A stretch of 64,000 nucleotides of DNA, taken from an uncultured Bacteroidia bacterium. Lineage in GTDB: Bacteria; Bacteroidota; Bacteroidia; Bacteroidales; UBA932. The position numbers and the translations under genes are program-made. The DNA lies in assembly GCA_902789445.1 (NCBI GenBank), contig CADAOB010000006.1, positions 1-64,000 on the forward strand. The letters run 5' to 3'. The notes beneath the pieces are model-generated. The model was not told the origin of the DNA. It did not search any database and was given only the letters and a program-made list of their open reading frames with translations. Shown here one piece after another: positions 1 to 64,000 of this stretch (position 1 is its first letter; the number at the start of each line of letters is the position of its first letter).

Positions 1-741
1 CGCACTGTCAAGGTTGGAGGCTAAATGCAGATAATACAGGGCCTTTGCATTTTTAGCTTTTTCTAACCTATAATCCGGGAAAACGGACTGTACGCTATCC
101 AATGCATTCAACGTTTCACGCGCCTGCGAAGCCTCTCCCATTTTCACGTAACACACAAGGAGGTTGCAGTAATCAGAGATGAGGTTCCGTCCATTATTCA
201 AACGGCCTTCCAATTCAACTGCCCGTCGATAGTAAACGGCAGCTTCTGGCAGATTAAAGGTTTGATAATCATTCACCTGACCCAAATAGGCACAAATCAA
301 GGCTTCCAGCTTGGCATCACCGACAGGGTCATCAGACAAAATTTGTAGTGACTTCCGCATCGATTCGTACGCGCTTGCGTTGTCTCTTTTCATTAACCAG
401 GTCACCAACCCATTATAAAAGCAGGCGCGTGCATAATTATATGAATCCCCGTGGGATTCAAACCACCTTTGTGAGAAAGAAATCAACGAGTCGCTGGTAA
501 ACGGAATATGGTTTTTGTGCTGTGCAATCGTGAGCAATAGGTTGTAATAGGCGGCTTCCGAATACTTTAATCTCTTATTATCTATAGAATAAAGTGAATC
601 TATCGCTTTTCTTGGGTCAGTCTGGAGAAGATTGTCAATTTCCGTCAACTGATCCTCGACGGATGGAGCCTTGACACACCCCGACACAGCCCAGAAGAAC
701 AACCCCAGGCCGATTATGATAATAGAAGAGCTCCTCAACAC
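1..741 (-). CDS. TPR-like lipoprotein, C-terminus beyond window edge
   Basis: Reading leftward from a GTG at 741 the frame stays open to base 1, giving at least 247 residues of an exported helical-repeat protein. A hydrophobic stretch (about residues 7-20) ends in VSGC, a lipobox with Cys22, so it should be membrane-anchored outside the cytoplasm. Segments such as NYARACFYNG and EAAVYYRRAVELEG look like tetratricopeptide helices. The GTG shares one base with the TAG stop of the upstream secreted gene (TAGTG), so the two are probably translated together. In Bacteroidetes such N-termini often belong to TPR sensors that end in a DNA-binding domain, but the C-terminus is not visible, so function is unassigned. 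Confidence 0.7.
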   Translation of the reverse strand, partial: MLRSSSIIIIGLGLFFWAVSGCVKAPSVEDQLTEIDNLLQTDPRKAIDSLYSIDNKRLKYSEAAYYNLLLTIAQHKNHIPFTSDSLISFSQRWFESHGDSYNYARACFYNGLVTWLMKRDNASAYESMRKSLQILSDDPVGDAKLEALICAYLGQVNDYQTFNLPEAAVYYRRAVELEGRLNNGRNLISDYCNLLVCYVKMGEASQARETLNALDSVQSVFPDYRLEKAKNAKALYYLHLASNLDSA

Positions 742-1121
742 TATCTAGTAAAAAAACCTTGATATACTTGATTTGCCTGAATGAACAACGTGTATTGGCC
801 GCTGGGAAGTGAAGAAATGTCTAAAATGACAACACCAGAGCCAACGATTGGGTTATTGTCTGATACAATGTACCCATTTAATCCGATAACTGAGACAGAG
901 GCATTCCCTGTGAAGTTGCCAAGTTCCACGGTAAGCGTAGTATTTGTTTTATATGCGTTGACATAAGTTGTCGCGTATGAAGTGGGATCTTCCCCATTAT
1001 GCTGTTGACCAACATCTACTTTTTCCGGATCTTCCTCATCCCCGTCGGGAATGAAAGCAATGGCATTCATTGGAAACATGCACAGCAGCATGAAAGTAAT
1101 AAACAAAGTTAATCTATTCAT
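741..1121 (-). CDS. Small secreted DUF3244-like protein
   Basis: 126 residues with an N-terminal signal peptide (hydrophobic residues about 4-22, probable cleavage after NAIA) and a mature domain of about 100 residues rich in beta strands. The pattern TLTVELGNFTGNASVSV, then SSLPSGQYTLFI and a terminal YQGFF matches the DUF3244 style of small Ig-like secreted proteins in Bacteroides. It lies divergently from the C10 protease gene, about 315 bases away, and overlaps the TPR lipoprotein downstream. Small secreted proteins near C10 proteases in Bacteroides are sometimes protease inhibitors; that role here is speculation. Family call is by pattern only. Confidence 0.65.
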   Translation of the reverse strand: MNRLTLFITFMLLCMFPMNAIAFIPDGDEEDPEKVDVGQQHNGEDPTSYATTYVNAYKTNTTLTVELGNFTGNASVSVIGLNGYIVSDNNPIVGSGVVILDISSLPSGQYTLFIQANQVYQGFFTR

Positions 1122-1435
1122 AGTAGTGTATATTAAAATGATTCACAAAGTTGGGGCATTTTGTTCACTTTTCAAACAGTCGGCCTGGCCGCAATTGCCC
1201 GATTGCGCGGTATTTTTTTATATCACTCTCATTAACAACGATTTACAAATAGGCCGATTGCGCATTAATCACGCGGGAAACAACAAGTCACCTTCTCCAA
1301 GCTTTCGAATTGCCTACGCAATTAGAATCCGCCAACTCGTTGTTAATCAGAATTTATCTTGCGCAATTAACTTTCAGCCTATTGCTATTCTCTAAATAAA
1401 GGCAGAACTTTGCATTGAATTAAAATCTTTTTATT
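1122..1435. promoter_or_regulatory. Divergent regulatory region of the C10 protease
   Basis: No convincing gene. It holds an 11-bp inverted repeat (ATTAACAACGA at 1231-1241 and its complement at 1337-1347), two direct copies of CCGATTGCGC (1199-1208 and 1254-1263) and a related TTGCGCAATTAA at 1359-1370. Probable -7 boxes are GAACTTTG at 1405-1412 for the protease and CAACTTTG (complement of 1146-1153) for the DUF3244-like gene. The repeated words may be operator sites; the factor is unknown. Confidence 0.4.
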
Positions 1436-2797
1436 ATGAAAAAGTATCTGCTCGTTATTCTTTTATTCGCGTCAGGCATTTTGTTCGCCTCGTGTTCAGA
1501 GTCTCTTGAGCGCGCCGATGTTGATCAAGCACCGGAGTGCGTTAACTCCTTTGATGTTTCTTTGTCTGAGATGAATCGAATTGACTTCTCTCAAATGATA
1601 TCACCCATGACTAAATCTGCAGGAAACTTATCCAAAGAGATTACCCCAATTGTTGTAGGTGCTGATACACTCCTTTATATAATCAACTATGAGAACCAGT
1701 CCGGATGGGTAATAGCCTCCGGCGATAAAAGATCTCCGTTAATCTTGGCAATGGGTGAGAACGACAATTTTGACATATCCAAGATTCCTGCTCATCCCGG
1801 CATCAATCTTTGGTTGGAGCGAATGAAGGATGAAATAAAGTTCCTAAAAGATCATCCGGACTATGTACCGGACTCTACCTATCTAAGAGCTTGGTCCGCA
1901 GAAAGTGAGGCTACGAAAGGAGGTGGCGGAGAACATGAGGGCGAGTGGCTTCAACTGGTCTATACAATAGTGGATTATAGCGATCTCCATTACAATGTAG
2001 ATCATTTTATGAGCACTCATTGGGGACAGGAAGAGCCTTGGAACTCTTGTCTTCCACTGGATTATGAAGGCTCGCGATGTCCTGCGGGATGCATGATTGT
2101 GGCCGGAGCCCAAACCGCTTATTATCTACACAATAAGATTGGAAAACCAACAACCGCATATCAGTATGGCATTTGCAATGACTATTATAATCAATCTCCT
2201 TCGATAAGCCTGTATAATTCATCCAGCAGTGTTTGGAATACAATGGCTTTAGATAGTTCAAGCACTAGTACTTCTGGAAAGCAGGCCGTGGCGGCATTGA
2301 TGGCTGATGTTGGGAAAAAAGCGAATGCCAACTGGAATCCAAATGGGACACAGGCTAGTCTCGATGGCGTCAGAAACTATTTTTCTAACTATTCTGTCTC
2401 TTGCTCGGCTGGGTCATTTGACAATGAAACCGTTTTATCTGAGGTATTGGCTGAAAAGCCCGTCATTGTTGCATTAAGCAGCGTAAATCCTTCTGTTATT
2501 GGAGATCATACTGCTGTCATTGATGGTATACTTGTCTATTCGGAAAGATATACCTACTATTATCAATGGATGCCCATGGGCACCTATCCTCCCGTGGAGC
2601 CGGAATACCCAGATCTTGATCATCCCGAATTGTATGTAATTGGCCAAGCCTGGGGGGATAATACAAGCTACTACTATCGGTTAAACTGGGGCTTTGATGA
2701 CGGATATTTGGACCAAGGCTACTTTTTGTTTGGGACACAATGGGGGATTGCCTCCATGCGATACACACCGGACGCCATTCTTTATAATTTTCACTGA
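1436..2797 (+). CDS. C10 family (streptopain-like) cysteine protease lipoprotein
   Basis: 453 residues, a secreted papain-fold endopeptidase of the SpeB/streptopain type. The signal sequence ends at Cys20 (FASC), so it is probably a surface lipoprotein. An N-terminal prodomain includes GWVIASGDKRSPLI (about 90-103), the usual pro-region strand pattern that keeps C10 enzymes inactive until processing. The catalytic domain has RCPAGCMIVAGAQ with the nucleophile at Cys219, GDHTAVIDG with His358, and RLNWGFDDGY with the Asn/Trp pair near 417-418. The residue after the catalytic His is Thr where Ala is common. Flanked by a small secreted protein and by a serpin. Base composition is AT-richer than the bulk of the window. 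Confidence 0.9.
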   Translation: MKKYLLVILLFASGILFASCSESLERADVDQAPECVNSFDVSLSEMNRIDFSQMISPMTKSAGNLSKEITPIVVGADTLLYIINYENQSGWVIASGDKRSPLILAMGENDNFDISKIPAHPGINLWLERMKDEIKFLKDHPDYVPDSTYLRAWSAESEATKGGGGEHEGEWLQLVYTIVDYSDLHYNVDHFMSTHWGQEEPWNSCLPLDYEGSRCPAGCMIVAGAQTAYYLHNKIGKPTTAYQYGICNDYYNQSPSISLYNSSSSVWNTMALDSSSTSTSGKQAVAALMADVGKKANANWNPNGTQASLDGVRNYFSNYSVSCSAGSFDNETVLSEVLAEKPVIVALSSVNPSVIGDHTAVIDGILVYSERYTYYYQWMPMGTYPPVEPEYPDLDHPELYVIGQAWGDNTSYYYRLNWGFDDGYLDQGYFLFGTQWGIASMRYTPDAILYNFH

Positions 2798-2858
2798 GTG
2801 AACGCAACATTATCTATAGGAATTGCATCTATTATCTGATAACTTAAAAACCAATTTT

Positions 2859-4097
2859 ATGAAAACGACAAAAGCAAGGATTATACTGAACCTGACCACC
2901 CTGCTTGCCTTTTTGTCTGTTCTTTTTTCCTGTGATGGATTGCGCTCAGATACGGAAGTATATGAGGGCATCGCACTGACCAAAAGCGAGGAGGCCGTGC
3001 GGGATGCCACGAATGAGTTCTCCCTGAAACTGTTCGCCCAGTTGGCGGCAGGCGGGCATGAAAGCCTGTTCTTCTCCCCGATGGGCGTGACGATGCTCAA
3101 CTGCATGCTGGCCAACGGCGCACAAACGGAAACCTACCAGGAGATTGTCCGTACGCTCGGCCTCGAAGGCCGGTCGGCCGACGAGGTCAATGCCTATTAC
3201 AAGTCAATGCTGAAAGCGCTCACTTCCGCCGATCGGAAGGTTTCGCTTTCTCTGGCCAATTCCCTCTGGACAGCCCAGGGCTTTTCCGCCAAAAGCGCAT
3301 ACAAGAATACCTTGAAAATAGTCTATGCGGCCGATGTCTATTCGCTTGATTTCAGCAAGCAGTCGGCTGTGGACAAAATCAACGACTGGAGCAACAGCAA
3401 AACCAACGGGCTGATCCCTCAAATCATCGACCGCATCAACGGCAGTACGCAGATGATGCTGATGAATGCCTTGTATTTCAAGGGAGAATGGACAGATAAG
3501 TTCCTGGAAGAGGCCAATCAGAAAGGTACATTTTCCTGCGTGGACGGGACAACGTCACAGGCGGTCTATATGAATCAGTTGCGAAAAGGCGGATATGCTG
3601 ACGAAGAAGTCAGCGTGTGCCGCATCCCCTATGGGAACGGAGCTTTCTACCTTGAGGCCATACTCCCGGCCGAATCAGCCGTTTTTTCTGATTTCGTGCG
3701 CTCTTTAACCAAGGAAAAGCTGCTCAGATGGGGGTATGACAATCTCGAAGCGGTCAATCTCTTCTTCCCGAAGATGGACATCCGCTACGATACGGGAGAC
3801 AGCCGTCTTACGACAGCTCTTCAGGCACTGGGCATGAAGCAGGCGTTCTCGTCCGCCGCTGACTTTTCGGGCATCTCCGACAGTCCGCTTTATGTGGATG
3901 TGATGCGCCAGAAATCCGTGATTTCCGTTGATGAAGGCGGCACCGTAGCTGCGTCCAACGGAATCACAGCCCTTCGCGGTGCGCCCGAAATCAAAGAGCC
4001 CGTCATCACCCCGATGCGCTTCAACCGCCCCTTCGTCTTCCTGATCCGGGAAAGCAGCACCGGCGCCATCCTCTTTATGGGGACGAAGGTAAAATAA
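2859..4097 (+). CDS. Serpin (serine protease inhibitor) lipoprotein
   Basis: I start at the ATG at 2859 (412 aa) because the signal peptide begins there; an upstream TTG at 2823 is less likely. The leader ends in LFSC, so this is a predicted lipoprotein. Serpin signatures are present: FFSPMGVTMLNCML, MNALYFKGEW and the C-terminal RFNRPFVFLIRE. The reactive-loop hinge reads DEGGTVAASNG, with small residues at P12-P9, which fits an inhibitory serpin. The scissile bond should lie around LRGAP, so the target may be an elastase-like or trypsin-like enzyme. It follows the C10 protease by about 60 bases in the same direction and may be cotranscribed, possibly for self-protection or host protease defence. 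Confidence 0.92.
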   Translation: MKTTKARIILNLTTLLAFLSVLFSCDGLRSDTEVYEGIALTKSEEAVRDATNEFSLKLFAQLAAGGHESLFFSPMGVTMLNCMLANGAQTETYQEIVRTLGLEGRSADEVNAYYKSMLKALTSADRKVSLSLANSLWTAQGFSAKSAYKNTLKIVYAADVYSLDFSKQSAVDKINDWSNSKTNGLIPQIIDRINGSTQMMLMNALYFKGEWTDKFLEEANQKGTFSCVDGTTSQAVYMNQLRKGGYADEEVSVCRIPYGNGAFYLEAILPAESAVFSDFVRSLTKEKLLRWGYDNLEAVNLFFPKMDIRYDTGDSRLTTALQALGMKQAFSSAADFSGISDSPLYVDVMRQKSVISVDEGGTVAASNGITALRGAPEIKEPVITPMRFNRPFVFLIRESSTGAILFMGTKVK

Positions 4098-4103
4098 CGG
4101 CCA

Positions 4104-4853
4104 TCAATGCCGCCGGATGATGGACGCGCCCATAGCCTGGGCGCGTTCTTCGTATGCGCGCACGACGTCGCCGCAGGTGTCGGGGGTCAGACCGCGGGGC
4201 TGCCAGATGAAACGCTTGCGGGAGACGCCCACCAGGATGGGCCGGCGGAAACATTTGAGTTCGTCGAGCCGGTCGAACAGTGTCTGGTTGTCCTCATTGC
4301 TTTTCGAGAAACCAAAGCCCGGATCGAGGATCCAGTCGACGACGCCGGCTTCTTTGGCCCGCACGGAAAAATCGCGAAAATACTGTTTGACACTTTCCAC
4401 CACATCGTCGTAGGCGTATGCCTGGTGCATCGTCCGGAAATCCCCCTGGTGGTGCATCGCGACATAGCGCAGGCCCAGGCGGCCGGCGACGGGCAGCATC
4501 GCCTCGTCCCATTCGCCCGACGAGATGTCGTTGACGATGAAGCGGCCGATGGTCTGGTAGGCCATCGTCACGATGGAAGCCCGGTAGGTATCGATCGATA
4601 TGGAAACATCGGCATAGTCGCGGGCCACGATTTCCAAGACAGGTTCGAGTCTCGCCCATTCTGTTTCCACATCAACCTCCTCAGAACCAGGCCGGGACGA
4701 GCAGGCACCCAAGTCGAGGATATCGACGCCGCGGCCCAGCAATCCATCCGCCCGGCGCCGGAACGCATCGACCGTCGCCGCCCGGGAAGGGGCGTAAAAG
4801 GAATCGGTATTGAGATTGATGATTCCCATGATTTTTGCACGGCAGTCATCCAT
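4104..4853 (-). CDS. folP: Dihydropteroate synthase
   Basis: 249 residues; condenses 6-hydroxymethyl-dihydropterin pyrophosphate with p-aminobenzoate in folate synthesis, the sulfonamide target. TIM-barrel motifs are in order: IMGIINLNTDSFY near the start, DLGACSSRPGSEEVD, ILDPGFGFSKSNEDN, and ILVGVSRKRFI. The protein is somewhat short because it begins almost at the first motif. The first motif has NLNTDSF where most enzymes have NVTPDSF, a local deviation worth noting. It converges on the serpin gene (6 bases between stops) and lies 13 bases after the secreted-paralog pair on its own strand. Confidence 0.9.
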   Translation of the reverse strand: MDDCRAKIMGIINLNTDSFYAPSRAATVDAFRRRADGLLGRGVDILDLGACSSRPGSEEVDVETEWARLEPVLEIVARDYADVSISIDTYRASIVTMAYQTIGRFIVNDISSGEWDEAMLPVAGRLGLRYVAMHHQGDFRTMHQAYAYDDVVESVKQYFRDFSVRAKEAGVVDWILDPGFGFSKSNEDNQTLFDRLDELKCFRRPILVGVSRKRFIWQPRGLTPDTCGDVVRAYEERAQAMGASIIRRH

Positions 4854-4866
4854 ATCAGGGAATATG

Positions 4867-5217
4867 TTATTGTTTTGCAGGACAGCTGTATTCTTTTTCC
4901 ATCTTACCAGTCTGCAGATCTTTCACGAGTGAGATACCAAGGCCCGTTCCGTGAGGATAGGCCTTCTCTTCGCTGCGGATGACGCCGATATACAGGAAGG
5001 ATCCGTCGGTGTTCCAGAGGAAATACCTGTCATCCGAAATACGTTTGAATTCAAAACGGTCGTCTTGATGCTGCAGATTGTTCTTATGGGTAATCAATCC
5101 ACTGCGTCGAACGCTCATGATACTCGACTGCGGATTGCTGACTCGATGCTGCGCAAAGCCAGAGGACAAGCAACATACGATGGAAAGCAAAAAAATGAGG
5201 ACCTTTTTCATCTTCAT
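4867..5217 (-). CDS. Small secreted protein, paralog of upstream gene
   Basis: 116 residues when started at 5217, where the ATG overlaps the stop of the upstream gene as ATGA, suggesting translational coupling. MKMKKVLIFLLSIVCCLSS with a cut after GFAQ is a clear signal peptide. The rest shares RYFLxN(T/S)DxSFxY(I/L)G and PHGxG with the 179-aa protein encoded just upstream, so the two are tandem duplicates. No known domain recognised. Function unknown. Confidence 0.7.
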   Translation of the reverse strand: MKMKKVLIFLLSIVCCLSSGFAQHRVSNPQSSIMSVRRSGLITHKNNLQHQDDRFEFKRISDDRYFLWNTDGSFLYIGVIRSEEKAYPHGTGLGISLVKDLQTGKMEKEYSCPAKQ

Positions 5218-5753
5218 TTCAGAAGTTGGGGAATAAAGAAGCACTCAGCGGCGAGTTCCAGATCCTGGATTTCCTTATCCAGTAACTCTTTTTCTTCGGG
5301 CGAGAGTTCCGCCGAAATATCCCTGCGCTGCTTGTTCCATTTCCAGACGGTTTTGCAGCAGTCCCCGTCAGGACGGACGAGAAATCCTTCACCATGCCGC
5401 GACCCGCGTTTCCAAGGACAGAGCGAATACTCCGACAGCGCCCGGCCTGATTTGTCGCGTTTGAGCGTACGGCTGATACCTTTCCCGTGCGGGACGGGTC
5501 TGGACTCGCTGAGGATGGCTCCCAAGTAAATGAAACTCTCATCGGAATTGAACAGGAAATAACGCCCTTCCGAAAGCTTTTTATATCGCAGGATCTCGTC
5601 CTTACGCCACAATTCAATCTTATGATCAATATACTCCCCCTGCCGCATTTCCATCCGGATGGAAGCGGGTGTGGTAGTCCTTCTGCTCTGACCCTCACAT
5701 GCGAAGGGCGACAGCAGGCAAAGGCATAATGCAATAACTGGAAGATTCCGCAT
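5214..5753 (-). CDS. Secreted protein with MORN-like turn, paralog of downstream gene
   Basis: 179 residues with a signal peptide (about residues 1-21, cut near EGQS). The central part (about 55-110) is homologous to the 116-aa neighbour (GRYFLFNSDESFIYLG, PHGKG). A GSRHGEGFLVRPDG segment resembles a MORN-type hairpin, and the C-terminus is a charged helix (SPEEKELLDKEIQDLE). A -7-like TAGTTTTG (complement of 5770-5777) lies about 20 bases upstream. First gene of a probable operon that continues into the paralog and folP. Function unknown. Confidence 0.7.
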   Translation of the reverse strand: MRNLPVIALCLCLLSPFACEGQSRRTTTPASIRMEMRQGEYIDHKIELWRKDEILRYKKLSEGRYFLFNSDESFIYLGAILSESRPVPHGKGISRTLKRDKSGRALSEYSLCPWKRGSRHGEGFLVRPDGDCCKTVWKWNKQRRDISAELSPEEKELLDKEIQDLELAAECFFIPQLLK

Positions 5754-5788
5754 CGGAATATATTTTTCGCAAAACTAATAAAAATATA

Positions 5789-7327
5789 TCATTCCCGCAT
5801 GGCTTCGCACCGCAAACGTCTCATCCCATCCCGGATATCAGCTTTCATTTGCAATGTTTGTCCTGAAGTGATACTGAATTGCATCTCATTCAAAATATGA
5901 TCTCCCCATTCGAGAGCTTTAACTGAATTCTGCACTTCATATAGTTTATATAACCGGTATGGTGCCGTAATACGGCATGGAATCATGGCACAAGCAAGCT
6001 TATAACAGGTTTCCGCCTCTTCGTACCGCTCTTGTTTTACATAATCATCACCTTTTTTACAAACGCCGTGATACGACGGATAATTGGATTCCCATCTGGA
6101 GGAGTCCATATATTCCTCGTTGAAAGCGCAAAATACGCAGGCCAGCGCGACTCCTGCAAAAGTAACCGGCCATAAAAATCTCATTGTATTCTTCTTTTTT
6201 GAGGTGAGAGGGCGCACATCCAGACTTCCAACGAGCAGCCAAAAGAGAAGAAACAAAATAATGACATCCGATGGATTGTAAAAAAAAGAGATTGTAATAA
6301 AGGTGACTAGCCCCAAAGGGCATATGACTGAGGATTTCATTCTTGTCAATAGAGCAGCGGCAAACAGGATTGTTCCAAGCAGACCCTGTTCACATAACAG
6401 TCGCATCAGCTCATTATAAGGCTGATTGTGCTCATTGGCAAGCATGACAAGAGGCGAATCCGGATGATGCGTAAAATATGATGCCTGCCCTAGCATATAC
6501 TCAGCGGCAAATGAGGTTGAGCCTCCTCCGAAGACGGGATGATCAGTAAACAAATACATACTACTTCTCCATATCAAAAAACGCACGTTGGCAGAGCCCG
6601 GACGTTCAAGATATAAGCACCAAAGCACAAGAAAGAAACCGCAAAGAATCAGCAAACGAGCTCTCGCATGTCGAAGATACGGACGGCTAAAAACAATACA
6701 AACCACTACAATCACGGCAAACCAACAACTCCGATTGTTGCAGATCACTATAGTTGACGAAAGAAGTAATCCGACAACAATAATGATTAACTTTATAGGA
6801 AAAGAGAGCATTGCCCAGCGGCGATGTGCAATTGACAAGAGTTCAGTAAATCCCAATGCTATTATCACCGCCGGTACAGCTGGATTTCCAAACGTCCCCG
6901 ATACAGGAAAAAAGAAACTCAGGGAAGGAAGTAGCGACAACGCTTGGAGAAGCACAACGATCGACTGAAGTAATGCAGGAATTACGAGAACCCCTGCAAT
7001 CAAGGAATGTTTCCCGCAAAAACACCGTCCGCACAGATAAGCTATCGCGGCGGCAAGCCACTTCCACGCTGTTAAAGGAGTTTGTATTGAGTCGTGCAAC
7101 CATGAATTCATGAATACATAACCCAGTAGTAGTACGAAAAGACCATCATCCCGTATAACCATCGGCTTGCCTGCCGCAATGATAATCGAGAAAACGGCTA
7201 TACAAACAAGTAGTATGTATTTCTCACCGGCAAGATGAAAACAAGGTGCCAAATAACCTGTCACACAAAAAAACAAGGTTACAATCAATGATAGACTAAC
7301 TTCTTTAAATCCAGCCCTAAAAGCCAT
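5789..7327 (-). CDS. O-antigen ligase/polymerase-like membrane protein
   Basis: 512 residues with about a dozen hydrophobic segments and a C-terminal soluble part of about 100 residues. SGTFGNPAVPAVII and the large loop with HHPDSPLVMLANEHNQPYN, then CEQGLLGTILF, are typical of the Wzy/WaaL-type O-antigen ligase domain, which transfers or polymerises undecaprenyl-linked glycans at the outer face of the inner membrane. The C-terminal region (YEEAETCYKLACAMIP onward) looks like TPR helices. AT-richer than its GC-rich neighbours, as is the divergent cysteine-rich gene, hinting that the two arrived or evolve together. Ligase versus polymerase, and the acceptor, cannot be decided. Confidence 0.75.
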   Translation of the reverse strand: MAFRAGFKEVSLSLIVTLFFCVTGYLAPCFHLAGEKYILLVCIAVFSIIIAAGKPMVIRDDGLFVLLLGYVFMNSWLHDSIQTPLTAWKWLAAAIAYLCGRCFCGKHSLIAGVLVIPALLQSIVVLLQALSLLPSLSFFFPVSGTFGNPAVPAVIIALGFTELLSIAHRRWAMLSFPIKLIIIVVGLLLSSTIVICNNRSCWFAVIVVVCIVFSRPYLRHARARLLILCGFFLVLWCLYLERPGSANVRFLIWRSSMYLFTDHPVFGGGSTSFAAEYMLGQASYFTHHPDSPLVMLANEHNQPYNELMRLLCEQGLLGTILFAAALLTRMKSSVICPLGLVTFITISFFYNPSDVIILFLLFWLLVGSLDVRPLTSKKKNTMRFLWPVTFAGVALACVFCAFNEEYMDSSRWESNYPSYHGVCKKGDDYVKQERYEEAETCYKLACAMIPCRITAPYRLYKLYEVQNSVKALEWGDHILNEMQFSITSGQTLQMKADIRDGMRRLRCEAMRE

Positions 7328-7370
7328 TTAAAACCAATAAAAAAGTTTTTTTGCTAATAATTGTTATTTG

Positions 7371-7401
7371 TTTGTATTATTTACAAATATAATTAACTTT
7401 G
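7371..7401 (+). promoter_or_regulatory. Promoter of the cysteine-rich lipoprotein gene
   Basis: TTTG at 7371-7374, a 19-base spacer, then TAACTTTG at 7394-7401: a full match to the Bacteroidetes -33/-7 pattern, 27 bases before the ATG at 7428. Confidence 0.65.
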
Positions 7402-7427
7402 TAACACTTTCAAAAAACAAATGATTT

Positions 7428-8309
7428 ATGAGACTCGGAATTATCTTTAAAGACTTGCTTTTTGTGGCTTTCTTGTTTCTTTTTACTTCTTGTCAAGAAG
7501 AAAACATACATAACGCAGACATCTCACGCGCCAAAGCCTTTTTCGAAGATAATGCGAAGAACCTGTCACTCCCCCTCTTTGGAAATACCAACGAGGACCT
7601 ACGGGAAATGGCTTCTTCCGTCGCCCCATTCTGGGAAGATGCCATTTATTCCAACCAGGAGGGATTTATCCTTGTTGAGGCACCTTTGAGTGGTGCATGT
7701 CGCATCGTCGCTTCCATCGTCAATATTCACGATGGCCTGTCACACGTAGAAATAGCTACCGTAAAGTCGTATCTTGTTGTTGGTTTCAACGACAATGAAC
7801 CACAACCTCAGATATATGTAGAGACCTTCATTCAGCAAGGAAAACAATGCAATATGACCGCACGGTCCGACCGCACTGGCATTCTAGGATTTGTAATCAT
7901 CTCCGACCTTGATGGGGCTATCCGGGCCAACCAAAGTATTCGCAACGGACAGGTGTCTACCACTGGCAAAGTAGCCGATCTTGCTAAAGCAGATCGGATA
8001 AAAGGTGATTTTATAGGATATCGCGCTGGTTATGCTACCGTAACCAAAGATCATATTGGATGTCCAGACTACAGCTTGATAAACTGTCCCTTCTGTCACG
8101 AACAAGTCATGGTAAATGTAAGCGACCCTGAAGCAAAATGTCCAACATGTGGCGCATATATCTTTGGCGGAGAGTATTTTTGTCCAGAATGTGGAAGACC
8201 TGTTGGGCAATGCACTTGTATGGACGATAATGTGTGTGGTCCCTGCGGAAGAAACAAATTGAACTGTAATGGCTGTTCGGATACATCCATCTACTGTGAA
8301 TGTGAATGA
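7428..8309 (+). CDS. Exported lipoprotein with cysteine-rich zinc-ribbon-like C-terminus
   Basis: 293 residues. A hydrophobic leader ends in LFTSC, a lipobox with Cys22. The first 200 residues show no domain I recognise (helix RAKAFFEDNAKNL, then a beta-rich part). The last 80 or so residues carry 15 cysteines, mostly as CxxC pairs: CPFC, CPTC, CPEC, CTC, CGPC, CNGC, CEC. CPFC...CPTC and the following pairs resemble double zinc ribbons, which are normally cytoplasmic and reduced. In an exported lipoprotein they may bind metal or form disulfides. The gene is divergent from the O-antigen-ligase-like gene and AT-richer than its surroundings. Function unknown. Confidence 0.75.
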   Translation: MRLGIIFKDLLFVAFLFLFTSCQEENIHNADISRAKAFFEDNAKNLSLPLFGNTNEDLREMASSVAPFWEDAIYSNQEGFILVEAPLSGACRIVASIVNIHDGLSHVEIATVKSYLVVGFNDNEPQPQIYVETFIQQGKQCNMTARSDRTGILGFVIISDLDGAIRANQSIRNGQVSTTGKVADLAKADRIKGDFIGYRAGYATVTKDHIGCPDYSLINCPFCHEQVMVNVSDPEAKCPTCGAYIFGGEYFCPECGRPVGQCTCMDDNVCGPCGRNKLNCNGCSDTSIYCECE

Positions 8310-8325
8310 ACCTCGTCGATTGTCC

Positions 8326-10860
8326 ATGAAGTCTCGATTGTCGCTGGCCATTTTGTTGCTGTGGACTGCGGTGTGTTTTGCGCAGCCTGCGCCCTACGAG
8401 GCGTTCGAGGCGTATTCAAGGCTTCTGGCTCCCGAAAAACTCTATCTCCACACCGACCGTGAAATCTATAACATCGGCGACACTGTCTGGTTCAGAGGAT
8501 ACCTCCTGAACGCCTCCGCCCAGGCTGAATTCCCGGAATGTAACTACCTCTACGTCGAACTCTTCTCTTCCATGTGGGAGAGAAACTATTATTTCCGTCG
8601 CTCCGAGGACACCTACAAGATGCGCCAACGCGTCAAGGTCAAACGCGACCCCGACGGACATTTCTGCGGCTATCTCCCCCTCTCCGAAGACCTCAATACC
8701 GGACGGGCCACCATCCGCGCCTACTCCTACTGGATGCTTAACCGCGACCCAGACTTCATGTTCTACAAGAACATCGAAATCCGAAACACACTCAAGGATG
8801 CCTTTCTCGACAATATCAAGGCCCTCAAGGTGGATGACCAGGACACCTACGACGAACTCGGCGTCGAAAACCCCTTCCGCAAGACGCCCGATAATCCGCA
8901 CAAGACACGGAGTGAAACCGACGTCGACCTCCAGTTCCTCCCGGAAAGCGGACGCTACACCGCAGGGCATCCCGCCGCCCTCGCCGTCAAGGCCATCAAC
9001 CAGCAAGGACTCGGGCTCCCCGTCTCCGGCTCCATCCTGGCCGACGGAACCCCCATCGCGGTTTTTGAAACGAACGACCTCGGCATGGGACGGTGCATCC
9101 TCACCGTACCTCCCGGCACAAAACGTCTCACGGCCTCAGCCGAGACGCGCATCGAGACCTTCCAGTTCGAAGCCCGCCTTCCGCTGCCGGAAAAGAACGC
9201 CGTCGTCATCAACGCCTCGCCACAGCCCGATTCCATCACCATCAAGGTATCCTGCTTTGGCACTGATCTTCCGAATGGCTCCACGCTCATCATCTCCGAC
9301 AGGTCCTACATCTTCTGGCAGGCCCCCATCGAATGTGATTCCACCGTATTCGTGCTCTCCACGCAGGACTTCACCCCCGGTATCCTTGCTGCCGCCGTCG
9401 TCGATACACTCGGACACGTCTTTGCAGAAAGGCCTTTCTTCGTTTTCCCTCACCAATCCGTCCACGCGCAACTCTCTTTCGACAAAAACCGCTACGGAAA
9501 ACGCGAAAAGGTTTCTGCATCCCTTTCGCTCTGCGACGAAAACGGATTACCCCTTGACGGCGACTACTCGCTCGCCGTCACCGACGAGGTCTTCGCGCCG
9601 GCCAGCGGACAGGGACATTCCCTCGTATCCTATCTTCTCCTCGGCAGCGAACTCAAGGGGCTTGTCGAAAATCCACAATACTACTTCAACGACTCCATCC
9701 CGCTCAGCGACCGCTTACGCGACATCGACCTCCTCCTCCTCTCGCAAGGATGGCGCTATTACGACCTCCCCCATATCCTTCAGGGAAAAACCACGACCCC
9801 GACCTACGGGAAAGAATATACGCAGTCACTCAGCGGATACGTCAACGCGCCTATCGGTAAGGCCAAGAAATCCACCGTCTGCTTCGTCGCTCCGAAAATC
9901 GACTTCACCTACATCGCCGACATCGACTCCACGGCATTCTTCATCCTCGAAAATCTCGACTTCCCGGACAGCACCCAGTTCCTCGTCGGCGCACAGGGGA
10001 GGCGTAAAGCCTTCCAGAAATGGTATGCCCCCATCCTCGATCCCGAGTTCTTCGCCGCTCCCTACGCATACCCCGATTACCTCAGCCTCGCAGGCTACAC
10101 CCAAGACTACGCGCAGTACGCCATCCAAAGCTACTCCGCCACCGACGGAACACTCACCTATACCATCGCCCCGGCAAGGATCGTCGCAAAAAGAAAAAAC
10201 ATTTCTCCTTTCCCAAACGACGAGTTCCGCAGGGACCAGTACCGCGATGAAAAACAGCTCGCACCTTACAAGGCATACGACCTCTACTCCTATATCCTCG
10301 AAACTTGCCCCGGCGTGAAAGAGGGAATAAGCGGATCCCTGATCTGCCGCAAGTTCCGCGTCGGGAACCGCCTTCAGATGCTTGAAGGGGAAGTCCCTAT
10401 CAACGTCTTTATCGACGGCATCCGTTCAGGGCATGACAGACTTACGGAACTTATGATCACCGACATCGACGCATTCGTGTACGTAACCGGTATAGAAGCG
10501 GCCAAATACGACAACGGGCTCAACAACGAGTTTTTCACCCAGCGGGGCAATGCGCCTTCCGTCCTGATATCCACCAAGAATCCCATCCGCATCGCCACCA
10601 ACGTCACCGCCGGAAAACCGCTCGGCTGGCAGAAGCCCGCCCGTTTCTACACCCCGAAATACGAAACCAAGGCTGAACGGGACCGCTTCGAGCCTATGCG
10701 GCCCACCCTCCACTGGGACCCCACACTTCGCGTCAGGAACGGACGCGCTTCCTTCTCCTTCTACACCTCCGACCACCAGGCTCCCTGCCGTTTCACGCTC
10801 GAAGGCATCGCACAGGATGGAACACCCGTCAGCATCCGCTTTGTATCTGGAGGAAAATGA
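8326..10860 (+). CDS. MG2-domain outer-membrane protein with TonB-plug-like C-terminus
   Basis: 844 residues from the ATG at 8326, where the signal peptide begins (LAILLLWTAVCFAQ); an upstream in-frame start would overlap the previous gene. The N-terminal EKLYLHTDREIYNIGDTVWF is the macroglobulin MG2-type strand pattern common to large Bacteroidetes surface proteins. The middle contains further Ig-like domains. Near the C-terminus, PINVFIDGIR and VYVTGIEAAKYDN resemble the plug domain of TonB-dependent receptors, without a beta-barrel after it. It begins 16 bases after the cysteine-rich lipoprotein gene, so the two may share a transcript. Likely a cell-envelope protein of unknown partner. Confidence 0.75.
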   Translation: MKSRLSLAILLLWTAVCFAQPAPYEAFEAYSRLLAPEKLYLHTDREIYNIGDTVWFRGYLLNASAQAEFPECNYLYVELFSSMWERNYYFRRSEDTYKMRQRVKVKRDPDGHFCGYLPLSEDLNTGRATIRAYSYWMLNRDPDFMFYKNIEIRNTLKDAFLDNIKALKVDDQDTYDELGVENPFRKTPDNPHKTRSETDVDLQFLPESGRYTAGHPAALAVKAINQQGLGLPVSGSILADGTPIAVFETNDLGMGRCILTVPPGTKRLTASAETRIETFQFEARLPLPEKNAVVINASPQPDSITIKVSCFGTDLPNGSTLIISDRSYIFWQAPIECDSTVFVLSTQDFTPGILAAAVVDTLGHVFAERPFFVFPHQSVHAQLSFDKNRYGKREKVSASLSLCDENGLPLDGDYSLAVTDEVFAPASGQGHSLVSYLLLGSELKGLVENPQYYFNDSIPLSDRLRDIDLLLLSQGWRYYDLPHILQGKTTTPTYGKEYTQSLSGYVNAPIGKAKKSTVCFVAPKIDFTYIADIDSTAFFILENLDFPDSTQFLVGAQGRRKAFQKWYAPILDPEFFAAPYAYPDYLSLAGYTQDYAQYAIQSYSATDGTLTYTIAPARIVAKRKNISPFPNDEFRRDQYRDEKQLAPYKAYDLYSYILETCPGVKEGISGSLICRKFRVGNRLQMLEGEVPINVFIDGIRSGHDRLTELMITDIDAFVYVTGIEAAKYDNGLNNEFFTQRGNAPSVLISTKNPIRIATNVTAGKPLGWQKPARFYTPKYETKAERDRFEPMRPTLHWDPTLRVRNGRASFSFYTSDHQAPCRFTLEGIAQDGTPVSIRFVSGGK

Positions 10861-10918
10861 GAATTATTGTGTATCTTTACAAGTTGAACACAAAGATAAA
10901 GATAAAAGATAAAACTTT

Positions 10919-11596
10919 ATGCTGATCGTACTCGAAGGACTGGACGGCGCCGGGAAATCGACGCAACTCAAGATGGTGACCTCCTATTTCTCCTCGCTGG
11001 GCCGGAAAGTGGACTACCTCCATTTCCCCCGTTACACCGCTCCGATCTACGGAGAACTCATCGCCAAATACCTGCGGGGTGATTTCGGCGCCATCGACCA
11101 GGTGCATCCGCAACTGGTCGCCCTGCTCTTCGCGGAAGACCGCCGCGACGCCGCCAGCTTGATCCGCAGCTGGATGAACCAGGGCCGCGTGGTCGTGCTC
11201 GACCGCTATGTCTATTCCAACATCGCTTTCCAGTGCGCCAAGCTCGAAAAGCCGGAAGAGGCGGACGCGCTCCGCGACTGGATCTTCGACCTGGAATATG
11301 AACATTACGGCATCCCGCAGCCGACGCTCAACCTCTTCCTCGACGTGCCCATCGGCTTCGTCGATGCCAAACTTCACGGCAGCCGGAAAGGCGGCGACCG
11401 CAGCTATCTGGAAGGAAAAGCCGATATCCACGAAGCGGACATCCAGTTCCAGATGCGCGTCCGCGACCTGTACCGCGCCCAGTGCGACCGTGACGAGCGC
11501 TTCATCCGGATCGACTGCAGTGATGCAGACGGCCAGATGCTGCCCGCGGCCGACATCTTCCAAGCCATCCGCAGCCAAATCGACGCCCTGTTATGA
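10919..11596 (+). CDS. tmk: Thymidylate kinase
   Basis: 225 residues; phosphorylates dTMP to dTDP with ATP. The P-loop GLDGAGKST starts at residue 7; the DRYVYSN motif binds the nucleotide; LFLDVP and the lid region rich in Arg/Lys follow in the usual order. Length is typical. Its stop overlaps the start of the next gene by ATGA, indicating coupling. The ATG is preceded by a purine-rich run of AAAGATAA-type repeats. Confidence 0.93.
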   Translation: MLIVLEGLDGAGKSTQLKMVTSYFSSLGRKVDYLHFPRYTAPIYGELIAKYLRGDFGAIDQVHPQLVALLFAEDRRDAASLIRSWMNQGRVVVLDRYVYSNIAFQCAKLEKPEEADALRDWIFDLEYEHYGIPQPTLNLFLDVPIGFVDAKLHGSRKGGDRSYLEGKADIHEADIQFQMRVRDLYRAQCDRDERFIRIDCSDADGQMLPAADIFQAIRSQIDALL

Positions 11597-12741
11597 GATT
11601 CCTGCGCGCGCTCTGCCGGGTGCTCTTCGCCCTGACCTTCCTCGTATCGGGAACGCTGAAGCTCATCGACCCGGTCGGAACCGGGCTGATCGTCAAGGAA
11701 TACCTTGACTTCATGCACCTGGGGTTCCTGGAGCCCGCTTCCGTAGCGCTGGGCATCGCCCTTTCCACGCTGGAATTCACCATCGGTATCTGCATCCTCA
11801 GCGGCCTGAGAATCCGTTTCATGGCTTGGGTCGCCCTCATCCTGACAGCGGTTTTCACCCTGCTGACGCTCTATCTGATGCTCTTCAATCCCATCAGCGA
11901 CTGCGGCTGCTTCGGCGAAGCCATCCACCTGACCAACACCCAGACTTTCTTCAAGAACCTGGTGCTGCTGGTACTGGCCGTCCTGATCTTCCTGGGCAGG
12001 AAGCGGGCGACGATGGTCGCCACGCCCGGTCTCGAATGGGCACTGATCGGCGTGTCTGCGTTGCTGGCCCTGGCGGTCGCCGTCCGGGCCGCTGCCACGA
12101 TTCCGCAGGTCGATTTCACGGCTTACAGCGTGGGAACCAGCTTCGACGACCTGGCACAGGAAAATCAGGCACGCTTCGAGACGACCTTCATTTACACGAA
12201 AGACGGGCATACGGAAGAATTCACGCTCGACAACCTGCCGGATGACAGCTGGACCTACCTCGACAGCCGGACCGTGCAGACGGGCGGCTCCACGAAAATG
12301 GCCCAGGTCGATTTCACACTGGAACAGATGCAGGGTCCCGTATTCGCCGTGACCGTATATAATCCCGCCGCACTCCGCCCGCAGCAGCAGGCGCGCATCG
12401 ACCGTTTCTGCCAGGCCGTGCGGAAGCAGGGGCTGGAACCTGTCGTTTATGGCCCGACCGAGAACTATGAAACGGCCGACCGCAAATCCCTGATGACCCT
12501 CAACCGCAGCAACGGCGGCGCCGTCTATTTCAACGATGGCATGATCGTGGCCAAGTGGGCCAACCTCGACCTGGACGAGGCGGACCCCGGCGCCGTGCTG
12601 GCGGAAGACCCGGACGTGCTGGTACTCCGCAACCGGATCCGGGAACAAGTGTATTTCAGTGTCCTGATTGCCGGTGCGCTGGTCCTGCTGGTCCTGTTCC
12701 GCGTGCTCTGCAAACTGCTGGTCCGCAACAAAAGAAGATAA
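11593..12741 (+). CDS. DoxX/BT_3928-like membrane protein
   Basis: 382 residues with four or more transmembrane helices in the first 160 residues (FLRALCRVLFALTFLVSGTLK; GLRIRFMAWVALILTAVF) in the DoxX/MauE-like arrangement, a soluble domain of about 190 residues, and a final helix close to the C-terminus. NPISDCGCFGEA is the conserved cysteine motif seen after the third helix in this Bacteroidetes family. The soluble part is probably periplasmic. Overlaps tmk by 4 bases. Reductant-linked or quinone-linked roles have been proposed for related proteins, but nothing here fixes the function. Confidence 0.7.
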   Translation: MRFLRALCRVLFALTFLVSGTLKLIDPVGTGLIVKEYLDFMHLGFLEPASVALGIALSTLEFTIGICILSGLRIRFMAWVALILTAVFTLLTLYLMLFNPISDCGCFGEAIHLTNTQTFFKNLVLLVLAVLIFLGRKRATMVATPGLEWALIGVSALLALAVAVRAAATIPQVDFTAYSVGTSFDDLAQENQARFETTFIYTKDGHTEEFTLDNLPDDSWTYLDSRTVQTGGSTKMAQVDFTLEQMQGPVFAVTVYNPAALRPQQQARIDRFCQAVRKQGLEPVVYGPTENYETADRKSLMTLNRSNGGAVYFNDGMIVAKWANLDLDEADPGAVLAEDPDVLVLRNRIREQVYFSVLIAGALVLLVLFRVLCKLLVRNKRR

Positions 12742-12745
12742 GGCC

Positions 12746-13759
12746 ATGGATACCGCTGTCGTCATTCTCAACTGGAACGGGCTGCCGATGCTGCAGGCCT
12801 ATCTGCCCACGCTTGTCGCCAGGACGCAGGATCCGGGTGCCTTTATCGTGGTCGCCGACAACGGCTCGACCGACGGCTCCGTGGACTGGCTGCAGGCCAA
12901 CTGGCCGGACATCCGCACACTCCGCTTTGACAAGAACTACGGTTTTACCGGCGGCTACAACCGGGCCCTGCGCGAAATCGATGCGGACTACTACGTGCTG
13001 CTCAATTCCGATGTGGAAGTGAGCGAGGGCTGGCTTGCACCGCTGGTCGGTTTCCTGGAAGAACACCCCGAAGTGGGCATCTGCCAGCCGAAGATCCTTT
13101 CCATGGCCGATCGCGGTCGTTTCGAATACGCCGGAGCGGCCGGCGGCTTTATCGACCGGTACGGCTATCCCTTCTGCCGGGGACGCATTCTCTCGAACCT
13201 GGAATCCGATACGGGGCAATATGACGAAGCAGAGGAATGTTTCTGGGCGACCGGCGCCTGCATGGTAGTCCGCAGCGCCCTCTACCACCATCTCGGCGGC
13301 CTGGACGAACTTTTCTTCGCCCACATGGAAGAGATCGATTTCTGCTGGCGCGCCAAGCTCCTGGGCTATCAGGTATGGTGCGTGCCGGCCTCGACGGTCT
13401 GGCACGTAGGCGGCGGCACGCTGCCCAACAATTCCCCGAAGAAGCTCTATTTCAACTACCGGAACAACCTGCTGATGCTCTACAAGAACCTGCCGGAACG
13501 CGTCCGCTGGAGCCGGATTTTCATCCGGATGTGCCTCGACGGCGCCTCGGCGGCCATCTATCTGCTCAGCGGCAAGTGGCCTTTCTTCAAAGCCGTATGG
13601 CGCGCACACCGCGACTATCGCCGAATGCGCCGTGACGAAGACCCCTCACCTTTCGAGGAAGAGCGCAACAACATCGGCCTGTACGACGGCAGCATCGTCC
13701 TGAAGTTTTTCCTCTCCGGCCGCAAGCTCCGCTGGAGCGATATCGAACGTCAGCTTTGA
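12746..13759 (+). CDS. Family 2 glycosyltransferase (rhamnosyltransferase-like)
   Basis: 337 residues from the ATG at 12746, four bases after the previous stop. GT-A fold motifs: VVILNWNG at the start, VVADNGSTDGSVDWL, LNSDVEVSEGW (metal-binding DxD-like) and EEIDFCWRAKLLGY (catalytic ED/W region). This matches the group that adds sugars to lipopolysaccharide or capsule intermediates at the inner membrane. A C-terminal region of about 90 residues is basic and may touch the membrane. The substrate cannot be predicted. Confidence 0.88.
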   Translation: MDTAVVILNWNGLPMLQAYLPTLVARTQDPGAFIVVADNGSTDGSVDWLQANWPDIRTLRFDKNYGFTGGYNRALREIDADYYVLLNSDVEVSEGWLAPLVGFLEEHPEVGICQPKILSMADRGRFEYAGAAGGFIDRYGYPFCRGRILSNLESDTGQYDEAEECFWATGACMVVRSALYHHLGGLDELFFAHMEEIDFCWRAKLLGYQVWCVPASTVWHVGGGTLPNNSPKKLYFNYRNNLLMLYKNLPERVRWSRIFIRMCLDGASAAIYLLSGKWPFFKAVWRAHRDYRRMRRDEDPSPFEEERNNIGLYDGSIVLKFFLSGRKLRWSDIERQL

Positions 13760-13764
13760 CGCTG

Positions 13765-15765
13765 CTACAGCGTGCGGTATTTCTTGCCGTAGTAGAGCTG
13801 TTGGGCGAGGAAGTCGTCGCCATAGACGATCTTATAGTCTTCGATCTTGCCGTCCTTGACCACCGGGACGATCTCCGGATTGATGAAGCCGCGGTAGGGC
13901 TTCAGTTCCAGGCTGGCATAGCGGTCGAGCACTTCCTTGTGCAGTTGCGGGTCGATGTCCACGGCGTAGGTCTGAACCAGCGCCTTGCCGGCTTCGTAGT
14001 CGCCTTCGGACTTGATGCGCTGGATCTCGGCGAGCAGTTCGCCGAACAGGCCGCGAAGCTTTTCGAAATCGTTGACCACGAAATAGGTCTTGCCGTCGCG
14101 CACCTTCTTCTCGATGACATTCTCGGCACGGCCTTTCTCATAGCACCAGTCGGCAATCAGCTTGCGGTTCTGCATGTGGGCCTCGGTGTTCTTCTTGCCG
14201 AGCTCGATGCGGCTGAACTGGGTCATGATGCCGTTGCGGATATAGCTCATGTACTGCGCCTTGTAGGCATCCGGGCTGTCGAGCAGTCCGAGTTCCACGA
14301 GCTTCGGGTCAGCGATATAGTACAGGCCGAAGAGATCGGCGCGGGCTTCTTCCAGCGTGGAGGTGAATTCCTTCAGGGCATTGGCCGGCGTGGTGGGCAG
14401 CAGCTGTCCGCTGCCATGGCCGAGACATTCGTGGAGGTCGGTGTGGAGATTGTCGGTGATGCTGCCGTATTTCTTGCACAGGTCAATCTCGGCCTGGTCC
14501 CAGGCAAATTCGCTCAGGACGCTCTTGGGCCGCTGCTCGGAAGCCAGTTCGTAGGCATCGGTGATGTTGGCGATGGTCACGGATTTGGAACCGTGCTCCT
14601 TGCGGATCCAGTCGGCGTTGGGCAGGTTGATGCCGATGGCCGTGGCCGGATAGTTGTCGCCGGCGATGACCGCCACGTTGATGACTTTGGCCGAAACGCC
14701 CTTGACTTCTTCTTTCTTAAAGCGGGGATCCACCGGCGAGTTGTCTTCGAACCACTGGGCGTTGCGGCTGATGATTTCGGTGCGCTTCGAGGCTTCCCGG
14801 TCGCGGTAGTTGACGATGCCTTCCCAGGAAGCCTTGCGGCCGAGGGGATCGTCGTAGTCCTCGACGAAACCGTTCACGAAATCGACGTCGCTTTCGGTGT
14901 CGCCCACCCAGGTGATGTTGTATTTGTCCCACATCCGGAGGTCGCCGCTGCGGTAGTAGGCGATCAGTTCGTCGATGTACTGTTTCTGCGTATCATTCTC
15001 GGCCACGGCCTTGGCCGCTTCGAGGTGGCCGATGATCACTTCGAGGGCCGGTCCGTAGATACCGCCTACCTTCCAGGTCTTCTCGACGACCTTTCCGTTC
15101 TCCTTCACGACCTTGCTGTTGAGACCGTAGCTGATGGGGTGCGGATCGGAAGGATCTTCCATCCGGGCGTAGAAATCATTGACTTCCCGAGCGGTCACAC
15201 CCTCATAGAAATTGACGGCCGAGGCCTCGACGAGGTCTTTCTCCGCCCCCTGGTACTGCAGCGTGGGATAAAGTTCCGGATCGTAGATCACCTGCAGCAG
15301 GAACGCGGCGCGGCCCGGATCGATGCCGGCACCGTCCATCAGCGAGGCGAAATAATCGCGGGAGCAGGCCGGGAGGATCTTGTCATTGGCATAGTGGTGA
15401 TGGATGCCGTTGCTGAAGAACACCCGCTTGGCATAGACCAGGAAGGCCTCCCATTCGGTGCCGTGTTCCTTGGCGGCGCTGTGCTCGATGATGGCTTCCA
15501 GCGCGTGGCGGATCTCCAGATTGTATTTGAAATTCTGGTCCCAGGTGATGTCACGGCCCGACTTGGCGGCTTCGCTCAGATGATAGATGTATTCTTTCTG
15601 CTGCAGGGACAGGTCTTCCCAACCCGGCACCTGGTAGCGAAGCACCTCGATGTCAGCGAATTCGTCGATGGAATACTTGAAGTCCGGGTCACCGGTCTTC
15701 GAACCGCAGGAAGTCAGGGCCAGCCCCAGTCCCGTCGTGATAATCATAGCCTTAAAGAGTTTCAT
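13765..15765 (-). CDS. Dipeptidyl peptidase III-like metalloprotease (M49) lipoprotein
   Basis: 666 residues from the ATG at 15765; the leader GLGLALTSC gives a lipobox, so the enzyme is exported. It carries the M49 zinc motif HECLGH (about residue 440) and the second motif EEARADLFGLYY with the third zinc ligand about 50 residues later. DPP III enzymes remove N-terminal dipeptides. A longer reading frame extends upstream but overlaps the divergent protease gene, so I reject it. It faces the glycosyltransferase with only 5 bases between stops. Related proteins are sometimes misnamed dihydrofolate reductase. Confidence 0.88.
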   Translation of the reverse strand: MKLFKAMIITTGLGLALTSCGSKTGDPDFKYSIDEFADIEVLRYQVPGWEDLSLQQKEYIYHLSEAAKSGRDITWDQNFKYNLEIRHALEAIIEHSAAKEHGTEWEAFLVYAKRVFFSNGIHHHYANDKILPACSRDYFASLMDGAGIDPGRAAFLLQVIYDPELYPTLQYQGAEKDLVEASAVNFYEGVTAREVNDFYARMEDPSDPHPISYGLNSKVVKENGKVVEKTWKVGGIYGPALEVIIGHLEAAKAVAENDTQKQYIDELIAYYRSGDLRMWDKYNITWVGDTESDVDFVNGFVEDYDDPLGRKASWEGIVNYRDREASKRTEIISRNAQWFEDNSPVDPRFKKEEVKGVSAKVINVAVIAGDNYPATAIGINLPNADWIRKEHGSKSVTIANITDAYELASEQRPKSVLSEFAWDQAEIDLCKKYGSITDNLHTDLHECLGHGSGQLLPTTPANALKEFTSTLEEARADLFGLYYIADPKLVELGLLDSPDAYKAQYMSYIRNGIMTQFSRIELGKKNTEAHMQNRKLIADWCYEKGRAENVIEKKVRDGKTYFVVNDFEKLRGLFGELLAEIQRIKSEGDYEAGKALVQTYAVDIDPQLHKEVLDRYASLELKPYRGFINPEIVPVVKDGKIEDYKIVYGDDFLAQQLYYGKKYRTL

Positions 15766-15862
15766 ATCGTTTGTAAATACAGATTGGCACGGTTTTATAC
15801 TGTCTATATGCTTGGCAAAGATACGGAATTTTTGTATCATTGTAGTTTGATTGGATGTGCCT

Positions 15863-17005
15863 ATGAAACGTTTCCTCATCCTGCTTGCGGCCGCCCTGTG
15901 CCTGACCGCCTGCCACGACCCCGAAAAAGAAGCCCGGGAGCGGCAGGTCGTGCTGGTATATTTCGCAGCCAACAATTCCCTCTCCGCGGAAGGCATCAGC
16001 GACTATTCCTGGCTCAAGGAATCCTGGCAGCCCAAGGAGAAGGACCGGGAACGCATCCTGCTCGTCTATCGCCACTTCCGGGACCAGACCCCGACCCTGA
16101 CAAGACTCTGCCGGGACCGCAGGGGGCAGCTCGTGGAAGAAGTCATCCGCGATTATCCCTACGAAACCAATTCCGCGGACCCGCAGACGCTGGCCACGGT
16201 CCTGGACGACGCCGCGCAAGCCTGGCCGGCCGCCCGCAACGGGCTGATCCTCTGGTCGCACGCCAGCGGCTTCCTGCCGCCCGGCTACTATTCGAATCCC
16301 AAGGAACAGGTGCCTGGCGCCTCCCCACTGAGCTTTGCGGAGGACATGGGCCAGGAAATGGACCTGCTCGACCTGCGACGGGTCCTTTCGAAGCGGCACT
16401 ACGAATTCATCCTCTTCGACTGCTGCCTGATGGCCAATGTGGAAGTGGCCTATGAGCTGCGCAACACGGCCGACTACCTGGTCTTCTCCCCCACCGAGAT
16501 CCTTTCGGACGGCTTCCCCTATGAATCGATCATCCAACCCATCTTCGAAATGGGTACCGAAGAGGCCATGCGCCTGGCCTGCCGCAACTACATGAACCTG
16601 TACTATGCCCAGTCGGGCGTCTATCAGTCAGCCACCATCTCGCTCGTGAAGACCGCGGCCCTTGAAGCCCTCGCCGCCGCATGCCGCCCCATCTTCCAGA
16701 ACCACCGCGACCGGATCCTGACGATCGACCGCAGCGACATCCAGCCCTATTTCCGCTTCGACAAACACTGGTTCTACGACATCGACGACTTCACGGGGCG
16801 CGTGGCTACCGACGCGGAATACCGGGCCTTCATCTCCGCGCTCGACCAGGCCGTCATCTACAAAGATGCCACCGACGCCTTCCTGTCGATCACCATCAAG
16901 AACTATTCAGGACTGAGCATCTACATTCCGCGCCCCGGCTACACGGTCCTGAACAATTACTACAAGACGCTCGAGTGGAACCGGGCCACGGGACTTGTGC
17001 AATAA
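15863..17005 (+). CDS. Clostripain-like (C11) cysteine protease lipoprotein
   Basis: 380 residues from the ATG at 15863. Signal ending in CLTAC gives a lipoprotein. The CD-clan catalytic pair is visible: LILWSHASGF (His near 128) and FILFDCCLMAN (Cys near 178), followed by ADYLVFSPTEI as in clostripain-family proteins. These cut after basic residues, usually Arg. It is divergent from the DPP III gene, 97 bases apart, which suggests joint expression of two peptidases for extracellular peptide processing. Confidence 0.87.
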   Translation: MKRFLILLAAALCLTACHDPEKEARERQVVLVYFAANNSLSAEGISDYSWLKESWQPKEKDRERILLVYRHFRDQTPTLTRLCRDRRGQLVEEVIRDYPYETNSADPQTLATVLDDAAQAWPAARNGLILWSHASGFLPPGYYSNPKEQVPGASPLSFAEDMGQEMDLLDLRRVLSKRHYEFILFDCCLMANVEVAYELRNTADYLVFSPTEILSDGFPYESIIQPIFEMGTEEAMRLACRNYMNLYYAQSGVYQSATISLVKTAALEALAAACRPIFQNHRDRILTIDRSDIQPYFRFDKHWFYDIDDFTGRVATDAEYRAFISALDQAVIYKDATDAFLSITIKNYSGLSIYIPRPGYTVLNNYYKTLEWNRATGLVQ

Positions 17006-17008
17006 GTA

Positions 17009-17038
17009 TTTGATTTAAAATATTTTTTCTTACCTTTG
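17009..17038 (+). promoter_or_regulatory. Promoter of the L25 gene
   Basis: TTTG at 17009-17012, an 18-base spacer and TACCTTTG at 17031-17038. It leaves a leader of about 80 bases before the ATG. Confidence 0.6.
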
Positions 17039-17048
17039 CAGCCTGCTT

Positions 17049-17094
17049 AAAAGGGAAACCTTTTGGTGCAATGGGGGCCGGGCCCGTTCCCGGC
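17049..17094 (+). promoter_or_regulatory. Structured L25 mRNA leader, two hairpins
   Basis: Two consecutive short hairpins: AAAAGG-GAAA-CCTTTT (17049-17064, a GNRA-type tetraloop) and GCCGGG-CCCGTT-CCCGGC (17077-17094), placed between promoter and start codon. Ribosomal-protein leaders are often autoregulated; this one may bind L25, but that is inference. Confidence 0.45.
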
Positions 17095-17122
17095 TTGAGT
17101 AACACATTTTAACACACAGAAA

Positions 17123-17701
17123 ATGAAACATTTCGAACTGAAAGGCAAGAAGCGGATCACCGGCAAGAAAGCCGATGTCAAGAGCGTCCGCCGCGAAAAC
17201 CTGGTGCCCTGCGTCATCTACGGCGCCGGCGTTGAAAACGTATCGTTCTCGGTTGACGAGAAAGAACTGAAGGGTCTGACCCACACCCCGTACTCCCACA
17301 TCGTCGATCTCGACATCGAAGGTGCCCGCCACCAGGCCATCCTCAAGGCGATCCAGTATCACCCGGTCACCGACCGTGCCCTGCACGTGGACTTCCTCGC
17401 CCTCGACCCGGCCAAGCCCGTAACCATCGAGGTGCCCATCAAGATCACCGGCAACTCCATCGGTGTCCGCCAGGGCGGCAAGCTGAACGTTCCGACCCGC
17501 AAGCTCAAAGTCTGCGGTACCATCGACAACCTTCCGGACGAACTTCCGGTTGACATCACCAACCTGGGCCTTGGCAAACAGATCAATGCCGGCGACCTCA
17601 AATTCGACGGTTTCCAGATCGTTTCGCCGAAGGGCACGCTGGTCTGCGCTGTCCGCGCTACCCGCAACTCCGCCGCCGCTGCTACCGAGACGGCTGAATA
17701 A
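17123..17701 (+). CDS. rplY: 50S ribosomal protein L25/CTC form
   Basis: 192 residues, the long Ctc-type L25 that binds 5S rRNA. The N-terminal L25 domain (KGKKRITGKKADVKSVRREN to about 95) is followed by the CTC beta domain with LPDELPVDITNLGLGKQI and an Ala-rich tail. It precedes pth by 8 bases; the ctc-pth pairing is common in bacteria. Confidence 0.95.
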   Translation: MKHFELKGKKRITGKKADVKSVRRENLVPCVIYGAGVENVSFSVDEKELKGLTHTPYSHIVDLDIEGARHQAILKAIQYHPVTDRALHVDFLALDPAKPVTIEVPIKITGNSIGVRQGGKLNVPTRKLKVCGTIDNLPDELPVDITNLGLGKQINAGDLKFDGFQIVSPKGTLVCAVRATRNSAAAATETAE

Positions 17702-17709
17702 ACTTTCGT

Positions 17710-18348
17710 ATGAACTATCTTGTCGTCGGCCTGGGGAATATCGGTGAAGAATACGCCTCCACCCGACACAACATGGGATTTATGGTATTGGATGCCTGGG
17801 CTCAGGCATCCAATGCTGTTTTTACCGTCGGCCGCTACGGCGCTACGGCCGAGATTTCCTTCAAGGGACGCAGATTCACGCTCCTGAAGCCTTCCACCTA
17901 CATGAACCTCAGCGGCAAGGCCGTCCACTACTGGCTCCAGAAGACGAAGATTCCGCAGGAAAACCTGCTGGTCGTGGTCGATGACTTTGCCATTCCTTTC
18001 GGCACGCTGCGCCTGCGCAAACGCGGCTCCGACGGCGGGCACAACGGACTCAAGAGCATCGACTATTCGCTCGCCAGCGACGATTATGCGCGCCTGCGCA
18101 TCGGCACGGGCAACGGCGGCTTCGCCGAAGGCCACCAGGTGGACTTCGTGCTGGGAGAGCTGCTGCTGGAAGAACGCCGCGCCCTGCCGGAACTGCTGGA
18201 GCGCGCCGTCGCCTGCATCAAGTGCTACGGCACGGAAGGCATCGACCGGGCCATGACGCAGTACAACCGCAGCAAACCCGCCTCAGCTCCTGCCGCGGGC
18301 ACTCAGTCCGCATCGTCATCCGACTCATCCACGAAAAAGGAGCCGTAA
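17710..18348 (+). CDS. pth: Peptidyl-tRNA hydrolase
   Basis: 212 residues; releases tRNA from peptidyl-tRNA that drops off the ribosome. Motifs: VVGLGNIGEEYASTRHNMGF with Asn10 and catalytic His20, PSTYMNLSGKAV, VVVDDFAIPFG and KRGSDGGHNGLKSI. The last 25 residues are a Ser/Ala-rich tail beyond the usual end, and the 3' end overlaps the convergent hsp15-like gene by 46 bases. Confidence 0.95.
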   Translation: MNYLVVGLGNIGEEYASTRHNMGFMVLDAWAQASNAVFTVGRYGATAEISFKGRRFTLLKPSTYMNLSGKAVHYWLQKTKIPQENLLVVVDDFAIPFGTLRLRKRGSDGGHNGLKSIDYSLASDDYARLRIGTGNGGFAEGHQVDFVLGELLLEERRALPELLERAVACIKCYGTEGIDRAMTQYNRSKPASAPAAGTQSASSSDSSTKKEP

Positions 18349-18710
18349 AGCGAATCCATGTCGCGCCGCTCCTTCTTGGTAGGGCGTCCCGTACCGCGGT
18401 CCCGGCGGATAAAGAAAGTCTCCACGGGAGCGTGCAGTTTGTCGAGCTCGCTCTGTGGCGTGAGATTCTCCGCATACGCGGCCACATCTTTGGCGCCCAC
18501 GCGCTTTTCAAGCGGAGCCAATACTTTATAGGTATAGAGAACCGGTCCCTTGCGGACGCAGATCACATCGCCCGCCTTGACTTCGCGGGCCGGTTTGACA
18601 TCCGTTCCGCCGACCGTGACTTTGTTGCCCTTGCAGGCATCCGTAGCGTCTGTCCGGGTCTTATAGACGCGGATCGCCCATAAAAATTTATCAATTCTGA
18701 CTGAGTCCAT
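18303..18710 (-). CDS. hslR: S4-domain RNA-binding protein (Hsp15/HslR-like)
   Basis: 135 residues. The N-terminal S4 RNA-binding domain reads RIDKFLWAIRVYKTRT and NKVTVGGTDVKPAREVKAGD. In E. coli Hsp15 recycles stalled 50S subunits carrying peptidyl-tRNA, which fits its convergence with pth, also a rescue enzyme. The C-terminus is basic (RRDRGTGRPTKKERRDMD), then ends with a short acidic tail encoded within the pth overlap. Confidence 0.88.
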   Translation of the reverse strand: MDSVRIDKFLWAIRVYKTRTDATDACKGNKVTVGGTDVKPAREVKAGDVICVRKGPVLYTYKVLAPLEKRVGAKDVAAYAENLTPQSELDKLHAPVETFFIRRDRGTGRPTKKERRDMDSLYGSFFVDESDDDAD

Positions 18711-18728
18711 AGCCGGAAGTGCTGCAAA

Positions 18729-18756
18729 AAAAGGACCGCGCCAGGGGCCGGTCCTT
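18729..18756 (-). terminator. Intrinsic terminator of the histone-like gene
   Basis: An 8-bp stem AAGGACCG/CGGTCCTT (18731-18738 with 18749-18756) followed on the minus strand by a run of T. It sits between the histone-like gene and hslR. Confidence 0.75.
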
Positions 18757-18781
18757 CTTTTTCTTCAGAATAGCGGGAAAC

Positions 18782-18955
18782 TTATTTGGCAGCTTCGACC
18801 GAGGCTTTTCTGAATTCCTTCATCAGCTTGCTGATTTCGAGAGCATTCTTGCGGGCACGCGTACCAGCGGCCTTGTTGCCCTTGGTCACCTGCAGATTGG
18901 CATTCGCTTGGAAGAGCGCAATCTCGGCATTGATTTTTTCGACGAGTTCTTTCAT
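18782..18955 (-). CDS. Histone H1-like small basic protein
   Basis: 57 residues (ATG complement of 18953-18955, stop at 18782): MKELVEKINAEIALFQANA at the start, then a basic central part GNKAAGTRARKNALEI and a C-terminal helix. This is the Bacteroidetes Hc1/histone H1-like family, a probable DNA-binding nucleoid protein. It has its own intrinsic terminator and a possible promoter (TAAATTTG, complement of 19056-19063) with a leader of about 95 bases. Too short for standard gene-length cut-offs. Confidence 0.85.
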   Translation of the reverse strand: MKELVEKINAEIALFQANANLQVTKGNKAAGTRARKNALEISKLMKEFRKASVEAAK

Positions 18956-19077
18956 AAGGTTTTTGGGTTATTTGTTGTTACTATATGGTTTTCTTGTCTT
19001 AACTAATTGATTTCGAAGATAGGTAGTTTCAAGCAATAATCCAAATTTTCAAGGGCAAATTTATAAAAAAGTTGAAA

Positions 19078-20532
19078 TTATTTCCAAAAAACATCATTTT
19101 TTACAACATATCGGCCATAGCCGCGGCTATCTTCTTCCGTATCAATCCGGTATCCGGACTTATATTCTGCTTTGGCCTTGGTTGTGGGCGCGGGCACGGG
19201 CGCAATGGCCGGCCAGGTGCCTGTCACAATGTGTGTCAGACAACTTCTAATGTCATTCTCCTCGACCCCGAAGTCGTGGTAGAGATCGTCCGGGCAGTAC
19301 CTGTCGGGGACGAATCCCGTCCAGGGAATCGACTCGCCGAGGGCGTTCTCATTGAAAAAGGCGATGGGCATGAAGACCCACTGCAACTTGGTGAAAATGT
19401 TGTTGTTGTAGTCCTCGTAATCGGCATTGGTGCCCGGATACATGAGCACATACATACCGTTGGGTTTGCCATAGGTGGTGTCGCCCACCATCTGCAGTTT
19501 GTCGCCCATATAGGGCCTGAGGCCGTTGATGACCATTTCGCTCGCGGAGGCCGTGCCGGGACCCACGATGAAATAGATGCGGTCCAGGTCGAGTCCGGCG
19601 GCATTGCTTCCGATGTAGTAGGTATTGTTCTCGTCTTTGAATTCGTCATCGAGCGAGGCCAGATAGCTGTTGTGCCTGCGGATGACATAGGGTTTCCCGA
19701 CGGCCGAGCGCGGGGCCAGATAGGTCATCAGCGTGTCGCTGGCACGGGCATCGCCGCCGCCGTTGTAGCGCAGGTCCACGATCAGGTTGCGGACGCCCGC
19801 ACCGCGGAAGCTGTCCATCGCCCGGGCGATGTCATCCAGGAAATTGTTCTTGAACGCCATGTAATGGAAATAGCCCACCGGCACGGTCAGCCCTTCGAAT
19901 TCATCCGGCTGGAAGATACGGGTGACCAGGCTCGACCGGGTGGAGAGCGACTGGGCCATCGAAGCGGTGAAAGTCGTGTCGCGGCCGTCCGTCAGGCGGA
20001 AGGTGAAGGTCTGGGGCGACTGGAAATACTGTTCCTGGTAGATTTTCAGTTTCTCGTTGGTGAAGCCGGTTTCATCGTCCTCTACGCTCTGGCCGTTGAT
20101 GCGGGTAAGTACGGCGCCGCGCGTGACGCCGAAACGTTCAAAGGGCGAACCGGGATAGACGAAGCGTACGCGCAGGTTGTAGTCGTTATAGTACTCCACG
20201 GCCTGGCCGAGGCTGACGCCCCAGGTACCGCTCAGTACGCCGGTTTCTTCGGATACATAGTAATCTTTGTCGCACATCCAGCTCCAGCGGTCCTGCTTGT
20301 AGAGGAGGGCGTCGAAATAGTCGTAGATATCGTAGGGGGAAGGGTCGATCTTCGCATTGCGGTCAATCACGTCGTCGCGCCAGTAATAGAAGACATCCAT
20401 GCACTGTGTACGGAGATAGCGCTTGGCATCGTCCGGATCCTCCGGATCGAAACGCGGGCATCCTTGCAACACCGCCAGCATCGGGATGACAAGGGCAAAA
20501 ATGACCGGGAAAAGGATGGATTTTCTCTTCAT
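19078..20532 (-). CDS. S41 family peptidase lipoprotein (PDZ plus protease)
   Basis: 484 residues with signal peptide and lipobox (VLQGC). An N-terminal helical domain with WSWMCDKDYY, a PDZ-like domain (GVTRGAVLTRINGQSV), and the S41 core with LIVDLRYNGGG and the nucleophile motif GTASASEM. It belongs to the Bacteroidetes carboxy-terminal-processing-like or tricorn-like peptidases acting outside the cytoplasm. Divergent from the alanine symporter with 44 bases between starts. Confidence 0.88.
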   Translation of the reverse strand: MKRKSILFPVIFALVIPMLAVLQGCPRFDPEDPDDAKRYLRTQCMDVFYYWRDDVIDRNAKIDPSPYDIYDYFDALLYKQDRWSWMCDKDYYVSEETGVLSGTWGVSLGQAVEYYNDYNLRVRFVYPGSPFERFGVTRGAVLTRINGQSVEDDETGFTNEKLKIYQEQYFQSPQTFTFRLTDGRDTTFTASMAQSLSTRSSLVTRIFQPDEFEGLTVPVGYFHYMAFKNNFLDDIARAMDSFRGAGVRNLIVDLRYNGGGDARASDTLMTYLAPRSAVGKPYVIRRHNSYLASLDDEFKDENNTYYIGSNAAGLDLDRIYFIVGPGTASASEMVINGLRPYMGDKLQMVGDTTYGKPNGMYVLMYPGTNADYEDYNNNIFTKLQWVFMPIAFFNENALGESIPWTGFVPDRYCPDDLYHDFGVEENDIRSCLTHIVTGTWPAIAPVPAPTTKAKAEYKSGYRIDTEEDSRGYGRYVVKNDVFWK

Positions 20533-20560
20533 AATCGTTTCAATTGTAAGGGCATTTTAT

Positions 20561-20568
20561 TAACTTTG
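20561..20568 (+). promoter_or_regulatory. -7 box of the symporter gene
   Basis: TAACTTTG ends 8 bases before the ATG at 20577. Transcription would start at or next to that ATG, so the second ATG at 20589 is the more natural start. Confidence 0.5.
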
Positions 20569-20576
20569 CAAAGATA

Positions 20577-21980
20577 ATGCCTTTTTCTATGAATTCCGTC
20601 GCGACCCTGATTGAAAAAATATCCTCGGCCGTTTGGGGATGGCCGATGATCATTCTCCTGCTAGGTACCCACATCTTCATGACAATCAGGCTGCGCTTTC
20701 CGCAGCTGAAAGTAGGCAAGGCCATCCGGCTCTCCGTCACCAAAGACCACCATACGCACGGCGACGTGAGCCAGTTCGGCGCCCTGGCCACCGCCCTGGC
20801 GGCCACCATCGGCACCGGCAACATCGTGGGCGTGGCCACGGCCGTGTCCCTCGGCGGCCCGGGGGCCGTTTTCTGGTGCTGGCTGACCGGCGTCTTCGGC
20901 ATGGCTACCAAGTATTCGGAAGGCCTGCTGGCGGTCAAATACCGCGTCAAGACGAAAAGCGGACGGATGCTCGGCGGACCGATGTTCGCCCTCGAACGCG
21001 GCCTGCACGCCAAATGGCTGGCCATCCTCTTTGCCCTGTTCACGGCCATCGCGGCCTTCGGCATCGGCAACACGGTGCAGGCCAATTCCATCTCGATGCT
21101 GCTCAACGAGACGTACGGTATCTCCCAGACGCTGATCGGCATCATCCTGGCCGCCCTGGTGCTGCTGGTCATCGTCTTCGGCGTGAAAGGCATCTCGAAG
21201 GTCTGTTCCGCGCTGGTTCCGTTCATGGCATTGTTCTATGTGCTGGGCTGCCTGGTCATCCTCGGCATGAACTGGCCTTATCTGGGCGAAAGCATCCGGC
21301 TCATCTGCCGCTCGGCCTTCACCGCCCGTGCGGCCGGCGGCGGCTTCGTCGGCACGACCGTGCTGATGGCCTGCCGCTTCGGTATCGCCCGCGGCCTGTT
21401 CTCCAACGAATCGGGTCTGGGTTCCGCCCCCATCGTGGCCGCCGCGGCGCAGACGCGCAATCCGGTCCGCCAGGCCCTGGTCTCTTCGACCGGCACGTTT
21501 TGGGACACCGTCGTGGTGTGCGCCATCACGGGGCTGGTGCTGGTGAGCAGCATCGTGGCCCATCCCGACATCGACCATACGCAGGGCGCCGCCCTGACCA
21601 AGGCCGCTTTCGAGAAACTCCCCTATGTGGGCTCGATCATCCTTGCAGTCGGTATCGTCACCTTCGCCTTCTCCACCATCCTGGGCTGGTCCTACTACGG
21701 CGAGCGCGCCGTCGAATATCTGGCCGGCCGGCACGCGCGTGTCCGCAAATACCTGATTGCCGTCTATCGCGCGGTCTTCATCATCGCCGTCTTCCTCGGC
21801 TCGGTGATGAGCCTTTCCGTGGTCTGGAACCTGGCCGACATCGCCAACGCCCTGATGGCCATTCCGAACCTGGTGTCCATCCTGCTGCTGAGCGGCGTGA
21901 TTGTCCGGGAAACGAAGAAATACCTGTGGGACGACAAACTGGACGAATCCTGCAACGAAGAGCCGCCGGTACTGGAATAG
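20577..21980 (+). CDS. Sodium:alanine/glycine symporter (AGCS family)
   Basis: 467 residues (463 if the ATG at 20589 is used). Imports Ala or Gly with Na+. About 10 membrane helices; family motifs ALATALAATIGTGNIVGVA, GGPGAVFWCWLTGVFGM and ARGLFSNESGLGSAP are intact. The promoter lies so near the first ATG that the start is uncertain. It ends 8 bases from the convergent DivIC gene. Confidence 0.92.
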   Translation: MPFSMNSVATLIEKISSAVWGWPMIILLLGTHIFMTIRLRFPQLKVGKAIRLSVTKDHHTHGDVSQFGALATALAATIGTGNIVGVATAVSLGGPGAVFWCWLTGVFGMATKYSEGLLAVKYRVKTKSGRMLGGPMFALERGLHAKWLAILFALFTAIAAFGIGNTVQANSISMLLNETYGISQTLIGIILAALVLLVIVFGVKGISKVCSALVPFMALFYVLGCLVILGMNWPYLGESIRLICRSAFTARAAGGGFVGTTVLMACRFGIARGLFSNESGLGSAPIVAAAAQTRNPVRQALVSSTGTFWDTVVVCAITGLVLVSSIVAHPDIDHTQGAALTKAAFEKLPYVGSIILAVGIVTFAFSTILGWSYYGERAVEYLAGRHARVRKYLIAVYRAVFIIAVFLGSVMSLSVVWNLADIANALMAIPNLVSILLLSGVIVRETKKYLWDDKLDESCNEEPPVLE

Positions 21981-21987
21981 GGCGGCC

Positions 21988-22320
21988 TTATTTTTTCTCG
22001 ATGACGTAAACGTCTTCGCCGTCCTGGTGGTAATAATACTCCTCGCGGGCGAACCTTTCCAGCGAATCGCGTTCAGAATTGAGCTGCTCGAGTTTGCGGT
22101 TCATCTTGGAGATTTCCTGCTCGTAGAACTCAATCTGCTGCCGCTGGCGGCGGAGCGTCACGCGCGAACGGATCATCTGCCCGACATTGTTGGTATCCAG
22201 GAAACAGATCCAGACCAGGAAGATAAAGCCCACGACGAAATACTTGTTGAGCAGCACTTTGCCGACAGGGTGCTGCTTCCATTCCCGGTATTTATCCTTG
22301 ACTTTCGTGAAGACGTTCAT
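21988..22320 (-). CDS. Septum formation initiator DivIC/FtsB-like
   Basis: 110 residues: short cytoplasmic N-terminus, one membrane helix (KYFVVGFIFLVWICFL, about 27-42), then a coiled coil (LRRQRQQIEFYEQEISKMNR) and a C-terminal YYYHQDGEDVYVIE segment. This topology and length are those of FtsB/DivIC, which joins FtsL/FtsQ at the divisome. Confidence 0.88.
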   Translation of the reverse strand: MNVFTKVKDKYREWKQHPVGKVLLNKYFVVGFIFLVWICFLDTNNVGQMIRSRVTLRRQRQQIEFYEQEISKMNRKLEQLNSERDSLERFAREEYYYHQDGEDVYVIEKK

Positions 22321-22351
22321 GCGTGGCAGATGTTTTCACAAAAATAATCAT

Positions 22352-22359
22352 TATTTTTG
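22352..22359 (+). promoter_or_regulatory. -7 box of the CPBP protease gene
   Basis: TATTTTTG, 4 bases before the ATG at 22364; the transcript would be almost leaderless. Confidence 0.4.
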
Positions 22360-22363
22360 AGCT

Positions 22364-23185
22364 ATGATTCAAGATTTGAAATATTACAAGCCTTCGCTCG
22401 GCCAGTCGTGGTGGCTGGTCCTCCTGCTGCTGGTCGGCAGCATCGTCGGCGGAGGGATCAGTCTCTTCTGGCCTGCAGCGCCGCAGGCCCTGACCTACTT
22501 CGTGATGATGATGCTTCCGCTGCTCTGGTGCGTATGGCAAGGGCGCCTGGCCGCGGTTTCGGGTGTGCATCCGCTTGCGCTCAATGCCCCGCATTTCGGC
22601 AAACTGCCCGTCTGGGCGTTCTTCGTGCCGGCCGCCGTCGCGCTGATCGCCCTGTCGATCGTCATCGAACCCACGACGTCGTTCATCCCGATGCCCGACA
22701 GCATCAAAGCCGTCTTCGAAAAGGCTTTCGTAGATTCCAAACTCTGGGACATGATCGCCTCGACCTGCATCCTGGCGCCGCTGCTGGAAGAACTGCTCTG
22801 CCGCGGCCTGATGATGCGCGGGATGCTGACGCGGATGAAGCCCGGCCGGGCCATCTTCTGGTCCGCCCTGATCTTCGCCGTGATGCACCTGAATCCCTGG
22901 CAGTCGATTCCCGCCTTCCTGATCGGCCTGTTCCTGGGCTGGGTGTACTGGCGTACGCACTGCCTCTGGGCCACGATCTTCCTGCACTGCCTGAACAATT
23001 CCCTCTCGACCCTGATCTCCCGCGTCTGGCCCGACCTGCCCATCGATGCAGGTCTCAAAGACATCCTGGCTCCGTCCACCTACTGGATCGTCTATGCCGC
23101 TGCGGTCGTCGTGCTGGTCCTCATCCTGTATCTCCTCCATGAAAAAACTGTATCCCCTCAAATTCAAAGCCGCGTGGAAGCCTAA
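22364..23185 (+). CDS. CPBP family intramembrane glutamic protease
   Basis: 273 residues with about 8 membrane helices. The CAAX/Abi signature is complete: EELLCRGLMMRGM with the tandem glutamates, FAVMHLNPWQSI (His), and FLHCLNN (His/Asn). Members cleave prenylated-type or bacteriocin/immunity-related substrates in the membrane; the substrate here is unknown. Its end overlaps manA by 47 bases in another frame. Confidence 0.9.
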   Translation: MIQDLKYYKPSLGQSWWLVLLLLVGSIVGGGISLFWPAAPQALTYFVMMMLPLLWCVWQGRLAAVSGVHPLALNAPHFGKLPVWAFFVPAAVALIALSIVIEPTTSFIPMPDSIKAVFEKAFVDSKLWDMIASTCILAPLLEELLCRGLMMRGMLTRMKPGRAIFWSALIFAVMHLNPWQSIPAFLIGLFLGWVYWRTHCLWATIFLHCLNNSLSTLISRVWPDLPIDAGLKDILAPSTYWIVYAAAVVVLVLILYLLHEKTVSPQIQSRVEA

Positions 23186-24179
23186 GGCCTGGGGCGGCGA
23201 AGCCTGGGACCTGTGCGGCTTCGAAGACGAAGCTTCGGTGGTGTCCGAAGGCTTCCTGGCCGAAAACGACCTGGCCGATATCCTGGAAACCTACCTGGGC
23301 GACCTGACCGGCGACGAGATTTTCGACTGGTACAATCTCCATTTCCCGCTGCTGATCAAGCACCTGGACATCCAGGACCGCCTGTCGGTGCAGGTACATC
23401 CCGACGATACGGTTGCCGCCGAACGGTTCGACGCCTATGGCAAGACCGAGTTCTGGTATGTGCTCGAAGCCGCTCCGTCCGCCCGCGTGTACATGGGATT
23501 CCGGGAAGACACCGATGCCGGGGCGCTCTACAAAGCCTGCAAGGAAGGAACGGCCGACCGGCTGCTCAATGCCTATGTCCCCCGTCCGGGCGACTGCTTT
23601 TTCATCCCGGCCGGCACCGTCCATGCGGCCGGCGGCGGCTTGAAGATTGCCGAAATCCAGGAAGCGTCCGACATCACCTTCCGCCTCTATGACTGGGGCC
23701 GTGAACTGAATCCGGCCACCCGCCGCGAAATGCATCTCGACGAAGCCCTCGACTGCATCGACTACCGGAAATACGACGAGGCCGGATGCAGCTGCCATCT
23801 GGAAACGGACCCGGCAGAAGCCGTCCGGAAAGGCGACGGCGTCCGGGTGCTCGTCCAGGCACCGCAATTCATCATCACCAGCCTGTCGCTGACGGCGCCT
23901 GCGCGCATCAAGATGGAAGAATTCCAGAGTTGTGTCGTCTTCATCTGCCTGTCGGGCGCGGCGACCGTCACAAGCGGCCCGGCCGCAGGGACGACGGCCG
24001 CGGCAGGGATGGCAGCAGACGGCGGCCCATGGTCGCTGAAAGCCGGCGAGACGATGCTGATCCCCGCCTCCCTCGACACACTGCAGCTGACCCCCGCCCC
24101 CGGCGGCGTCCATCTGCTGCAAGTCCATCTCCCCCAACCCCCGAAGGACGACATCTACGACGGCCCCGAGCCGGAGTAA
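23139..24179 (+). CDS. manA: Mannose-6-phosphate isomerase, class I
   Basis: 346 residues from the ATG at 23139 (a longer frame upstream lies wholly inside the protease gene). Interconverts mannose 6-phosphate and fructose 6-phosphate, feeding GDP-mannose and GDP-fucose for glycans. Zinc-binding motifs: LSVQVHPDD, KTEFWYVLEA and FFIPAGTVHAAGGG. The C-terminal cupin part is lower in conservation and Ala/Gly-rich (AAGTTAAAGMAADGG). Confidence 0.9.
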   Translation: MKKLYPLKFKAAWKPKAWGGEAWDLCGFEDEASVVSEGFLAENDLADILETYLGDLTGDEIFDWYNLHFPLLIKHLDIQDRLSVQVHPDDTVAAERFDAYGKTEFWYVLEAAPSARVYMGFREDTDAGALYKACKEGTADRLLNAYVPRPGDCFFIPAGTVHAAGGGLKIAEIQEASDITFRLYDWGRELNPATRREMHLDEALDCIDYRKYDEAGCSCHLETDPAEAVRKGDGVRVLVQAPQFIITSLSLTAPARIKMEEFQSCVVFICLSGAATVTSGPAAGTTAAAGMAADGGPWSLKAGETMLIPASLDTLQLTPAPGGVHLLQVHLPQPPKDDIYDGPEPE

Positions 24180-24242
24180 GCCAGCCGATTTCAGCACCGA
24201 TCTCGGTGGCTATCAACCGCTTACGCGCAAACACCCACTAAG

Positions 24243-25514
24243 CTAAATCAGTCCCCGTTCCTTCGCTTTGGCGACCATGTCGGCCGAATTGGACGCTTCG
24301 AATTTGACGAGCATCCGCTTGCGGTACCATTTGATGGTCGGAAGACTCAGATACAGTTTGTCGGCGATCTGCTGGCTGGTGTGGCCGGAGGCGATCAGTC
24401 TCAGGATATCGGCCTCGCGTTCGGTCAGGAACGACGTTTCATCGGGCTCGCCGGCGACCGCATCCTCTGTCGCCGCATCCTCTTCAATGGGGGCGCTGAG
24501 CGTTTGAATCGCTTCGTCGATTACCGCATCCGCAGCCTCTTTTTCTTTCCGGATCCGCCGCATCCGCCGCAGGACCAGCTGCAGGATCACGAGCAGCGCC
24601 AGCAATGCCAGCGCCGTGACGGCCAGCAGCGTCCGGTTCCGGTTCTGTGCCGTGAGCACCCTTTCCATGAAACCGAGGTTTTCCAGACGCGTCATGAATT
24701 CCTGATCCTCGTGCAGGGAATAATAACGGTCCGCTTCCCGCAGGTAGGGGAGCGCCCGCATCGGTTTGCCCAGGTCCATATACAAGCCGCCCAGCCCTTT
24801 GAGCGCATTGGCGGCCAAAAGCGAGTCGTTCGCCGTGCGGGCATAGGCCAGCGCCTTCTCGTAGGCGGGTTTGGCCTGCTTGAAATCCTGTTCATCCACC
24901 CAGGTCTCGCCGATGTTGTACCAGAGCACGGAACTGCTCTCGTTCCAGCCATACTTCTCGAATATCGCGCCGGCCTTCGCGTAGTATTCCAATGCGGTCG
25001 GGATGGAATCCATCATGTTGTAGAGGTTACCGATGGCGCCGTAAAGACCCGAGCGGGCATCGTCGATGGTCTCCGGATCGTATTCCTTGTCGGCCGGCAG
25101 GCTCTTCTCGCCGGCCGCCATCCGCTCCACATAGCCCAGGGCGCGCTTGAAGTAGAAGGCGGCGCTGTCGTACTGTTCTGCGGCCCAGAAGTGCTGTCCC
25201 ACCATCTTGTCCGCACTTACCATCGTACGCAGATAGTTCTTCGGCTCAGCCAGTTCGCGGAGCTTGCGGGCGTAATAGATGCTTTTCACGCGGTTGATCT
25301 GCTGGTAGCCCTGCATCAGGTCTTCGTAGGCGCCCACCAGCGATGCGTATTCCTCCTGGGTGGCGGCGGCGATGCGTTCAGCTGGCCAGGCGGCGACCAC
25401 GGCTTCCAGCGAATCGACGTTGTGGCCGCGGTGGTCCGTATAGTCGGCGCGGGCCGGATTCTGGATGAGCAGCAAGCCGGCCAGCAGGCTTGTCAGGCAG
25501 AGAAATCGTTTCAT
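24243..25514 (-). CDS. Membrane-anchored TPR sensor with LuxR-type HTH
   Basis: 423 residues: signal peptide (LCLTSLLAGLLLI), about five TPR-like repeats outside the membrane (residues about 50-270), one membrane helix (TLLAVTALALLALLVILQLVL, about 290-312), a short charged linker, and a C-terminal LuxR helix-turn-helix (LTEREADILRLIASGHTSQQIA). This layout would pass an extracytoplasmic signal directly to DNA. The HTH shares the recognition stretch LSLPTIKWYRK with the divergent 72-aa regulator. The TAATTTTG at 25519-25526 (minus) lies only 5 bases before the start. Confidence 0.85.
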   Translation of the reverse strand: MKRFLCLTSLLAGLLLIQNPARADYTDHRGHNVDSLEAVVAAWPAERIAAATQEEYASLVGAYEDLMQGYQQINRVKSIYYARKLRELAEPKNYLRTMVSADKMVGQHFWAAEQYDSAAFYFKRALGYVERMAAGEKSLPADKEYDPETIDDARSGLYGAIGNLYNMMDSIPTALEYYAKAGAIFEKYGWNESSSVLWYNIGETWVDEQDFKQAKPAYEKALAYARTANDSLLAANALKGLGGLYMDLGKPMRALPYLREADRYYSLHEDQEFMTRLENLGFMERVLTAQNRNRTLLAVTALALLALLVILQLVLRRMRRIRKEKEAADAVIDEAIQTLSAPIEEDAATEDAVAGEPDETSFLTEREADILRLIASGHTSQQIADKLYLSLPTIKWYRKRMLVKFEASNSADMVAKAKERGLI

Positions 25515-25560
25515 GTCACAAAATTAGCAAACCTTGCCGGATAAAGCGCTAATTGCCTGA

Positions 25561-25597
25561 AAAACTATCCCTTGGTATAATAAAAACTATCCTTTGG
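25561..25597. promoter_or_regulatory. Tandem 15-bp direct repeats between two LuxR genes
   Basis: AAAACTATCCCTTGG (25561-25575) and AAAACTATCCTTTGG (25583-25597): 14 of 15 identical, 22 bp apart start to start (two helical turns), in the divergent promoter region. They look like an operator pair. Confidence 0.55.
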
Positions 25598-25624
25598 GAT
25601 GGTGTTTTTCGTTTTCTGATTTCC

Positions 25625-25632
25625 GAACTTTG
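25625..25632 (+). promoter_or_regulatory. -7 box of the orphan LuxR gene
   Basis: GAACTTTG, 22 bases before the ATG at 25655; it supports that start over the upstream TTG. Confidence 0.45.
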
Positions 25633-25654
25633 TATCTGGATAATTCGTGCTGAT

Positions 25655-25873
25655 ATGACCACAACGGACAACGAAACGAAGATCACGCTCACGGCCACGG
25701 AACGCCGGGTCTTGCAACTGATTGCGGAAGGGAAGACCGGCCCGCAGATTGCCTCTGTGCTCTGCCTGTCGCTTCCCACCATCAAATGGTACCGCAAGAA
25801 ACTCCGCGCCAAGTTCGGCGTGGCCACCACCATGCAGATGATCCGGCGCGCCATCGAGCTGAAGATGATTTGA
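25655..25873 (+). CDS. Single-domain LuxR-type HTH regulator
   Basis: 72 residues consisting almost only of a LuxR HTH: LTATERRVLQLIAEGKTGPQIA then LSLPTIKWYRKKLRAKFGV. No receiver or sensor domain. The recognition helix is nearly the same as in the divergent TPR-TM-HTH protein, so the two probably see the same DNA site and may compete or pair. The start at 25655 is chosen because a promoter sits just upstream. It lies 24 bases before the OmpA gene. Confidence 0.8.
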   Translation: MTTTDNETKITLTATERRVLQLIAEGKTGPQIASVLCLSLPTIKWYRKKLRAKFGVATTMQMIRRAIELKMI

Positions 25874-25897
25874 ATGGAATACAAAATACCGACGGAT

Positions 25898-27229
25898 ATG
25901 AAAAAGATTGTTTTACTCATGGCGGCCCTCCTGCTGGTCTGCGGCGGGGCCTCCGCCCAAAACAACGTGCTCAACCGCCTCAAGAACCGGGCGAAGAACG
26001 CCGCCGAAAGCAACATCGGCCGCAAAGTCGAGAAAGGCGTCAACGACATCCTCGACGGAAAACTTGGCAAGAATAAGGACAAAAAAGAACAGGACCTGCA
26101 ACAGCAGAACCAGCAGCAGGAACGGGGAGTCGTGCAGGAGGGCTCCGTTGTTCCGGAAGAATCTGCCGCTTCGCAGAAAGAAGTGAAGAAAGGCGCTCAG
26201 ATGAAGTGGAACAACTACGATTTCGTAGCCGGAGATGAAATCATCTTCGAAGACACCATGGGAGAGGAACAATTGGGGGAATTCCCATCGAAATGGGACA
26301 TTTTCCATGGCAATGCTGAAATCGTGGAGATCAACGGTGAAAAGTGCATCAACTATCAGGATGCCCGGATTACTCCGCTTTTCAATGAGGGCAAGCCCTA
26401 TCTAACCGAGCAGTTCACCATCGAGTTCGACGCCTACTTCTTCCACGAAAAAATCTGGGAAGAACAAAACGGCGGAGATCTCCACGGATGGGCGAGTATT
26501 GATCTCAGGCTGTTCGACCAGCCTGAAATAGAGGACGTTTGGGGTGATAATGTGTTTGAATTCAAGCTTGAAACACAAACGGACATCGACCGGGACAAGT
26601 TTATTGAAGACAAGAACGTCCATTATTGGTGGAAGGTCGGCAGTGACTGGCGGACCGGTGAGTACGAACTGAAAAACATCGAATTCGAGAAATGGCATCA
26701 CATAGCTCTTTCGTTCAACAAGCGGGCGTTGAAGGTCTATGTCGATGAGCAGCGGGTTATCAATATCCCCAATATGAATGCCCCGAAGTGGGTTGTCTTT
26801 GGAACCAATAGTGATGCGCCCCGAACACACTTCATCAAGAACGTCCGCATCGCCAAGGGAGCCGTGCCTTTGTATGACCGCCTGGCCTCCGACGGGAAGA
26901 TTGTGACCTATGCCATCACCTTCGACACCGGCAAGGCCACCATCAGGCCCGAGAGTACCGGCGAGATCAACCGCATCACCAAGATCATGACGGACGATCC
27001 TTCGATCAACTTCGAGATCCAGGGCCACTGCGACAACACCGGCTCCGACGCCGTCAACGATCCGCTCTCCCAGAAACGGGCCGAGGCCATCCTGGCCGCT
27101 CTCGTGGCGAACGGTATCGACGCCTCCCGCCTGACCGCCGTCGGCAAAGGCGCCCACGAACCCATCGCCGACAACGCCACCGACGAAGGCCGCGCCAAGA
27201 ACCGCCGCGTCGAATTCGTAAAGAAATAA
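25898..27229 (+). CDS. Secreted LamG-like protein with OmpA C-terminal domain
   Basis: 443 residues: signal peptide (IVLLMAALLLVCGGASAQ), a charged and Gln-rich coiled stretch (DKKEQDLQQQNQQQE, about 65-80), a central beta-sandwich of the concanavalin/LamG type with FTIEFDAYFFHE and EKWHHIALSFNKRALKVYV, and an OmpA-like peptidoglycan-binding domain (FEIQGHCDNTG, LSQKRAEAILAALV, NRRVEFV). The middle domain is AT-richer than the OmpA end, hinting at a mosaic gene. Located after the orphan LuxR gene and possibly controlled by it. Confidence 0.85.
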   Translation: MKKIVLLMAALLLVCGGASAQNNVLNRLKNRAKNAAESNIGRKVEKGVNDILDGKLGKNKDKKEQDLQQQNQQQERGVVQEGSVVPEESAASQKEVKKGAQMKWNNYDFVAGDEIIFEDTMGEEQLGEFPSKWDIFHGNAEIVEINGEKCINYQDARITPLFNEGKPYLTEQFTIEFDAYFFHEKIWEEQNGGDLHGWASIDLRLFDQPEIEDVWGDNVFEFKLETQTDIDRDKFIEDKNVHYWWKVGSDWRTGEYELKNIEFEKWHHIALSFNKRALKVYVDEQRVINIPNMNAPKWVVFGTNSDAPRTHFIKNVRIAKGAVPLYDRLASDGKIVTYAITFDTGKATIRPESTGEINRITKIMTDDPSINFEIQGHCDNTGSDAVNDPLSQKRAEAILAALVANGIDASRLTAVGKGAHEPIADNATDEGRAKNRRVEFVKK

Positions 27230-27239
27230 ATGCAGAACC

Positions 27240-27839
27240 ATGGGAATTCTTGGTAATCTACTTTCTGACGCCTTGAGTGGCGAAAAGAAAGAACTGACCC
27301 CCGAAGAGCAGGAACAGGCCACCAAGGCGGCCGAGGTGCTGAAGGGATTCGGTGCTATGTTCTCGGGGGCCGTCGAGATGGCCAAACGGGAGGCGGCCGC
27401 CGAGGCCGAGGCACGCAAAGCCGCTGAAGCGGCCATCTTCGACAACTGGGGCGAAAACCTGCCAGCCTATCCGATTTGGGACGTGGGCGGCAGCGCATTC
27501 GAACTGGAAGAACGCACGCCGATGAATGGTCACCCGGCCTACAGTTTCCGGCTAACCGGCCGACCGTTCCTGGTGGAGCAGTATGCCGCCAAACTGCGCG
27601 CCGACGGTTTCACCGCCATGCACTGCAGCAATCCGGCCGACCTGAACGCCGACACCTATTTTAAGATGATCGACGGCGTCTGCCACGCCTTCAACCGCAC
27701 CGACGCCTGCATGGACGGCCAGATCAGTGTCTCGTTCTACGTAGACAACTATGTCCCCAAACCGAAGATGGAGCCACGCCAACCTGCCTCCGACCTGAAG
27801 GGCGTAGCCAGAGGCCTCTTCAAGAAATTGCTCGGATAG
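27240..27839 (+). CDS. Conserved hypothetical protein
   Basis: 199 residues, no signal peptide and no membrane helix. N-terminal charged helix with EEQEQATKAAEVLKGFG and an Ala/Glu-rich coiled stretch (about 50-65), then a globular alpha/beta domain (AYPIWDVGGSAFELEER ... DGFTAMHCSNPADL). It starts 10 bases after the OmpA gene and is likely in the same operon. I recognise no family. Confidence 0.6.
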   Translation: MGILGNLLSDALSGEKKELTPEEQEQATKAAEVLKGFGAMFSGAVEMAKREAAAEAEARKAAEAAIFDNWGENLPAYPIWDVGGSAFELEERTPMNGHPAYSFRLTGRPFLVEQYAAKLRADGFTAMHCSNPADLNADTYFKMIDGVCHAFNRTDACMDGQISVSFYVDNYVPKPKMEPRQPASDLKGVARGLFKKLLG

Positions 27840-28028
27840 CTCCCCAGGGAAAGCTATGCTCCCCGGGATATTCCGGACGAGGTTCCGTGCGGAAATCCCG
27901 GTCAGGATTCCGGGCTGAGGTCCCAGACGGGCCGTGCTGCTTCCATGGAACGCCCTTACGCTCCTCCTCCCGCCCCCTCTCCCGCTCACCCTGGCGCGGA
28001 AACCACTGGTTATCAAGTGATTAAATGG

Positions 28029-28058
28029 TTCCCCTATACGGTTTTCCGCATAGGGGAA
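28029..28058 (+). repeat. REP hairpin 1a of RAYT module 1
   Basis: TTCCCCTAT-A-CGG-TTTT-CCG-C-ATAGGGGAA: 9 plus 3 base pairs with one A/C mismatch that gives the repeat an orientation. Confidence 0.75.
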
Positions 28059-28193
28059 TTACATATTATGCTTACTGATAGACAATTAGCCGCCATGAGC
28101 CAAAGATATGTCGATCTTAGGCATTCCGCACAATTCCATCCACGCCCATCCCCGGGAATGGCATTTAATCTACTGATTATTAAAAACTTAACC

Positions 28194-28227
28194 AAAATAC
28201 CTATACGGTTACCCGTATAGGCATTTT
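28194..28227 (+). repeat. REP hairpin 1b of RAYT module 1
   Basis: A 15-bp arm AAAATACCTATACGG, loop TTAC, and complementary arm with one A/C mismatch. Its CCTAT begins 167 bases after that of hairpin 1a. Confidence 0.75.
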
Positions 28228-28294
28228 CGATAAACAGTTTGTAATCTGATACTTATGTGCCAGCCATCAAAAAAGGCAGAGGTTAAGGCGGAGG

Positions 28295-29218
28295 TTAAGG
28301 CGGCGGCAGATGAAAAAACTTGGCTATTTGGAACCAGGGTGCCCTGGTTTTACGCGCAACGGTAACAGCGATTCGCTTCCGTTCTCCTTCCTCCAGGAAG
28401 AAAATGTCTTTGATGTTCGAAATCGGATAATGTTCCAGCAGGTATTTTGTTATTGTCTGATAGATTGCGTCAGATTCTTTGTGATGAACTTCCCTTACGT
28501 CATATTCGCTGCCGGTCGTCGTATTGAATGCCGTAACCATTGCATTGTAACTCCCGAAGTATTTGATAACCTCGGGATAGTCGATACAATTGTATTGTTG
28601 GATGGTATAATCAGTCAACTGTCTTTTCTCCATTGCGGTCAGCGGTTTTGTCATCCGTTCAATAAGCGCGTAGTTCAGCGGAATATCCTGTTCCCGGTTG
28701 ATTCGGATCAATTGCATCGCTTTCCGCATAGGCCGCCTCGCCTTTGCGGAATCAATCGGTGCTGAGAAAGGAGCATTCCGGATGGCATATTGAAGGAAAT
28801 TCCATTGCCCACTTTCTACATCATCCGCCAACTGTTTTTCTACCAAATTGTTGTAGAGATAGGCAATGGCAAAACGGCTCTTTTTGTCTGTCGTTTTGAC
28901 AGCACTTCCGAAAGAATGGCGAAAAAACTGGCCTTTGCGGTTTACCGTTGGATTGTAAAGCAGGACAAAGCGGGAAGTATAGTAACACACAAACTGGCTG
29001 AGATCCTGCTTTCGTTCCGCGATTGCCAGAATATGAACATGATCTGGCATCAGGCATACGCCCAGTATCTTGACATTGTATTTTCGGGCAGCTATGGATA
29101 GTAAAGAAAAGAATACCAGATAGTCTCTGACCGAATAAAAGATAAGACAACCATCTACCGTATTTTGATAGATATGTTGGATGGTACCAACCTTGAAGAT
29201 CCGTTCGCTCCCTCTCAT
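28295..29218 (-). mobile_element. RAYT 1: REP-associated tyrosine transposase with HTH tail
   Basis: 307 residues of the Y1 (IS200-like/TnpA_REP) family, single-strand DNA transposases that nick with a tyrosine. The HUH motif is MPDHVHIL (His60, His62); the conserved AIAYLYNN (Tyr120/Tyr122) is the probable nucleophile region. It is about twice as long as IS200 transposase: the extra C-terminal 150 residues include DAIYQTITKYLLEHYPIS and end with APWFQIAKFFHLP, like a DnaA-type HTH. AT-rich compared with neighbours. Promoter TATCTTTG is at 29268-29275 (minus). Clear paralog of the transposase at 51.6 kb. Two REP hairpins lie on each side. Confidence 0.88.
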
Positions 29219-29267
29219 AATCTGTCATCACAATAAAGATGTTCAGGCGGCACTATTGCCTAAAGTG

Positions 29268-29275
29268 CAAAGATA
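29268..29275 (-). promoter_or_regulatory. -7 box of RAYT 1
   Basis: TATCTTTG on the minus strand, about 50 bases upstream of the transposase start. Confidence 0.55.
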
Positions 29276-29362
29276 ATATGCGGAACTGCCGTTTTGCAAA
29301 TTTATTTACTATTTTTTTTGCCTCGGCAGGTATTGCTCTGATATATAACCTATTGCTCGCTT

Positions 29363-29388
29363 TCCCTATACGGTTCCTCGCATAGGGA
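29363..29388 (+). repeat. REP hairpin 1c of RAYT module 1
   Basis: TCCCTAT-A-CG-N6-CG-C-ATAGGGA; same orientation and same A/C mismatch as hairpin 1a. Confidence 0.72.
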
Positions 29389-29527
29389 TTCAAGTTAGTA
29401 AACTGATGCTGGGAAAGCTATGCGCCAAAGGCTGCTTTGACCGGCTGATCAGTCGTATTATCGTGATTATGGAGATCACGAAGCGTATAGCAGCCAGACG
29501 GCTGATAATCAACGGATCACAAGAAAC

Positions 29528-29551
29528 GCCTATACGATCCATCGCATAGGC
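29528..29551 (+). repeat. REP hairpin 1d of RAYT module 1
   Basis: GCCTAT-A-CGAT-CC-ATCG-C-ATAGGC; its CCTAT begins 164 bases after that of 1c, mirroring the 167-base spacing of 1a and 1b. Confidence 0.72.
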
Positions 29552-29711
29552 AGTTACGAAAAGTGACTAATAGCGAGTAACTTGATTGTCAAGCGGCCAT
29601 GTAAACATTACGGAGCATCTGGCGAGTTAAAGGGTTTCGGTACGAAGAAGCGAGGTATGCACCGTTGAGATGCCCGGTCAAGCCGTGCATGACGGCATGA
29701 GCATGAGGGAG

Positions 29712-31109
29712 TCAGGCGAGGCCGAGTTCGGCGGCCTTCTGTTCCATGAGGGCGTAGGCGGCGGAGAATTCGTTGGGGATGACGCCGTCGAGGATGGCTT
29801 CCTTGACCGCTTCCTTGATCAGGCCGATCTCCTTGCAGGGCGGAATATGATACTTCTCCATGACGAGTTCGCCCGTGATCGGATTCTTGAAATTGCGGAC
29901 GGCGTCTTTCGCCTCGACTTCGACCAGTTTTTCCTTGACGTGGTCGTACTGCTTCTTGTAGCGCTCGACTTTCTGCTCGTTGGCCGAGGTGATGTCGGCC
30001 TTGCACAGGAGCATCAGGTCGTCGATATCGTCGCCGGCGTCGAAAAGCAGGCGGCGCACCGCCGAATCGGTAACCTCGTCGGTCACCAGGGCGATGGGAC
30101 GCATGTGGAGCGCCACCAGTTTCTGGACATAGCGCATATCGTCGGTCTGCGACATCTTCAGGCGGCTGAAGACAGCCTTGACCATCTTCGATCCCACGTA
30201 TTCGTGTCCGCGGAATGTCCAGCCCGTATCGGGTTCCCAATGTTTGGTCGCGGCCTTGCCGATGTCGTGAAGCAGGGCGGCCCAGCGGAGCCAGAGCTTG
30301 TCGCTGGCGGCAGCCACATTGTCGAGCACCTGGAGCGAATGGCGGAAATTGTCCTTGTGGCCGCGGCCGTCCACCGTCTCGACACCCTTGAGGTTGGCCA
30401 GCGCCGGCAGGACATAGGGCAGCAATTCGCACCGGTCGAGCAGATAGAAGCCCACCGAGGGCTTGGGCGCCTTCATGATCTTGTTCAGCTCGTCGGCGAT
30501 ACGCTCGGCGGAGAGGATCGACAGTCGCTCCTTGTTGCGGCGCATCGATTCGATCGATTCGGGAACGATGGAGAAACCCAGCTGCGTGGCAAAACGGATG
30601 GCCCGCAGCATCCGAAGGGGATCGTCGCTGTAGGTCGTGTCGGGATCGAGCGGTGTACGGATGATCCCGTCGTTGAGATCGCGGATGCCGCCGAAAGGAT
30701 CGACCAGGCTGCCATAGTCTTCCTGCTGGAGACTGAAGGCCATCGCATTGATGGTAAAATCGCGGCGGCGCTGGTCTTCTTCCAGCGTGCCGTCTTCGAC
30801 GATGGGTTTGCGGGAATCGGCCCGGTAAGATTCGCGGCGCGCGCCCACAAATTCCAATTCGCAGTCTTTCCAGCGCAGCATAGCCGTTCCGAAACGTTTA
30901 AAAACGTTTACCCGGGTGTGCAGTTTCGCCGCAACGGCCTGGGCCAGGTCGATGCCGCTGCCCTCAACCACGATGTCGATGTCGTTGTTGGGACGCTGCA
31001 GGAAGAAATCGCGGACATAACCGCCGATGACGAAGGCGCGCACGCCCTGGGCGCGCGCCGCCTCGGCGACGACGCTGAAGATTTTGCTGTTGAGCGCCTG
31101 ATCGATCAT
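29712..31109 (-). CDS. cca: tRNA nucleotidyltransferase/poly(A) polymerase family with HD domain
   Basis: 465 residues from the ATG at 31109. Class II nucleotidyltransferase head with VIGGYVRDFFLQRPNNDIDIVVEG (metal-binding DxD), the RRDFTINAMAFSL motif, then an HD phosphohydrolase domain (RWAALLHDIGK, HEYVGSKM). Adds or repairs the tRNA CCA end. A longer frame upstream runs through the divergent promoter and holA and is rejected. The promoter TATCTTTG (minus, 31114-31121) is 4 bases from the ATG. Confidence 0.92.
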   Translation of the reverse strand: MIDQALNSKIFSVVAEAARAQGVRAFVIGGYVRDFFLQRPNNDIDIVVEGSGIDLAQAVAAKLHTRVNVFKRFGTAMLRWKDCELEFVGARRESYRADSRKPIVEDGTLEEDQRRRDFTINAMAFSLQQEDYGSLVDPFGGIRDLNDGIIRTPLDPDTTYSDDPLRMLRAIRFATQLGFSIVPESIESMRRNKERLSILSAERIADELNKIMKAPKPSVGFYLLDRCELLPYVLPALANLKGVETVDGRGHKDNFRHSLQVLDNVAAASDKLWLRWAALLHDIGKAATKHWEPDTGWTFRGHEYVGSKMVKAVFSRLKMSQTDDMRYVQKLVALHMRPIALVTDEVTDSAVRRLLFDAGDDIDDLMLLCKADITSANEQKVERYKKQYDHVKEKLVEVEAKDAVRNFKNPITGELVMEKYHIPPCKEIGLIKEAVKEAILDGVIPNEFSAAYALMEQKAAELGLA

Positions 31110-31113
31110 ACGG

Positions 31114-31121
31114 CAAAGATA
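31114..31121 (-). promoter_or_regulatory. -7 box of cca
   Basis: TATCTTTG on the minus strand directly before the start codon, implying a very short or absent leader. Confidence 0.6.
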
Positions 31122-31129
31122 CAAAAAAT

Positions 31130-31201
31130 GAGCGAAGCGGATGGTATTTCGTGCGACGCAGCTTTTTTGCGAGGAGCACGAAATACCCGAGCGGAGCGGA
31201 T
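31130..31201. repeat. Palindrome flanked by direct repeats between cca and holA
   Basis: A perfect 12-bp inverted repeat (GGTATTTCGTGC at 31143-31154 and its complement at 31176-31187) with an inner CGCA/TGCG stem. It is bracketed by near-identical 13-mers GAGCGAAGCGGAT (31130-31142) and GAGCGGAGCGGAT (31189-31201). Confidence 0.65.
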
Positions 31202-31208
31202 TTTTTAT

Positions 31209-31216
31209 TATCTTTG
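31209..31216 (+). promoter_or_regulatory. -7 box of holA
   Basis: TATCTTTG, 7 bases before the ATG at 31224. Confidence 0.6.
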
Positions 31217-31223
31217 TGAGGTT

Positions 31224-32282
31224 ATGGCAAAGGCAACGAGCGATACGATTCAGGAATACAAGGCGCTGCGGCAGGAGATCCTCGACGGCGACATCAAGCC
31301 GTTCTATCTCCTCTTCGGCAAGGAACACTATTATATCGACGAGTTGTGCCGTCTGCTGATGGACAAGGTCGTTCCGCCCGAAGAACGGGATTTCGGCCAG
31401 ATCGTCTATTTCGGCGCGGACGTGACCGCCAACCAGGTGGTCAGCACCGCCCGCCAGTTCCCGATGATGGTCTCGCGGCAGCTGGTCGTGGTCAAAGAGG
31501 CGCAGATGATGAAGAAAGTGGAGGACATCGCCGTCTATTTCGAAGGCATCATGCCCACCACGGTCCTGGTCGTCTGCTACAAGACCAACAACGACCCGTC
31601 CAAGAGCGGCAAGAACATCGACAAGCGCTCCGTGTTCTACAAGCAGGCCAAGAAACTCGGCGTCGCCTTCGAATCGAATCCCATTCCCGACTACAAGGTC
31701 GCCCGCTGGATCGACAGCTACCTGGGCGAGATGGGCAAACGCATCGCGCCCGACGCCTCGGCGCTGCTGGCCGAATCCACCGGCACGGACCTGCAGAAAC
31801 TCTCGCTGACCATCGACAAGCTCTGCAAGCTGCTCCCCGAAGACCGGGCCAGCATCAGCGTCCAGGATGTCGAAGAGAATGTGGGCATGAGCCGCGACTA
31901 TTCAGTCTTCGAACTGACCAAGGCCCTTTCGCTGAAAGACAGTGCGAAAGCCTTCCGGATCGTGCACTTTTTCGGAGAGGCGCCCAAGCGCTTCCCGATC
32001 CAGCTCACGCTGGCCGCCCTGACCAGCCACTTCATCCGCCTGCTGCGCTACCACGCCCTGCTACAGGCCGGGCAGAAGAGCAATGAAATCCTCGCACAGC
32101 TGGGCATCAATCCCTATTTCGGCAAGGAATACGAAACGGCCGTCCGGAACTACCCGGCCCGCAAGACCATGCGGATCATCAGCCTGCTCCGGGATTACGA
32201 CCAGCGCTCCAAATCGAACCAGCGCGGCGAGGCCTCCGACGGAGACCTCCTGACAGAACTCACGGCCAAGATCCTGGCCTAG
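31224..32282 (+). CDS. holA: DNA polymerase III delta subunit
   Basis: 352 residues from the ATG at 31224; the delta subunit of the clamp loader, which opens the beta clamp. FYLLFGKEHYYIDELCRLL at the N-terminus, RQFPMMVSRQLVVVKEAQ, and the helical C-terminus with AQLGINPYFGKEYE and RGEASDGDLLTELT follow the family pattern. The frame extends far upstream but that part is antisense to cca. The stop shares bases with the convergent nuclease-like gene (CTAG). Confidence 0.9.
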   Translation: MAKATSDTIQEYKALRQEILDGDIKPFYLLFGKEHYYIDELCRLLMDKVVPPEERDFGQIVYFGADVTANQVVSTARQFPMMVSRQLVVVKEAQMMKKVEDIAVYFEGIMPTTVLVVCYKTNNDPSKSGKNIDKRSVFYKQAKKLGVAFESNPIPDYKVARWIDSYLGEMGKRIAPDASALLAESTGTDLQKLSLTIDKLCKLLPEDRASISVQDVEENVGMSRDYSVFELTKALSLKDSAKAFRIVHFFGEAPKRFPIQLTLAALTSHFIRLLRYHALLQAGQKSNEILAQLGINPYFGKEYETAVRNYPARKTMRIISLLRDYDQRSKSNQRGEASDGDLLTELTAKILA

Positions 32283-32689
32283 GAAACAGCTTGCAAGTCT
32301 TCCGGAATCTGCTCAAGATAGTCGTAGCCGCGACCGTCCGGACGACGTGCGAGGAAATGCGTCATCGTCCCGTTGGTAACCAGGATGTAGCGCACATCCA
32401 GCACGCGGGTATAGCGTACCACCTGCTCCACGACCGCCGCATCCAGTTTCACGCCGGGCGCCTTGCACTCCACCAGCAGCTGCGGCTGCAACTGCCGGTT
32501 GAAGACCAGGATGTCAGCCCGGTAATGCCGGCGGTTGTAGATAAAACCGTATTCGCTCTCCATCAGCCCTTCCGGAATATGCCGGGAATCGCGCAGCCAG
32601 GCGATGACGCCCTGGCGGACTTCCTCCTCGGGCGTCCGCGCCACCTGTTTGCGGCGCAGCGGATCATAGATTGTGGCGGAAGCCGTCAT
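32279..32689 (-). CDS. HSDR_N-type PD-(D/E)XK nuclease domain protein
   Basis: 136 residues resembling the N-terminal nuclease domain of type I restriction HsdR, but alone. Catalytic pattern: Asp59 in YRADILVF, then Glu74 and Lys76 in LLVECKAPG. No helicase, methylase or specificity subunit is nearby, so it is not a restriction system as such; this stand-alone family often sits beside holA in Bacteroidetes. It overlaps the upstream lipoprotein gene as ATGA and the holA stop by 4 bases. Confidence 0.82.
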   Translation of the reverse strand: MTASATIYDPLRRKQVARTPEEEVRQGVIAWLRDSRHIPEGLMESEYGFIYNRRHYRADILVFNRQLQPQLLVECKAPGVKLDAAVVEQVVRYTRVLDVRYILVTNGTMTHFLARRPDGRGYDYLEQIPEDLQAVS

Positions 32690-33162
32690 ATCCGCTGCAC
32701 AATCATGCCGACCTTCTGGAATTCATTCCAGAGCCAAAGGTACTCATCGGTCGTTTTGAGGACGACCAGCTTGACGATCAGCGTCGTGGATTCCCCGTCC
32801 GCCAGCTTGTAGTGGATCTCGCACTCGACTTCGTCACCGACTTGCCGTGGAACATTGTCGTTGTAGCGGATGTTCAGGTAGTGGGACTGGTCGTCGCGCT
32901 GGATGCGGTAGTTGCGCCGCTGGGGATTGACCGCCCGCTGGTAGGTGGCACCGTCGTAGGCCAGGACACAGTTGCCTTTCAGGTAGAAACCTTCGACGTA
33001 AGCGGCTTCCAACTGCCTGCGTTCCGGCGATTTTGTGTCGGGCACCGGCTCGGGCTCGGGGGTCGGATCAGGTTGCGGGCAGGAAACGGCCATCGTCGTG
33101 GCCACGATGAACAGCGCCAGCGCAAAACGCAGGATAAAACCGGGACGGATCTTAGTTGCCAT
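32686..33162 (-). CDS. Lipoprotein of unknown function
   Basis: 158 residues; hydrophobic leader with TTMAVSC as lipobox (Cys28), then a Pro/Glu spacer (PQPDPTPEPEPVPD) and a beta-rich domain of about 110 residues. Overlaps the M6 protease by 11 bases upstream and the nuclease-like gene by 4 downstream, so it belongs to a three-gene coupled operon. No family recognised. Confidence 0.65.
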   Translation of the reverse strand: MATKIRPGFILRFALALFIVATTMAVSCPQPDPTPEPEPVPDTKSPERRQLEAAYVEGFYLKGNCVLAYDGATYQRAVNPQRRNYRIQRDDQSHYLNIRYNDNVPRQVGDEVECEIHYKLADGESTTLIVKLVVLKTTDEYLWLWNEFQKVGMIVQRI

Positions 33163-35155
33163 CTTGCACCTCCACGATTTTGGTCAGGGTCTCCTTCGAA
33201 CCGTCGGCATAGTCCAGCACGGCGACGATCTTGTAGGAGCCGGCCTTTTCAAAGACATATTGTTCACCCGTACAGGAATCGCCGTTGATCTGCCAGCTTA
33301 CGCTGACCAGGTCGTCTTCCTGGTTGAGCAGGAAAAGACGAAGCCGGTCGCCGGCCCGGAAACTCCGGTCGAGTCCGCCGATGAGCGGATAGTCGCTCAG
33401 GCGGTTGAGGGCCCGGAATTCCATGCGGTACACCTTGCCCGTTATATTCCAGCGGGTATAGAAAATTTCACAGAAATACGACTCGCCCGGCGTGAGGCCT
33501 TCCAGCAGCCAGCGGTTCTTGTTGCCGACCACGACGGACGTCTCGTCGAGGCCGTTGACGGCGCCCCAGCGGAGATTCCACTGGCCGTTGCCGCTCTTGT
33601 CGCTCTCCCACTCCAGCAGGGCGCTGGTCTGGGCCGGTTCGATCGACCAGGCGGTCACCACCGGCAAGTCCCAGCTTTGGTCGAGGACCACGCGGCAGCG
33701 GATGCCGTCAGCTTCCCGGGCGATGCCGGAAAGGCCCAGTCCGACACCCCGGCCGTTCCAGCCCATCAGCGGGAAATTGTACGCGGAATGGATGTTGCGC
33801 ACATTCTGGGGACCGGGATAGAAGGCCGTGGCGGGCCCGTCGGGGGCGCTGCTGCCGTCGGAAGCGACGAACAGGGCACAGGGATGCGACGCACAGGCAT
33901 TGACGGCATTGGCGCTCCAGCGCTGTTCGGCCGTCATCGAGCCCGCCTGCGAGGCACTATTGTCGATATGGTAAACCACCAGGCCGGTACCGCCGATATA
34001 GGCGTCCCACTTGGAACCGTCCCGGAATTCAAGCCAGTAGTCTTCCCCCGTCGTTCCCGTAGGCAGCAGGACGGCCGTCGAGGCCTCCTGTACCGGCGGA
34101 ATGGACAGGGCCTGTTCCTGGCGGACAGGCTGCGTGGTGACCAGCGAGAGCATCTTCCGCTCGAAAATGGTCAGATAGGGCGGCGTCCGGCCCTCGTTGT
34201 TGTAATTGCCGCGGTCCATGATCGAGAGCGTTCCGCCAATCCCGCTGCTCTCTCCTTCTTTGTCGCCATTGACGTCGTAGAGGTCGGGCAGGCCGAGGAA
34301 ATGACAGTATTCGTGGCAGATCGTGCCGATGCCGGCGAAACGGTAGCCGCTGGCACCCGTATATTCCGAATAGAGCGAGAAATTGGAAATGCGCATCCCG
34401 TCGAGGGAAAGGTTCTGGTCGGCAATGTTCCAGGACTGCGGCCAGAGGGTATTGTCTCCGCCGCCCTCGGCCTCGTTGTGGCCGGCAAACAGCAGGAACA
34501 CATTGTCCACGAAGCCGTCGCGGTCGAAATCGTAGCGGGCGAAGTCCACGCCGGCGGCATCCGCCGCCTGGCAGGCCTGGACGACCAGCTGCTTGAGATT
34601 GCGGTCCGTCACACCACCGTCATTGGCACCATACCAGGCCAGGTCGTTGGGCAGCGTGACGACGTCGCAGACATCGAAGGAGAAGCCGGCATTGGCGCCC
34701 AGGTTGTCACGGAACCAGTCGAGCACACTGCCCGTGGCACCGTTCTCGGAATAATATTGCTGGTTGAACAGATTGTAAATGGAAGCACGCGGCATCGGAA
34801 CGGTGAATTTCCGGTCGCGGAACTGGACGGGGATGACAATGGTCCGGATATTGACGGGCGCCTTGGTCGCCAGGAACATCGAGATGGCTCCCCCCTCGGG
34901 CTCGAGGGCCTTCAGGCGGGCGGATCCCCGCGGCGGCAGGGAGTCCGTCAGGCGCCAGTAACCCTGCGCGTCCTGGAAAACCGGACGGCCGTCGAGGGTG
35001 GTCTTCCACGAGCGGTTTTCATCGCCATGGATGCGGATGACCAGCGTCGTGCCGTCGGGCTGCGTGACGGTGACCGGATACGGCCAGGCCTTCACGGCAA
35101 AAAGTTGCAGTGAGAAAGCCAACAGGGCCAGCAGGACGGTAAAAAGCCGTTTCAT
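33152..35155 (-). CDS. M6 family (immune inhibitor A-like) metalloprotease
   Basis: 667 residues with a signal peptide (LFTVLLALLAFSLQLFA). The zinc motif is CHEYCHFLGLPDLYD (HExxH near 278), preceded by DFDRDGFVDNVFLLFAGHNE, a calcium-binding-like Asp loop typical of M6. The C-terminal 200 residues contain fibronectin-like and PKD-like beta domains. A secreted or surface endopeptidase. First gene of the operon with the lipoprotein and the nuclease-like protein. Confidence 0.88.
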   Translation of the reverse strand: MKRLFTVLLALLAFSLQLFAVKAWPYPVTVTQPDGTTLVIRIHGDENRSWKTTLDGRPVFQDAQGYWRLTDSLPPRGSARLKALEPEGGAISMFLATKAPVNIRTIVIPVQFRDRKFTVPMPRASIYNLFNQQYYSENGATGSVLDWFRDNLGANAGFSFDVCDVVTLPNDLAWYGANDGGVTDRNLKQLVVQACQAADAAGVDFARYDFDRDGFVDNVFLLFAGHNEAEGGGDNTLWPQSWNIADQNLSLDGMRISNFSLYSEYTGASGYRFAGIGTICHEYCHFLGLPDLYDVNGDKEGESSGIGGTLSIMDRGNYNNEGRTPPYLTIFERKMLSLVTTQPVRQEQALSIPPVQEASTAVLLPTGTTGEDYWLEFRDGSKWDAYIGGTGLVVYHIDNSASQAGSMTAEQRWSANAVNACASHPCALFVASDGSSAPDGPATAFYPGPQNVRNIHSAYNFPLMGWNGRGVGLGLSGIAREADGIRCRVVLDQSWDLPVVTAWSIEPAQTSALLEWESDKSGNGQWNLRWGAVNGLDETSVVVGNKNRWLLEGLTPGESYFCEIFYTRWNITGKVYRMEFRALNRLSDYPLIGGLDRSFRAGDRLRLFLLNQEDDLVSVSWQINGDSCTGEQYVFEKAGSYKIVAVLDYADGSKETLTKIVEVQDGN

Positions 35156-35244
35156 CGTATCCGTTTTATCCGTTTACAAACGTTTATACACGTTTCAAAC
35201 CACATAATTACGAATTTTTATTGAAATCACCAAAAACTGTTTCG

Positions 35245-35252
35245 TATCTTTG
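35245..35252 (+). promoter_or_regulatory. -7 box of the dolichyl-phosphate-mannose-synthase-like gene
   Basis: TATCTTTG, 7 bases before the ATG at 35260; it decides that start over an upstream TTG. Confidence 0.55.
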
Positions 35253-35259
35253 CAGTCCC

Positions 35260-35994
35260 ATGAACCCGACCGCATCCTATCAGCTCACCCTCATCGTCCC
35301 CGTTTACAACGAACGGGAGAACCTGCAGCGGCTTGAAGAACGGCTTTCCGCCTACCTGGCGAAAAGCGCCGCCGCTCCCGCCTGCGTCCTCTTCGTGGAC
35401 GACGGATCGACCGACGGCGGAAGTCCCCTGCTGGCGGAACTCTGCCGGCGGCATGCGGATTTCTTCTACCTGCGTTTTGCGCACAACTGCGGACTGAGCG
35501 CCGCCCTGAAGGCCGGCATCGACGCCTGCCAGTCGCCGCTGCTGGGCTACATCGACGCCGACCTGCAGACGGACCCGGACGATTTCGACCTGCTGATCCC
35601 CCATGCGGGTGAATACGAATTGGTGACGGGCATCCGCGTCAACCGGCGGGACGGCTTCGTCAAGCGGATCTCCTCGAAGATCGCCAACGGCTGGCGCCGG
35701 ATGATGACCCACGACGGCGTGGCCGACACCGGCTGTCCCCTCAAGATCCTCCAGACCGCCACGGCCCGGAAACTCCCGCTTTTCACCGGCATGCACCGAT
35801 TCCTTCCCGCGCTGGTACAGATGACCGGCGGCCGGGTGAAACAAGTGCCCGTCCGGCACTATCCCCGCGTGGCCGGGAAAGCCAAATACCATCTGCTCAA
35901 CCGGCTCTGGGGCCCGTTCAACGACTGCTTCGCCTTCCGTTGGATGAAGAAGCGTTACATCGACTATCGCGTCGAAGACGATAATCTCCGGTAA
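35260..35994 (+). CDS. Family 2 glycosyltransferase, polyprenyl-phosphate type
   Basis: 244 residues from the ATG at 35260. LTLIVPVYNERENLQRLEE, VDDGSTDGG, and YIDADLQTDPDDF (the DxD site) are the pattern of dolichyl/undecaprenyl-phosphate sugar transferases such as ArnC and DPM1. No membrane helices, so soluble or peripheral. Its stop overlaps the LAB_N gene start (TAATG), and together they suggest lipid-linked sugar addition to lipid A or another envelope lipid. Confidence 0.88.
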   Translation: MNPTASYQLTLIVPVYNERENLQRLEERLSAYLAKSAAAPACVLFVDDGSTDGGSPLLAELCRRHADFFYLRFAHNCGLSAALKAGIDACQSPLLGYIDADLQTDPDDFDLLIPHAGEYELVTGIRVNRRDGFVKRISSKIANGWRRMMTHDGVADTGCPLKILQTATARKLPLFTGMHRFLPALVQMTGGRVKQVPVRHYPRVAGKAKYHLLNRLWGPFNDCFAFRWMKKRYIDYRVEDDNLR

Positions 35995-36632
35995 TGGACA
36001 GCCTTTGGATCGTAGCACTGGGCCTGCTGGCGCAGGCATTGTTCTCAGCCCGGACGCTGGTCCAGTGGATCCGGTCCGAGAAGGAGCGGAAAGTGGTCAA
36101 TCCCACCATCTTCTGGGTACTCAGCCTGCTGGCGTCCCTGCTGTTTTTCCTCTACGGCTGGCTGCGGAAGGATTTCGCGCTGATGCTGGGACAGGTCATC
36201 GGATACTACGTCTATATCTGGAACCTGGGGGCGAAAGGCGCCTGGGGAAAGTTGGGCCGGTGGCGGATCCCCGCCATCGCGCTGCTCGGCGCCGTCCCGG
36301 TGGCGGCCCTCGTCGGGATGGCCTTCCACTGGCCGGCCGTAGCTGAAAGCCTGTTCCACAACGACGCCATCCCCCGCTGGCTGCTGGTCTTCGGTTCCGC
36401 CGGGCAGATACTTTTCTCGCTGCGCTTTCTCTATCAGGCCATCTATTCCGCCCGGCGCGGGGCATCGCTCCTGCCCGCCGGATTCTGGATTCTGAGCATA
36501 GCGGGCGCCAGCATCATCCTCGTTTACGGAATCCTCCGGCGCGACCCGGTCGTCATCCTGGCCCAGTCGTTCGGGCTGGTCACGTATATCCGCAACCTGA
36601 TCCTCTGGAATCGGAGCCGCAGGGCACTCTAG
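35994..36632 (+). CDS. Lipid-A-biosynthesis N-terminal-domain (LAB_N) membrane protein, duplicated
   Basis: 212 residues, about six membrane helices in two homologous halves. First half: QALFSARTLVQWIRSEKE ... TIFWVLSLLASLLFFLYGW; second half: ILFSLRFLYQAIYSARRG ... GFWILSIAGASIILVYGIL ... LVTYIRNLIL. This is the LAB_N fold that often accompanies ArnC-like glycosyltransferases, possibly as a lipid-sugar flippase or scaffold. Confidence 0.82.
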   Translation: MDSLWIVALGLLAQALFSARTLVQWIRSEKERKVVNPTIFWVLSLLASLLFFLYGWLRKDFALMLGQVIGYYVYIWNLGAKGAWGKLGRWRIPAIALLGAVPVAALVGMAFHWPAVAESLFHNDAIPRWLLVFGSAGQILFSLRFLYQAIYSARRGASLLPAGFWILSIAGASIILVYGILRRDPVVILAQSFGLVTYIRNLILWNRSRRAL

Positions 36633-36652
36633 CGCACATTTTTTTCAAAAAA

Positions 36653-36686
36653 GCGATATAACATTATCGCCCTTTCCTTATTTTTG
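36653..36686 (+). promoter_or_regulatory. alr promoter with overlapping inverted repeat
   Basis: TATTTTTG (36679-36686) is the -7 box. GCGATA-N6-TATCGC (36653-36670) covers the region of the -33 element and may be an operator. Confidence 0.45.
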
Positions 36687-36705
36687 TGCTCAAATTCTCA
36701 AGAAG

Positions 36706-37815
36706 ATGACACAGAACCCACCTCTTGCGCGGCTCGAACTGAGCCGAAGCGGGATTCAAAGCAATTTCCGCCATTTCCGTTCACTTCTTAAACCCGAAAC
36801 CAAAATGCTGATCCTGGTCAAAGCCAACGGCTACGGTCACGGCGCCGTCCCGTTCGCCCAGGAAATGGAACGTTTTGGGGCTGATTATCTGGGTGTCGCG
36901 CTTCCCGGCGAGGGCGTAGAACTTCGAAAAGCAGGCATCGACCTGCCGATCCTGGTCCTGACGACCGGAACCGAAGACTATCCTGAAATCATCCGTTACG
37001 GACTGGAGCCGGGCATCCCGGACCTCTATGCGCTGACCCGCCTGCGCGAAGAACTCCGCAAAATCAGGCGGCGGGACTATCCGGTCCACATCAATATCGA
37101 CACCGGCATGCACCGCCTCGGATTCATGGAGCGCGAGATTCCCGACCTGATCAATTTCGTCCGCGAAAGTCCCGAAATCCATCTGGAGGGCCTCTATACG
37201 CATCTGGCCGCCTCGGATGAGGCGCAGCACGACGAGTTCACCCTCGGCCAGATCCAACTTTATGAGAAATTGAGTTCGCAGATCATGGACGCCCTGCCTT
37301 ACAAGCCGCTGCGGCACGTGCTCAATTCGGCCGGCATCGAGCGTTTCACCCAGTACCAGTACGATATGGTCCGCCTGGGCATCGGCATCTACGGCATCAG
37401 CGCCATCGGCTCGAAAGACCTCAAACCGGCTGCTTTCTACCGCTGTCCGATCCTGCAGATCAAGGACCTGCATCCGGAAGACGGAACGGTCGGCTATGGC
37501 CGGCACGGCAAACTCCGCCCGGAAGGGACCCGGTCGGCCACGCTCTGCGTAGGTTACGCCGACGGCATCAACCGGCATCTGGGCTGCGGCAACGCCGCCT
37601 TCGAGGTAAACGGTTCCCTGGCCCCCACCATCGGCAACATCTGCATGGACATGTGCATGATCGACGTGACGGGCATCGACTGCAAGGAAGGCGACACGGT
37701 GACAATCTTCGGCGAAAAACCTACGGCGGGAGACCTGGCGCGCATCCTCGACACGATCCCCTACGAGATCTTCACCTCAGTACCCCGGCGTGTCAAACGG
37801 GTAATTGTCGATTAA
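36706..37815 (+). CDS. alr: Alanine racemase
   Basis: 369 residues; PLP-dependent conversion of L-Ala to D-Ala for peptidoglycan. The PLP lysine is Lys39 in LVKANGYGHG; the second catalytic residue Tyr is in CVGYADGINRH (about residue 281); IGNICMDMCMIDVT completes the family pattern. A stand-alone enzyme here, whereas many Bacteroidetes carry a MurF-Alr fusion. An alanine symporter lies at 20.6 kb. Confidence 0.94.
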   Translation: MTQNPPLARLELSRSGIQSNFRHFRSLLKPETKMLILVKANGYGHGAVPFAQEMERFGADYLGVALPGEGVELRKAGIDLPILVLTTGTEDYPEIIRYGLEPGIPDLYALTRLREELRKIRRRDYPVHINIDTGMHRLGFMEREIPDLINFVRESPEIHLEGLYTHLAASDEAQHDEFTLGQIQLYEKLSSQIMDALPYKPLRHVLNSAGIERFTQYQYDMVRLGIGIYGISAIGSKDLKPAAFYRCPILQIKDLHPEDGTVGYGRHGKLRPEGTRSATLCVGYADGINRHLGCGNAAFEVNGSLAPTIGNICMDMCMIDVTGIDCKEGDTVTIFGEKPTAGDLARILDTIPYEIFTSVPRRVKRVIVD

Positions 37816-37850
37816 ATTAAAATATTTATTGTTTTTCAATAATTATTTTC

Positions 37851-37858
37851 TATATTTG
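37851..37858 (+). promoter_or_regulatory. -7 box of the 241-aa membrane protein gene
   Basis: TATATTTG, 32 bases before the ATG. Confidence 0.55.
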
Positions 37859-37890
37859 CGGCAGAATCATCGATCAAAACCTATCTTTCT

Positions 37891-38616
37891 ATGGCAACTG
37901 AGAAACTTGACATCATGCAGACCATCAAGGACGGCGTCCAGTATGGCCTGAAGAATTTCTTCCCCCTGCTGCTGATGGTCCTGCTCTATGTGGTGACCGT
38001 CTGGATTCCCTACCTCAACGTCGGAACGACCATCGGCTTCTACAAAGCCATCATCGGCATCGGCCGCGGGGAGACCATCGACCCTACCGCGATCTTTGCC
38101 AAGGAGAATTTTGCGAATATTGGCGGATTCTTCCTGCTGACGGGCTTTATCGCCGTCGGCACCATCGCTGCAGCCTGTTTCATGCTGCTCCCCGCCTATG
38201 TGATCGGCATCGCCTGGGGTTTCGCCATCTATTTCTACCTCGACAAGAAAGTTTCACCGCTCAAATCGCTTCAGCTGAGCTATGATACGACCTTCGGAAA
38301 CAAGTGGCGGATCTTTTTCACCGAACTGATCTGCGTTCTTTTGATTTGCGTTGTATGCGTAATCCTCGGCGCCATCCCGGAAGTCGGCGGTGTCCTGGCC
38401 GTCATCGCGAGCATTGTCTGCAGCGCGATTGTCGTAGCCATCGAGGGCGTGATGTACGACTTCTTCTCAAAGAAGGCCGACACCATCCTGGCCGAAAAAC
38501 GCGAGCGCTGCCATCGCGGCCCCAGCGGTCCGGATGCCGGTAATCCGGATGCAGGCGAACCCGTCATCGAAGCCGAAGTTGACGAAGTCATCGACTTCGT
38601 CAGGACCGAGGCCTGA
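37891..38616 (+). CDS. Integral membrane protein of unknown function
   Basis: 241 residues with five or so membrane helices (FFPLLLMVLLYVVTVWIPYL; GFFLLTGFIAVGTIAAACFM; ICVLLICVVCVILGAI) and a soluble C-terminus rich in Glu/Asp/Pro. Resembles general DUF-type four-to-six-helix proteins of Bacteroidetes; no motif fixes a role. Own promoter and a very strong terminator make it a single-gene unit. Confidence 0.7.
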   Translation: MATEKLDIMQTIKDGVQYGLKNFFPLLLMVLLYVVTVWIPYLNVGTTIGFYKAIIGIGRGETIDPTAIFAKENFANIGGFFLLTGFIAVGTIAAACFMLLPAYVIGIAWGFAIYFYLDKKVSPLKSLQLSYDTTFGNKWRIFFTELICVLLICVVCVILGAIPEVGGVLAVIASIVCSAIVVAIEGVMYDFFSKKADTILAEKRERCHRGPSGPDAGNPDAGEPVIEAEVDEVIDFVRTEA

Positions 38617-38628
38617 CGGACTGACGAA

Positions 38629-38664
38629 CGGAAGAGCCCCGCAACCGCGGGGCTCTTCCGTTTG
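38629..38664 (+). terminator. Strong intrinsic terminator
   Basis: A 14-bp perfect stem CGGAAGAGCCCCGC with loop AACC and the complementary arm, followed by TTT. It separates the membrane protein gene from the lipid block. Confidence 0.85.
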
Positions 38665-38685
38665 GAATTGTGAAATAATTAGTCG

Positions 38686-38693
38686 TATATTTG
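38686..38693 (+). promoter_or_regulatory. -7 box of the MMPL-Fak-PlsX operon
   Basis: TATATTTG, 23 bases before the MMPL start; no other promoter is evident before the ACP gene ends. Confidence 0.55.
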
Positions 38694-38716
38694 CACCTTG
38701 ATTTAATAGAAGAGAG

Positions 38717-41209
38717 ATGCAACGGATATTTGTTCCGATTTACCGATATTTCAAAAGCCACAAAGTATTACTGTATCTGGTGCTGGGTATAAGCACCTTG
38801 ATTTTCGTCTTCTTCGGATCCAAACTCCGGTATGAGGAAGACGTGGCCAAATTACTGCCGAGATCGAGTGTGGAAAGCGAGCTCGCTTTTAGCGATATCG
38901 GCCTGAAAGACAAGATTTTCATCCAGATCACCTCCGCCAGTCCCGACGATACGCTCGATACCTGGACGCTGAGCGGGTACATCGACGAGTTCACCGCAGC
39001 GCTGCAGCAGCGGGACAGCAGCGGGAAATACATCCGCGGCATCCTCAGTACGCTTGAGGTTGAAACGGCCCTCGGTGCGATGGATTACGGCTTCGAGCAT
39101 CTCCCGTCGCTGATTGACACATCATTCTATAAAGCTTTTGCCCAAGCACTTACGCCGGAAGCCATCGAAAGTCGGATGGTAAAGAACGTCGAACTGATCG
39201 AAAGCGACATGACCGGCGAGACGACCCAGATGGTCTGCACCGATCCTTTCGCCCTGCGGGACATCATCCTCGCGCAGCTGATGCCGGAAGGCGCGGAGGA
39301 CGGCTCGGTCGGCGATTACACCATCGAAAACGGCCATTTCTTCTGCCCCGACCGCAGTGTGGCGATGGCCTTCCTCTCCCCCAGTTTCCAGCAGACCGAT
39401 TCGGGCACCTCGACCCGTTTTGCAAAGATCCTCAACCAGGAACGCAAGATTTTCGAAGCCACCCATCCGGATGCCCGCATCCTCTTCCATGGCGCGCCGC
39501 TGGGCGCTGTCTCGAATGCCGGCACCATCAAGAATGACCTCGTGTGGACGGTCGGTATCTCGCTGCTGATCATCCTGACCATCCTGCTGCTTGCCTTTCA
39601 CCGCCTGCGCTTCATCGGTCATCTGCTGCTGCCCGTGGTTTACGGCACCTTCTTCGCCCTGGCCTGCGTGTACTGGATCAAGGGCTATATGTCGCTCATG
39701 GCCCTGGGCATCGGTGCCATCATCCTGGGCGTTGCCCTGAGCTACTGCCTGCACGTGCTGATCCATTACTACTACGTGGAAGATATCGAACAGATGCTCC
39801 GCGAAGAGTCCACGCCAGTGGTACTGGGCTGCCTGACCACCATCGGCGCCTTCCTGGGCCTGCTGTTCACGGAAAGCGACCTGCTGCGCGACTTCGGCCT
39901 GTTCGCCACCTTCGCCCTGCTGGGAAGTACGTTCTATTCACTGGTATTCCTGCCGCACTTCCTCAAGAAAGAAGATGTCAGCTACAAGAAATACAAGGGT
40001 TTCCACCTGATCGACCGCATCAACGGCCTGCCCTGGGACCGCAATCCGTGGATTCTGGGAACCATGGTCGTACTGTTGGCCGCCGGCATCATCCTGAGCC
40101 CGAAAGTGGGATTCGACTCCGACCTGCGGAACCTCAACTACGTGGACGGTCCGCTCGATGCAAGCCAGCGGCTTTACAGCGAGAAGAACGAGAGCGGACA
40201 CATGAATCTCTACTTTGCAGCCTACGACAACAATTTCCACCAGGCGCTCGCCTACGACAAACTGCTCAGCGCCCGGCTCGATTCCCTGCAGCAGACCGGC
40301 CTGGTGAAACGCTACTCATCGGTCGTATCCCTGCTCTTCCAGTCGGAAGCGGAGCAGCGGACGCGCATCGCCGCCTGGAAGGATTTCTGGACGCCGGAGC
40401 GCGTGGCCCAGGCGCGGCGCGACCTGTCGGCCGCCGCCCGCCGCCACAACCTCGACCCTGCGCTCTTTGCCCCTTTCTTCGCCCTTGTGGAGGCTGACTA
40501 CCAGCCCGATTCGCTCTACGAAGCGGGCGTGGTCCCCGAAGAGTTGCTTTCTTCCTTCATTGAGAAACAGGCCAGCGGACGCTGGATGATCTTCTCGACC
40601 GTCGCTTTCGCGCCGGAAGACCTCGACAAGGTAACCGACGCGCTGGTCGCCGGACCGCAGACGGTTGTGCTCGAACCCTTCTACTACTGCCGCGACATGG
40701 TGGAAATCGTCCACGACGACTTCCAGAAGACCCTGCTGATCTCCTCCCTTTTCGTGCTGCTCGTACTGCTGATTGCATTCCGCAACCTCTGGGTCGCGCT
40801 GGTGGCATTCTTCCCGATGTTCCTATCGTGGTATGCCCTGCAGGGATTCATGGTCGTCTTCGGCCTTGAATTCAACCTGATCAACATCGTCATCGCCACG
40901 TTCATCTTCGGCATCGGCGTGGACTACAGCATCTTCGTGATGGAAGGACTGCTACAGGAAGCGCGTACGGGAAGCAGCGACCGGCTGGAATACCACAAGG
41001 TGGCCATCTTCTTCTCCGCCCTGATCCTGGTCATCGTGGTGGCCTCGCTGATCTTCGCCCGCCATCCGGCCATCAGTTCGACCGGAAGCATCACGCTCAT
41101 CGGCATGGTCTTCACCATCCTGATGACCTACTCCCTTGAGCCGTTTGTCTTCCGCAAGCTGCTGGGAACAAAATGGTTCCGGCGCAGCCTCAAACTTGAC
41201 AAGCAATAA
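38717..41209 (+). CDS. MMPL/RND-type lipid exporter
   Basis: 830 residues with the RND superfamily plan: a first helix (VLLYLVLGISTLIFVFF), a large external loop of 240 residues, five helices including GIGAIILGVALSYCLHVLIHYY, a second loop, and five more helices including NIVIATFIFGIGVDYSIFVMEG with the conserved GVDYSI motif. MMPL proteins move lipids or hopanoids. It ends flush against the FakA start (no gap), heading a lipid operon. Confidence 0.88.
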   Translation: MQRIFVPIYRYFKSHKVLLYLVLGISTLIFVFFGSKLRYEEDVAKLLPRSSVESELAFSDIGLKDKIFIQITSASPDDTLDTWTLSGYIDEFTAALQQRDSSGKYIRGILSTLEVETALGAMDYGFEHLPSLIDTSFYKAFAQALTPEAIESRMVKNVELIESDMTGETTQMVCTDPFALRDIILAQLMPEGAEDGSVGDYTIENGHFFCPDRSVAMAFLSPSFQQTDSGTSTRFAKILNQERKIFEATHPDARILFHGAPLGAVSNAGTIKNDLVWTVGISLLIILTILLLAFHRLRFIGHLLLPVVYGTFFALACVYWIKGYMSLMALGIGAIILGVALSYCLHVLIHYYYVEDIEQMLREESTPVVLGCLTTIGAFLGLLFTESDLLRDFGLFATFALLGSTFYSLVFLPHFLKKEDVSYKKYKGFHLIDRINGLPWDRNPWILGTMVVLLAAGIILSPKVGFDSDLRNLNYVDGPLDASQRLYSEKNESGHMNLYFAAYDNNFHQALAYDKLLSARLDSLQQTGLVKRYSSVVSLLFQSEAEQRTRIAAWKDFWTPERVAQARRDLSAAARRHNLDPALFAPFFALVEADYQPDSLYEAGVVPEELLSSFIEKQASGRWMIFSTVAFAPEDLDKVTDALVAGPQTVVLEPFYYCRDMVEIVHDDFQKTLLISSLFVLLVLLIAFRNLWVALVAFFPMFLSWYALQGFMVVFGLEFNLINIVIATFIFGIGVDYSIFVMEGLLQEARTGSSDRLEYHKVAIFFSALILVIVVASLIFARHPAISSTGSITLIGMVFTILMTYSLEPFVFRKLLGTKWFRRSLKLDKQ

Positions 41210-42811
41210 ATGGACATCCTCGACGGAACACAATACCTGAATCTGGTGCGCGGCGGCGCTGCCCGCCTGGGTGCACACCGCAAAGCCATCAACGACCTGA
41301 ATGTGTTTCCGATCCCCGACGGGGACACGGGCGACAATATGTATATGACGATGGAGGCCGGCTGCCGCGCCGCTGCGGGCGGCCTGGGCCAGACCGCCGC
41401 CGCCGTGTCGCAGGGCATGCTGACCGGCGCCCGCGGCAATTCGGGCGTCATTCTCTCCCGCATCTTTGCCGGCATCGCCCAGGGACTGGCCGCCCAGGCG
41501 GAAACCGACATCGCAGGCTTCAAAAAAGCGATGGCTTCGGGCGTCGAATCGGCCTACAAGGCGGTGTCCGAGCCCGTCGAGGGCACCATCCTGACCGTCT
41601 TGCGCGAAGGCGTGCAGGCCGCTGCCGGAAGCCGGAATTTCGACGAGTATTTCGACCGCATCCTCCCGGCGATGGACCGATCGCTCCAGCATACACCCGA
41701 ACTGCTCGATGTGCTGAAGAAAGCCGGCGTGGTGGACAGCGGAGGCGCCGGCCTGCTTTATGTGATGGAGGGCATGCGCGCCGCCCTGCACGGGGAAAGC
41801 GAGGCTTTCGAGCCGGACAGCCAGTCCGCTGCGGGGGCCCGGCCCGTCGATCTGTCCGCTTTCACGGAAGACAGCGTCCTGGAATTCGGCTACTGCACGG
41901 AATTCCTGCTCCGCCTGCAACGCAGCAAAGTTGACCTTGAAAACTTCGACGAGCGCGTCATCGCCGACTGGCTATCCGCCCACGGCGACTCGCTGGTCTT
42001 CTTCCGCGACGGCTCGATCATCAAAGTCCATGTCCACACCAAACAGCCCGGAGAGATCCTGAACCATTGCCAGCAATACGGAGAGTTCCTGACCCTCAAG
42101 ATCGAGAACATGACGCTCCAGCACCACGAAAACCACATGGACGAACGCTTCCATGTCGGCGGCAAGGCGCTTGGCGTGGTGGCGGTCGCCGCCGGCGCGA
42201 AAATCCGGCAGGCCTTCCGGGAAATGGGTGCCGACGAAGTCATCGAGGGCGGCCAGACGATGAATCCGCCCGTGCAGGCTTTCCTCGAAGCCTTCGAGCG
42301 CACCGGTGCCGAAAACATCCTGGTACTGCCCAACAACAGCAACATCATCCTGACAGCCCGGCAGGCCGCAGCGATGTACGGGAAAGCCCGCATCGAAGTC
42401 CTGCCGACACACAACCTGGGCGAAGGCTACTACGCCCTGGCCAGCCTCGACATGTCCGGGACGATCGACCAGATCATCCGGGAGCTGGGCGAAGCGCTCG
42501 AAGGGAGTGCGAGCGGGCTCGTTTCGCGGGCCATCCGAGAAAGCGGTGCCGCCCATACGGGCGATTACCTCGGCCTGAGCGGCAAGGACATCCTCTGCGG
42601 CGATGCCGACCGCGGAAAAGCGCTGCTGGAACTGGCCGGAAAGCTGCATGCCGGAAACTACGACCTCGCCCTGCTCCTGTCGGGAGCCGACGTCCCCGCC
42701 GAAGAAGCAGCCGCAGCGACGGAAACGCTTGCAGCCGCATTCCCGCGCACGGAAATCACCCTGGTCGAAGGCGGCCAGCCTGTCTATGATTATATCCTTC
42801 TGCTATGCTGA
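41210..42811 (+). CDS. fakA: Fatty-acid kinase catalytic subunit (DAK2/YloV type)
   Basis: 533 residues. The N-terminal DAK2 nucleotide-binding domain has NDLNVFPIPDGDTGDNMYMT, TGARGNSGVILS and VVDSGGAGLLYVMEG; the middle and C-terminal domains (GEILNHCQQYGEF, PNNSNIILTA) are those of FakA. It phosphorylates fatty acid held by a FakB protein, giving acyl-phosphate. The next gene is a DegV/FakB protein, overlapping by 7 bases, as expected. Confidence 0.9.
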   Translation: MDILDGTQYLNLVRGGAARLGAHRKAINDLNVFPIPDGDTGDNMYMTMEAGCRAAAGGLGQTAAAVSQGMLTGARGNSGVILSRIFAGIAQGLAAQAETDIAGFKKAMASGVESAYKAVSEPVEGTILTVLREGVQAAAGSRNFDEYFDRILPAMDRSLQHTPELLDVLKKAGVVDSGGAGLLYVMEGMRAALHGESEAFEPDSQSAAGARPVDLSAFTEDSVLEFGYCTEFLLRLQRSKVDLENFDERVIADWLSAHGDSLVFFRDGSIIKVHVHTKQPGEILNHCQQYGEFLTLKIENMTLQHHENHMDERFHVGGKALGVVAVAAGAKIRQAFREMGADEVIEGGQTMNPPVQAFLEAFERTGAENILVLPNNSNIILTARQAAAMYGKARIEVLPTHNLGEGYYALASLDMSGTIDQIIRELGEALEGSASGLVSRAIRESGAAHTGDYLGLSGKDILCGDADRGKALLELAGKLHAGNYDLALLLSGADVPAEEAAAATETLAAAFPRTEITLVEGGQPVYDYILLLC

Positions 42812-43674
42812 CACTCTATACTGACACCGACACCGACATCACGCCCGCCGTCGCGGCGGAATATGGCTACAAGCTCATCAGCATGCCGTACAGCGTGGAT
42901 GCGAAAACCGTCTATCCGTATGTGGATTTCGAGCAGTTCGACGCCCGCAGCTTCTACGACCTGCTGCGCAGCGGGGTCCTGCCCACCACCAGCGCCATTT
43001 CGAAAGAACGCTATATCGAATACTTCGAGCCCGAACTGGCCGCCGGAAACGACATCCTCTATGTCCACTTCTCCCGGGCCATGACCATCACCTTCGATGC
43101 GATGGACCAGGCCGTGGCCGAACTCCGGGCCAGATACCCGCAGCGCCGCTTCGAGGAGATCGACACCAAGGGCATCACCACCATCAGCTACGCCGTGGTC
43201 CGCGCCGTCGGCGACCTGTTCAAAGCCGGCAAATCGCTCGACGAAGTCCTCGAATGGGCCAAGACCGAGGTGGACCACTACGCGATGTATTTCTACGCCG
43301 ACGACCTGAAATTCTTCCGGCGCAGCGGCCGCGTCAGCGGCCTGGCCGCCACGATGGGCACGCTCATCGGCATCCGGCCGATCATCTACATGTCCGCCGA
43401 GGGCAAGATGGTCTCCTGCGGCAAGGAAAAAGGCCGCCTCAAGGCGATGGAGCACCTCATCGGCAAAGTGGCCGAACTGGGCGACGACATCAAGGGACAC
43501 CGCTTCTATGTGGGCCACACCGACGCCCCGGAACTGGCGAAGGATCTCGGCCAGGCGCTGAAGGCGCGTTTCGGCGAGGACCTCGACATCGAATATGTGG
43601 TCTGCAACCCGACGGCCGGCAGCCATGCCGGTCCCAACGGGGTGGCCGTCTGCTTCCACGCAAAACATCGTTGA
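42805..43674 (+). CDS. fakB: DegV family fatty-acid-binding protein (FakB-like)
   Basis: 289 residues. DegV/FakB signatures: YTDTDTDITPAVAAEYG at the start, TTSAISKERY, and RVSGLAATMGTLIGIRPII, which build the buried fatty-acid site. It presents bound acid to FakA. The partner pair plus PlsX and ACP downstream form a full route from free fatty acid to acyl-ACP. Confidence 0.9.
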   Translation: MLTLYTDTDTDITPAVAAEYGYKLISMPYSVDAKTVYPYVDFEQFDARSFYDLLRSGVLPTTSAISKERYIEYFEPELAAGNDILYVHFSRAMTITFDAMDQAVAELRARYPQRRFEEIDTKGITTISYAVVRAVGDLFKAGKSLDEVLEWAKTEVDHYAMYFYADDLKFFRRSGRVSGLAATMGTLIGIRPIIYMSAEGKMVSCGKEKGRLKAMEHLIGKVAELGDDIKGHRFYVGHTDAPELAKDLGQALKARFGEDLDIEYVVCNPTAGSHAGPNGVAVCFHAKHR

Positions 43675-43675
43675 C

Positions 43676-44803
43676 ATGATTACGGTCCGGGAAGTCAAGA
43701 CGCGGCGCGAGCAGCGGGAATTCCTGCAATTCCCGCTCCGCCTCTACAAAGGCAATCCGTACTTCGTTCCCCCGCTCTACAGCGACGAGAAGAAGATGTT
43801 CCGGCCCGGCTATGTCTATAACGACTGCTGTGACTGGATCTGCCTGAACGCCTACCGGGACGGGAAGATGGCCGGGCGCATCCAGGGCATCATCCAGAAG
43901 GCCGCCAATGCCAAGAACCAGGAACGGCGCGCCCGCTTTACCCGTTTCGACACCATCGACGACCCCGCCGTATCGAAAGCCCTGTTCGAAGCCCTGGAGA
44001 AATGGGCCCTGCGCCAGGGGATGGACACCCTCTGCGGCCCGCTGAGTTTCTCCGACCTGGAACGCGAAGGCCTGCTGGTCGAAGGCTTCGACCAGCCCCA
44101 GACGTTCGAGGAACAGTACAATGCGGAATACTACCAGCACCACATCGAGCAGCTGGGCTTCGTCAAGGAAACAGACTGGACGGAATCCCGGATCTACGCG
44201 CCCGACCCGACGGAAGACGAAGAAGACCTGGACAAGCTCACCGAGTTCATCTTCCGACGCTACAAGCTTCATTTCGGTCCTTCCCGGAATACCCGTGACT
44301 TCCTGCGCCGCTATACCGACGGCATTTTCGAGCTGATCGACAAATCGTATGACGGCCTCTACGGCACCGTCCCCTTCACCGAAGGGATGAAAAAACTGAT
44401 GATCGACAATTTCCGCCTGGTCATCAGCCCGAAATACACGGCCGTCATCCTCGACGAAAACGAGAAGATGGTCTGCTTCGGCTTCGCCATCCCGAGCCTG
44501 GCTTCCGCCCTGGTGGGGACGAGCGGCCGTTTCACGCCGAAAGTCCTGTGGCGTCTGCTGCGCAACATCCGCCACCCAAAGGTCATCGACCTGTGCCTTA
44601 TCGGCGTCGATCCCGCGTGGCTCAACCGCGGGGTTTCGGTCGCCTTCTCGTCGGCCATCCTGCACATGCTGCGCGACACCGACGTGGAATACGCCGAAAC
44701 CAACCTCAACCTCGAAGACAACTACGCCATCCAGAACCAGTGGCGCCGCTTCAAGGCCGTCCAGGCCAAGCGCCGCCGCGCCTATGTGAAGAAACTGTCA
44801 TGA
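43676..44803 (+). CDS. GNAT-like protein in the fatty-acid operon
   Basis: 375 residues from the ATG at 43676, one base after the fakB stop. It starts with TVREVKTRREQREFLQFP and ends with SSAILHMLRDTDVEYAETNLN ... NQWRRFKAVQAKRRRAYVKKLS, the arrangement of a family of long GNAT-superfamily proteins in Bacteroidetes with two acyltransferase-like halves. An acyl-CoA or acyl-ACP substrate is plausible given its place between fakB and plsX, but the reaction is not known. Overlaps plsX by 4 bases. Confidence 0.72.
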   Translation: MITVREVKTRREQREFLQFPLRLYKGNPYFVPPLYSDEKKMFRPGYVYNDCCDWICLNAYRDGKMAGRIQGIIQKAANAKNQERRARFTRFDTIDDPAVSKALFEALEKWALRQGMDTLCGPLSFSDLEREGLLVEGFDQPQTFEEQYNAEYYQHHIEQLGFVKETDWTESRIYAPDPTEDEEDLDKLTEFIFRRYKLHFGPSRNTRDFLRRYTDGIFELIDKSYDGLYGTVPFTEGMKKLMIDNFRLVISPKYTAVILDENEKMVCFGFAIPSLASALVGTSGRFTPKVLWRLLRNIRHPKVIDLCLIGVDPAWLNRGVSVAFSSAILHMLRDTDVEYAETNLNLEDNYAIQNQWRRFKAVQAKRRRAYVKKLS

Positions 44804-45819
44804 TCAAGATCCTCATCGACTGCTTCGGCGGCGACCATTCCCCGCAAGCCCCCGTCGCCGGGGCCCTGGCCGCGCTGGCCAGGAATCCGGAACTGCATCT
44901 CATCCTGACGGGCGACGAAGCCCTTCTGAAGCAGGAACTCGCCGGAAAAAGCTACGATGTCGCCCGCCTGGAAATCGTCCACGCCCCTGAAGTCATCGGC
45001 TGCGATGAGAAACCGACCGACGTGATCCGGCTCAAGCGGAACAGTTCGATGATGAAGGCCATCATCCTGCTGCGCGACCGCGACGACATCGCCGCGATGG
45101 TCTCCACGGGCTCGACCGGCGCCCTGGTGACCGGTGCCCTGGTCCGGCTGGGCCGCATTCCGGGCGTCATCCGCCCGGCCTTCTGCCCGCTCCTTCCGAC
45201 CATGAACGGCGGCATCGTGGGCATCTGCGACAGCGGCGCCAATCCGGAAGTGACGGCCGCCCACCTGCGGCAGTTCGCCATCATGGCCAGCCTTTACCTG
45301 GAAAACGTCTATGACATTCCCCGTCCCCGGACAGCGCTGCTCAATGTAGGGAAGGAAGCGGAAAAGGGCGACGACATCCGGCGCGAAGCCTACAGGCTGC
45401 TGCAGGAGACCCCCTCCGTCAACTTCACCGGCAATATGGAAAGCCGCGACCTGCTCTCAGGCGCCTACGACCTGGTGGTGGCCGACGGCTTCTCCGGCAA
45501 TGTCCTGGTCAAAACCACGGAAGGAACGGCCATCGAACTGCTCAAAAAACTCAAGAAAGACATCTATTCCCGCACCCGCTACAAGCTGGGCGCCCTCCTG
45601 ATGAAGAAGATGTTCCAGGAGGAAAAAGAATTCATGAACTACCAGAACTACGGCGGCAGCGTGCTGCTGGGCACGGCGAAGGTCGTGGTAAAGGGGCACG
45701 GCAGCAGCAAGGCCGTGGCCGTGGAAAAATGCATCGAACAGGCCTACCGGATGGAAACCAGCCGCCTGTCAGCCAAGATCGAGGCCGAAATCGCCAAATA
45801 CGAACACTACGAAGAATAA
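44800..45819 (+). CDS. plsX: Phosphate acyltransferase PlsX
   Basis: 339 residues from the ATG that overlaps the GNAT-like stop (ATGA). Interconverts acyl-ACP and acyl-phosphate. Motifs DCFGGDHSPQAPVAGA, VSTGSTGALVTGALVRLGRI and ADGFSGNVLVKTTEGTA are intact. Usually plsX sits with rpmF and fabH; here it follows fakAB, suggesting acyl-phosphate from imported fatty acid is passed to ACP. Confidence 0.93.
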   Translation: MIKILIDCFGGDHSPQAPVAGALAALARNPELHLILTGDEALLKQELAGKSYDVARLEIVHAPEVIGCDEKPTDVIRLKRNSSMMKAIILLRDRDDIAAMVSTGSTGALVTGALVRLGRIPGVIRPAFCPLLPTMNGGIVGICDSGANPEVTAAHLRQFAIMASLYLENVYDIPRPRTALLNVGKEAEKGDDIRREAYRLLQETPSVNFTGNMESRDLLSGAYDLVVADGFSGNVLVKTTEGTAIELLKKLKKDIYSRTRYKLGALLMKKMFQEEKEFMNYQNYGGSVLLGTAKVVVKGHGSSKAVAVEKCIEQAYRMETSRLSAKIEAEIAKYEHYEE

Positions 45820-45855
45820 CGTCATACCCGGCGTCGACCGGGTATCTGAAAAATT

Positions 45856-46089
45856 ATGTTTGAAAAAGTACAGGCCATCCTGGCCAAGCAGCTCCGGAAA
45901 GATCCGGCCATCATCACCCCGCAATCCCAGATCAAGAAAGACCTGGGCGCCGATTCCATCGACATCCTCCAGCTCCTGATGCGGATCGAGGACCAGTACG
46001 GCATCGTCATCCCCGACGAGGAACTGGCTACGTTCAACACCGTCGGCGACGTGGTCGCCTTCCTGGAAAAGCAGGAAGAAAAAGCTTAG
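45856..46089 (+). CDS. Acyl carrier protein
   Basis: 77 residues with GADSIDILQLLMRIE; Ser34 is the phosphopantetheine site. The usual DSL is DSI here, and the protein is diverged from housekeeping AcpP, which suggests a dedicated carrier for this operon. It lies 36 bases after plsX. Confidence 0.85.
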   Translation: MFEKVQAILAKQLRKDPAIITPQSQIKKDLGADSIDILQLLMRIEDQYGIVIPDEELATFNTVGDVVAFLEKQEEKA

Positions 46090-46095
46090 TTTCTT

Positions 46096-46617
46096 CTAGT
46101 ACTTGAAAAGGTACTCCGTCGAGATGCCGCCGAATTCTTCGAGGATCATCCGGACGGGGAGGCCTCCTTTGGCGTATTCCATCATAATCCTGGAATAGCC
46201 GCGGGCGGCGGCCTTGCGGGCCTTCATCGAGACGGTCTTGATGCCGTTTTTCTCGGAGACAGACAGCTCGGCATCATTGTCCTTGGCGGCCTGCTCATAT
46301 TTGCCGGTAATGCAGTTGAGCAGCGTATTGCGAAGCGTGCGGAAACGTGCGTTCTTGTCGGTGTCAATGGAGATCTGCTGACCCTGCGTGTTGGAGCGCA
46401 GCATCGGGCCGGAAATGACCAGATACTCCCCGGCGGGATCGGTGTAGGTCATCGTGAGCTGGTCGGGAGCCTTGAACGAGACAACGCCGGCCGAACGGAT
46501 TACTTTGCCGGAGGCCTGGATCGTGCGGGCCTGCGTAAATGAACATTCCAGCGGTTCCTGGGCGCCACAGAGAACGGCGCAGAAAGCGAAGAGTAACAGA
46601 AAGAAATTTTTTTTCAT
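46096..46617 (-). CDS. LolA-like outer-membrane lipoprotein carrier
   Basis: 173 residues from the ATG at 46617, with a signal peptide (FFLLLFAFCAVLCGAQ). The half-barrel pattern is visible: VIRSAGVVSFKAPDQLTMTY, then DPAGEYLVISGPMLRS. A periplasmic lipid or lipoprotein shuttle. LolA-like plus MMPL plus ACP plus thioesterase is the transport set of aryl-polyene-type clusters, but no ketosynthase is present. Confidence 0.8.
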   Translation of the reverse strand: MKKNFFLLLFAFCAVLCGAQEPLECSFTQARTIQASGKVIRSAGVVSFKAPDQLTMTYTDPAGEYLVISGPMLRSNTQGQQISIDTDKNARFRTLRNTLLNCITGKYEQAAKDNDAELSVSEKNGIKTVSMKARKAAARGYSRIMMEYAKGGLPVRMILEEFGGISTEYLFKY

Positions 46618-46638
46618 GGCCAAAGCAAAAAATGCTTG

Positions 46639-46667
46639 CAAATATAGGATAATTATTCCTACTTTTG
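46639..46667. promoter_or_regulatory. Divergent promoters of LolA-like and AraC genes
   Basis: TATATTTG on the minus strand (46639-46646) and TACTTTTG on the plus strand (46660-46667), only 13 bases apart. Confidence 0.55.
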
Positions 46668-46683
46668 TAACAAAGATTGAAAA

Positions 46684-47508
46684 ATGACAAAAATCGAGCC
46701 GTACTGGAATCCCTCGAAAGATATGAAGGATTTCCGCTTTTCCATCCGCAAGGAGTCGCGAGAAGGCTTTTTTGATGTATCCGAAGTACCGGAGGTCGTC
46801 TTGCCTTTCTTCGCTTTTACCTATGTACTCGAAGGGGAAATCCTGGTGGAAGTCGAAGGTGAGCCCTATCTTTGCCAGGCGGGTCAGGTGCTGATGATCC
46901 CGCGCAACCTGCCCTTCCGCGTGCTCTATTTCAAAGGAAACATCAGCTACGAATGCGGGTTCTCCCTCCACGCCCTCAAAGACGTCTCGTACAAATGCCT
47001 GCACGACCCGCATCCGCTCAAACAGGCCTTCTGGTTCGACGATGCCGTGTTCACGGCGTCTTTGCTGGAACTGATGCTTAACGCCTGGAAACGAAAGGAT
47101 CACATCTTGACCCAAACCGCGCTCGACTTGTTCCTCTGCCGCCTCAAGCTGCAGGAAGGCCATCCCGCCAACAGCACGGTCAGCAGTTTCCTCGAGAAAG
47201 TTTTCGACCGCAGCCGCAAGCCGGGCAAGGTATCGGATTACGCCGACGAACTGTGCATCACGCCCAACTACCTGAACCGGCTCGTACGCACCCAGACCGG
47301 CCACTCGGCCATGGACTGGATCGAGATCTCCCGCCTGAACCTGGCCAAGTCGCTGCTCAAGCAGGGCAGTCTGCAGATTTCCGAGATCGCCGCAGCCGTG
47401 GGCATCGACGACCAGTCCTATTTTACGCGCTTTTTCAAGAAAAACGAAGGCTACACACCCTCTCAATACCGGGACATGGTGTTAGCCGAAAAAACCGATA
47501 AGTCCTAA
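46684..47508 (+). CDS. AraC family transcriptional regulator
   Basis: 274 residues. N-terminal cupin-like sensor (FAFTYVLEGEILVEVEG, GQVLMIPRNLPFRVLYF) and C-terminal double HTH (VSDYADELCITPNYLNRL; QISEIAAAVGIDDQSYFTRF). Divergent from the LolA-like gene and next to the thioesterase, so it probably controls part of the lipid block. Confidence 0.9.
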   Translation: MTKIEPYWNPSKDMKDFRFSIRKESREGFFDVSEVPEVVLPFFAFTYVLEGEILVEVEGEPYLCQAGQVLMIPRNLPFRVLYFKGNISYECGFSLHALKDVSYKCLHDPHPLKQAFWFDDAVFTASLLELMLNAWKRKDHILTQTALDLFLCRLKLQEGHPANSTVSSFLEKVFDRSRKPGKVSDYADELCITPNYLNRLVRTQTGHSAMDWIEISRLNLAKSLLKQGSLQISEIAAAVGIDDQSYFTRFFKKNEGYTPSQYRDMVLAEKTDKS

Positions 47509-47523
47509 ATAGTCTGGACCGGA

Positions 47524-48270
47524 CTAGGATCCGAAGATAAACTCGGCGCAGAAGGACGAACGGTCTTCCACGCGCCCCTCCACCACCCAGCCGCCTTCGA
47601 CCGGGGCCCGGAAGATGGCCACGGATTCCCCCGGCCGTATTTCTTTGTTGAAATTGATCCGAAGGCTGCGCACGCGCCGGGTCGAGACAGTCTCATAGTC
47701 GAGGCAGTCCATCGCCCAGACCACATAGCGCGCGTTGTTGGCGTGACCGACAAAATCCACGTCCGAGTAGGAAACACGGTGCTCGGCGACTTCTTCCAGC
47801 CCTTCCTGGGGCATTACGATCTTGTCGCAGGGCACATCGATGGCGCTTTCGGGGTAGCGCGTATCCATGGGCAGTTTCTCCTCCAGGTGCTCACGGCGCA
47901 GCAGGCGGCGGGCCGCCACGTCGAAGACCAGCCAGGAGGAAGTGGCCAGCACAATCGGCGTGCCGACAGCATCCAGCATCCGGAAATCACGCACATAGAA
48001 CGGTCCCTCGAAACCCTTGTGCCAGGTCTGGAGTTCCACGACGTCTTTCCAGCGCGGCAGCGAGCGGAATTCGATGTGCATCCGCGACAGGACCCAGGCC
48101 ATTCCATAGCGCTGGAGGTCGTCGAAACCGAAACCGAGGGAATCGGCCGAGACATTGGCCAGTTCCTGTGCCAGGTCCATGAAGGACCCGGGCTTGAGAT
48201 AATGCGCCACATCGGTGTCGTAGCAGGCGACCGGAAAGCGGCTGACGGTTTTCTTCTGGGGTTCGGTCAT
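47524..48270 (-). CDS. Acyl-ACP thioesterase
   Basis: 248 residues, two hot-dog domains as in plant FatA-like and bacterial acyl-ACP thioesterases. First domain RFPVACYDTDVAHYLKPGSF and MHIEFRSLPRWKDVVELQTW; second domain HRVSYSDVDFVGHANNARYV carries the Asn/His-type catalytic residues. Releases fatty acid from ACP. Together with fakAB and plsX on the other strand the region can both free and reactivate fatty acids. Confidence 0.87.
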   Translation of the reverse strand: MTEPQKKTVSRFPVACYDTDVAHYLKPGSFMDLAQELANVSADSLGFGFDDLQRYGMAWVLSRMHIEFRSLPRWKDVVELQTWHKGFEGPFYVRDFRMLDAVGTPIVLATSSWLVFDVAARRLLRREHLEEKLPMDTRYPESAIDVPCDKIVMPQEGLEEVAEHRVSYSDVDFVGHANNARYVVWAMDCLDYETVSTRRVRSLRINFNKEIRPGESVAIFRAPVEGGWVVEGRVEDRSSFCAEFIFGS

Positions 48271-48279
48271 GGCAAGGAA

Positions 48280-48705
48280 CTATTTGAGCGAGGCGTCGAG
48301 ACTGAGGGAGGAACCGTAGAAGGTCAGGCTGTTGACCTGCAGGCGTGCGAAAAGCGCCTTGAGCTGCGGCACGGCGTCGAGGTTCAGCACAATGCGGCCG
48401 CCGGAGAAACTTTCGACCAGGCCGGCCGGCAGCTTTTCGAGCAGTTTCTGGGAAGCCATGTCCAGCGCGAAATTGCCGGCACGCCCGGCATCGAGCTGCA
48501 GCACCGCGCGGGGCAGGGCCAGTTCCACGACGGTCACGTCGGCCGAAACCTTGTGCGTAAGCGGCTTGCTGATGATCGGGATGGGAATCGAGGCTTCATA
48601 AGACAAGGTCAGCGTGTCCGCATCCTTGTACTGGAGGCCGATCTGCTGGCCGCTTTTCTCGCGGACCAGGCGGGTGATTTCTTCGTATGAGGCGGAAAGG
48701 ATCAT
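48280..48705 (-). CDS. Hypothetical protein upstream of the thioesterase
   Basis: 141 residues, no signal peptide or membrane helix. Predicted beta-rich with repeated amphipathic strands (LTLSYEASIPIPI, DVTVVELALPRAVLQLDA, VNSLTFYGSSLSLDASL). It ends 9 bases before the thioesterase start and is presumably cotranscribed. Not recognised; a lipid-binding beta fold is only a guess. Confidence 0.6.
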   Translation of the reverse strand: MILSASYEEITRLVREKSGQQIGLQYKDADTLTLSYEASIPIPIISKPLTHKVSADVTVVELALPRAVLQLDAGRAGNFALDMASQKLLEKLPAGLVESFSGGRIVLNLDAVPQLKALFARLQVNSLTFYGSSLSLDASLK

Positions 48706-48748
48706 GGCGTCAGATGAAAATTTTTCCCAAAAATAACGAATGTTTCAC

Positions 48749-48756
48749 TATTTTTG
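48749..48756 (+). promoter_or_regulatory. -7 box of the DUF3108 gene
   Basis: TATTTTTG, 33 bases before the ATG at 48790. Confidence 0.5.
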
Positions 48757-48789
48757 TAGAGATAGCTTCCAAAATAACCGCTTTTACCC

Positions 48790-49506
48790 ATGAAACGCCT
48801 CTTACTGACCATACTTTCACTGTATTCCCTTGCGCTGTTCCTGCCTGCCACCGCCCAGACGCAAGCCTTTCTTTCCGGCAACGAGCAGCTGGACTACAGC
48901 ATCCGGCACAATGTATTCCCGGGCAATGTGGGCCGGATGTCTTTCGCCGGCAAAGACGGCGGCGGAGACTATTCCGTTGAAGCGACGCTGCACGCATCGA
49001 TTGCCGGGGTCTATACCCTCGACTGCGTCTATGGCACGACCTTCCGGAAAGATGAGGCCCTGACGCCGCTCCGGGCCAGCCGCGACTACAAGGAGAAGAA
49101 ATACTGGGCGAAGGCCTTCTACGACTGGTCGGCGCCCGGCAAGGTCCACATGGACGTCACAAAAAGCACCCGCCCGCCCCGCGACGAGGTTCTGGCCTGG
49201 TCCGGGACTGTCCGGGACCTGATCGGCATAATCTGGTGGCTGCGCTCGCTCGACTACAGCGGCGGTGCGCCGGCAGTCGGCAGCCAGGCGCTGCTGCTCG
49301 ATCACGACGCGCTCCCGGTCCGGATCGCGTCGGTCCGCAAGGGCACGGCCAAATACAAGAGCCAGGTCGTCCAGACCCTCGATGTCTCGCTCGCCCAGGG
49401 CGACAAGGATGCGCTGCAGCTGACGCTCATCGACGATGCACGCCGCACCCCGCTGCGGTTCTCCATCACGCTCTCTTTCGGAACCATCAAAGGCACACTG
49501 AAATAA
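48790..49506 (+). CDS. DUF3108 periplasmic protein
   Basis: 238 residues with a signal peptide (ILSLYSLALFLPATAQ). EQLDYSIRHNVFPGNVGRMSF at the start and the paired strands to LRFSITLSFGTIKGTL at the end fit DUF3108, a beta-sandwich related to lipoprotein-carrier-like folds. It may take part in envelope lipid traffic, given the location, but no direct evidence. Confidence 0.78.
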   Translation: MKRLLLTILSLYSLALFLPATAQTQAFLSGNEQLDYSIRHNVFPGNVGRMSFAGKDGGGDYSVEATLHASIAGVYTLDCVYGTTFRKDEALTPLRASRDYKEKKYWAKAFYDWSAPGKVHMDVTKSTRPPRDEVLAWSGTVRDLIGIIWWLRSLDYSGGAPAVGSQALLLDHDALPVRIASVRKGTAKYKSQVVQTLDVSLAQGDKDALQLTLIDDARRTPLRFSITLSFGTIKGTLK

Positions 49507-49524
49507 AGGCGCTAAATAAAGGCG

Positions 49525-50304
49525 CTAGTATACGTGGACGGAGGTGGCTTTTGCGGATGGAAGGTAATTGATTCCCCACCAGCACATCTGTAAGCAGAGG
49601 TAGGTGAACAGAAGGAGGAGGAGGGCGGTGCGGACGCTGGCGGGACGGGCCTTGCGGAAGAGGATGTACAGCACGCAGCAGAGCCAGGTAATGGCAGCCC
49701 ACGTCTCCTTCGGATCCCATCCCCAGAAAGTTCCCCAGGCCTCCCGGGCCCAGAGCGCGCCGAACAACATGCCGAAAGTCAGGAAGGCCAGCCCGACATA
49801 CACCAGGTTGTCTGTCATCGCCATTTCATGGTCCGTCTCCTTCCCGCGGCGGAAGAAGAGCAGGTAGAGCGCCATCAGTGCAGCAGCACCCAGCAGGGCG
49901 TAAGACAGCATATAGACGATCACATGCGGCGCGAACCAGGGGCTCTGCAGGGCAGGCATCAGGTTCTTGCTGTGAATCTCGGGCTTGAAAAGATTGACGC
50001 AGATGAAGACAAGCGCCAGCACCGTGGTAAAAGTCAAAATCCATTTGTAACGCCAGCGGCTGTAAACCAGCACACCCGCCAGCGGCAGGAAAAAGGAATA
50101 CCACAGCCGCGTCTCGCCCTGCGTCCGCAGTGGCGGACGCTCCAGGGCCAGCCAGAATCCGACAATGAAACTAGCGTAAACCAACAGGCCCAGAACCGAA
50201 AAGCCCAGGGCGGGCAGACGGCGGTCCCGCCATGCGAAGAACGAGCCTGCAGCCCAGCATCCGACGGCCGAGAGGGCAAACCAGGCGAACAGATCCCAAC
50301 TCAT
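49525..50304 (-). CDS. ccsA: Cytochrome c biogenesis protein CcsA/CcmC-like
   Basis: 259 residues, about 8 membrane helices. The haem-binding WWD motif reads WGTFWGWDPKETWAAI (about 190-205), with conserved histidines in WFAPHVIVYML and elsewhere. With the ResB-like partner it exports haem and attaches it to apocytochromes c. Its ATG overlaps the partner's stop (ATGA). Confidence 0.9.
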   Translation of the reverse strand: MSWDLFAWFALSAVGCWAAGSFFAWRDRRLPALGFSVLGLLVYASFIVGFWLALERPPLRTQGETRLWYSFFLPLAGVLVYSRWRYKWILTFTTVLALVFICVNLFKPEIHSKNLMPALQSPWFAPHVIVYMLSYALLGAAALMALYLLFFRRGKETDHEMAMTDNLVYVGLAFLTFGMLFGALWAREAWGTFWGWDPKETWAAITWLCCVLYILFRKARPASVRTALLLLLFTYLCLQMCWWGINYLPSAKATSVHVY

Positions 50305-51224
50305 CGCGCAACCTCCTCTCTTTTAGGCCGCGGGGCCATGAACAGGAACAGGCACAAGGCGCCGCAGAGCATCATCAGGATGCCTGCCAGCACGAAAGGC
50401 TGCCAGGGATCGCGGACCAGTTCCAGGACGCTGATCCGGCTTTCGGGCCCGGCCTGTGCATCGTAATCATATTGGTAGATCGTCCAGCCGGCAGCCTTCA
50501 GGGGCTTGTTTACCTCGATGACGGCATCGCAGACCTTGCCCTCGCGGTCAAACAAGGTGATTTCGGAGGCGAAGCGTTTGGGCATCTGCATCCGGGCACC
50601 CGGCTGGAGCGGATAGAGTTCCATGATAAAATCGTGCAATTCGACGGAAATCCCGGGTGTGTGGACCGCGCCGTCCGCGTCCTCGGCCGTCGTGGCAAGC
50701 GTACCTTCGGTGACTGTCATGAAAAGATCCTGCCTGTCGGGCGAGCCCAGGGCGCCGCAGACCAAGGCCAGAAACAGGCCGGCATGATTGAGCAGGAACG
50801 GAATCTCCCGCAGGCGGAACAGCAGCAGGTGCTTGACCGAGACCAGCCCCAAAAGCGTCAGCAGCCAGGCATAGCTCAGCACGAAAGGCCAGAAATCCAG
50901 CATCCGGGAAAGCCAGGGGATGCCGCCTCCCTCCCCGCTTTGCCGCACCAGCCCCAGTACAAGGGTCAGGCCCAGACAGTAGCAGAGGGCCGGGACAGCC
51001 GCCTCCAATCGAAGCATCCACGCAACAAAGCGCAGCCTGCTGCGGAAAGCCAGCAGCAGCACGAGCAGCAACAGGAACAACGCGAGCAGCACCGCATTGA
51101 CCGGAAAGGCCAGGCGCGCCCAGGGAAAAGGGCCGGCGCAGGCCTGCAGCAGGATGCCTGCCGCCAAGATTCCGCCCCCGAGAAGGAAACCTGCCAAAAA
51201 CCCGTGATTCTCCTTGCGTTCCAT
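50301..51224 (-). CDS. ResB-like cytochrome c biogenesis protein
   Basis: 307 residues from the ATG at 51224. Several N-terminal membrane helices, then a periplasmic domain (GISVELHDFIMELYP, GWTIYQYDYDAQAGPES) and a last helix (FVLAGILMMLCGALCLFLF), as in ResB/Ccs1. The common N-terminal part is shorter than full-length ResB. Promoter TATCTTTG on the minus strand (51233-51240). No cytochrome c gene such as nrfA is next to it in this window. Confidence 0.82.
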   Translation of the reverse strand: MERKENHGFLAGFLLGGGILAAGILLQACAGPFPWARLAFPVNAVLLALFLLLLVLLLAFRSRLRFVAWMLRLEAAVPALCYCLGLTLVLGLVRQSGEGGGIPWLSRMLDFWPFVLSYAWLLTLLGLVSVKHLLLFRLREIPFLLNHAGLFLALVCGALGSPDRQDLFMTVTEGTLATTAEDADGAVHTPGISVELHDFIMELYPLQPGARMQMPKRFASEITLFDREGKVCDAVIEVNKPLKAAGWTIYQYDYDAQAGPESRISVLELVRDPWQPFVLAGILMMLCGALCLFLFMAPRPKREEVAR

Positions 51225-51381
51225 CGATTGGACAAAGATAAGTCGTTTGCGACTTAATTCCAAAAAAAGTGACGACAAGGATGGCGACGGCCGGGGCGAT
51301 GGTGGGGCGCCAGCCGAGACGCCGCGATGGAAGGGCGCTGGCATGAACAATGGCAGGTCCGACAGCCGGGCACCAGAGGAG

Positions 51382-51492
51382 CGCTGGAGATTAAATCGAT
51401 GGTTATTAGCAACTTACGTAATCCTGCCCCACTTGCCAGAGGGCGGGCAGGATTGCATAAGATACTACATAACAGCGCTTTAACCTCCAGCG
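51382..51492. repeat. REP palindrome 2a, 111-bp imperfect palindrome
   Basis: Outer arms CGCTGGAGATTAAA (51382-51395) and its complement with one mismatch (51479-51492), 24-base spacers that pair at about 15 of 24 positions, and a core hairpin: AATCCTGCCC (51420-51429) and GGGCAGGATT (51445-51454) around GCC-AGAG-GGC. All centred on 51437. Confidence 0.78.
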
Positions 51493-51581
51493 GCCGCCGA
51501 TCAGCCCGTGGCTTGGCTGTCGCATGAGATGGAATGACTGTTTTTTCGCAATTATATTTGGAAACAGGGCGTATCTGATAT

Positions 51582-51589
51582 TATCTTTG
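51582..51589 (+). promoter_or_regulatory. -7 box of RAYT 2
   Basis: TATCTTTG, 27 bases before the ATG; TTTG at 51557-51560 may be the -33 element. Confidence 0.55.
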
Positions 51590-51616
51590 TAAAAACAAAA
51601 TGATCATCGAAACGAT

Positions 51617-52567
51617 ATGAGGGGAAGGATTTCTTTTCGGCAGGGAGCCATTCAGCACATTTATCAGAATACGGTCGACGGCGTCTTGATCTTTTATTCC
51701 GTGCGGGACTTCCTGGTTTTCTTTACGACTTTTGCGACCGTATCCCGCCACTACGATATCCGCATTCTGGGTATCTGTCTGATGTTCGACCACATTCATC
51801 TCCTGGTCGAAGCGCGGAACAAGGCCTGCCTGGACCGCTTCGTCAGCCACTATACCAGCTGGTTTGTCCGGCAATACAACGAATGGTATGGCCTGAAGGG
51901 GTCTCTGTTCAATCGCGCGTATGGCTTGGCTTCCAAGGTGTCTGACAAAGACATCCGCAGCGCCATCGCGTATCTTTACAACAATCCGGTAGAGCGTCGC
52001 TTATGCCTGAGGGCGGAGCAGTCCCGCTGGAATTTTCTTGCTTTTGGCGAGCGTCCATACCCGTTTTCATCACCTATACGGCTGGACAAGGCCCGGGCTC
52101 CGATGCGCCGGGCGGTGGAAGAGGTCAAGATCAGCCGTAAAGATGAGCGGCCTCTGAATTATGCCCAGCTCAAGCGGATCACACGCCATCTGACGCCCGC
52201 AGAGCAGCAGCAGTTGACGGATTTCGCCATCTCGACTTACAATTGCATTGATTATCAGGATTTAATCTATCGTTTTGATGACTACGGTTCCCTGCTGACT
52301 GCCCTCTCGACAACAACTGGAAGTGAGCATGGCCTGAAGGAAACTTTTGTAGGCCGTTCAGACAAGATATACCAGCAGATGACCACTTTTCTGCTGGAAT
52401 CTCACTGCATTTCCAATCCGGACGATCTGCTCCGAATGCCGCTTGAAAAACGGCGTGAACTGTTCGAACCACTTTGGATCTGGTCCGGTGTAAGCCGACG
52501 CCAGGTTGAGAAATACCTTCATCTGCCCGAGGGGGCTGGAGGCCAAATTACTGACAATCAAAGATAA
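51617..52567 (+). mobile_element. RAYT 2: REP-associated tyrosine transposase with HTH tail
   Basis: 316 residues, paralog of RAYT 1 over its whole length (shared IQHIYQNTVDG and FYSVRD near the start). HUH motif MFDHIHLLVEA (His59, His61); probable nucleophile in AIAYLYNNPVERRL (Tyr119/Tyr121), the RAYT-type segment. C-terminal half with DKIYQQMTTFLLE and GVSRRQVEKYLHLP is an HTH-like tail. Flanked at both ends by 109-bp palindromic repeats; the downstream one begins inside the gene, so the last 11 codons form part of its left arm. Confidence 0.88.
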
Positions 52568-52643
52568 GCGCAATCCTGCCCTACTCGCCGAAGGGAGGGC
52601 TGGATCCAGCAAATCGCTACTGATCAGCTGGTTACCCTCCAGC
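52535..52643. repeat. REP palindrome 2b, overlapping the RAYT 2 stop
   Basis: Outer arms GCTGGAGG (52535-52542) and CCTCCAGC (52636-52643); core AATCCTGCCC (52572-52581) with GGGCTGGATC (52597-52606). Length and arm spacing equal those of 2a without a gap; about 63 % identical by hand count, same orientation. Confidence 0.75.
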
Positions 52644-52733
52644 GGGCGAAAATGGCAGTTGTCTGCCGAAAGAAACGTTTGCTCCGAAACTGCAAAAAAA
52701 AGGACATCTTGGAAAAGATCACGATTCTTTCAT

Positions 52734-52741
52734 TAATTTTG
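52734..52741 (+). promoter_or_regulatory. -7 box of the GH3-GlsA-GlsB operon
   Basis: TAATTTTG, 21 bases before the ATG at 52763; it supports that start over an upstream in-frame ATG at 52652. Confidence 0.55.
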
Positions 52742-52762
52742 TGGTTTATACAGAATCACGCC

Positions 52763-54286
52763 ATGAGTTTGACCAAGATTGTCCGGCTGGCTTTCGTACC
52801 GCGGCAGAAGGAACTGGCCCGGCAGGCCCGGGAGGGCGCTCCGGTGCAGCAGAAGATGCTCCGCTACCTGACAGATCAGGCGCGCAACACCGAATTCGGC
52901 CGTCGTTACGGACTGCCGGAGGTGCGCACATACGAAGATTTTGCCGCACGGGTGCCCCTCCATACCTACGAGGAGCTCAAGCAGGACATCGACCGGATGC
53001 GCCACGGCGCGGATGACATTCTCTGGCCCGGCCGCGTGAAATGGTACGCCAAATCATCGGGTACGACCGCCGACAAGTCGAAATTCATTCCCGTCAGCCG
53101 GGAAGGCCTGCAGAAAGCGCATTACCGGGGCGGATTCGATTCGCTGGCCTACTACCTGCAGAACCATCCGGAAAGCCGCATCTTCGACGGCAAGGCCCTC
53201 ATCCTGGGCGGCAGCCACGCGCCGAACTTCAATGTCAAGGATTCGCTGGTCGGCGACGTGAGCGCCATCATGCTCGAGAACATCAACCCGATTGCCAATC
53301 TGGTCCGTATCCCGAAGAAAGAGACGGCGCTGATCAGCGACTTCGAAATCAAGCGCGACCGCATCGCCCGCGAGACGATGAATCAGAACGTGACCAACAT
53401 CAGCGGCGTACCCTCGTGGATGATGTCGGTGCTCGAGCGCGTGATGGAACTCTCCGGCAAGACGCATCTCGAAGAAGTCTGGCCCAATCTGGAAGTCTTT
53501 TTCCACGGCGGTGTGGCCTTCACGCCCTACCGCAGCCAGTACGAGCGGCTGATCACCTCGCCGAAGATGCACTACATGGAGACCTACAACGCCAGCGAAG
53601 GCTTCTTCGGCCTGCAGGACGATCCGGCCGACCCGGCGTTGCGCCTGACGCTCGACTACGGCATCTTCTACGAATTCATCCCGATGAATGCGTTCGGCCG
53701 TACAAATCCGACCGTCGTCCCGCTCTGGGGTGTCGAGACGGGACAGAATTACGCGATGGTGATCTCCACCTGCTGCGGACTGTGGCGCTACATCATCGGC
53801 GACACCGTGCGTTTCACCGCGAAGGATCCTTACAAATTCGTGATTACCGGCCGCACAAAACAGTTCATCAACGCCTTCGGCGAGGAACTCATTGTGGACA
53901 ATGCCGAACAGGGGCTGGCCTTCGCCTGCCGCGAGACGGGAGCCGAAGTGCTGGAGTACACCGCCGCGCCCGTGTATATGGACGAGGCGGGGCACTGCCG
54001 TCACCAGTGGGTCATCGAATTCTCGAAGGAACCCGCCGACCTGCTGCGTTTTACAGCACTGCTGGACAAGCGCTTGCAAACCCTCAACAGCGACTACGAA
54101 GCCAAGCGCTTCAAAGACATCACGCTCCAGCAGCTCGAAATCGTACCGGCCCGGCGCGGCCTGTTCAAAGACTGGATGCGCCAGCGGGGCAAACTGGGCG
54201 GCCAGCACAAAGTGCCCCGCCTGAGCAACACGCGCGACTACATAGACCAGCTGCTAACCCTCAACCAGGAAAACCATGCCCGTTAA
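52763..54286 (+). CDS. GH3 family acyl-acid amido synthetase-like protein
   Basis: 507 residues from the ATG at 52763. GH3 enzymes adenylate a carboxylic acid and join it to an amino acid. The adenylation motifs are present: YAKSSGTTADKSKFIPVS, the central MHYMETYNASEGFFGLQDD, and YIIGDTVRF with ITGRTKQFINAFGEEL. Length is typical of the bacterial branch. It overlaps the next gene by 11 bases, so the enzyme is tied to the acyltransferase pair that follows. The natural substrates are unknown; an amino acid and a fatty acid are an inference. Confidence 0.87.
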   Translation: MSLTKIVRLAFVPRQKELARQAREGAPVQQKMLRYLTDQARNTEFGRRYGLPEVRTYEDFAARVPLHTYEELKQDIDRMRHGADDILWPGRVKWYAKSSGTTADKSKFIPVSREGLQKAHYRGGFDSLAYYLQNHPESRIFDGKALILGGSHAPNFNVKDSLVGDVSAIMLENINPIANLVRIPKKETALISDFEIKRDRIARETMNQNVTNISGVPSWMMSVLERVMELSGKTHLEEVWPNLEVFFHGGVAFTPYRSQYERLITSPKMHYMETYNASEGFFGLQDDPADPALRLTLDYGIFYEFIPMNAFGRTNPTVVPLWGVETGQNYAMVISTCCGLWRYIIGDTVRFTAKDPYKFVITGRTKQFINAFGEELIVDNAEQGLAFACRETGAEVLEYTAAPVYMDEAGHCRHQWVIEFSKEPADLLRFTALLDKRLQTLNSDYEAKRFKDITLQQLEIVPARRGLFKDWMRQRGKLGGQHKVPRLSNTRDYIDQLLTLNQENHAR

Positions 54287-55091
54287 CGAAACCGTCCTGA
54301 TCGATCTCGACCAGATTGTCAAGAGCCGCTTCGGCGAGAAAAAAGTACCCCAGTTCATCCTGAACTGGCTCAAACGATTCATCCACCAGGACCACCTCAA
54401 CGGCTACCTGAAGAAAGGCTACCTCGGGGTGGAATTCGCCGAGAAATCCCTGGAATACTACGATGTGCACGTGGAGGTGGAAGGCCTGGACAATCTGCCG
54501 GACGAAGGCCGCTTCACCTTTGCCGGCAACCATCCGCTGGGCGGGATCGACGCACTGAGTGTCATCGGTTTCGTCGGCAGGAAATACCAGGGCAAGATCG
54601 TGGTGCCGGCCAACGACTTCCTGATGGCGGTCAAGCCCATCGCCGAATACACCATCCCCGTCAACAAGATGGGCGGCCAGAGCACGGACCTGATCCGCCA
54701 GATCAACGAGGCCTTCAACTCCGACCGGCAGGTCATCATCTTCCCCGCCGGCCTGTGCTCCCGCAAGATTGACGGCATCGTGCAGGACCTCCCCTGGAAA
54801 AAGACCTTCATCACCAAGAGCCGCATGTCGCAGCGCGACATCGTGCCGGTATGGTTCAGCGGGCAGAATTCCCGACGATTCTATTTTCTCGACAAACTGC
54901 GCAACTTCCTGCACCTGAAGCTGAATATCGCGATGCTCACGCTACCGGACGAACTCTACAAGTGCCAGCATCGCTCCTACCGGCTGGTATTCGGGAAGCC
55001 CATTCCCTGGCAGACCTTCACCGCCGAAAAGCGGGATGACGCGTGGGCTGCCTGGGTCCGGGAAAAGGTTTATGAACTGGCGAAAGACTGA
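54276..55091 (+). CDS. glsA: 1-acyl-glycerol-phosphate-type O-acyltransferase (GlsA/OlsA-like)
   Basis: 271 residues of the PlsC-type fold. GNHPLGGIDALS is the acyltransferase His/Asp motif with five residues between H-containing NH and D; IIFPAGLCSRK is the second block. In Bacteroides this family O-acylates N-acyl glycine (glycine lipid). Coupled to GH3 upstream and followed 5 bases later by the N-acyltransferase-like gene. No membrane helix is evident, so it is probably peripheral. Confidence 0.82.
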   Translation: MPVNETVLIDLDQIVKSRFGEKKVPQFILNWLKRFIHQDHLNGYLKKGYLGVEFAEKSLEYYDVHVEVEGLDNLPDEGRFTFAGNHPLGGIDALSVIGFVGRKYQGKIVVPANDFLMAVKPIAEYTIPVNKMGGQSTDLIRQINEAFNSDRQVIIFPAGLCSRKIDGIVQDLPWKKTFITKSRMSQRDIVPVWFSGQNSRRFYFLDKLRNFLHLKLNIAMLTLPDELYKCQHRSYRLVFGKPIPWQTFTAEKRDDAWAAWVREKVYELAKD

Positions 55092-55096
55092 AAACG

Positions 55097-56101
55097 ATGG
55101 CAAAAGAAGTCAAAATCATCGAGCCTGTCGACAAAGAACTGCTCAAGGCCGAACTCAATGACAAGCATTTCCTGCGCGACACCAACCACGCGGGCAACAA
55201 ACTCTACATCGTCGACAATACCTGCGCGCCCAACGTGCTGCGCGAGATCGGGCGGCTCCGGGAGATCTCCTTCCGGGCGGGCGGCGGCGGCACGGGCAAG
55301 GCGATGGACCTGGACGCCTTCGACCTGGATCCTGCCTTCAAATACAAGCAGCTCGTACTCTGGGACCCGGATGCGGAATGCATCATCGGCGGCTACCGCT
55401 ATGTGCTCTGCGACGAGGTGATGTACGACCGCTTCGGCCAGCCCATCATGCCCTCGTCACACCTGTTCCGCTTCACGAAACGCTACCTGCACGGGGCCTT
55501 CCTGAAGACCATCGAGCTGAGCCGTTCCTTCATCCGTCCCGAATACCAGAGCGCCGAGCGCGGCCGGAAAAGCCTCTTCTCGCTTGACAACCTCTTTGAC
55601 GGGTTGGGCGGCCTGATCCTGCTCTACAAGGGGCGTATGGAGTACTTCTTCGGCAAAATGACCATCTACCCCAGTTTCCCCGAGAAAGGGCTTCAGATGC
55701 TCCTCTACTTCCTGCGCAAGCACTTCGGGACGCGACAGAACGGACTCCAGAAGCGCATCGACCGGATGGTCATCCCCAAGAATCCGGTCAAGATCAAGAT
55801 TTCACGCGAACTGGACAAGGTATTCACGGCCGATGACTTCGCGAGCGACTACAAGATCCTCAAGCATGAGATCCAGCAGCTGGGCGTCAACATCCCGCCG
55901 CTGGTCAACACCTACATGAACCTGTCGCCGACCATGAAATCGTTCGGCGCCGGCATCAACGACGAGTTCGGCGACGTCATCGAGGCAGGCATCCTCATCA
56001 AATTCGACGAACTGCACCCCGAAAAATCACACCGCCACCTGGTCTTCCCCAATTTCAAGGACATCCGCCGCCGCCTGCGTCACCTCTGGAAAAAGAACTG
56101 A
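55097..56101 (+). CDS. glsB: GNAT N-acyltransferase, OlsB/GlsB-like
   Basis: 334 residues. LREIGRLREISFRAGGGGTG and YRYVLCDEVMYD, then TIELSRSFIRPEYQS are the hemolysin/OlsB-type GNAT signatures of enzymes that N-acylate an amino acid with a 3-hydroxy fatty acid. In Bacteroides GlsB acts first and GlsA second to make glycine lipid. The C-terminal half is longer than classic OlsB (residues about 200-334) and includes TYMNLSPTMKSFG. Followed by a terminator. Confidence 0.83.
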   Translation: MAKEVKIIEPVDKELLKAELNDKHFLRDTNHAGNKLYIVDNTCAPNVLREIGRLREISFRAGGGGTGKAMDLDAFDLDPAFKYKQLVLWDPDAECIIGGYRYVLCDEVMYDRFGQPIMPSSHLFRFTKRYLHGAFLKTIELSRSFIRPEYQSAERGRKSLFSLDNLFDGLGGLILLYKGRMEYFFGKMTIYPSFPEKGLQMLLYFLRKHFGTRQNGLQKRIDRMVIPKNPVKIKISRELDKVFTADDFASDYKILKHEIQQLGVNIPPLVNTYMNLSPTMKSFGAGINDEFGDVIEAGILIKFDELHPEKSHRHLVFPNFKDIRRRLRHLWKKN

Positions 56102-56107
56102 AAACAA

Positions 56108-56138
56108 GAACGGCCTCCGTGCGGAGGCCGTTCTTTTT
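56108..56138 (+). terminator. Intrinsic terminator of the GH3-GlsA-GlsB operon
   Basis: GAACGGCCTCC (56108-56118) pairs with GGAGGCCGTTC (56123-56133) around a 4-base loop, then a run of T; probably bidirectional. Confidence 0.85.
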
Positions 56139-56358
56139 AATATTCTTCTTCATCGAAGAAGAAGTCGTCTTTGGTCGGGTAGTCGGGCCAGATGTCTTCG
56201 ATGGATTCGTAGACTTCACCGTCTTCCTCGAGATCTTCCAGGTTCTCGATCACTTCGAGCGGCGCTCCCGAACGTGTAGCGTAGTCGATCAGTTCTTCCC
56301 GGGTGGCGGGCCAGGGGGCATCCTCCAGTTTGGATGCAAGCTCAAGTGTCCAATACAT
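56137..56358 (-). CDS. DUF2795 small acidic protein
   Basis: 73 residues: MYWTLELASKLEDAPWPATR, then REELIDYATRSGAPLEVIENL, and an acidic tail (DDFFFDEEEY). This matches the DUF2795 family common in Bacteroidetes. No signal peptide. Promoter TATATTTG on the minus strand at 56400-56407. Function unknown. Confidence 0.82.
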   Translation of the reverse strand: MYWTLELASKLEDAPWPATREELIDYATRSGAPLEVIENLEDLEEDGEVYESIEDIWPDYPTKDDFFFDEEEY

Positions 56359-56399
56359 TGTCTGTATGTTTTAAAATGTTACTTTCCCAAATGGGGCCG

Positions 56400-56407
56400 C
56401 AAATATA
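56400..56407 (-). promoter_or_regulatory. -7 box of the DUF2795 gene
   Basis: TATATTTG on the minus strand, about 40 bases before the start. Confidence 0.55.
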
Positions 56408-56443
56408 TAAAAAAAACGATACAACAAAATTTTTTATGACTTT

Positions 56444-56965
56444 TTATGGAAGCCAATAATCGTCATGTCCTCCACACAAGTATCTTGCCAATGTGAAAAG
56501 GTAGTCACTCAGGCGGTTAACATAGCGGATCGCCGCCAAGTCCTGCTCGCTTTTCGCTTCGATCTGGACCGCGCTGCGCTCGGCCCGGCGGCAGATGGTA
56601 CGGGCAATATGGGCCATCGAGGCCGCTTTCGGTTCGCCGGGCAGCACGAATGCGGTCTGCGGCGGGAGGGCATCGGTCATCCGGTCGATTTCAGTTTCGA
56701 GGAAGGCCGTCTCGGCTTCGTCGAGGGGTTTCAACTTCTGGGAACGGCCGTCGTTGGCCAGGTGGGCGCTGGCGTTCATCAGCTGGATCTGGATGCGCCG
56801 CAGCGGCAGGTCCTGCCCGCCGGTCTCGCAGCGGAGAAGGCCCAGCCAGCTGATCAGTTCGTCGAGGTCGCCGTAAGTCATCACGCGGGGATGCGCCTTG
56901 CTCACGCGCGTCCCGCCGACCAGGGAAGTGGTACCGGCATCACCGGTCTTGGTGTAGATTTTCAT
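56444..56965 (-). CDS. Cob(I)alamin adenosyltransferase, PduO type
   Basis: 173 residues. Makes adenosylcobalamin from cob(I)alamin and [22 protein letters not shown] is the ATP-binding N-terminal motif; [25 protein letters not shown] the second conserved block. Overlaps the ABC ATPase gene upstream by 26 bases, an unusual but tight coupling. Confidence 0.92.
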
Positions 56966-57635
56966 CGCTCTCTATTTTGCCGTCGCGCAGGCGGATGATC
57001 CGGCAGGCATGCCGGGCGACATCTTCCTCGTGCGTGACGAGTATGATTGTATTTCCTTTACGATGAATGGCATCAAAAAGTTTCATCACCTCCTCAGATG
57101 TTGCCGTGTCGAGATTGCCGGTCGGCTCGTCGGCCAGGATGATCGAAGGATGGGTGACCAGGGCCCGGGCCACGGCCACGCGCTGGCGCTGCCCGCCCGA
57201 CATTTCGTCGGGGCGGTGCGTCGCCCGGTCCGCAAGGCCGACCTGCCGCAAGGCATCTGCCGCCCGCTGCAGGCGAGCCGCCTTACCCACGCCCGCATAG
57301 AGCAGGGGCAGCGCGACATTCTCCAGGGCGTCCAGCCGCGGAAGCAGGTTGAACGACTGGAAGACGAAGCCGATCTTCCGGTTGCGGATTTCAGACAGGC
57401 GGTCGTCATCCAGGGCGCGCACATCACTGCCGTCCAGCAGGTAACGCCCTTCCGTGGGCGTATCCAGGCAGCCCAGCAGATTCATCATCGTCGATTTTCC
57501 GGAGCCCGAGGGACCCATGATGGCGACATATTCACCTTCCTGGATCTGAAGGTCCACCCCGTCAAGGGCCCTTACCGCACCAGCGCCCGAACGGTAGATC
57601 TTCCGGACGGCTTCCATACAGATAATCTCTCTCAT
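56940..57635 (-). CDS. ABC transporter ATP-binding protein (MacB/LolD type)
   Basis: 231 residues from the ATG at 57635. Walker [10 protein letters not shown]-loop [11 protein letters not shown], signature [15 protein letters not shown], Walker [14 protein letters not shown] and H-loop VTHEED are all intact. This type pairs with a FtsX/MacB-like permease, yet none is encoded next to it; the partner must be elsewhere. The alternative start at 57692 lies in the divergent folE promoter. Confidence 0.9.
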
Positions 57636-57708
57636 CAAATGATTCAAAAACAAATAAATTAAGAAATGTGAAATAATATTCGTAACTTGCAACTCTTTTA
57701 AAGAAGCT

Positions 57709-58308
57709 ATGTCTTACCAGAAACTTGAGATATACAACGATCCCGTAACAGACGAGCTCGCGGCCCACTACCGGGAGATCCTCCGCCTGCTGGGCGAAGA
57801 TCCCGGGCGCGAAGGGCTGCTGAAGACGCCGCTTCGCGTAGCCCGCTCGATGCAGTTCCTGACCAAGGGATACAACGAGGACGGCGCGGAAATCCTGCGC
57901 TCGGCCATGTTCCGCGAAGAATACCATCAGATGGTGATCGTCAAGGACATCGAACTCTACTCGATGTGCGAGCACCACATGCTGCCCTTCTACGGAAAGG
58001 CGCACGTGGCTTATATTCCGGACGGTTTCATCACCGGTCTGAGCAAGATTGCCCGCGTGGTGGAAACCTTTGCCCGGCGCCTCCAGGTCCAGGAGCGCCT
58101 GACGGTCCAGATCCGCGACTGCATCCAGGATACCCTGCATCCGCTGGGCGTGGCCGTCGTCATCGAAGCCGCCCATATGTGCATGCAGGTGCGCGGTGTC
58201 CAGAAACAGAATTCCGTGACCACGACCTCGGCCTTCACGGGCGCTTTCCTGAAGGATATCCGCACCCGCAACGAATTTATGACGCTCATCGGAGCCAAAC
58301 TGCACTAG
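57709..58308 (+). CDS. folE: GTP cyclohydrolase I
   Basis: 199 residues; first step of tetrahydrofolate synthesis. Zinc ligands Cys87 and His90 in [12 protein letters not shown] and Cys158 in [20 protein letters not shown] and [10 protein letters not shown] complete the family pattern. folP of the same pathway is at 4.1 kb. Followed 6 bases later by trkA. Confidence 0.95.
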
Positions 58309-58314
58309 AAAACC

Positions 58315-59664
58315 ATGAAAATCGTCATCGCAGGAGCCGGAGAAGTCGGTTGCCACCTGGCCAAGATGCTCAGTGAGGGGTATCACGAGATCACCATCAT
58401 CGACGGTGACGAAGAGCGGCTGGCCATGGTCAGTGAGAGTATGGACGTGCTCACCGTCCAGGGCAACCCGACCTCCATCGGCATCCTCAAGGCGGCAGGC
58501 GTCCACAAGGCAGACCTCTTCGTGGCCGTCAGTCCGGCCAAGGAACAGGACGTGAACCTGGTGGCGGCCCTTCTCGCCAAGAAGATGGGAGCCAAGAAGG
58601 TGACGGCCCGCATCAACAACGCGGAATACCTCAACTACGAAAACAAGCTGATGTTCACCGAACTGGGCATCGACCTGCTCTTCTACCCCGAAAAAATCGC
58701 GGCGACGGAGATCGGCGACTTGCTCAAGCAGTCCGATGTGTCGGACTTCGTGGACTTCGCCCGCGGACAGCTCCAGATGGTGGTCTTCCGCATCGAAGAA
58801 GGCTCGAAGATGCTCAACAAGTCGGCCGCGGACTTCCCCTACCCGCCCGGCCAGCTGCCCTTCCGCGTGGTGGCCCTCACCCGGGGCGGCGAGACCCTGA
58901 TTCCCGACCGCGACACCCTCTTCAAGCGCGGCGACATGATCTATGTCGTCTCCAAACGGGAGAACGTGGACGAACTCCTGTCCTGGTCCGGCAAGCAGTA
59001 CCTCGATATCAAGCGCCTCACGATCCTCGGCGGTGGCCGTATCGGCGCCATGGTGGCCGCCCAGTTCGAGAAAACCGCCGAATTCGTCAAGGTCATCGAG
59101 ATCAACCGCGAACGCTGCGAAGTGCTCTCTGAAACGCTCGACAGGACACTGGTCATCAACGGCGACGGCCGGAACTCCGACTTCCTCTATGAAGAGGACG
59201 TCAAGAGCTGCGACGCCTTCGTGGCCGTCACCTCCAGTTCCGAGACCAACATCCTGGCCTGCGTGGCCGCCAAGAAGATGGGCGTGGCCAAGACCATCGC
59301 CGAAGTCGAGAACATCGAATACATCAAACTGGCCGAAGAGATGGGCGTCGATGCGGTCATCAACAAGAAGATCATCACCGCCGGCCGCATCTTCCGTTTC
59401 ACGATGAGCACCAAAGTACGCACCGTCAAGGTCATCGGCGGGTCGGACGCCGAGGTGATCGAATACATCGTCAACCCGGACAGCAAGATCACCAAGGGCG
59501 CCGTCCGTGAGCTGGGTTTCCCGAACGATGCCGTCATCGGCGGCATCATCCGCGGCAACGAATCGCTCATCGCCGACGGCGACACCCGCATCAAGCCCTA
59601 CGACCGGGTGGTCATCTTTGCCCTGCCCTCGGCCCTGGCACGCATAGAGAATTTTTTTGCTTGA
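58315..59664 (+). CDS. trkA: Trk system potassium uptake protein TrkA
   Basis: 449 residues with two Rossmann NAD-binding domains (VIAGAGEVGCHLAKML at residue 3; ILGGGRIGAMVAAQF near 238) each followed by a TrkA_C regulatory domain. It gates the TrkH channel by binding NAD(H)/ATP. No trkH is present next to it in this window. Confidence 0.93.
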   Translation: MKIVIAGAGEVGCHLAKMLSEGYHEITIIDGDEERLAMVSESMDVLTVQGNPTSIGILKAAGVHKADLFVAVSPAKEQDVNLVAALLAKKMGAKKVTARINNAEYLNYENKLMFTELGIDLLFYPEKIAATEIGDLLKQSDVSDFVDFARGQLQMVVFRIEEGSKMLNKSAADFPYPPGQLPFRVVALTRGGETLIPDRDTLFKRGDMIYVVSKRENVDELLSWSGKQYLDIKRLTILGGGRIGAMVAAQFEKTAEFVKVIEINRERCEVLSETLDRTLVINGDGRNSDFLYEEDVKSCDAFVAVTSSSETNILACVAAKKMGVAKTIAEVENIEYIKLAEEMGVDAVINKKIITAGRIFRFTMSTKVRTVKVIGGSDAEVIEYIVNPDSKITKGAVRELGFPNDAVIGGIIRGNESLIADGDTRIKPYDRVVIFALPSALARIENFFA

Positions 59665-59697
59665 ATCCATATTATAAACCATCAATACAACAACAAT

Positions 59698-61124
<1,427 letters not shown>

Positions 61125-61128
<4 letters not shown>

Positions 61129-61490
61129 TCCCCGTCCAGGACTTTCTCCCGCAGAGCGCAGGCCGTCGTGCCTGCGCTTTTTTTGACGTACCGGTTCATC
61201 GTGGCCACGTGGGAGAAGCCGCTCAGTTCGGCAATGTCGGCCGGCGGCGTGTCGCGATGGGCCGGATCGGTCATCAGTTCGAGGGCATACTGCGCCCGGA
61301 ACGAGTTGACGAACTGGGAGAAATTCAGGCCGCGTCCCTTGAGCGCCCGGGTGATGTAGGTCCGGTTGGTCATTACCTCCCGCGCCATCTGGTCGCGGGT
61401 AAGGTCTTTTCGCAGGAAAAGGCATCGCTCTGTCATCAGTTGCTTCATCTTCGCATAGATCTCGTCGTCGCTATGTCGCTTTCGCCTCAT
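61125..61490 (-). CDS. Short AraC-type HTH protein
   Basis: 121 residues containing only an AraC-like double HTH (LTRDQMAREVMTNRTYITRAL; PPADIAELSGFSHVATMNRYV). No sensor domain. Overlaps the upstream AraC-type gene by 20 bases, so the two are probably made together. Confidence 0.8.
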
Positions 61491-62031
61491 TTCTTTTGCG
61501 GTACTCTTTACACCATTCGGCGGGTGTGTATCCCGTGTTGCGGCCGAAAGCCGTGTTGAAGGTCGTCATCGAATTGAATCCCACCCGGCGGCAGAGCTGC
61601 GTGATGGTCAGTTCCGGGTTCTGGGCATAGATGCGCATGGCTTCCCGCACCCGGTAGTAGTGCACAAGCTGGCAGAAGTTCTTGTTGAGTTTGATCTTGA
61701 TGGTCTGGGCCAGGTAGCTTTTATTGGTATAAAGGCGTTCGGCCAGGTCGCCGACCCGGATGTCCGGGTTCAGGTAGAGTTTCTCGCGCTCGAGCACGTT
61801 GCACAGCCGGTCCTTGAGTTCTTCCATGTCGGAATCTTTCAGGCTGGGTCCGGCATCTTCCAGAATCCGGTCGGCATTGGGGATGGGCCGGGCCTGACGC
61901 GGATAATCTTTTGCCGCAGCTTCTCCTTCTTCCGCGTCGGATGCGGCCTTCCGACGTCGAAGATAAAAAAACAAAAAAACCAGCGCTCCCACCAGGGGCA
62001 CATAACCAATCAGAAGCAAAATCGTACGCAT
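61471..62031 (-). CDS. Membrane-anchored AraC-type HTH protein
   Basis: 186 residues: one N-terminal membrane helix (ILLLIGYVPLVGALVFLFFYL), a charged linker, and a C-terminal AraC HTH pair (VGDLAERLYTNKSYLAQTI; TITQLCRRVGFNSMTTFNTAF, ending YTPAEW). No receiver domain and no large extracytoplasmic domain, so it looks like the output half of a hybrid sensor that stands alone. Confidence 0.82.
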   Translation of the reverse strand: MRTILLLIGYVPLVGALVFLFFYLRRRKAASDAEEGEAAAKDYPRQARPIPNADRILEDAGPSLKDSDMEELKDRLCNVLEREKLYLNPDIRVGDLAERLYTNKSYLAQTIKIKLNKNFCQLVHYYRVREAMRIYAQNPELTITQLCRRVGFNSMTTFNTAFGRNTGYTPAEWCKEYRKRNEAKAT

Positions 62032-62137
62032 AGTTCCGTTTATTAAGTTTTAAACGAAACTACAAACAAAAATGGCGGTTTTTGCATATTACTGCATAAC
62101 CGCCCTATAATAAAAAGTTGAAAGTTCTGACCCTCAG

Positions 62138-63034
62138 TTATTTTTTTATTACATCGAAACCGGAGCCATAAACACCAGTAACACTGCCCACGGAAAGGAA
62201 AGCCTGCGGGTCTTCTTCCTTGACCATGTTGAGCAGGAATTTCAATTCGTGCTTGCGGGCAACCACCACCAGAACCGTTGCGTCGGCTTTTGTATACCAG
62301 CCTTTTCCATCGAGCGCCGTCACGCCGCGGTGCAATTCGTTCGTAATCCTGTCGGCGATTTTTTCGAAATTCTTCGAGAAAATCAAAATTTGCACGGACT
62401 GCTTGCTGCCTGAAACAAAGAGGTCGAGGGAATAGCTGAACACGCCGGCCATCACATAGCCATAGACCAGGTTGGCGACCCGTTCGCCCCAACCGCCTTC
62501 GGCCGGGACGATCAGGGAGGATCCGATGATGAAGATATCGAGAATCAGCAGGATCCGGCCCGGCGAGATCGCCCGGTACTTGTTGATCATCAGCGCAATG
62601 ATGTCGGTGCCGCCGGAACTTCCCCCCTGCGAGAAAGTCAGGGAGATGCCAAGGGCCGAGACGACACCGCCGATGATCACGCTCAGCAGCTTCCCGTTCT
62701 GGATGGCAATGATGTCGATGAATTCCGGCGGGATCACCATCGGCATGAAGCGAAGCAGCAGGGTATCGACCACCATGGCATAGATTGTCTTGACACCAAA
62801 GGCAGGTCCCAGGATCTTGAGGGCGATCAGCAGCAGGACGGCATTGATGATGAAGAAGGAGTAGCTCACATGGAAGCCGGTGCAATACTGGATCACGGCC
62901 GACATGCCGGTCACGCCGCCACCCACCAGCTGATGCGGGATGATGAAGACGACCCAGGCCAGCACGTAGAGGATCAGGCCCAGCGTGATGATCGCATAGG
63001 ACTTGAGCGTCGCAAAGACTTTGTTCTTTTCCAT
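62138..63034 (-). CDS. YitT family membrane protein (DUF161/DUF2179)
   Basis: 298 residues: five or six membrane helices with VFIIPHQLVGGGVTGMSAVI and SLTFSQGGSSGGTDIIALMIN in the two DUF161 repeats, then a soluble DUF2179 domain (ALDGKGWYTKADATVLVVVA). Function of YitT proteins is unclear. It is encoded directly after leuS, with no bases between the genes. Confidence 0.9.
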   Translation of the reverse strand: MEKNKVFATLKSYAIITLGLILYVLAWVVFIIPHQLVGGGVTGMSAVIQYCTGFHVSYSFFIINAVLLLIALKILGPAFGVKTIYAMVVDTLLLRFMPMVIPPEFIDIIAIQNGKLLSVIIGGVVSALGISLTFSQGGSSGGTDIIALMINKYRAISPGRILLILDIFIIGSSLIVPAEGGWGERVANLVYGYVMAGVFSYSLDLFVSGSKQSVQILIFSKNFEKIADRITNELHRGVTALDGKGWYTKADATVLVVVARKHELKFLLNMVKEEDPQAFLSVGSVTGVYGSGFDVIKK

Positions 63035-64000
63035 TTAACAGACGATATTGATGATTTTGCCCGGCACGACGATGACCTTGCGGATCGCAGCGCCCTGCAG
63101 GTATTTGACGGTGTTGGCGTCGGCACGGACCGCAGCTTCCACTTCCTCACGTCCCAGGCTCTTGGGCAGTTCGATCAGGAAGCGCATCTTGCCGTTGAAC
63201 TGCACCGGATACGTCACGCTGTCCTCCACGGTGAAGGCGGGGTTGTAAACCGGATACGATGCGAAGCTGATGCTTTCCTTGTGGCCGAGCATCTCCCAGA
63301 GCTCTTCGGCGATGTGCGGTGCGAAGGGACTGAGCACGATGAGCAGCGGTTCGAGGATCTCCCGTTTGTTGCAACCCAGGTCGGTCAGCTCGCCGACGGC
63401 GATCATGAACGCACTGACGGTGGTGTTGAAGGAGAAGTGCTCGATGTCGTCCTGGGCCTTGCCGATCAGTTTGTGGAGGGCTTTCAGCTCGGCCGGGGTC
63501 GCCTTTTCCTCGCTCACGCAGAAGTCGTCACGGTCGAAGAACAGTTTCCAGAACTTGCGCAGGAAACGGTGGACGCCGTCGATGCCCTTGGTGTCCCAGG
63601 GCTTGGACTGCTCGAGCGGGCCGAGGAACATTTCGTACATCCGGAGGGTGTCGGCGCCGTAGCGTTCGCACACGTTGTCGGGATTGACCACGTTGAACAT
63701 CGACTTGCTCATCTTCTCGATGGCACTGCCGCAGAGGTAGGCTCCGTCTTCAAGGATGAATTCGGCCGTGGCAAAATCGGGCATCCAGCGGCGGAAGGCT
63801 TCGGTGTCGAGGCGGTCGCCGTCCACGATGTTCACGTCCACGTGGATTTCGGTGGTATCGTACTGGTCTTTGAGACCGTATGAGACAAAGGTGTTGGTAT
63901 TCTTGATCCGGTAGACGAACTTGCTCTGCCCCTGGATCATGCCCTGGTTGATGAGCTTCTTGAACGGTTCCTGTTCGCAAACATAGCCGCAGTCGTAAAG
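63035..64000 (-). CDS. leuS: Leucyl-tRNA synthetase, C-terminal part
   Basis: The frame is open from the right edge, so the N-terminus lies beyond 64000; 321 residues are visible. It carries [14 protein letters not shown], the KMSKS loop, [16 protein letters not shown] and the anticodon-binding and C-terminal domains ([15 protein letters not shown]). An internal ATG at 63940 is not the start. Confidence 0.93.

Follow-up and report, generated by a model that had tools for sequence, protein, structure and literature searches.

Foldback elements of about 110 nt and their RAYT-type transposases in an uncultured Bacteroidales bacterium, a probable REPIN-like family without a conserved GTAG head

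Several described systems couple a tyrosine transposase to palindromic repeats. REPINs, whose inter-REP spacing in SBW25 is 71 or 110 bp, are extragenic inverted doublets that form one hairpin and are linked to specific RAYTs (Bertels & Rainey 2011, PMC3116915). The elements described here share these properties, but their halves are not the GT[AG]G-headed REP hairpins of that account, and in the present family two separate stems covary, whereas the middle motifs are conserved without covariation. In the REP-rayt-REP arrangement (Nunvar et al. 2010, PMC2817692), the Y1 gene is bracketed by over-represented, co-evolving palindromes, as it is here, although the palindromes described there are short, carry GT(A/G)G heads and come from gammaproteobacteria. 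The E. coli TnpAREP REPtron (structure 4er8; Corneloup et al. 2021, PMC8266576) resembles the present system in fold, HUH/Y chemistry, an imperfect palindrome with unpaired features and the co-evolution of enzyme and repeat, but GTAG is required there and not conserved here.

Two further systems are close. TnpAY1 subclass 2.6, corresponding to Bertels group 5, is described as mostly from Bacteroidetes, with 'atypical secondary structures', the motifs NH[LIV]H, WQ and YIH[QN]NP and a median length of 179 aa (Quentin et al. 2018, PMC6006769). The phylum is the same, and in both cases non-canonical structures that also occur elsewhere in the genome stand on either side of a RAYT-like gene, a likeness drawn from the wording of that paper's text; compared by eye, the transposases described here (DHIH, YLYNNP, ~290–316 aa) differ from the published motifs and length. 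TIRtrons, or TIRYTs, combine a tyrosine transposase with long flanking repeats, some palindromic, in dispersed families, as here; the GGGGWSAS motif that some of them share is missing from our palindrome consensus (PMC3733652), and 20 of 26 TIRYTs fall into subclass 2.1 (PMC6006769). Since REPINs, TIRYTs with self-complementary TIRs and subclass 2.6 are all close, the present system is best read as a variant within the known REP/RAYT kind that does without GTAG, not as a new kind. It is distinguished by having no conserved GT[AG]G head, by two covarying stems and by a longer transposase with DHIH and YLYNNP motifs. Among the papers listed by searches of an open-access library, none deals with this repeat in Bacteroidales or with REPIN inversion.

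The locus, module 2, was analysed within a window of 64 kb, i.e. the whole 64,000-nt stretch of DNA. The initial annotation had described two palindromes flanking a transposase gene, and its coordinates proved exact: palindrome 2a lies upstream at 51383–51491 and palindrome 2b downstream at 52535–52643, neither having a strand, with a RAYT-type gene of 316 aa between them (51617–52567, plus strand) whose final codons and TAA stop overlap 2b. The ungapped alignment at about 63% identity (69/109 positions), the shared core AATCCTGCCC, the ends GCTGGAG and CCTCCAGC and the arm spacing likewise agree with that description. As claimed, both are imperfect palindromes. When every stretch of 109 nt in the 64 kb (63,892 in all) is ranked by self-complementarity, they come first and second (76/109 positions for 2a and 64/109 for 2b, compared with 58 for the third). 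The two match each other best, 2b being the top ungapped partner of 2a outside itself (69 positions; runner-up 47). At ~110 nt, the unit is indeed longer than a standard REP, and it is not of the GT[AG]G type.

Assigned by covariation in the family, the foot stem of 2a pairs 51383–51394 with 51480–51491 (11/12 Watson–Crick), and its core stem pairs the left arm AATCCTGCCCCACTT at 51420–51434 with 51440–51454 (12/15). Between them lie a left middle motif (51399–51409, consensus position CTGATnnTCAG), conserved in the family but not covarying, and, from the family alignment, a right one (51465–51475, consensus position CTGATnnnCAG). In 2b the corresponding foot arms are 52535–52546 and 52632–52643 (10/12 pairs) and the core arms 52572–52586 and 52592–52606 (10/15). 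Folding of both copies had been proposed as a check. As single-stranded DNA, 2a is predicted to fold at −26.7 kcal/mol, far from chance (z −6.9; 0/200 shuffles equally good), with 15/25 positions of its middle complementary and much of the middle paired. For 2b the outcome is modest (−18.1 kcal/mol, z −2.4; 3/200 shuffles equally good), indicating a weaker hairpin, and its predicted fold departs from that of 2a in the middle. The covariance model R1, which had both copies in its training set, scores 2a at 75.5 bits and 2b at 72.0 bits. The anticipated compensatory changes between the two copies were not found: 0/27 foot and core stem pairs are doubly changed, and the three double changes all fall in the middle zone, which lacks covariation family-wide. 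The covariation support comes from relatives, not from the 2a/2b pair.

These relatives are drawn from 57 RAYT loci, comprising the genome's own four and 53 from a scan of genome contigs, in which 80 stretches matched the pattern and 53 were confirmed. The 316-aa protein matches the Y1_Tnp domain at 32.5 bits (E 1e-7), above the cut-off of 23. Its score with the NCBIfam RAYT model NF047646, 41.2 bits, is below the 80-bit cut-off and counts against the REPIN-like reading with cognate RAYTs; with the IS200 model NF033573 it reaches 17.3 bits against a cut-off of 55. In alignment A3, covering 55 of the 57 loci (the truncated L024 and L056 were left out), Y1_Tnp and NCBIfam REP_Tyr_transpos each match 55/55 proteins at E ≤ 0.01, and H59, H61 and Y119 are invariant, giving an HUH motif and a single catalytic tyrosine. 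The AF2 model (pLDDT 91.9) is helical after residue 160. Its best Foldseek match in the PDB, and the sole hit below 0.001, is 4er8 (chain A, E 8.8e-4), the E. coli REP transposase TnpAREP on a REP hairpin, followed by IS200/IS605 transposases; the E. coli enzyme differs in being a 165-aa chain with no long C-terminal domain. A WQ motif precedes the tyrosine in RAYTs; in the transposases here that segment seems, from an unaligned comparison, to read GxLF instead. At E ≤ 1e-30, the gene family is found in 17 of the 149 genomes, counting the own one, that represent the host's family, and in 0/246 further genomes sampled from its order. In viral contigs, eight stretches fit a pattern and none proved a relative.

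The three other RAYT genes of the own genome are 40–47% identical to that of module 2, implying that they are no recent copies of one gene; no near-identical multicopy mobile gene unit of the IS200/IS605 type was found. One of them (47% identical; 28298–29218, minus strand, stop codon excluded) belongs to module 1 (27987–29596), where four elements with a different, CCTATACGG-type core stand two per side of the gene. The first, at 27987–28100, has a core of CCTATACGG/CCGTATAGG type, and R1 places the others at 28154–28267, 29319–29432 and 29483–29596.

A palindrome search showed locus-specific cores recurring on both sides of many RAYT genes. We aligned 67 palindromes from related RAYT loci nearly gap-free (alignment A2, leaving out L006, L014, L039, L048, L055, L057, own4 and six chance palindromes). 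Each unit consists of a foot stem, a middle zone, a core stem and a loop, followed by the mirror image. The feet are of the types CTGGAGG.., GTGGC.., CTGCAAC.. and TTGGCGG.., and the middle zone spans 25 bases per side with conserved TGAT..TCAG and TTAC/GTAA motifs. Foot and core covary with a score of 0.699 across the 67 palindromes (0.211 ± 0.011 when shuffled, ≤0.173 when slid), and RNAalifold predicts both of these stems with a single stray pair besides. As the palindromes were selected by core pairing, that pairing is in part a product of the selection; foot pairing was no requirement. In 48 solo copies outside the R1 training set the score is 0.373, compared with 0.167 shuffled and ≤0.159 slid, indicating, as had been predicted, that pairing is kept under mutation in RAYT-linked and solo copies alike. 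Covariation is missing from the 25 columns of the middle zone (0.213 versus 0.211 shuffled), and a conserved helix with the arms paired over all 109 bp is therefore not supported; that 56.3% of middle-zone cells can pair (≤42.5% when slid) can be attributed to the mirrored motifs. Small CTGA..TCAG side hairpins, which might make each half a REP hairpin, gain no clear support: the dyad is conserved, with pairing about equal to column expectation.

A canonical REP head is not conserved, which counts against the REPIN-like reading. GTGG occurs at the foot in 51/228 RAYT-locus arms and 5/96 solo-copy arms, GTAG in 0/228 and 0/96, and the unit measures ~110 nt compared with a 20–40 nt hairpin. That the main family has a fixed polarity found no support (12 CT versus 8 TC when oriented by the loop), and we claim no excess of mixed CGGAC/TGTAC arms (20/35 mixed, ~16 expected).

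Dispersed solo copies had been predicted, and they exist, with at least 48 in the own genome and many in relatives. At E ≤ 10, R1 gives at least 113 strand matches in the own genome, corresponding to 56 full-length places and one partial (E 2.2); these counts are lower bounds, as 150 of 303 candidates were scored. Among the at least 56 full-length copies, eight flank RAYTs and at least 48 lie away from all four. With 56/57 places covering the full model length and with the stems covarying, the inverted doublet forms one hairpin and is dispersed as a unit, as in REPINs. The flanks of solo copies are unrelated, conservation being near background ~5 nt beyond the feet. Most of the 48 listed solos (35) carry the CTGCAA foot of the RAYT on own contig C1, a sister family and not module 2, which counts against the REPIN-like reading. 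The remaining 13, sorted by hand on foot and core, comprise six with a CTGGA foot (module-2-like), four with a CCTATAC core (module 1) and three closest to elements at RAYTs in other genomes (L028/L029). The six CTGGA-foot copies are 55–66% identical to 2a/2b, and a single listed solo, C33:19120, is closer to module 2 than to any other RAYT locus. The solo copies thus bear out the prediction for this kind of element and do so sparingly for module 2, whose own family is small or old. For the RAYT on own contig C16, an exact core pattern located four extra solo places, with 0 hits for the reversed control.

Copies follow the transposase across the genus. A RAYT is found at E ≤ 1e-20 in 23 of 40 genomes, and R1 copies (E ≤ 1e-4) occur in 23/23 genomes with it versus 4/17 without it (Fisher p 2e-7); an earlier 36-genome set gave 16/16 versus 4/20 chosen RAYT-negative genomes. 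Genomes with the RAYT carry from 5 to at least 93 strand matches, and R1 was trained in part on copies from some of them; the informative part of the comparison is the zero count in 13 RAYT-negative congeners, several RAYT-negative MAGs being incomplete (51–96%). The four exceptions are G401 (68 strand matches), G052 (35), G419 (8) and G092 (2). When eight RAYT-negative genomes were searched at E ≤ 1e-5, weaker matches that stop by residue 158 of the model appeared in five (G052, G092, G080, G003 and G014), indicating that other RAYT-like genes exist there. Judging from these matches, another RAYT could serve G052, G092, G003 and G014. The many copies in G401 and G052, which have no RAYT at E ≤ 1e-20, count against a REPIN-like reading; they may be orphaned populations, or accompany an unassembled RAYT, or, in G052, be served by the weaker RAYT-like genes.

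The repeat also varies with the enzyme. On the RAYT tree, the foot class changes five times, compared with a minimum of 15 and a mean of 20.3 in shuffles (44/55 rows). Mantel correlations with protein identity over 50 loci are 0.54 for the core and 0.61 for the foot (0/2000 permutations each). The non-covarying middle zone, taken as a control, is also positive (r 0.41), suggesting that shared descent contributes to the core and foot correlations. From these sequence comparisons, the enzyme and the repeat seem to co-evolve.

The existence of the unit with its pair of covarying stems, the dispersal of copies, the co-occurrence and co-evolution with RAYTs and the conserved catalytic residues and fold are probably best explained if non-autonomous single-strand elements form a REPIN-like population and cognate RAYTs serve them. 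Each ~110-nt palindrome would be one unit of such a family. A single strand, exposed on the lagging-strand template or in a cruciform, would fold into an outer foot, a motif-bearing middle and an inner core stem, and the flanking RAYT, as an HUH endonuclease with one catalytic tyrosine, would recognise its own family's foot and core, nick at or near the foot and join the folded strand to another site. In the course of evolution, such events would seed solo copies sharing the foot and core code of the RAYT, while at least some RAYT genes would remain as long-term residents bracketed by copies instead of hopping frequently. Recognition by the module 2 RAYT, its cleavage position and mobilisation as a single strand are inferred, and the enzyme may recognise the whole unit as one structure.

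Two related genomes, G103 and G420, which are ~97% identical over compared stretches, show what happens to individual copies. Of 27 elements in G420, 18 are matched in G103 by an element whose flanks are collinear (17 plus the pair 110828/94859); the inversion count leaves aside the other nine, which have been rearranged, lie at contig ends, are less similar or are uncovered. Neither an empty site nor an excision turned up among the 27, and with 18 collinear counterparts recent jumping has no support in this pair. Three of the 18 comparable copies stand inverted at their original site. In C9:29400 the whole element is turned round (30 differences falling to 9 after inversion), in C3:78102 the core or loop (differences from 9 to 2) and in C4:110588 the loop or core (from 7 to 2). 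No inversion is seen in an additional pair, L006 3950/L007 3950, which falls under the listing threshold in G420. One G420 element is chimeric: its left half derives from one G103 element and its right half from another ~8 kb away, and the two halves meet in the identical core. In G103 (contig C37), the stretch L223 365–8249 holds ~8 kb with five predicted ORFs and two bounding elements; it is absent from G420, where the matching position has a single chimeric element. Synteny is lost at the edge of or inside G420 elements in L154/L180 and L160/L196, and in the RAYT locus pairs L019/L057, L021/L022 and L028/L038 a break or an inversion coincides with an element or falls within it. A 1.2-kb element-bearing 'insertion' in L188 was rejected, as it reads as a tandem duplication: at L188 3172–4366 (G420 contig C4) a coding sequence and its element are apparently duplicated. 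The unaligned stretches in L168 and L182 are masked N.

The in-place inversion and fusion of copies are seen in MAGs, and assembly error at palindromes must therefore be excluded. We consider it rather unlikely that the foldback unit, besides being a mobile element, is also an actively processed recombination site that can invert. In that case, the RAYT or a junction resolvase would cut the extruded structure and reseal it on the spot, the loop, the core or the whole unit would flip, and pairs of units would fuse, with deletion or capture of the intervening DNA.

The arrangement of the loci bears on whether palindrome, gene and palindrome move together as one conventional transposon, a TIRtron, with the solo copies as deletion remnants. 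At 43/57 RAYT loci there is an R1 element less than 1 kb away on either side of the gene, which favours such a transposon; elements lie on both sides at any distance within the available flanks at 45/57, and on at least one side at 53/57; eight loci are one-sided, some of them ending at contig ends. Four loci (L039, L054, L055 and the own C16 locus) have no R1 element, and at L039 and C16 there are ACAGAAAG-type palindromes that R1 misses. At the C16 locus (L004 1100–1500 and 2520–2680), at least five palindromes with the ACAGAAAG core crowd the RAYT, to all of which R1 is blind, and some are without a symmetric second half. At module 2 too, the RAYT gene is flanked by genome-repeated palindromes, the repeated copies being few and diverged. 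Its neighbours, a ResB-like and a GH3-like gene, have no match in the available flanks of the other 56 loci (flanks of at least 2.9 kb on both sides at 36/57), suggesting that this locus moved or was rearranged, as a TIRtron might. The CTGCAA clade points the other way: a convergent phosphatase-like gene adjoins the RAYT in 10/10 of its loci, indicating a resident RAYT, and is absent from the available flanks of the other 47. As a fixed neighbour it was set aside as a transposon passenger. On own contig C1 this gene (L005 872–1333, starting MTKILFICLGNICRSP), which we take to be low-molecular-weight phosphatase-like, lies between the RAYT and the downstream element. With the own-genome paralogues at 40–47% identity giving no sign of recent copies, and with solo places that are full-length single units (although R1 favours such hits), movement as a TIRtron appears improbable.

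Still less probable is that the palindromes are host-owned structural sites, such as terminators, mRNA-stability or chromosome-architecture hairpins, which a RAYT merely adjoins. In a rough ORF call, 20 of the 48 listed solos lie between convergent genes, as such sites might, the rest being tandem (14), divergent (3), ORF-spanned (5) or unassigned (6). However, copy presence tracks the RAYT, the foot class follows the RAYT tree, many main-family copies have T's before and A's after them with no 3′ T-run, and Rfam returned no family for 51001–53000 of the window at E ≤ 1. Self-propagating recombination hot spots, driven by homologous recombination and palindrome instability beside a dead or incidental RAYT, could produce the in-place inversions, the 8-kb presence/absence joined through identical cores and the losses of synteny at or inside elements, but would explain neither the dispersed copies with unrelated flanks nor their dependence on a RAYT with conserved catalytic residues, and we regard them as highly improbable.

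For the family, the REPIN-like reading describes a RAYT subfamily whose repeat is split by covariation into an enzyme-specific foot and core and shared middle motifs, with several enzyme/repeat pairs coexisting in one genome. Owing to these separable parts and multiple pairs, RAYT recognition and movement become testable by part swaps. The in-place inversions, if they are no assembly artefacts, would be traces of hairpin or cruciform processing in living cells.
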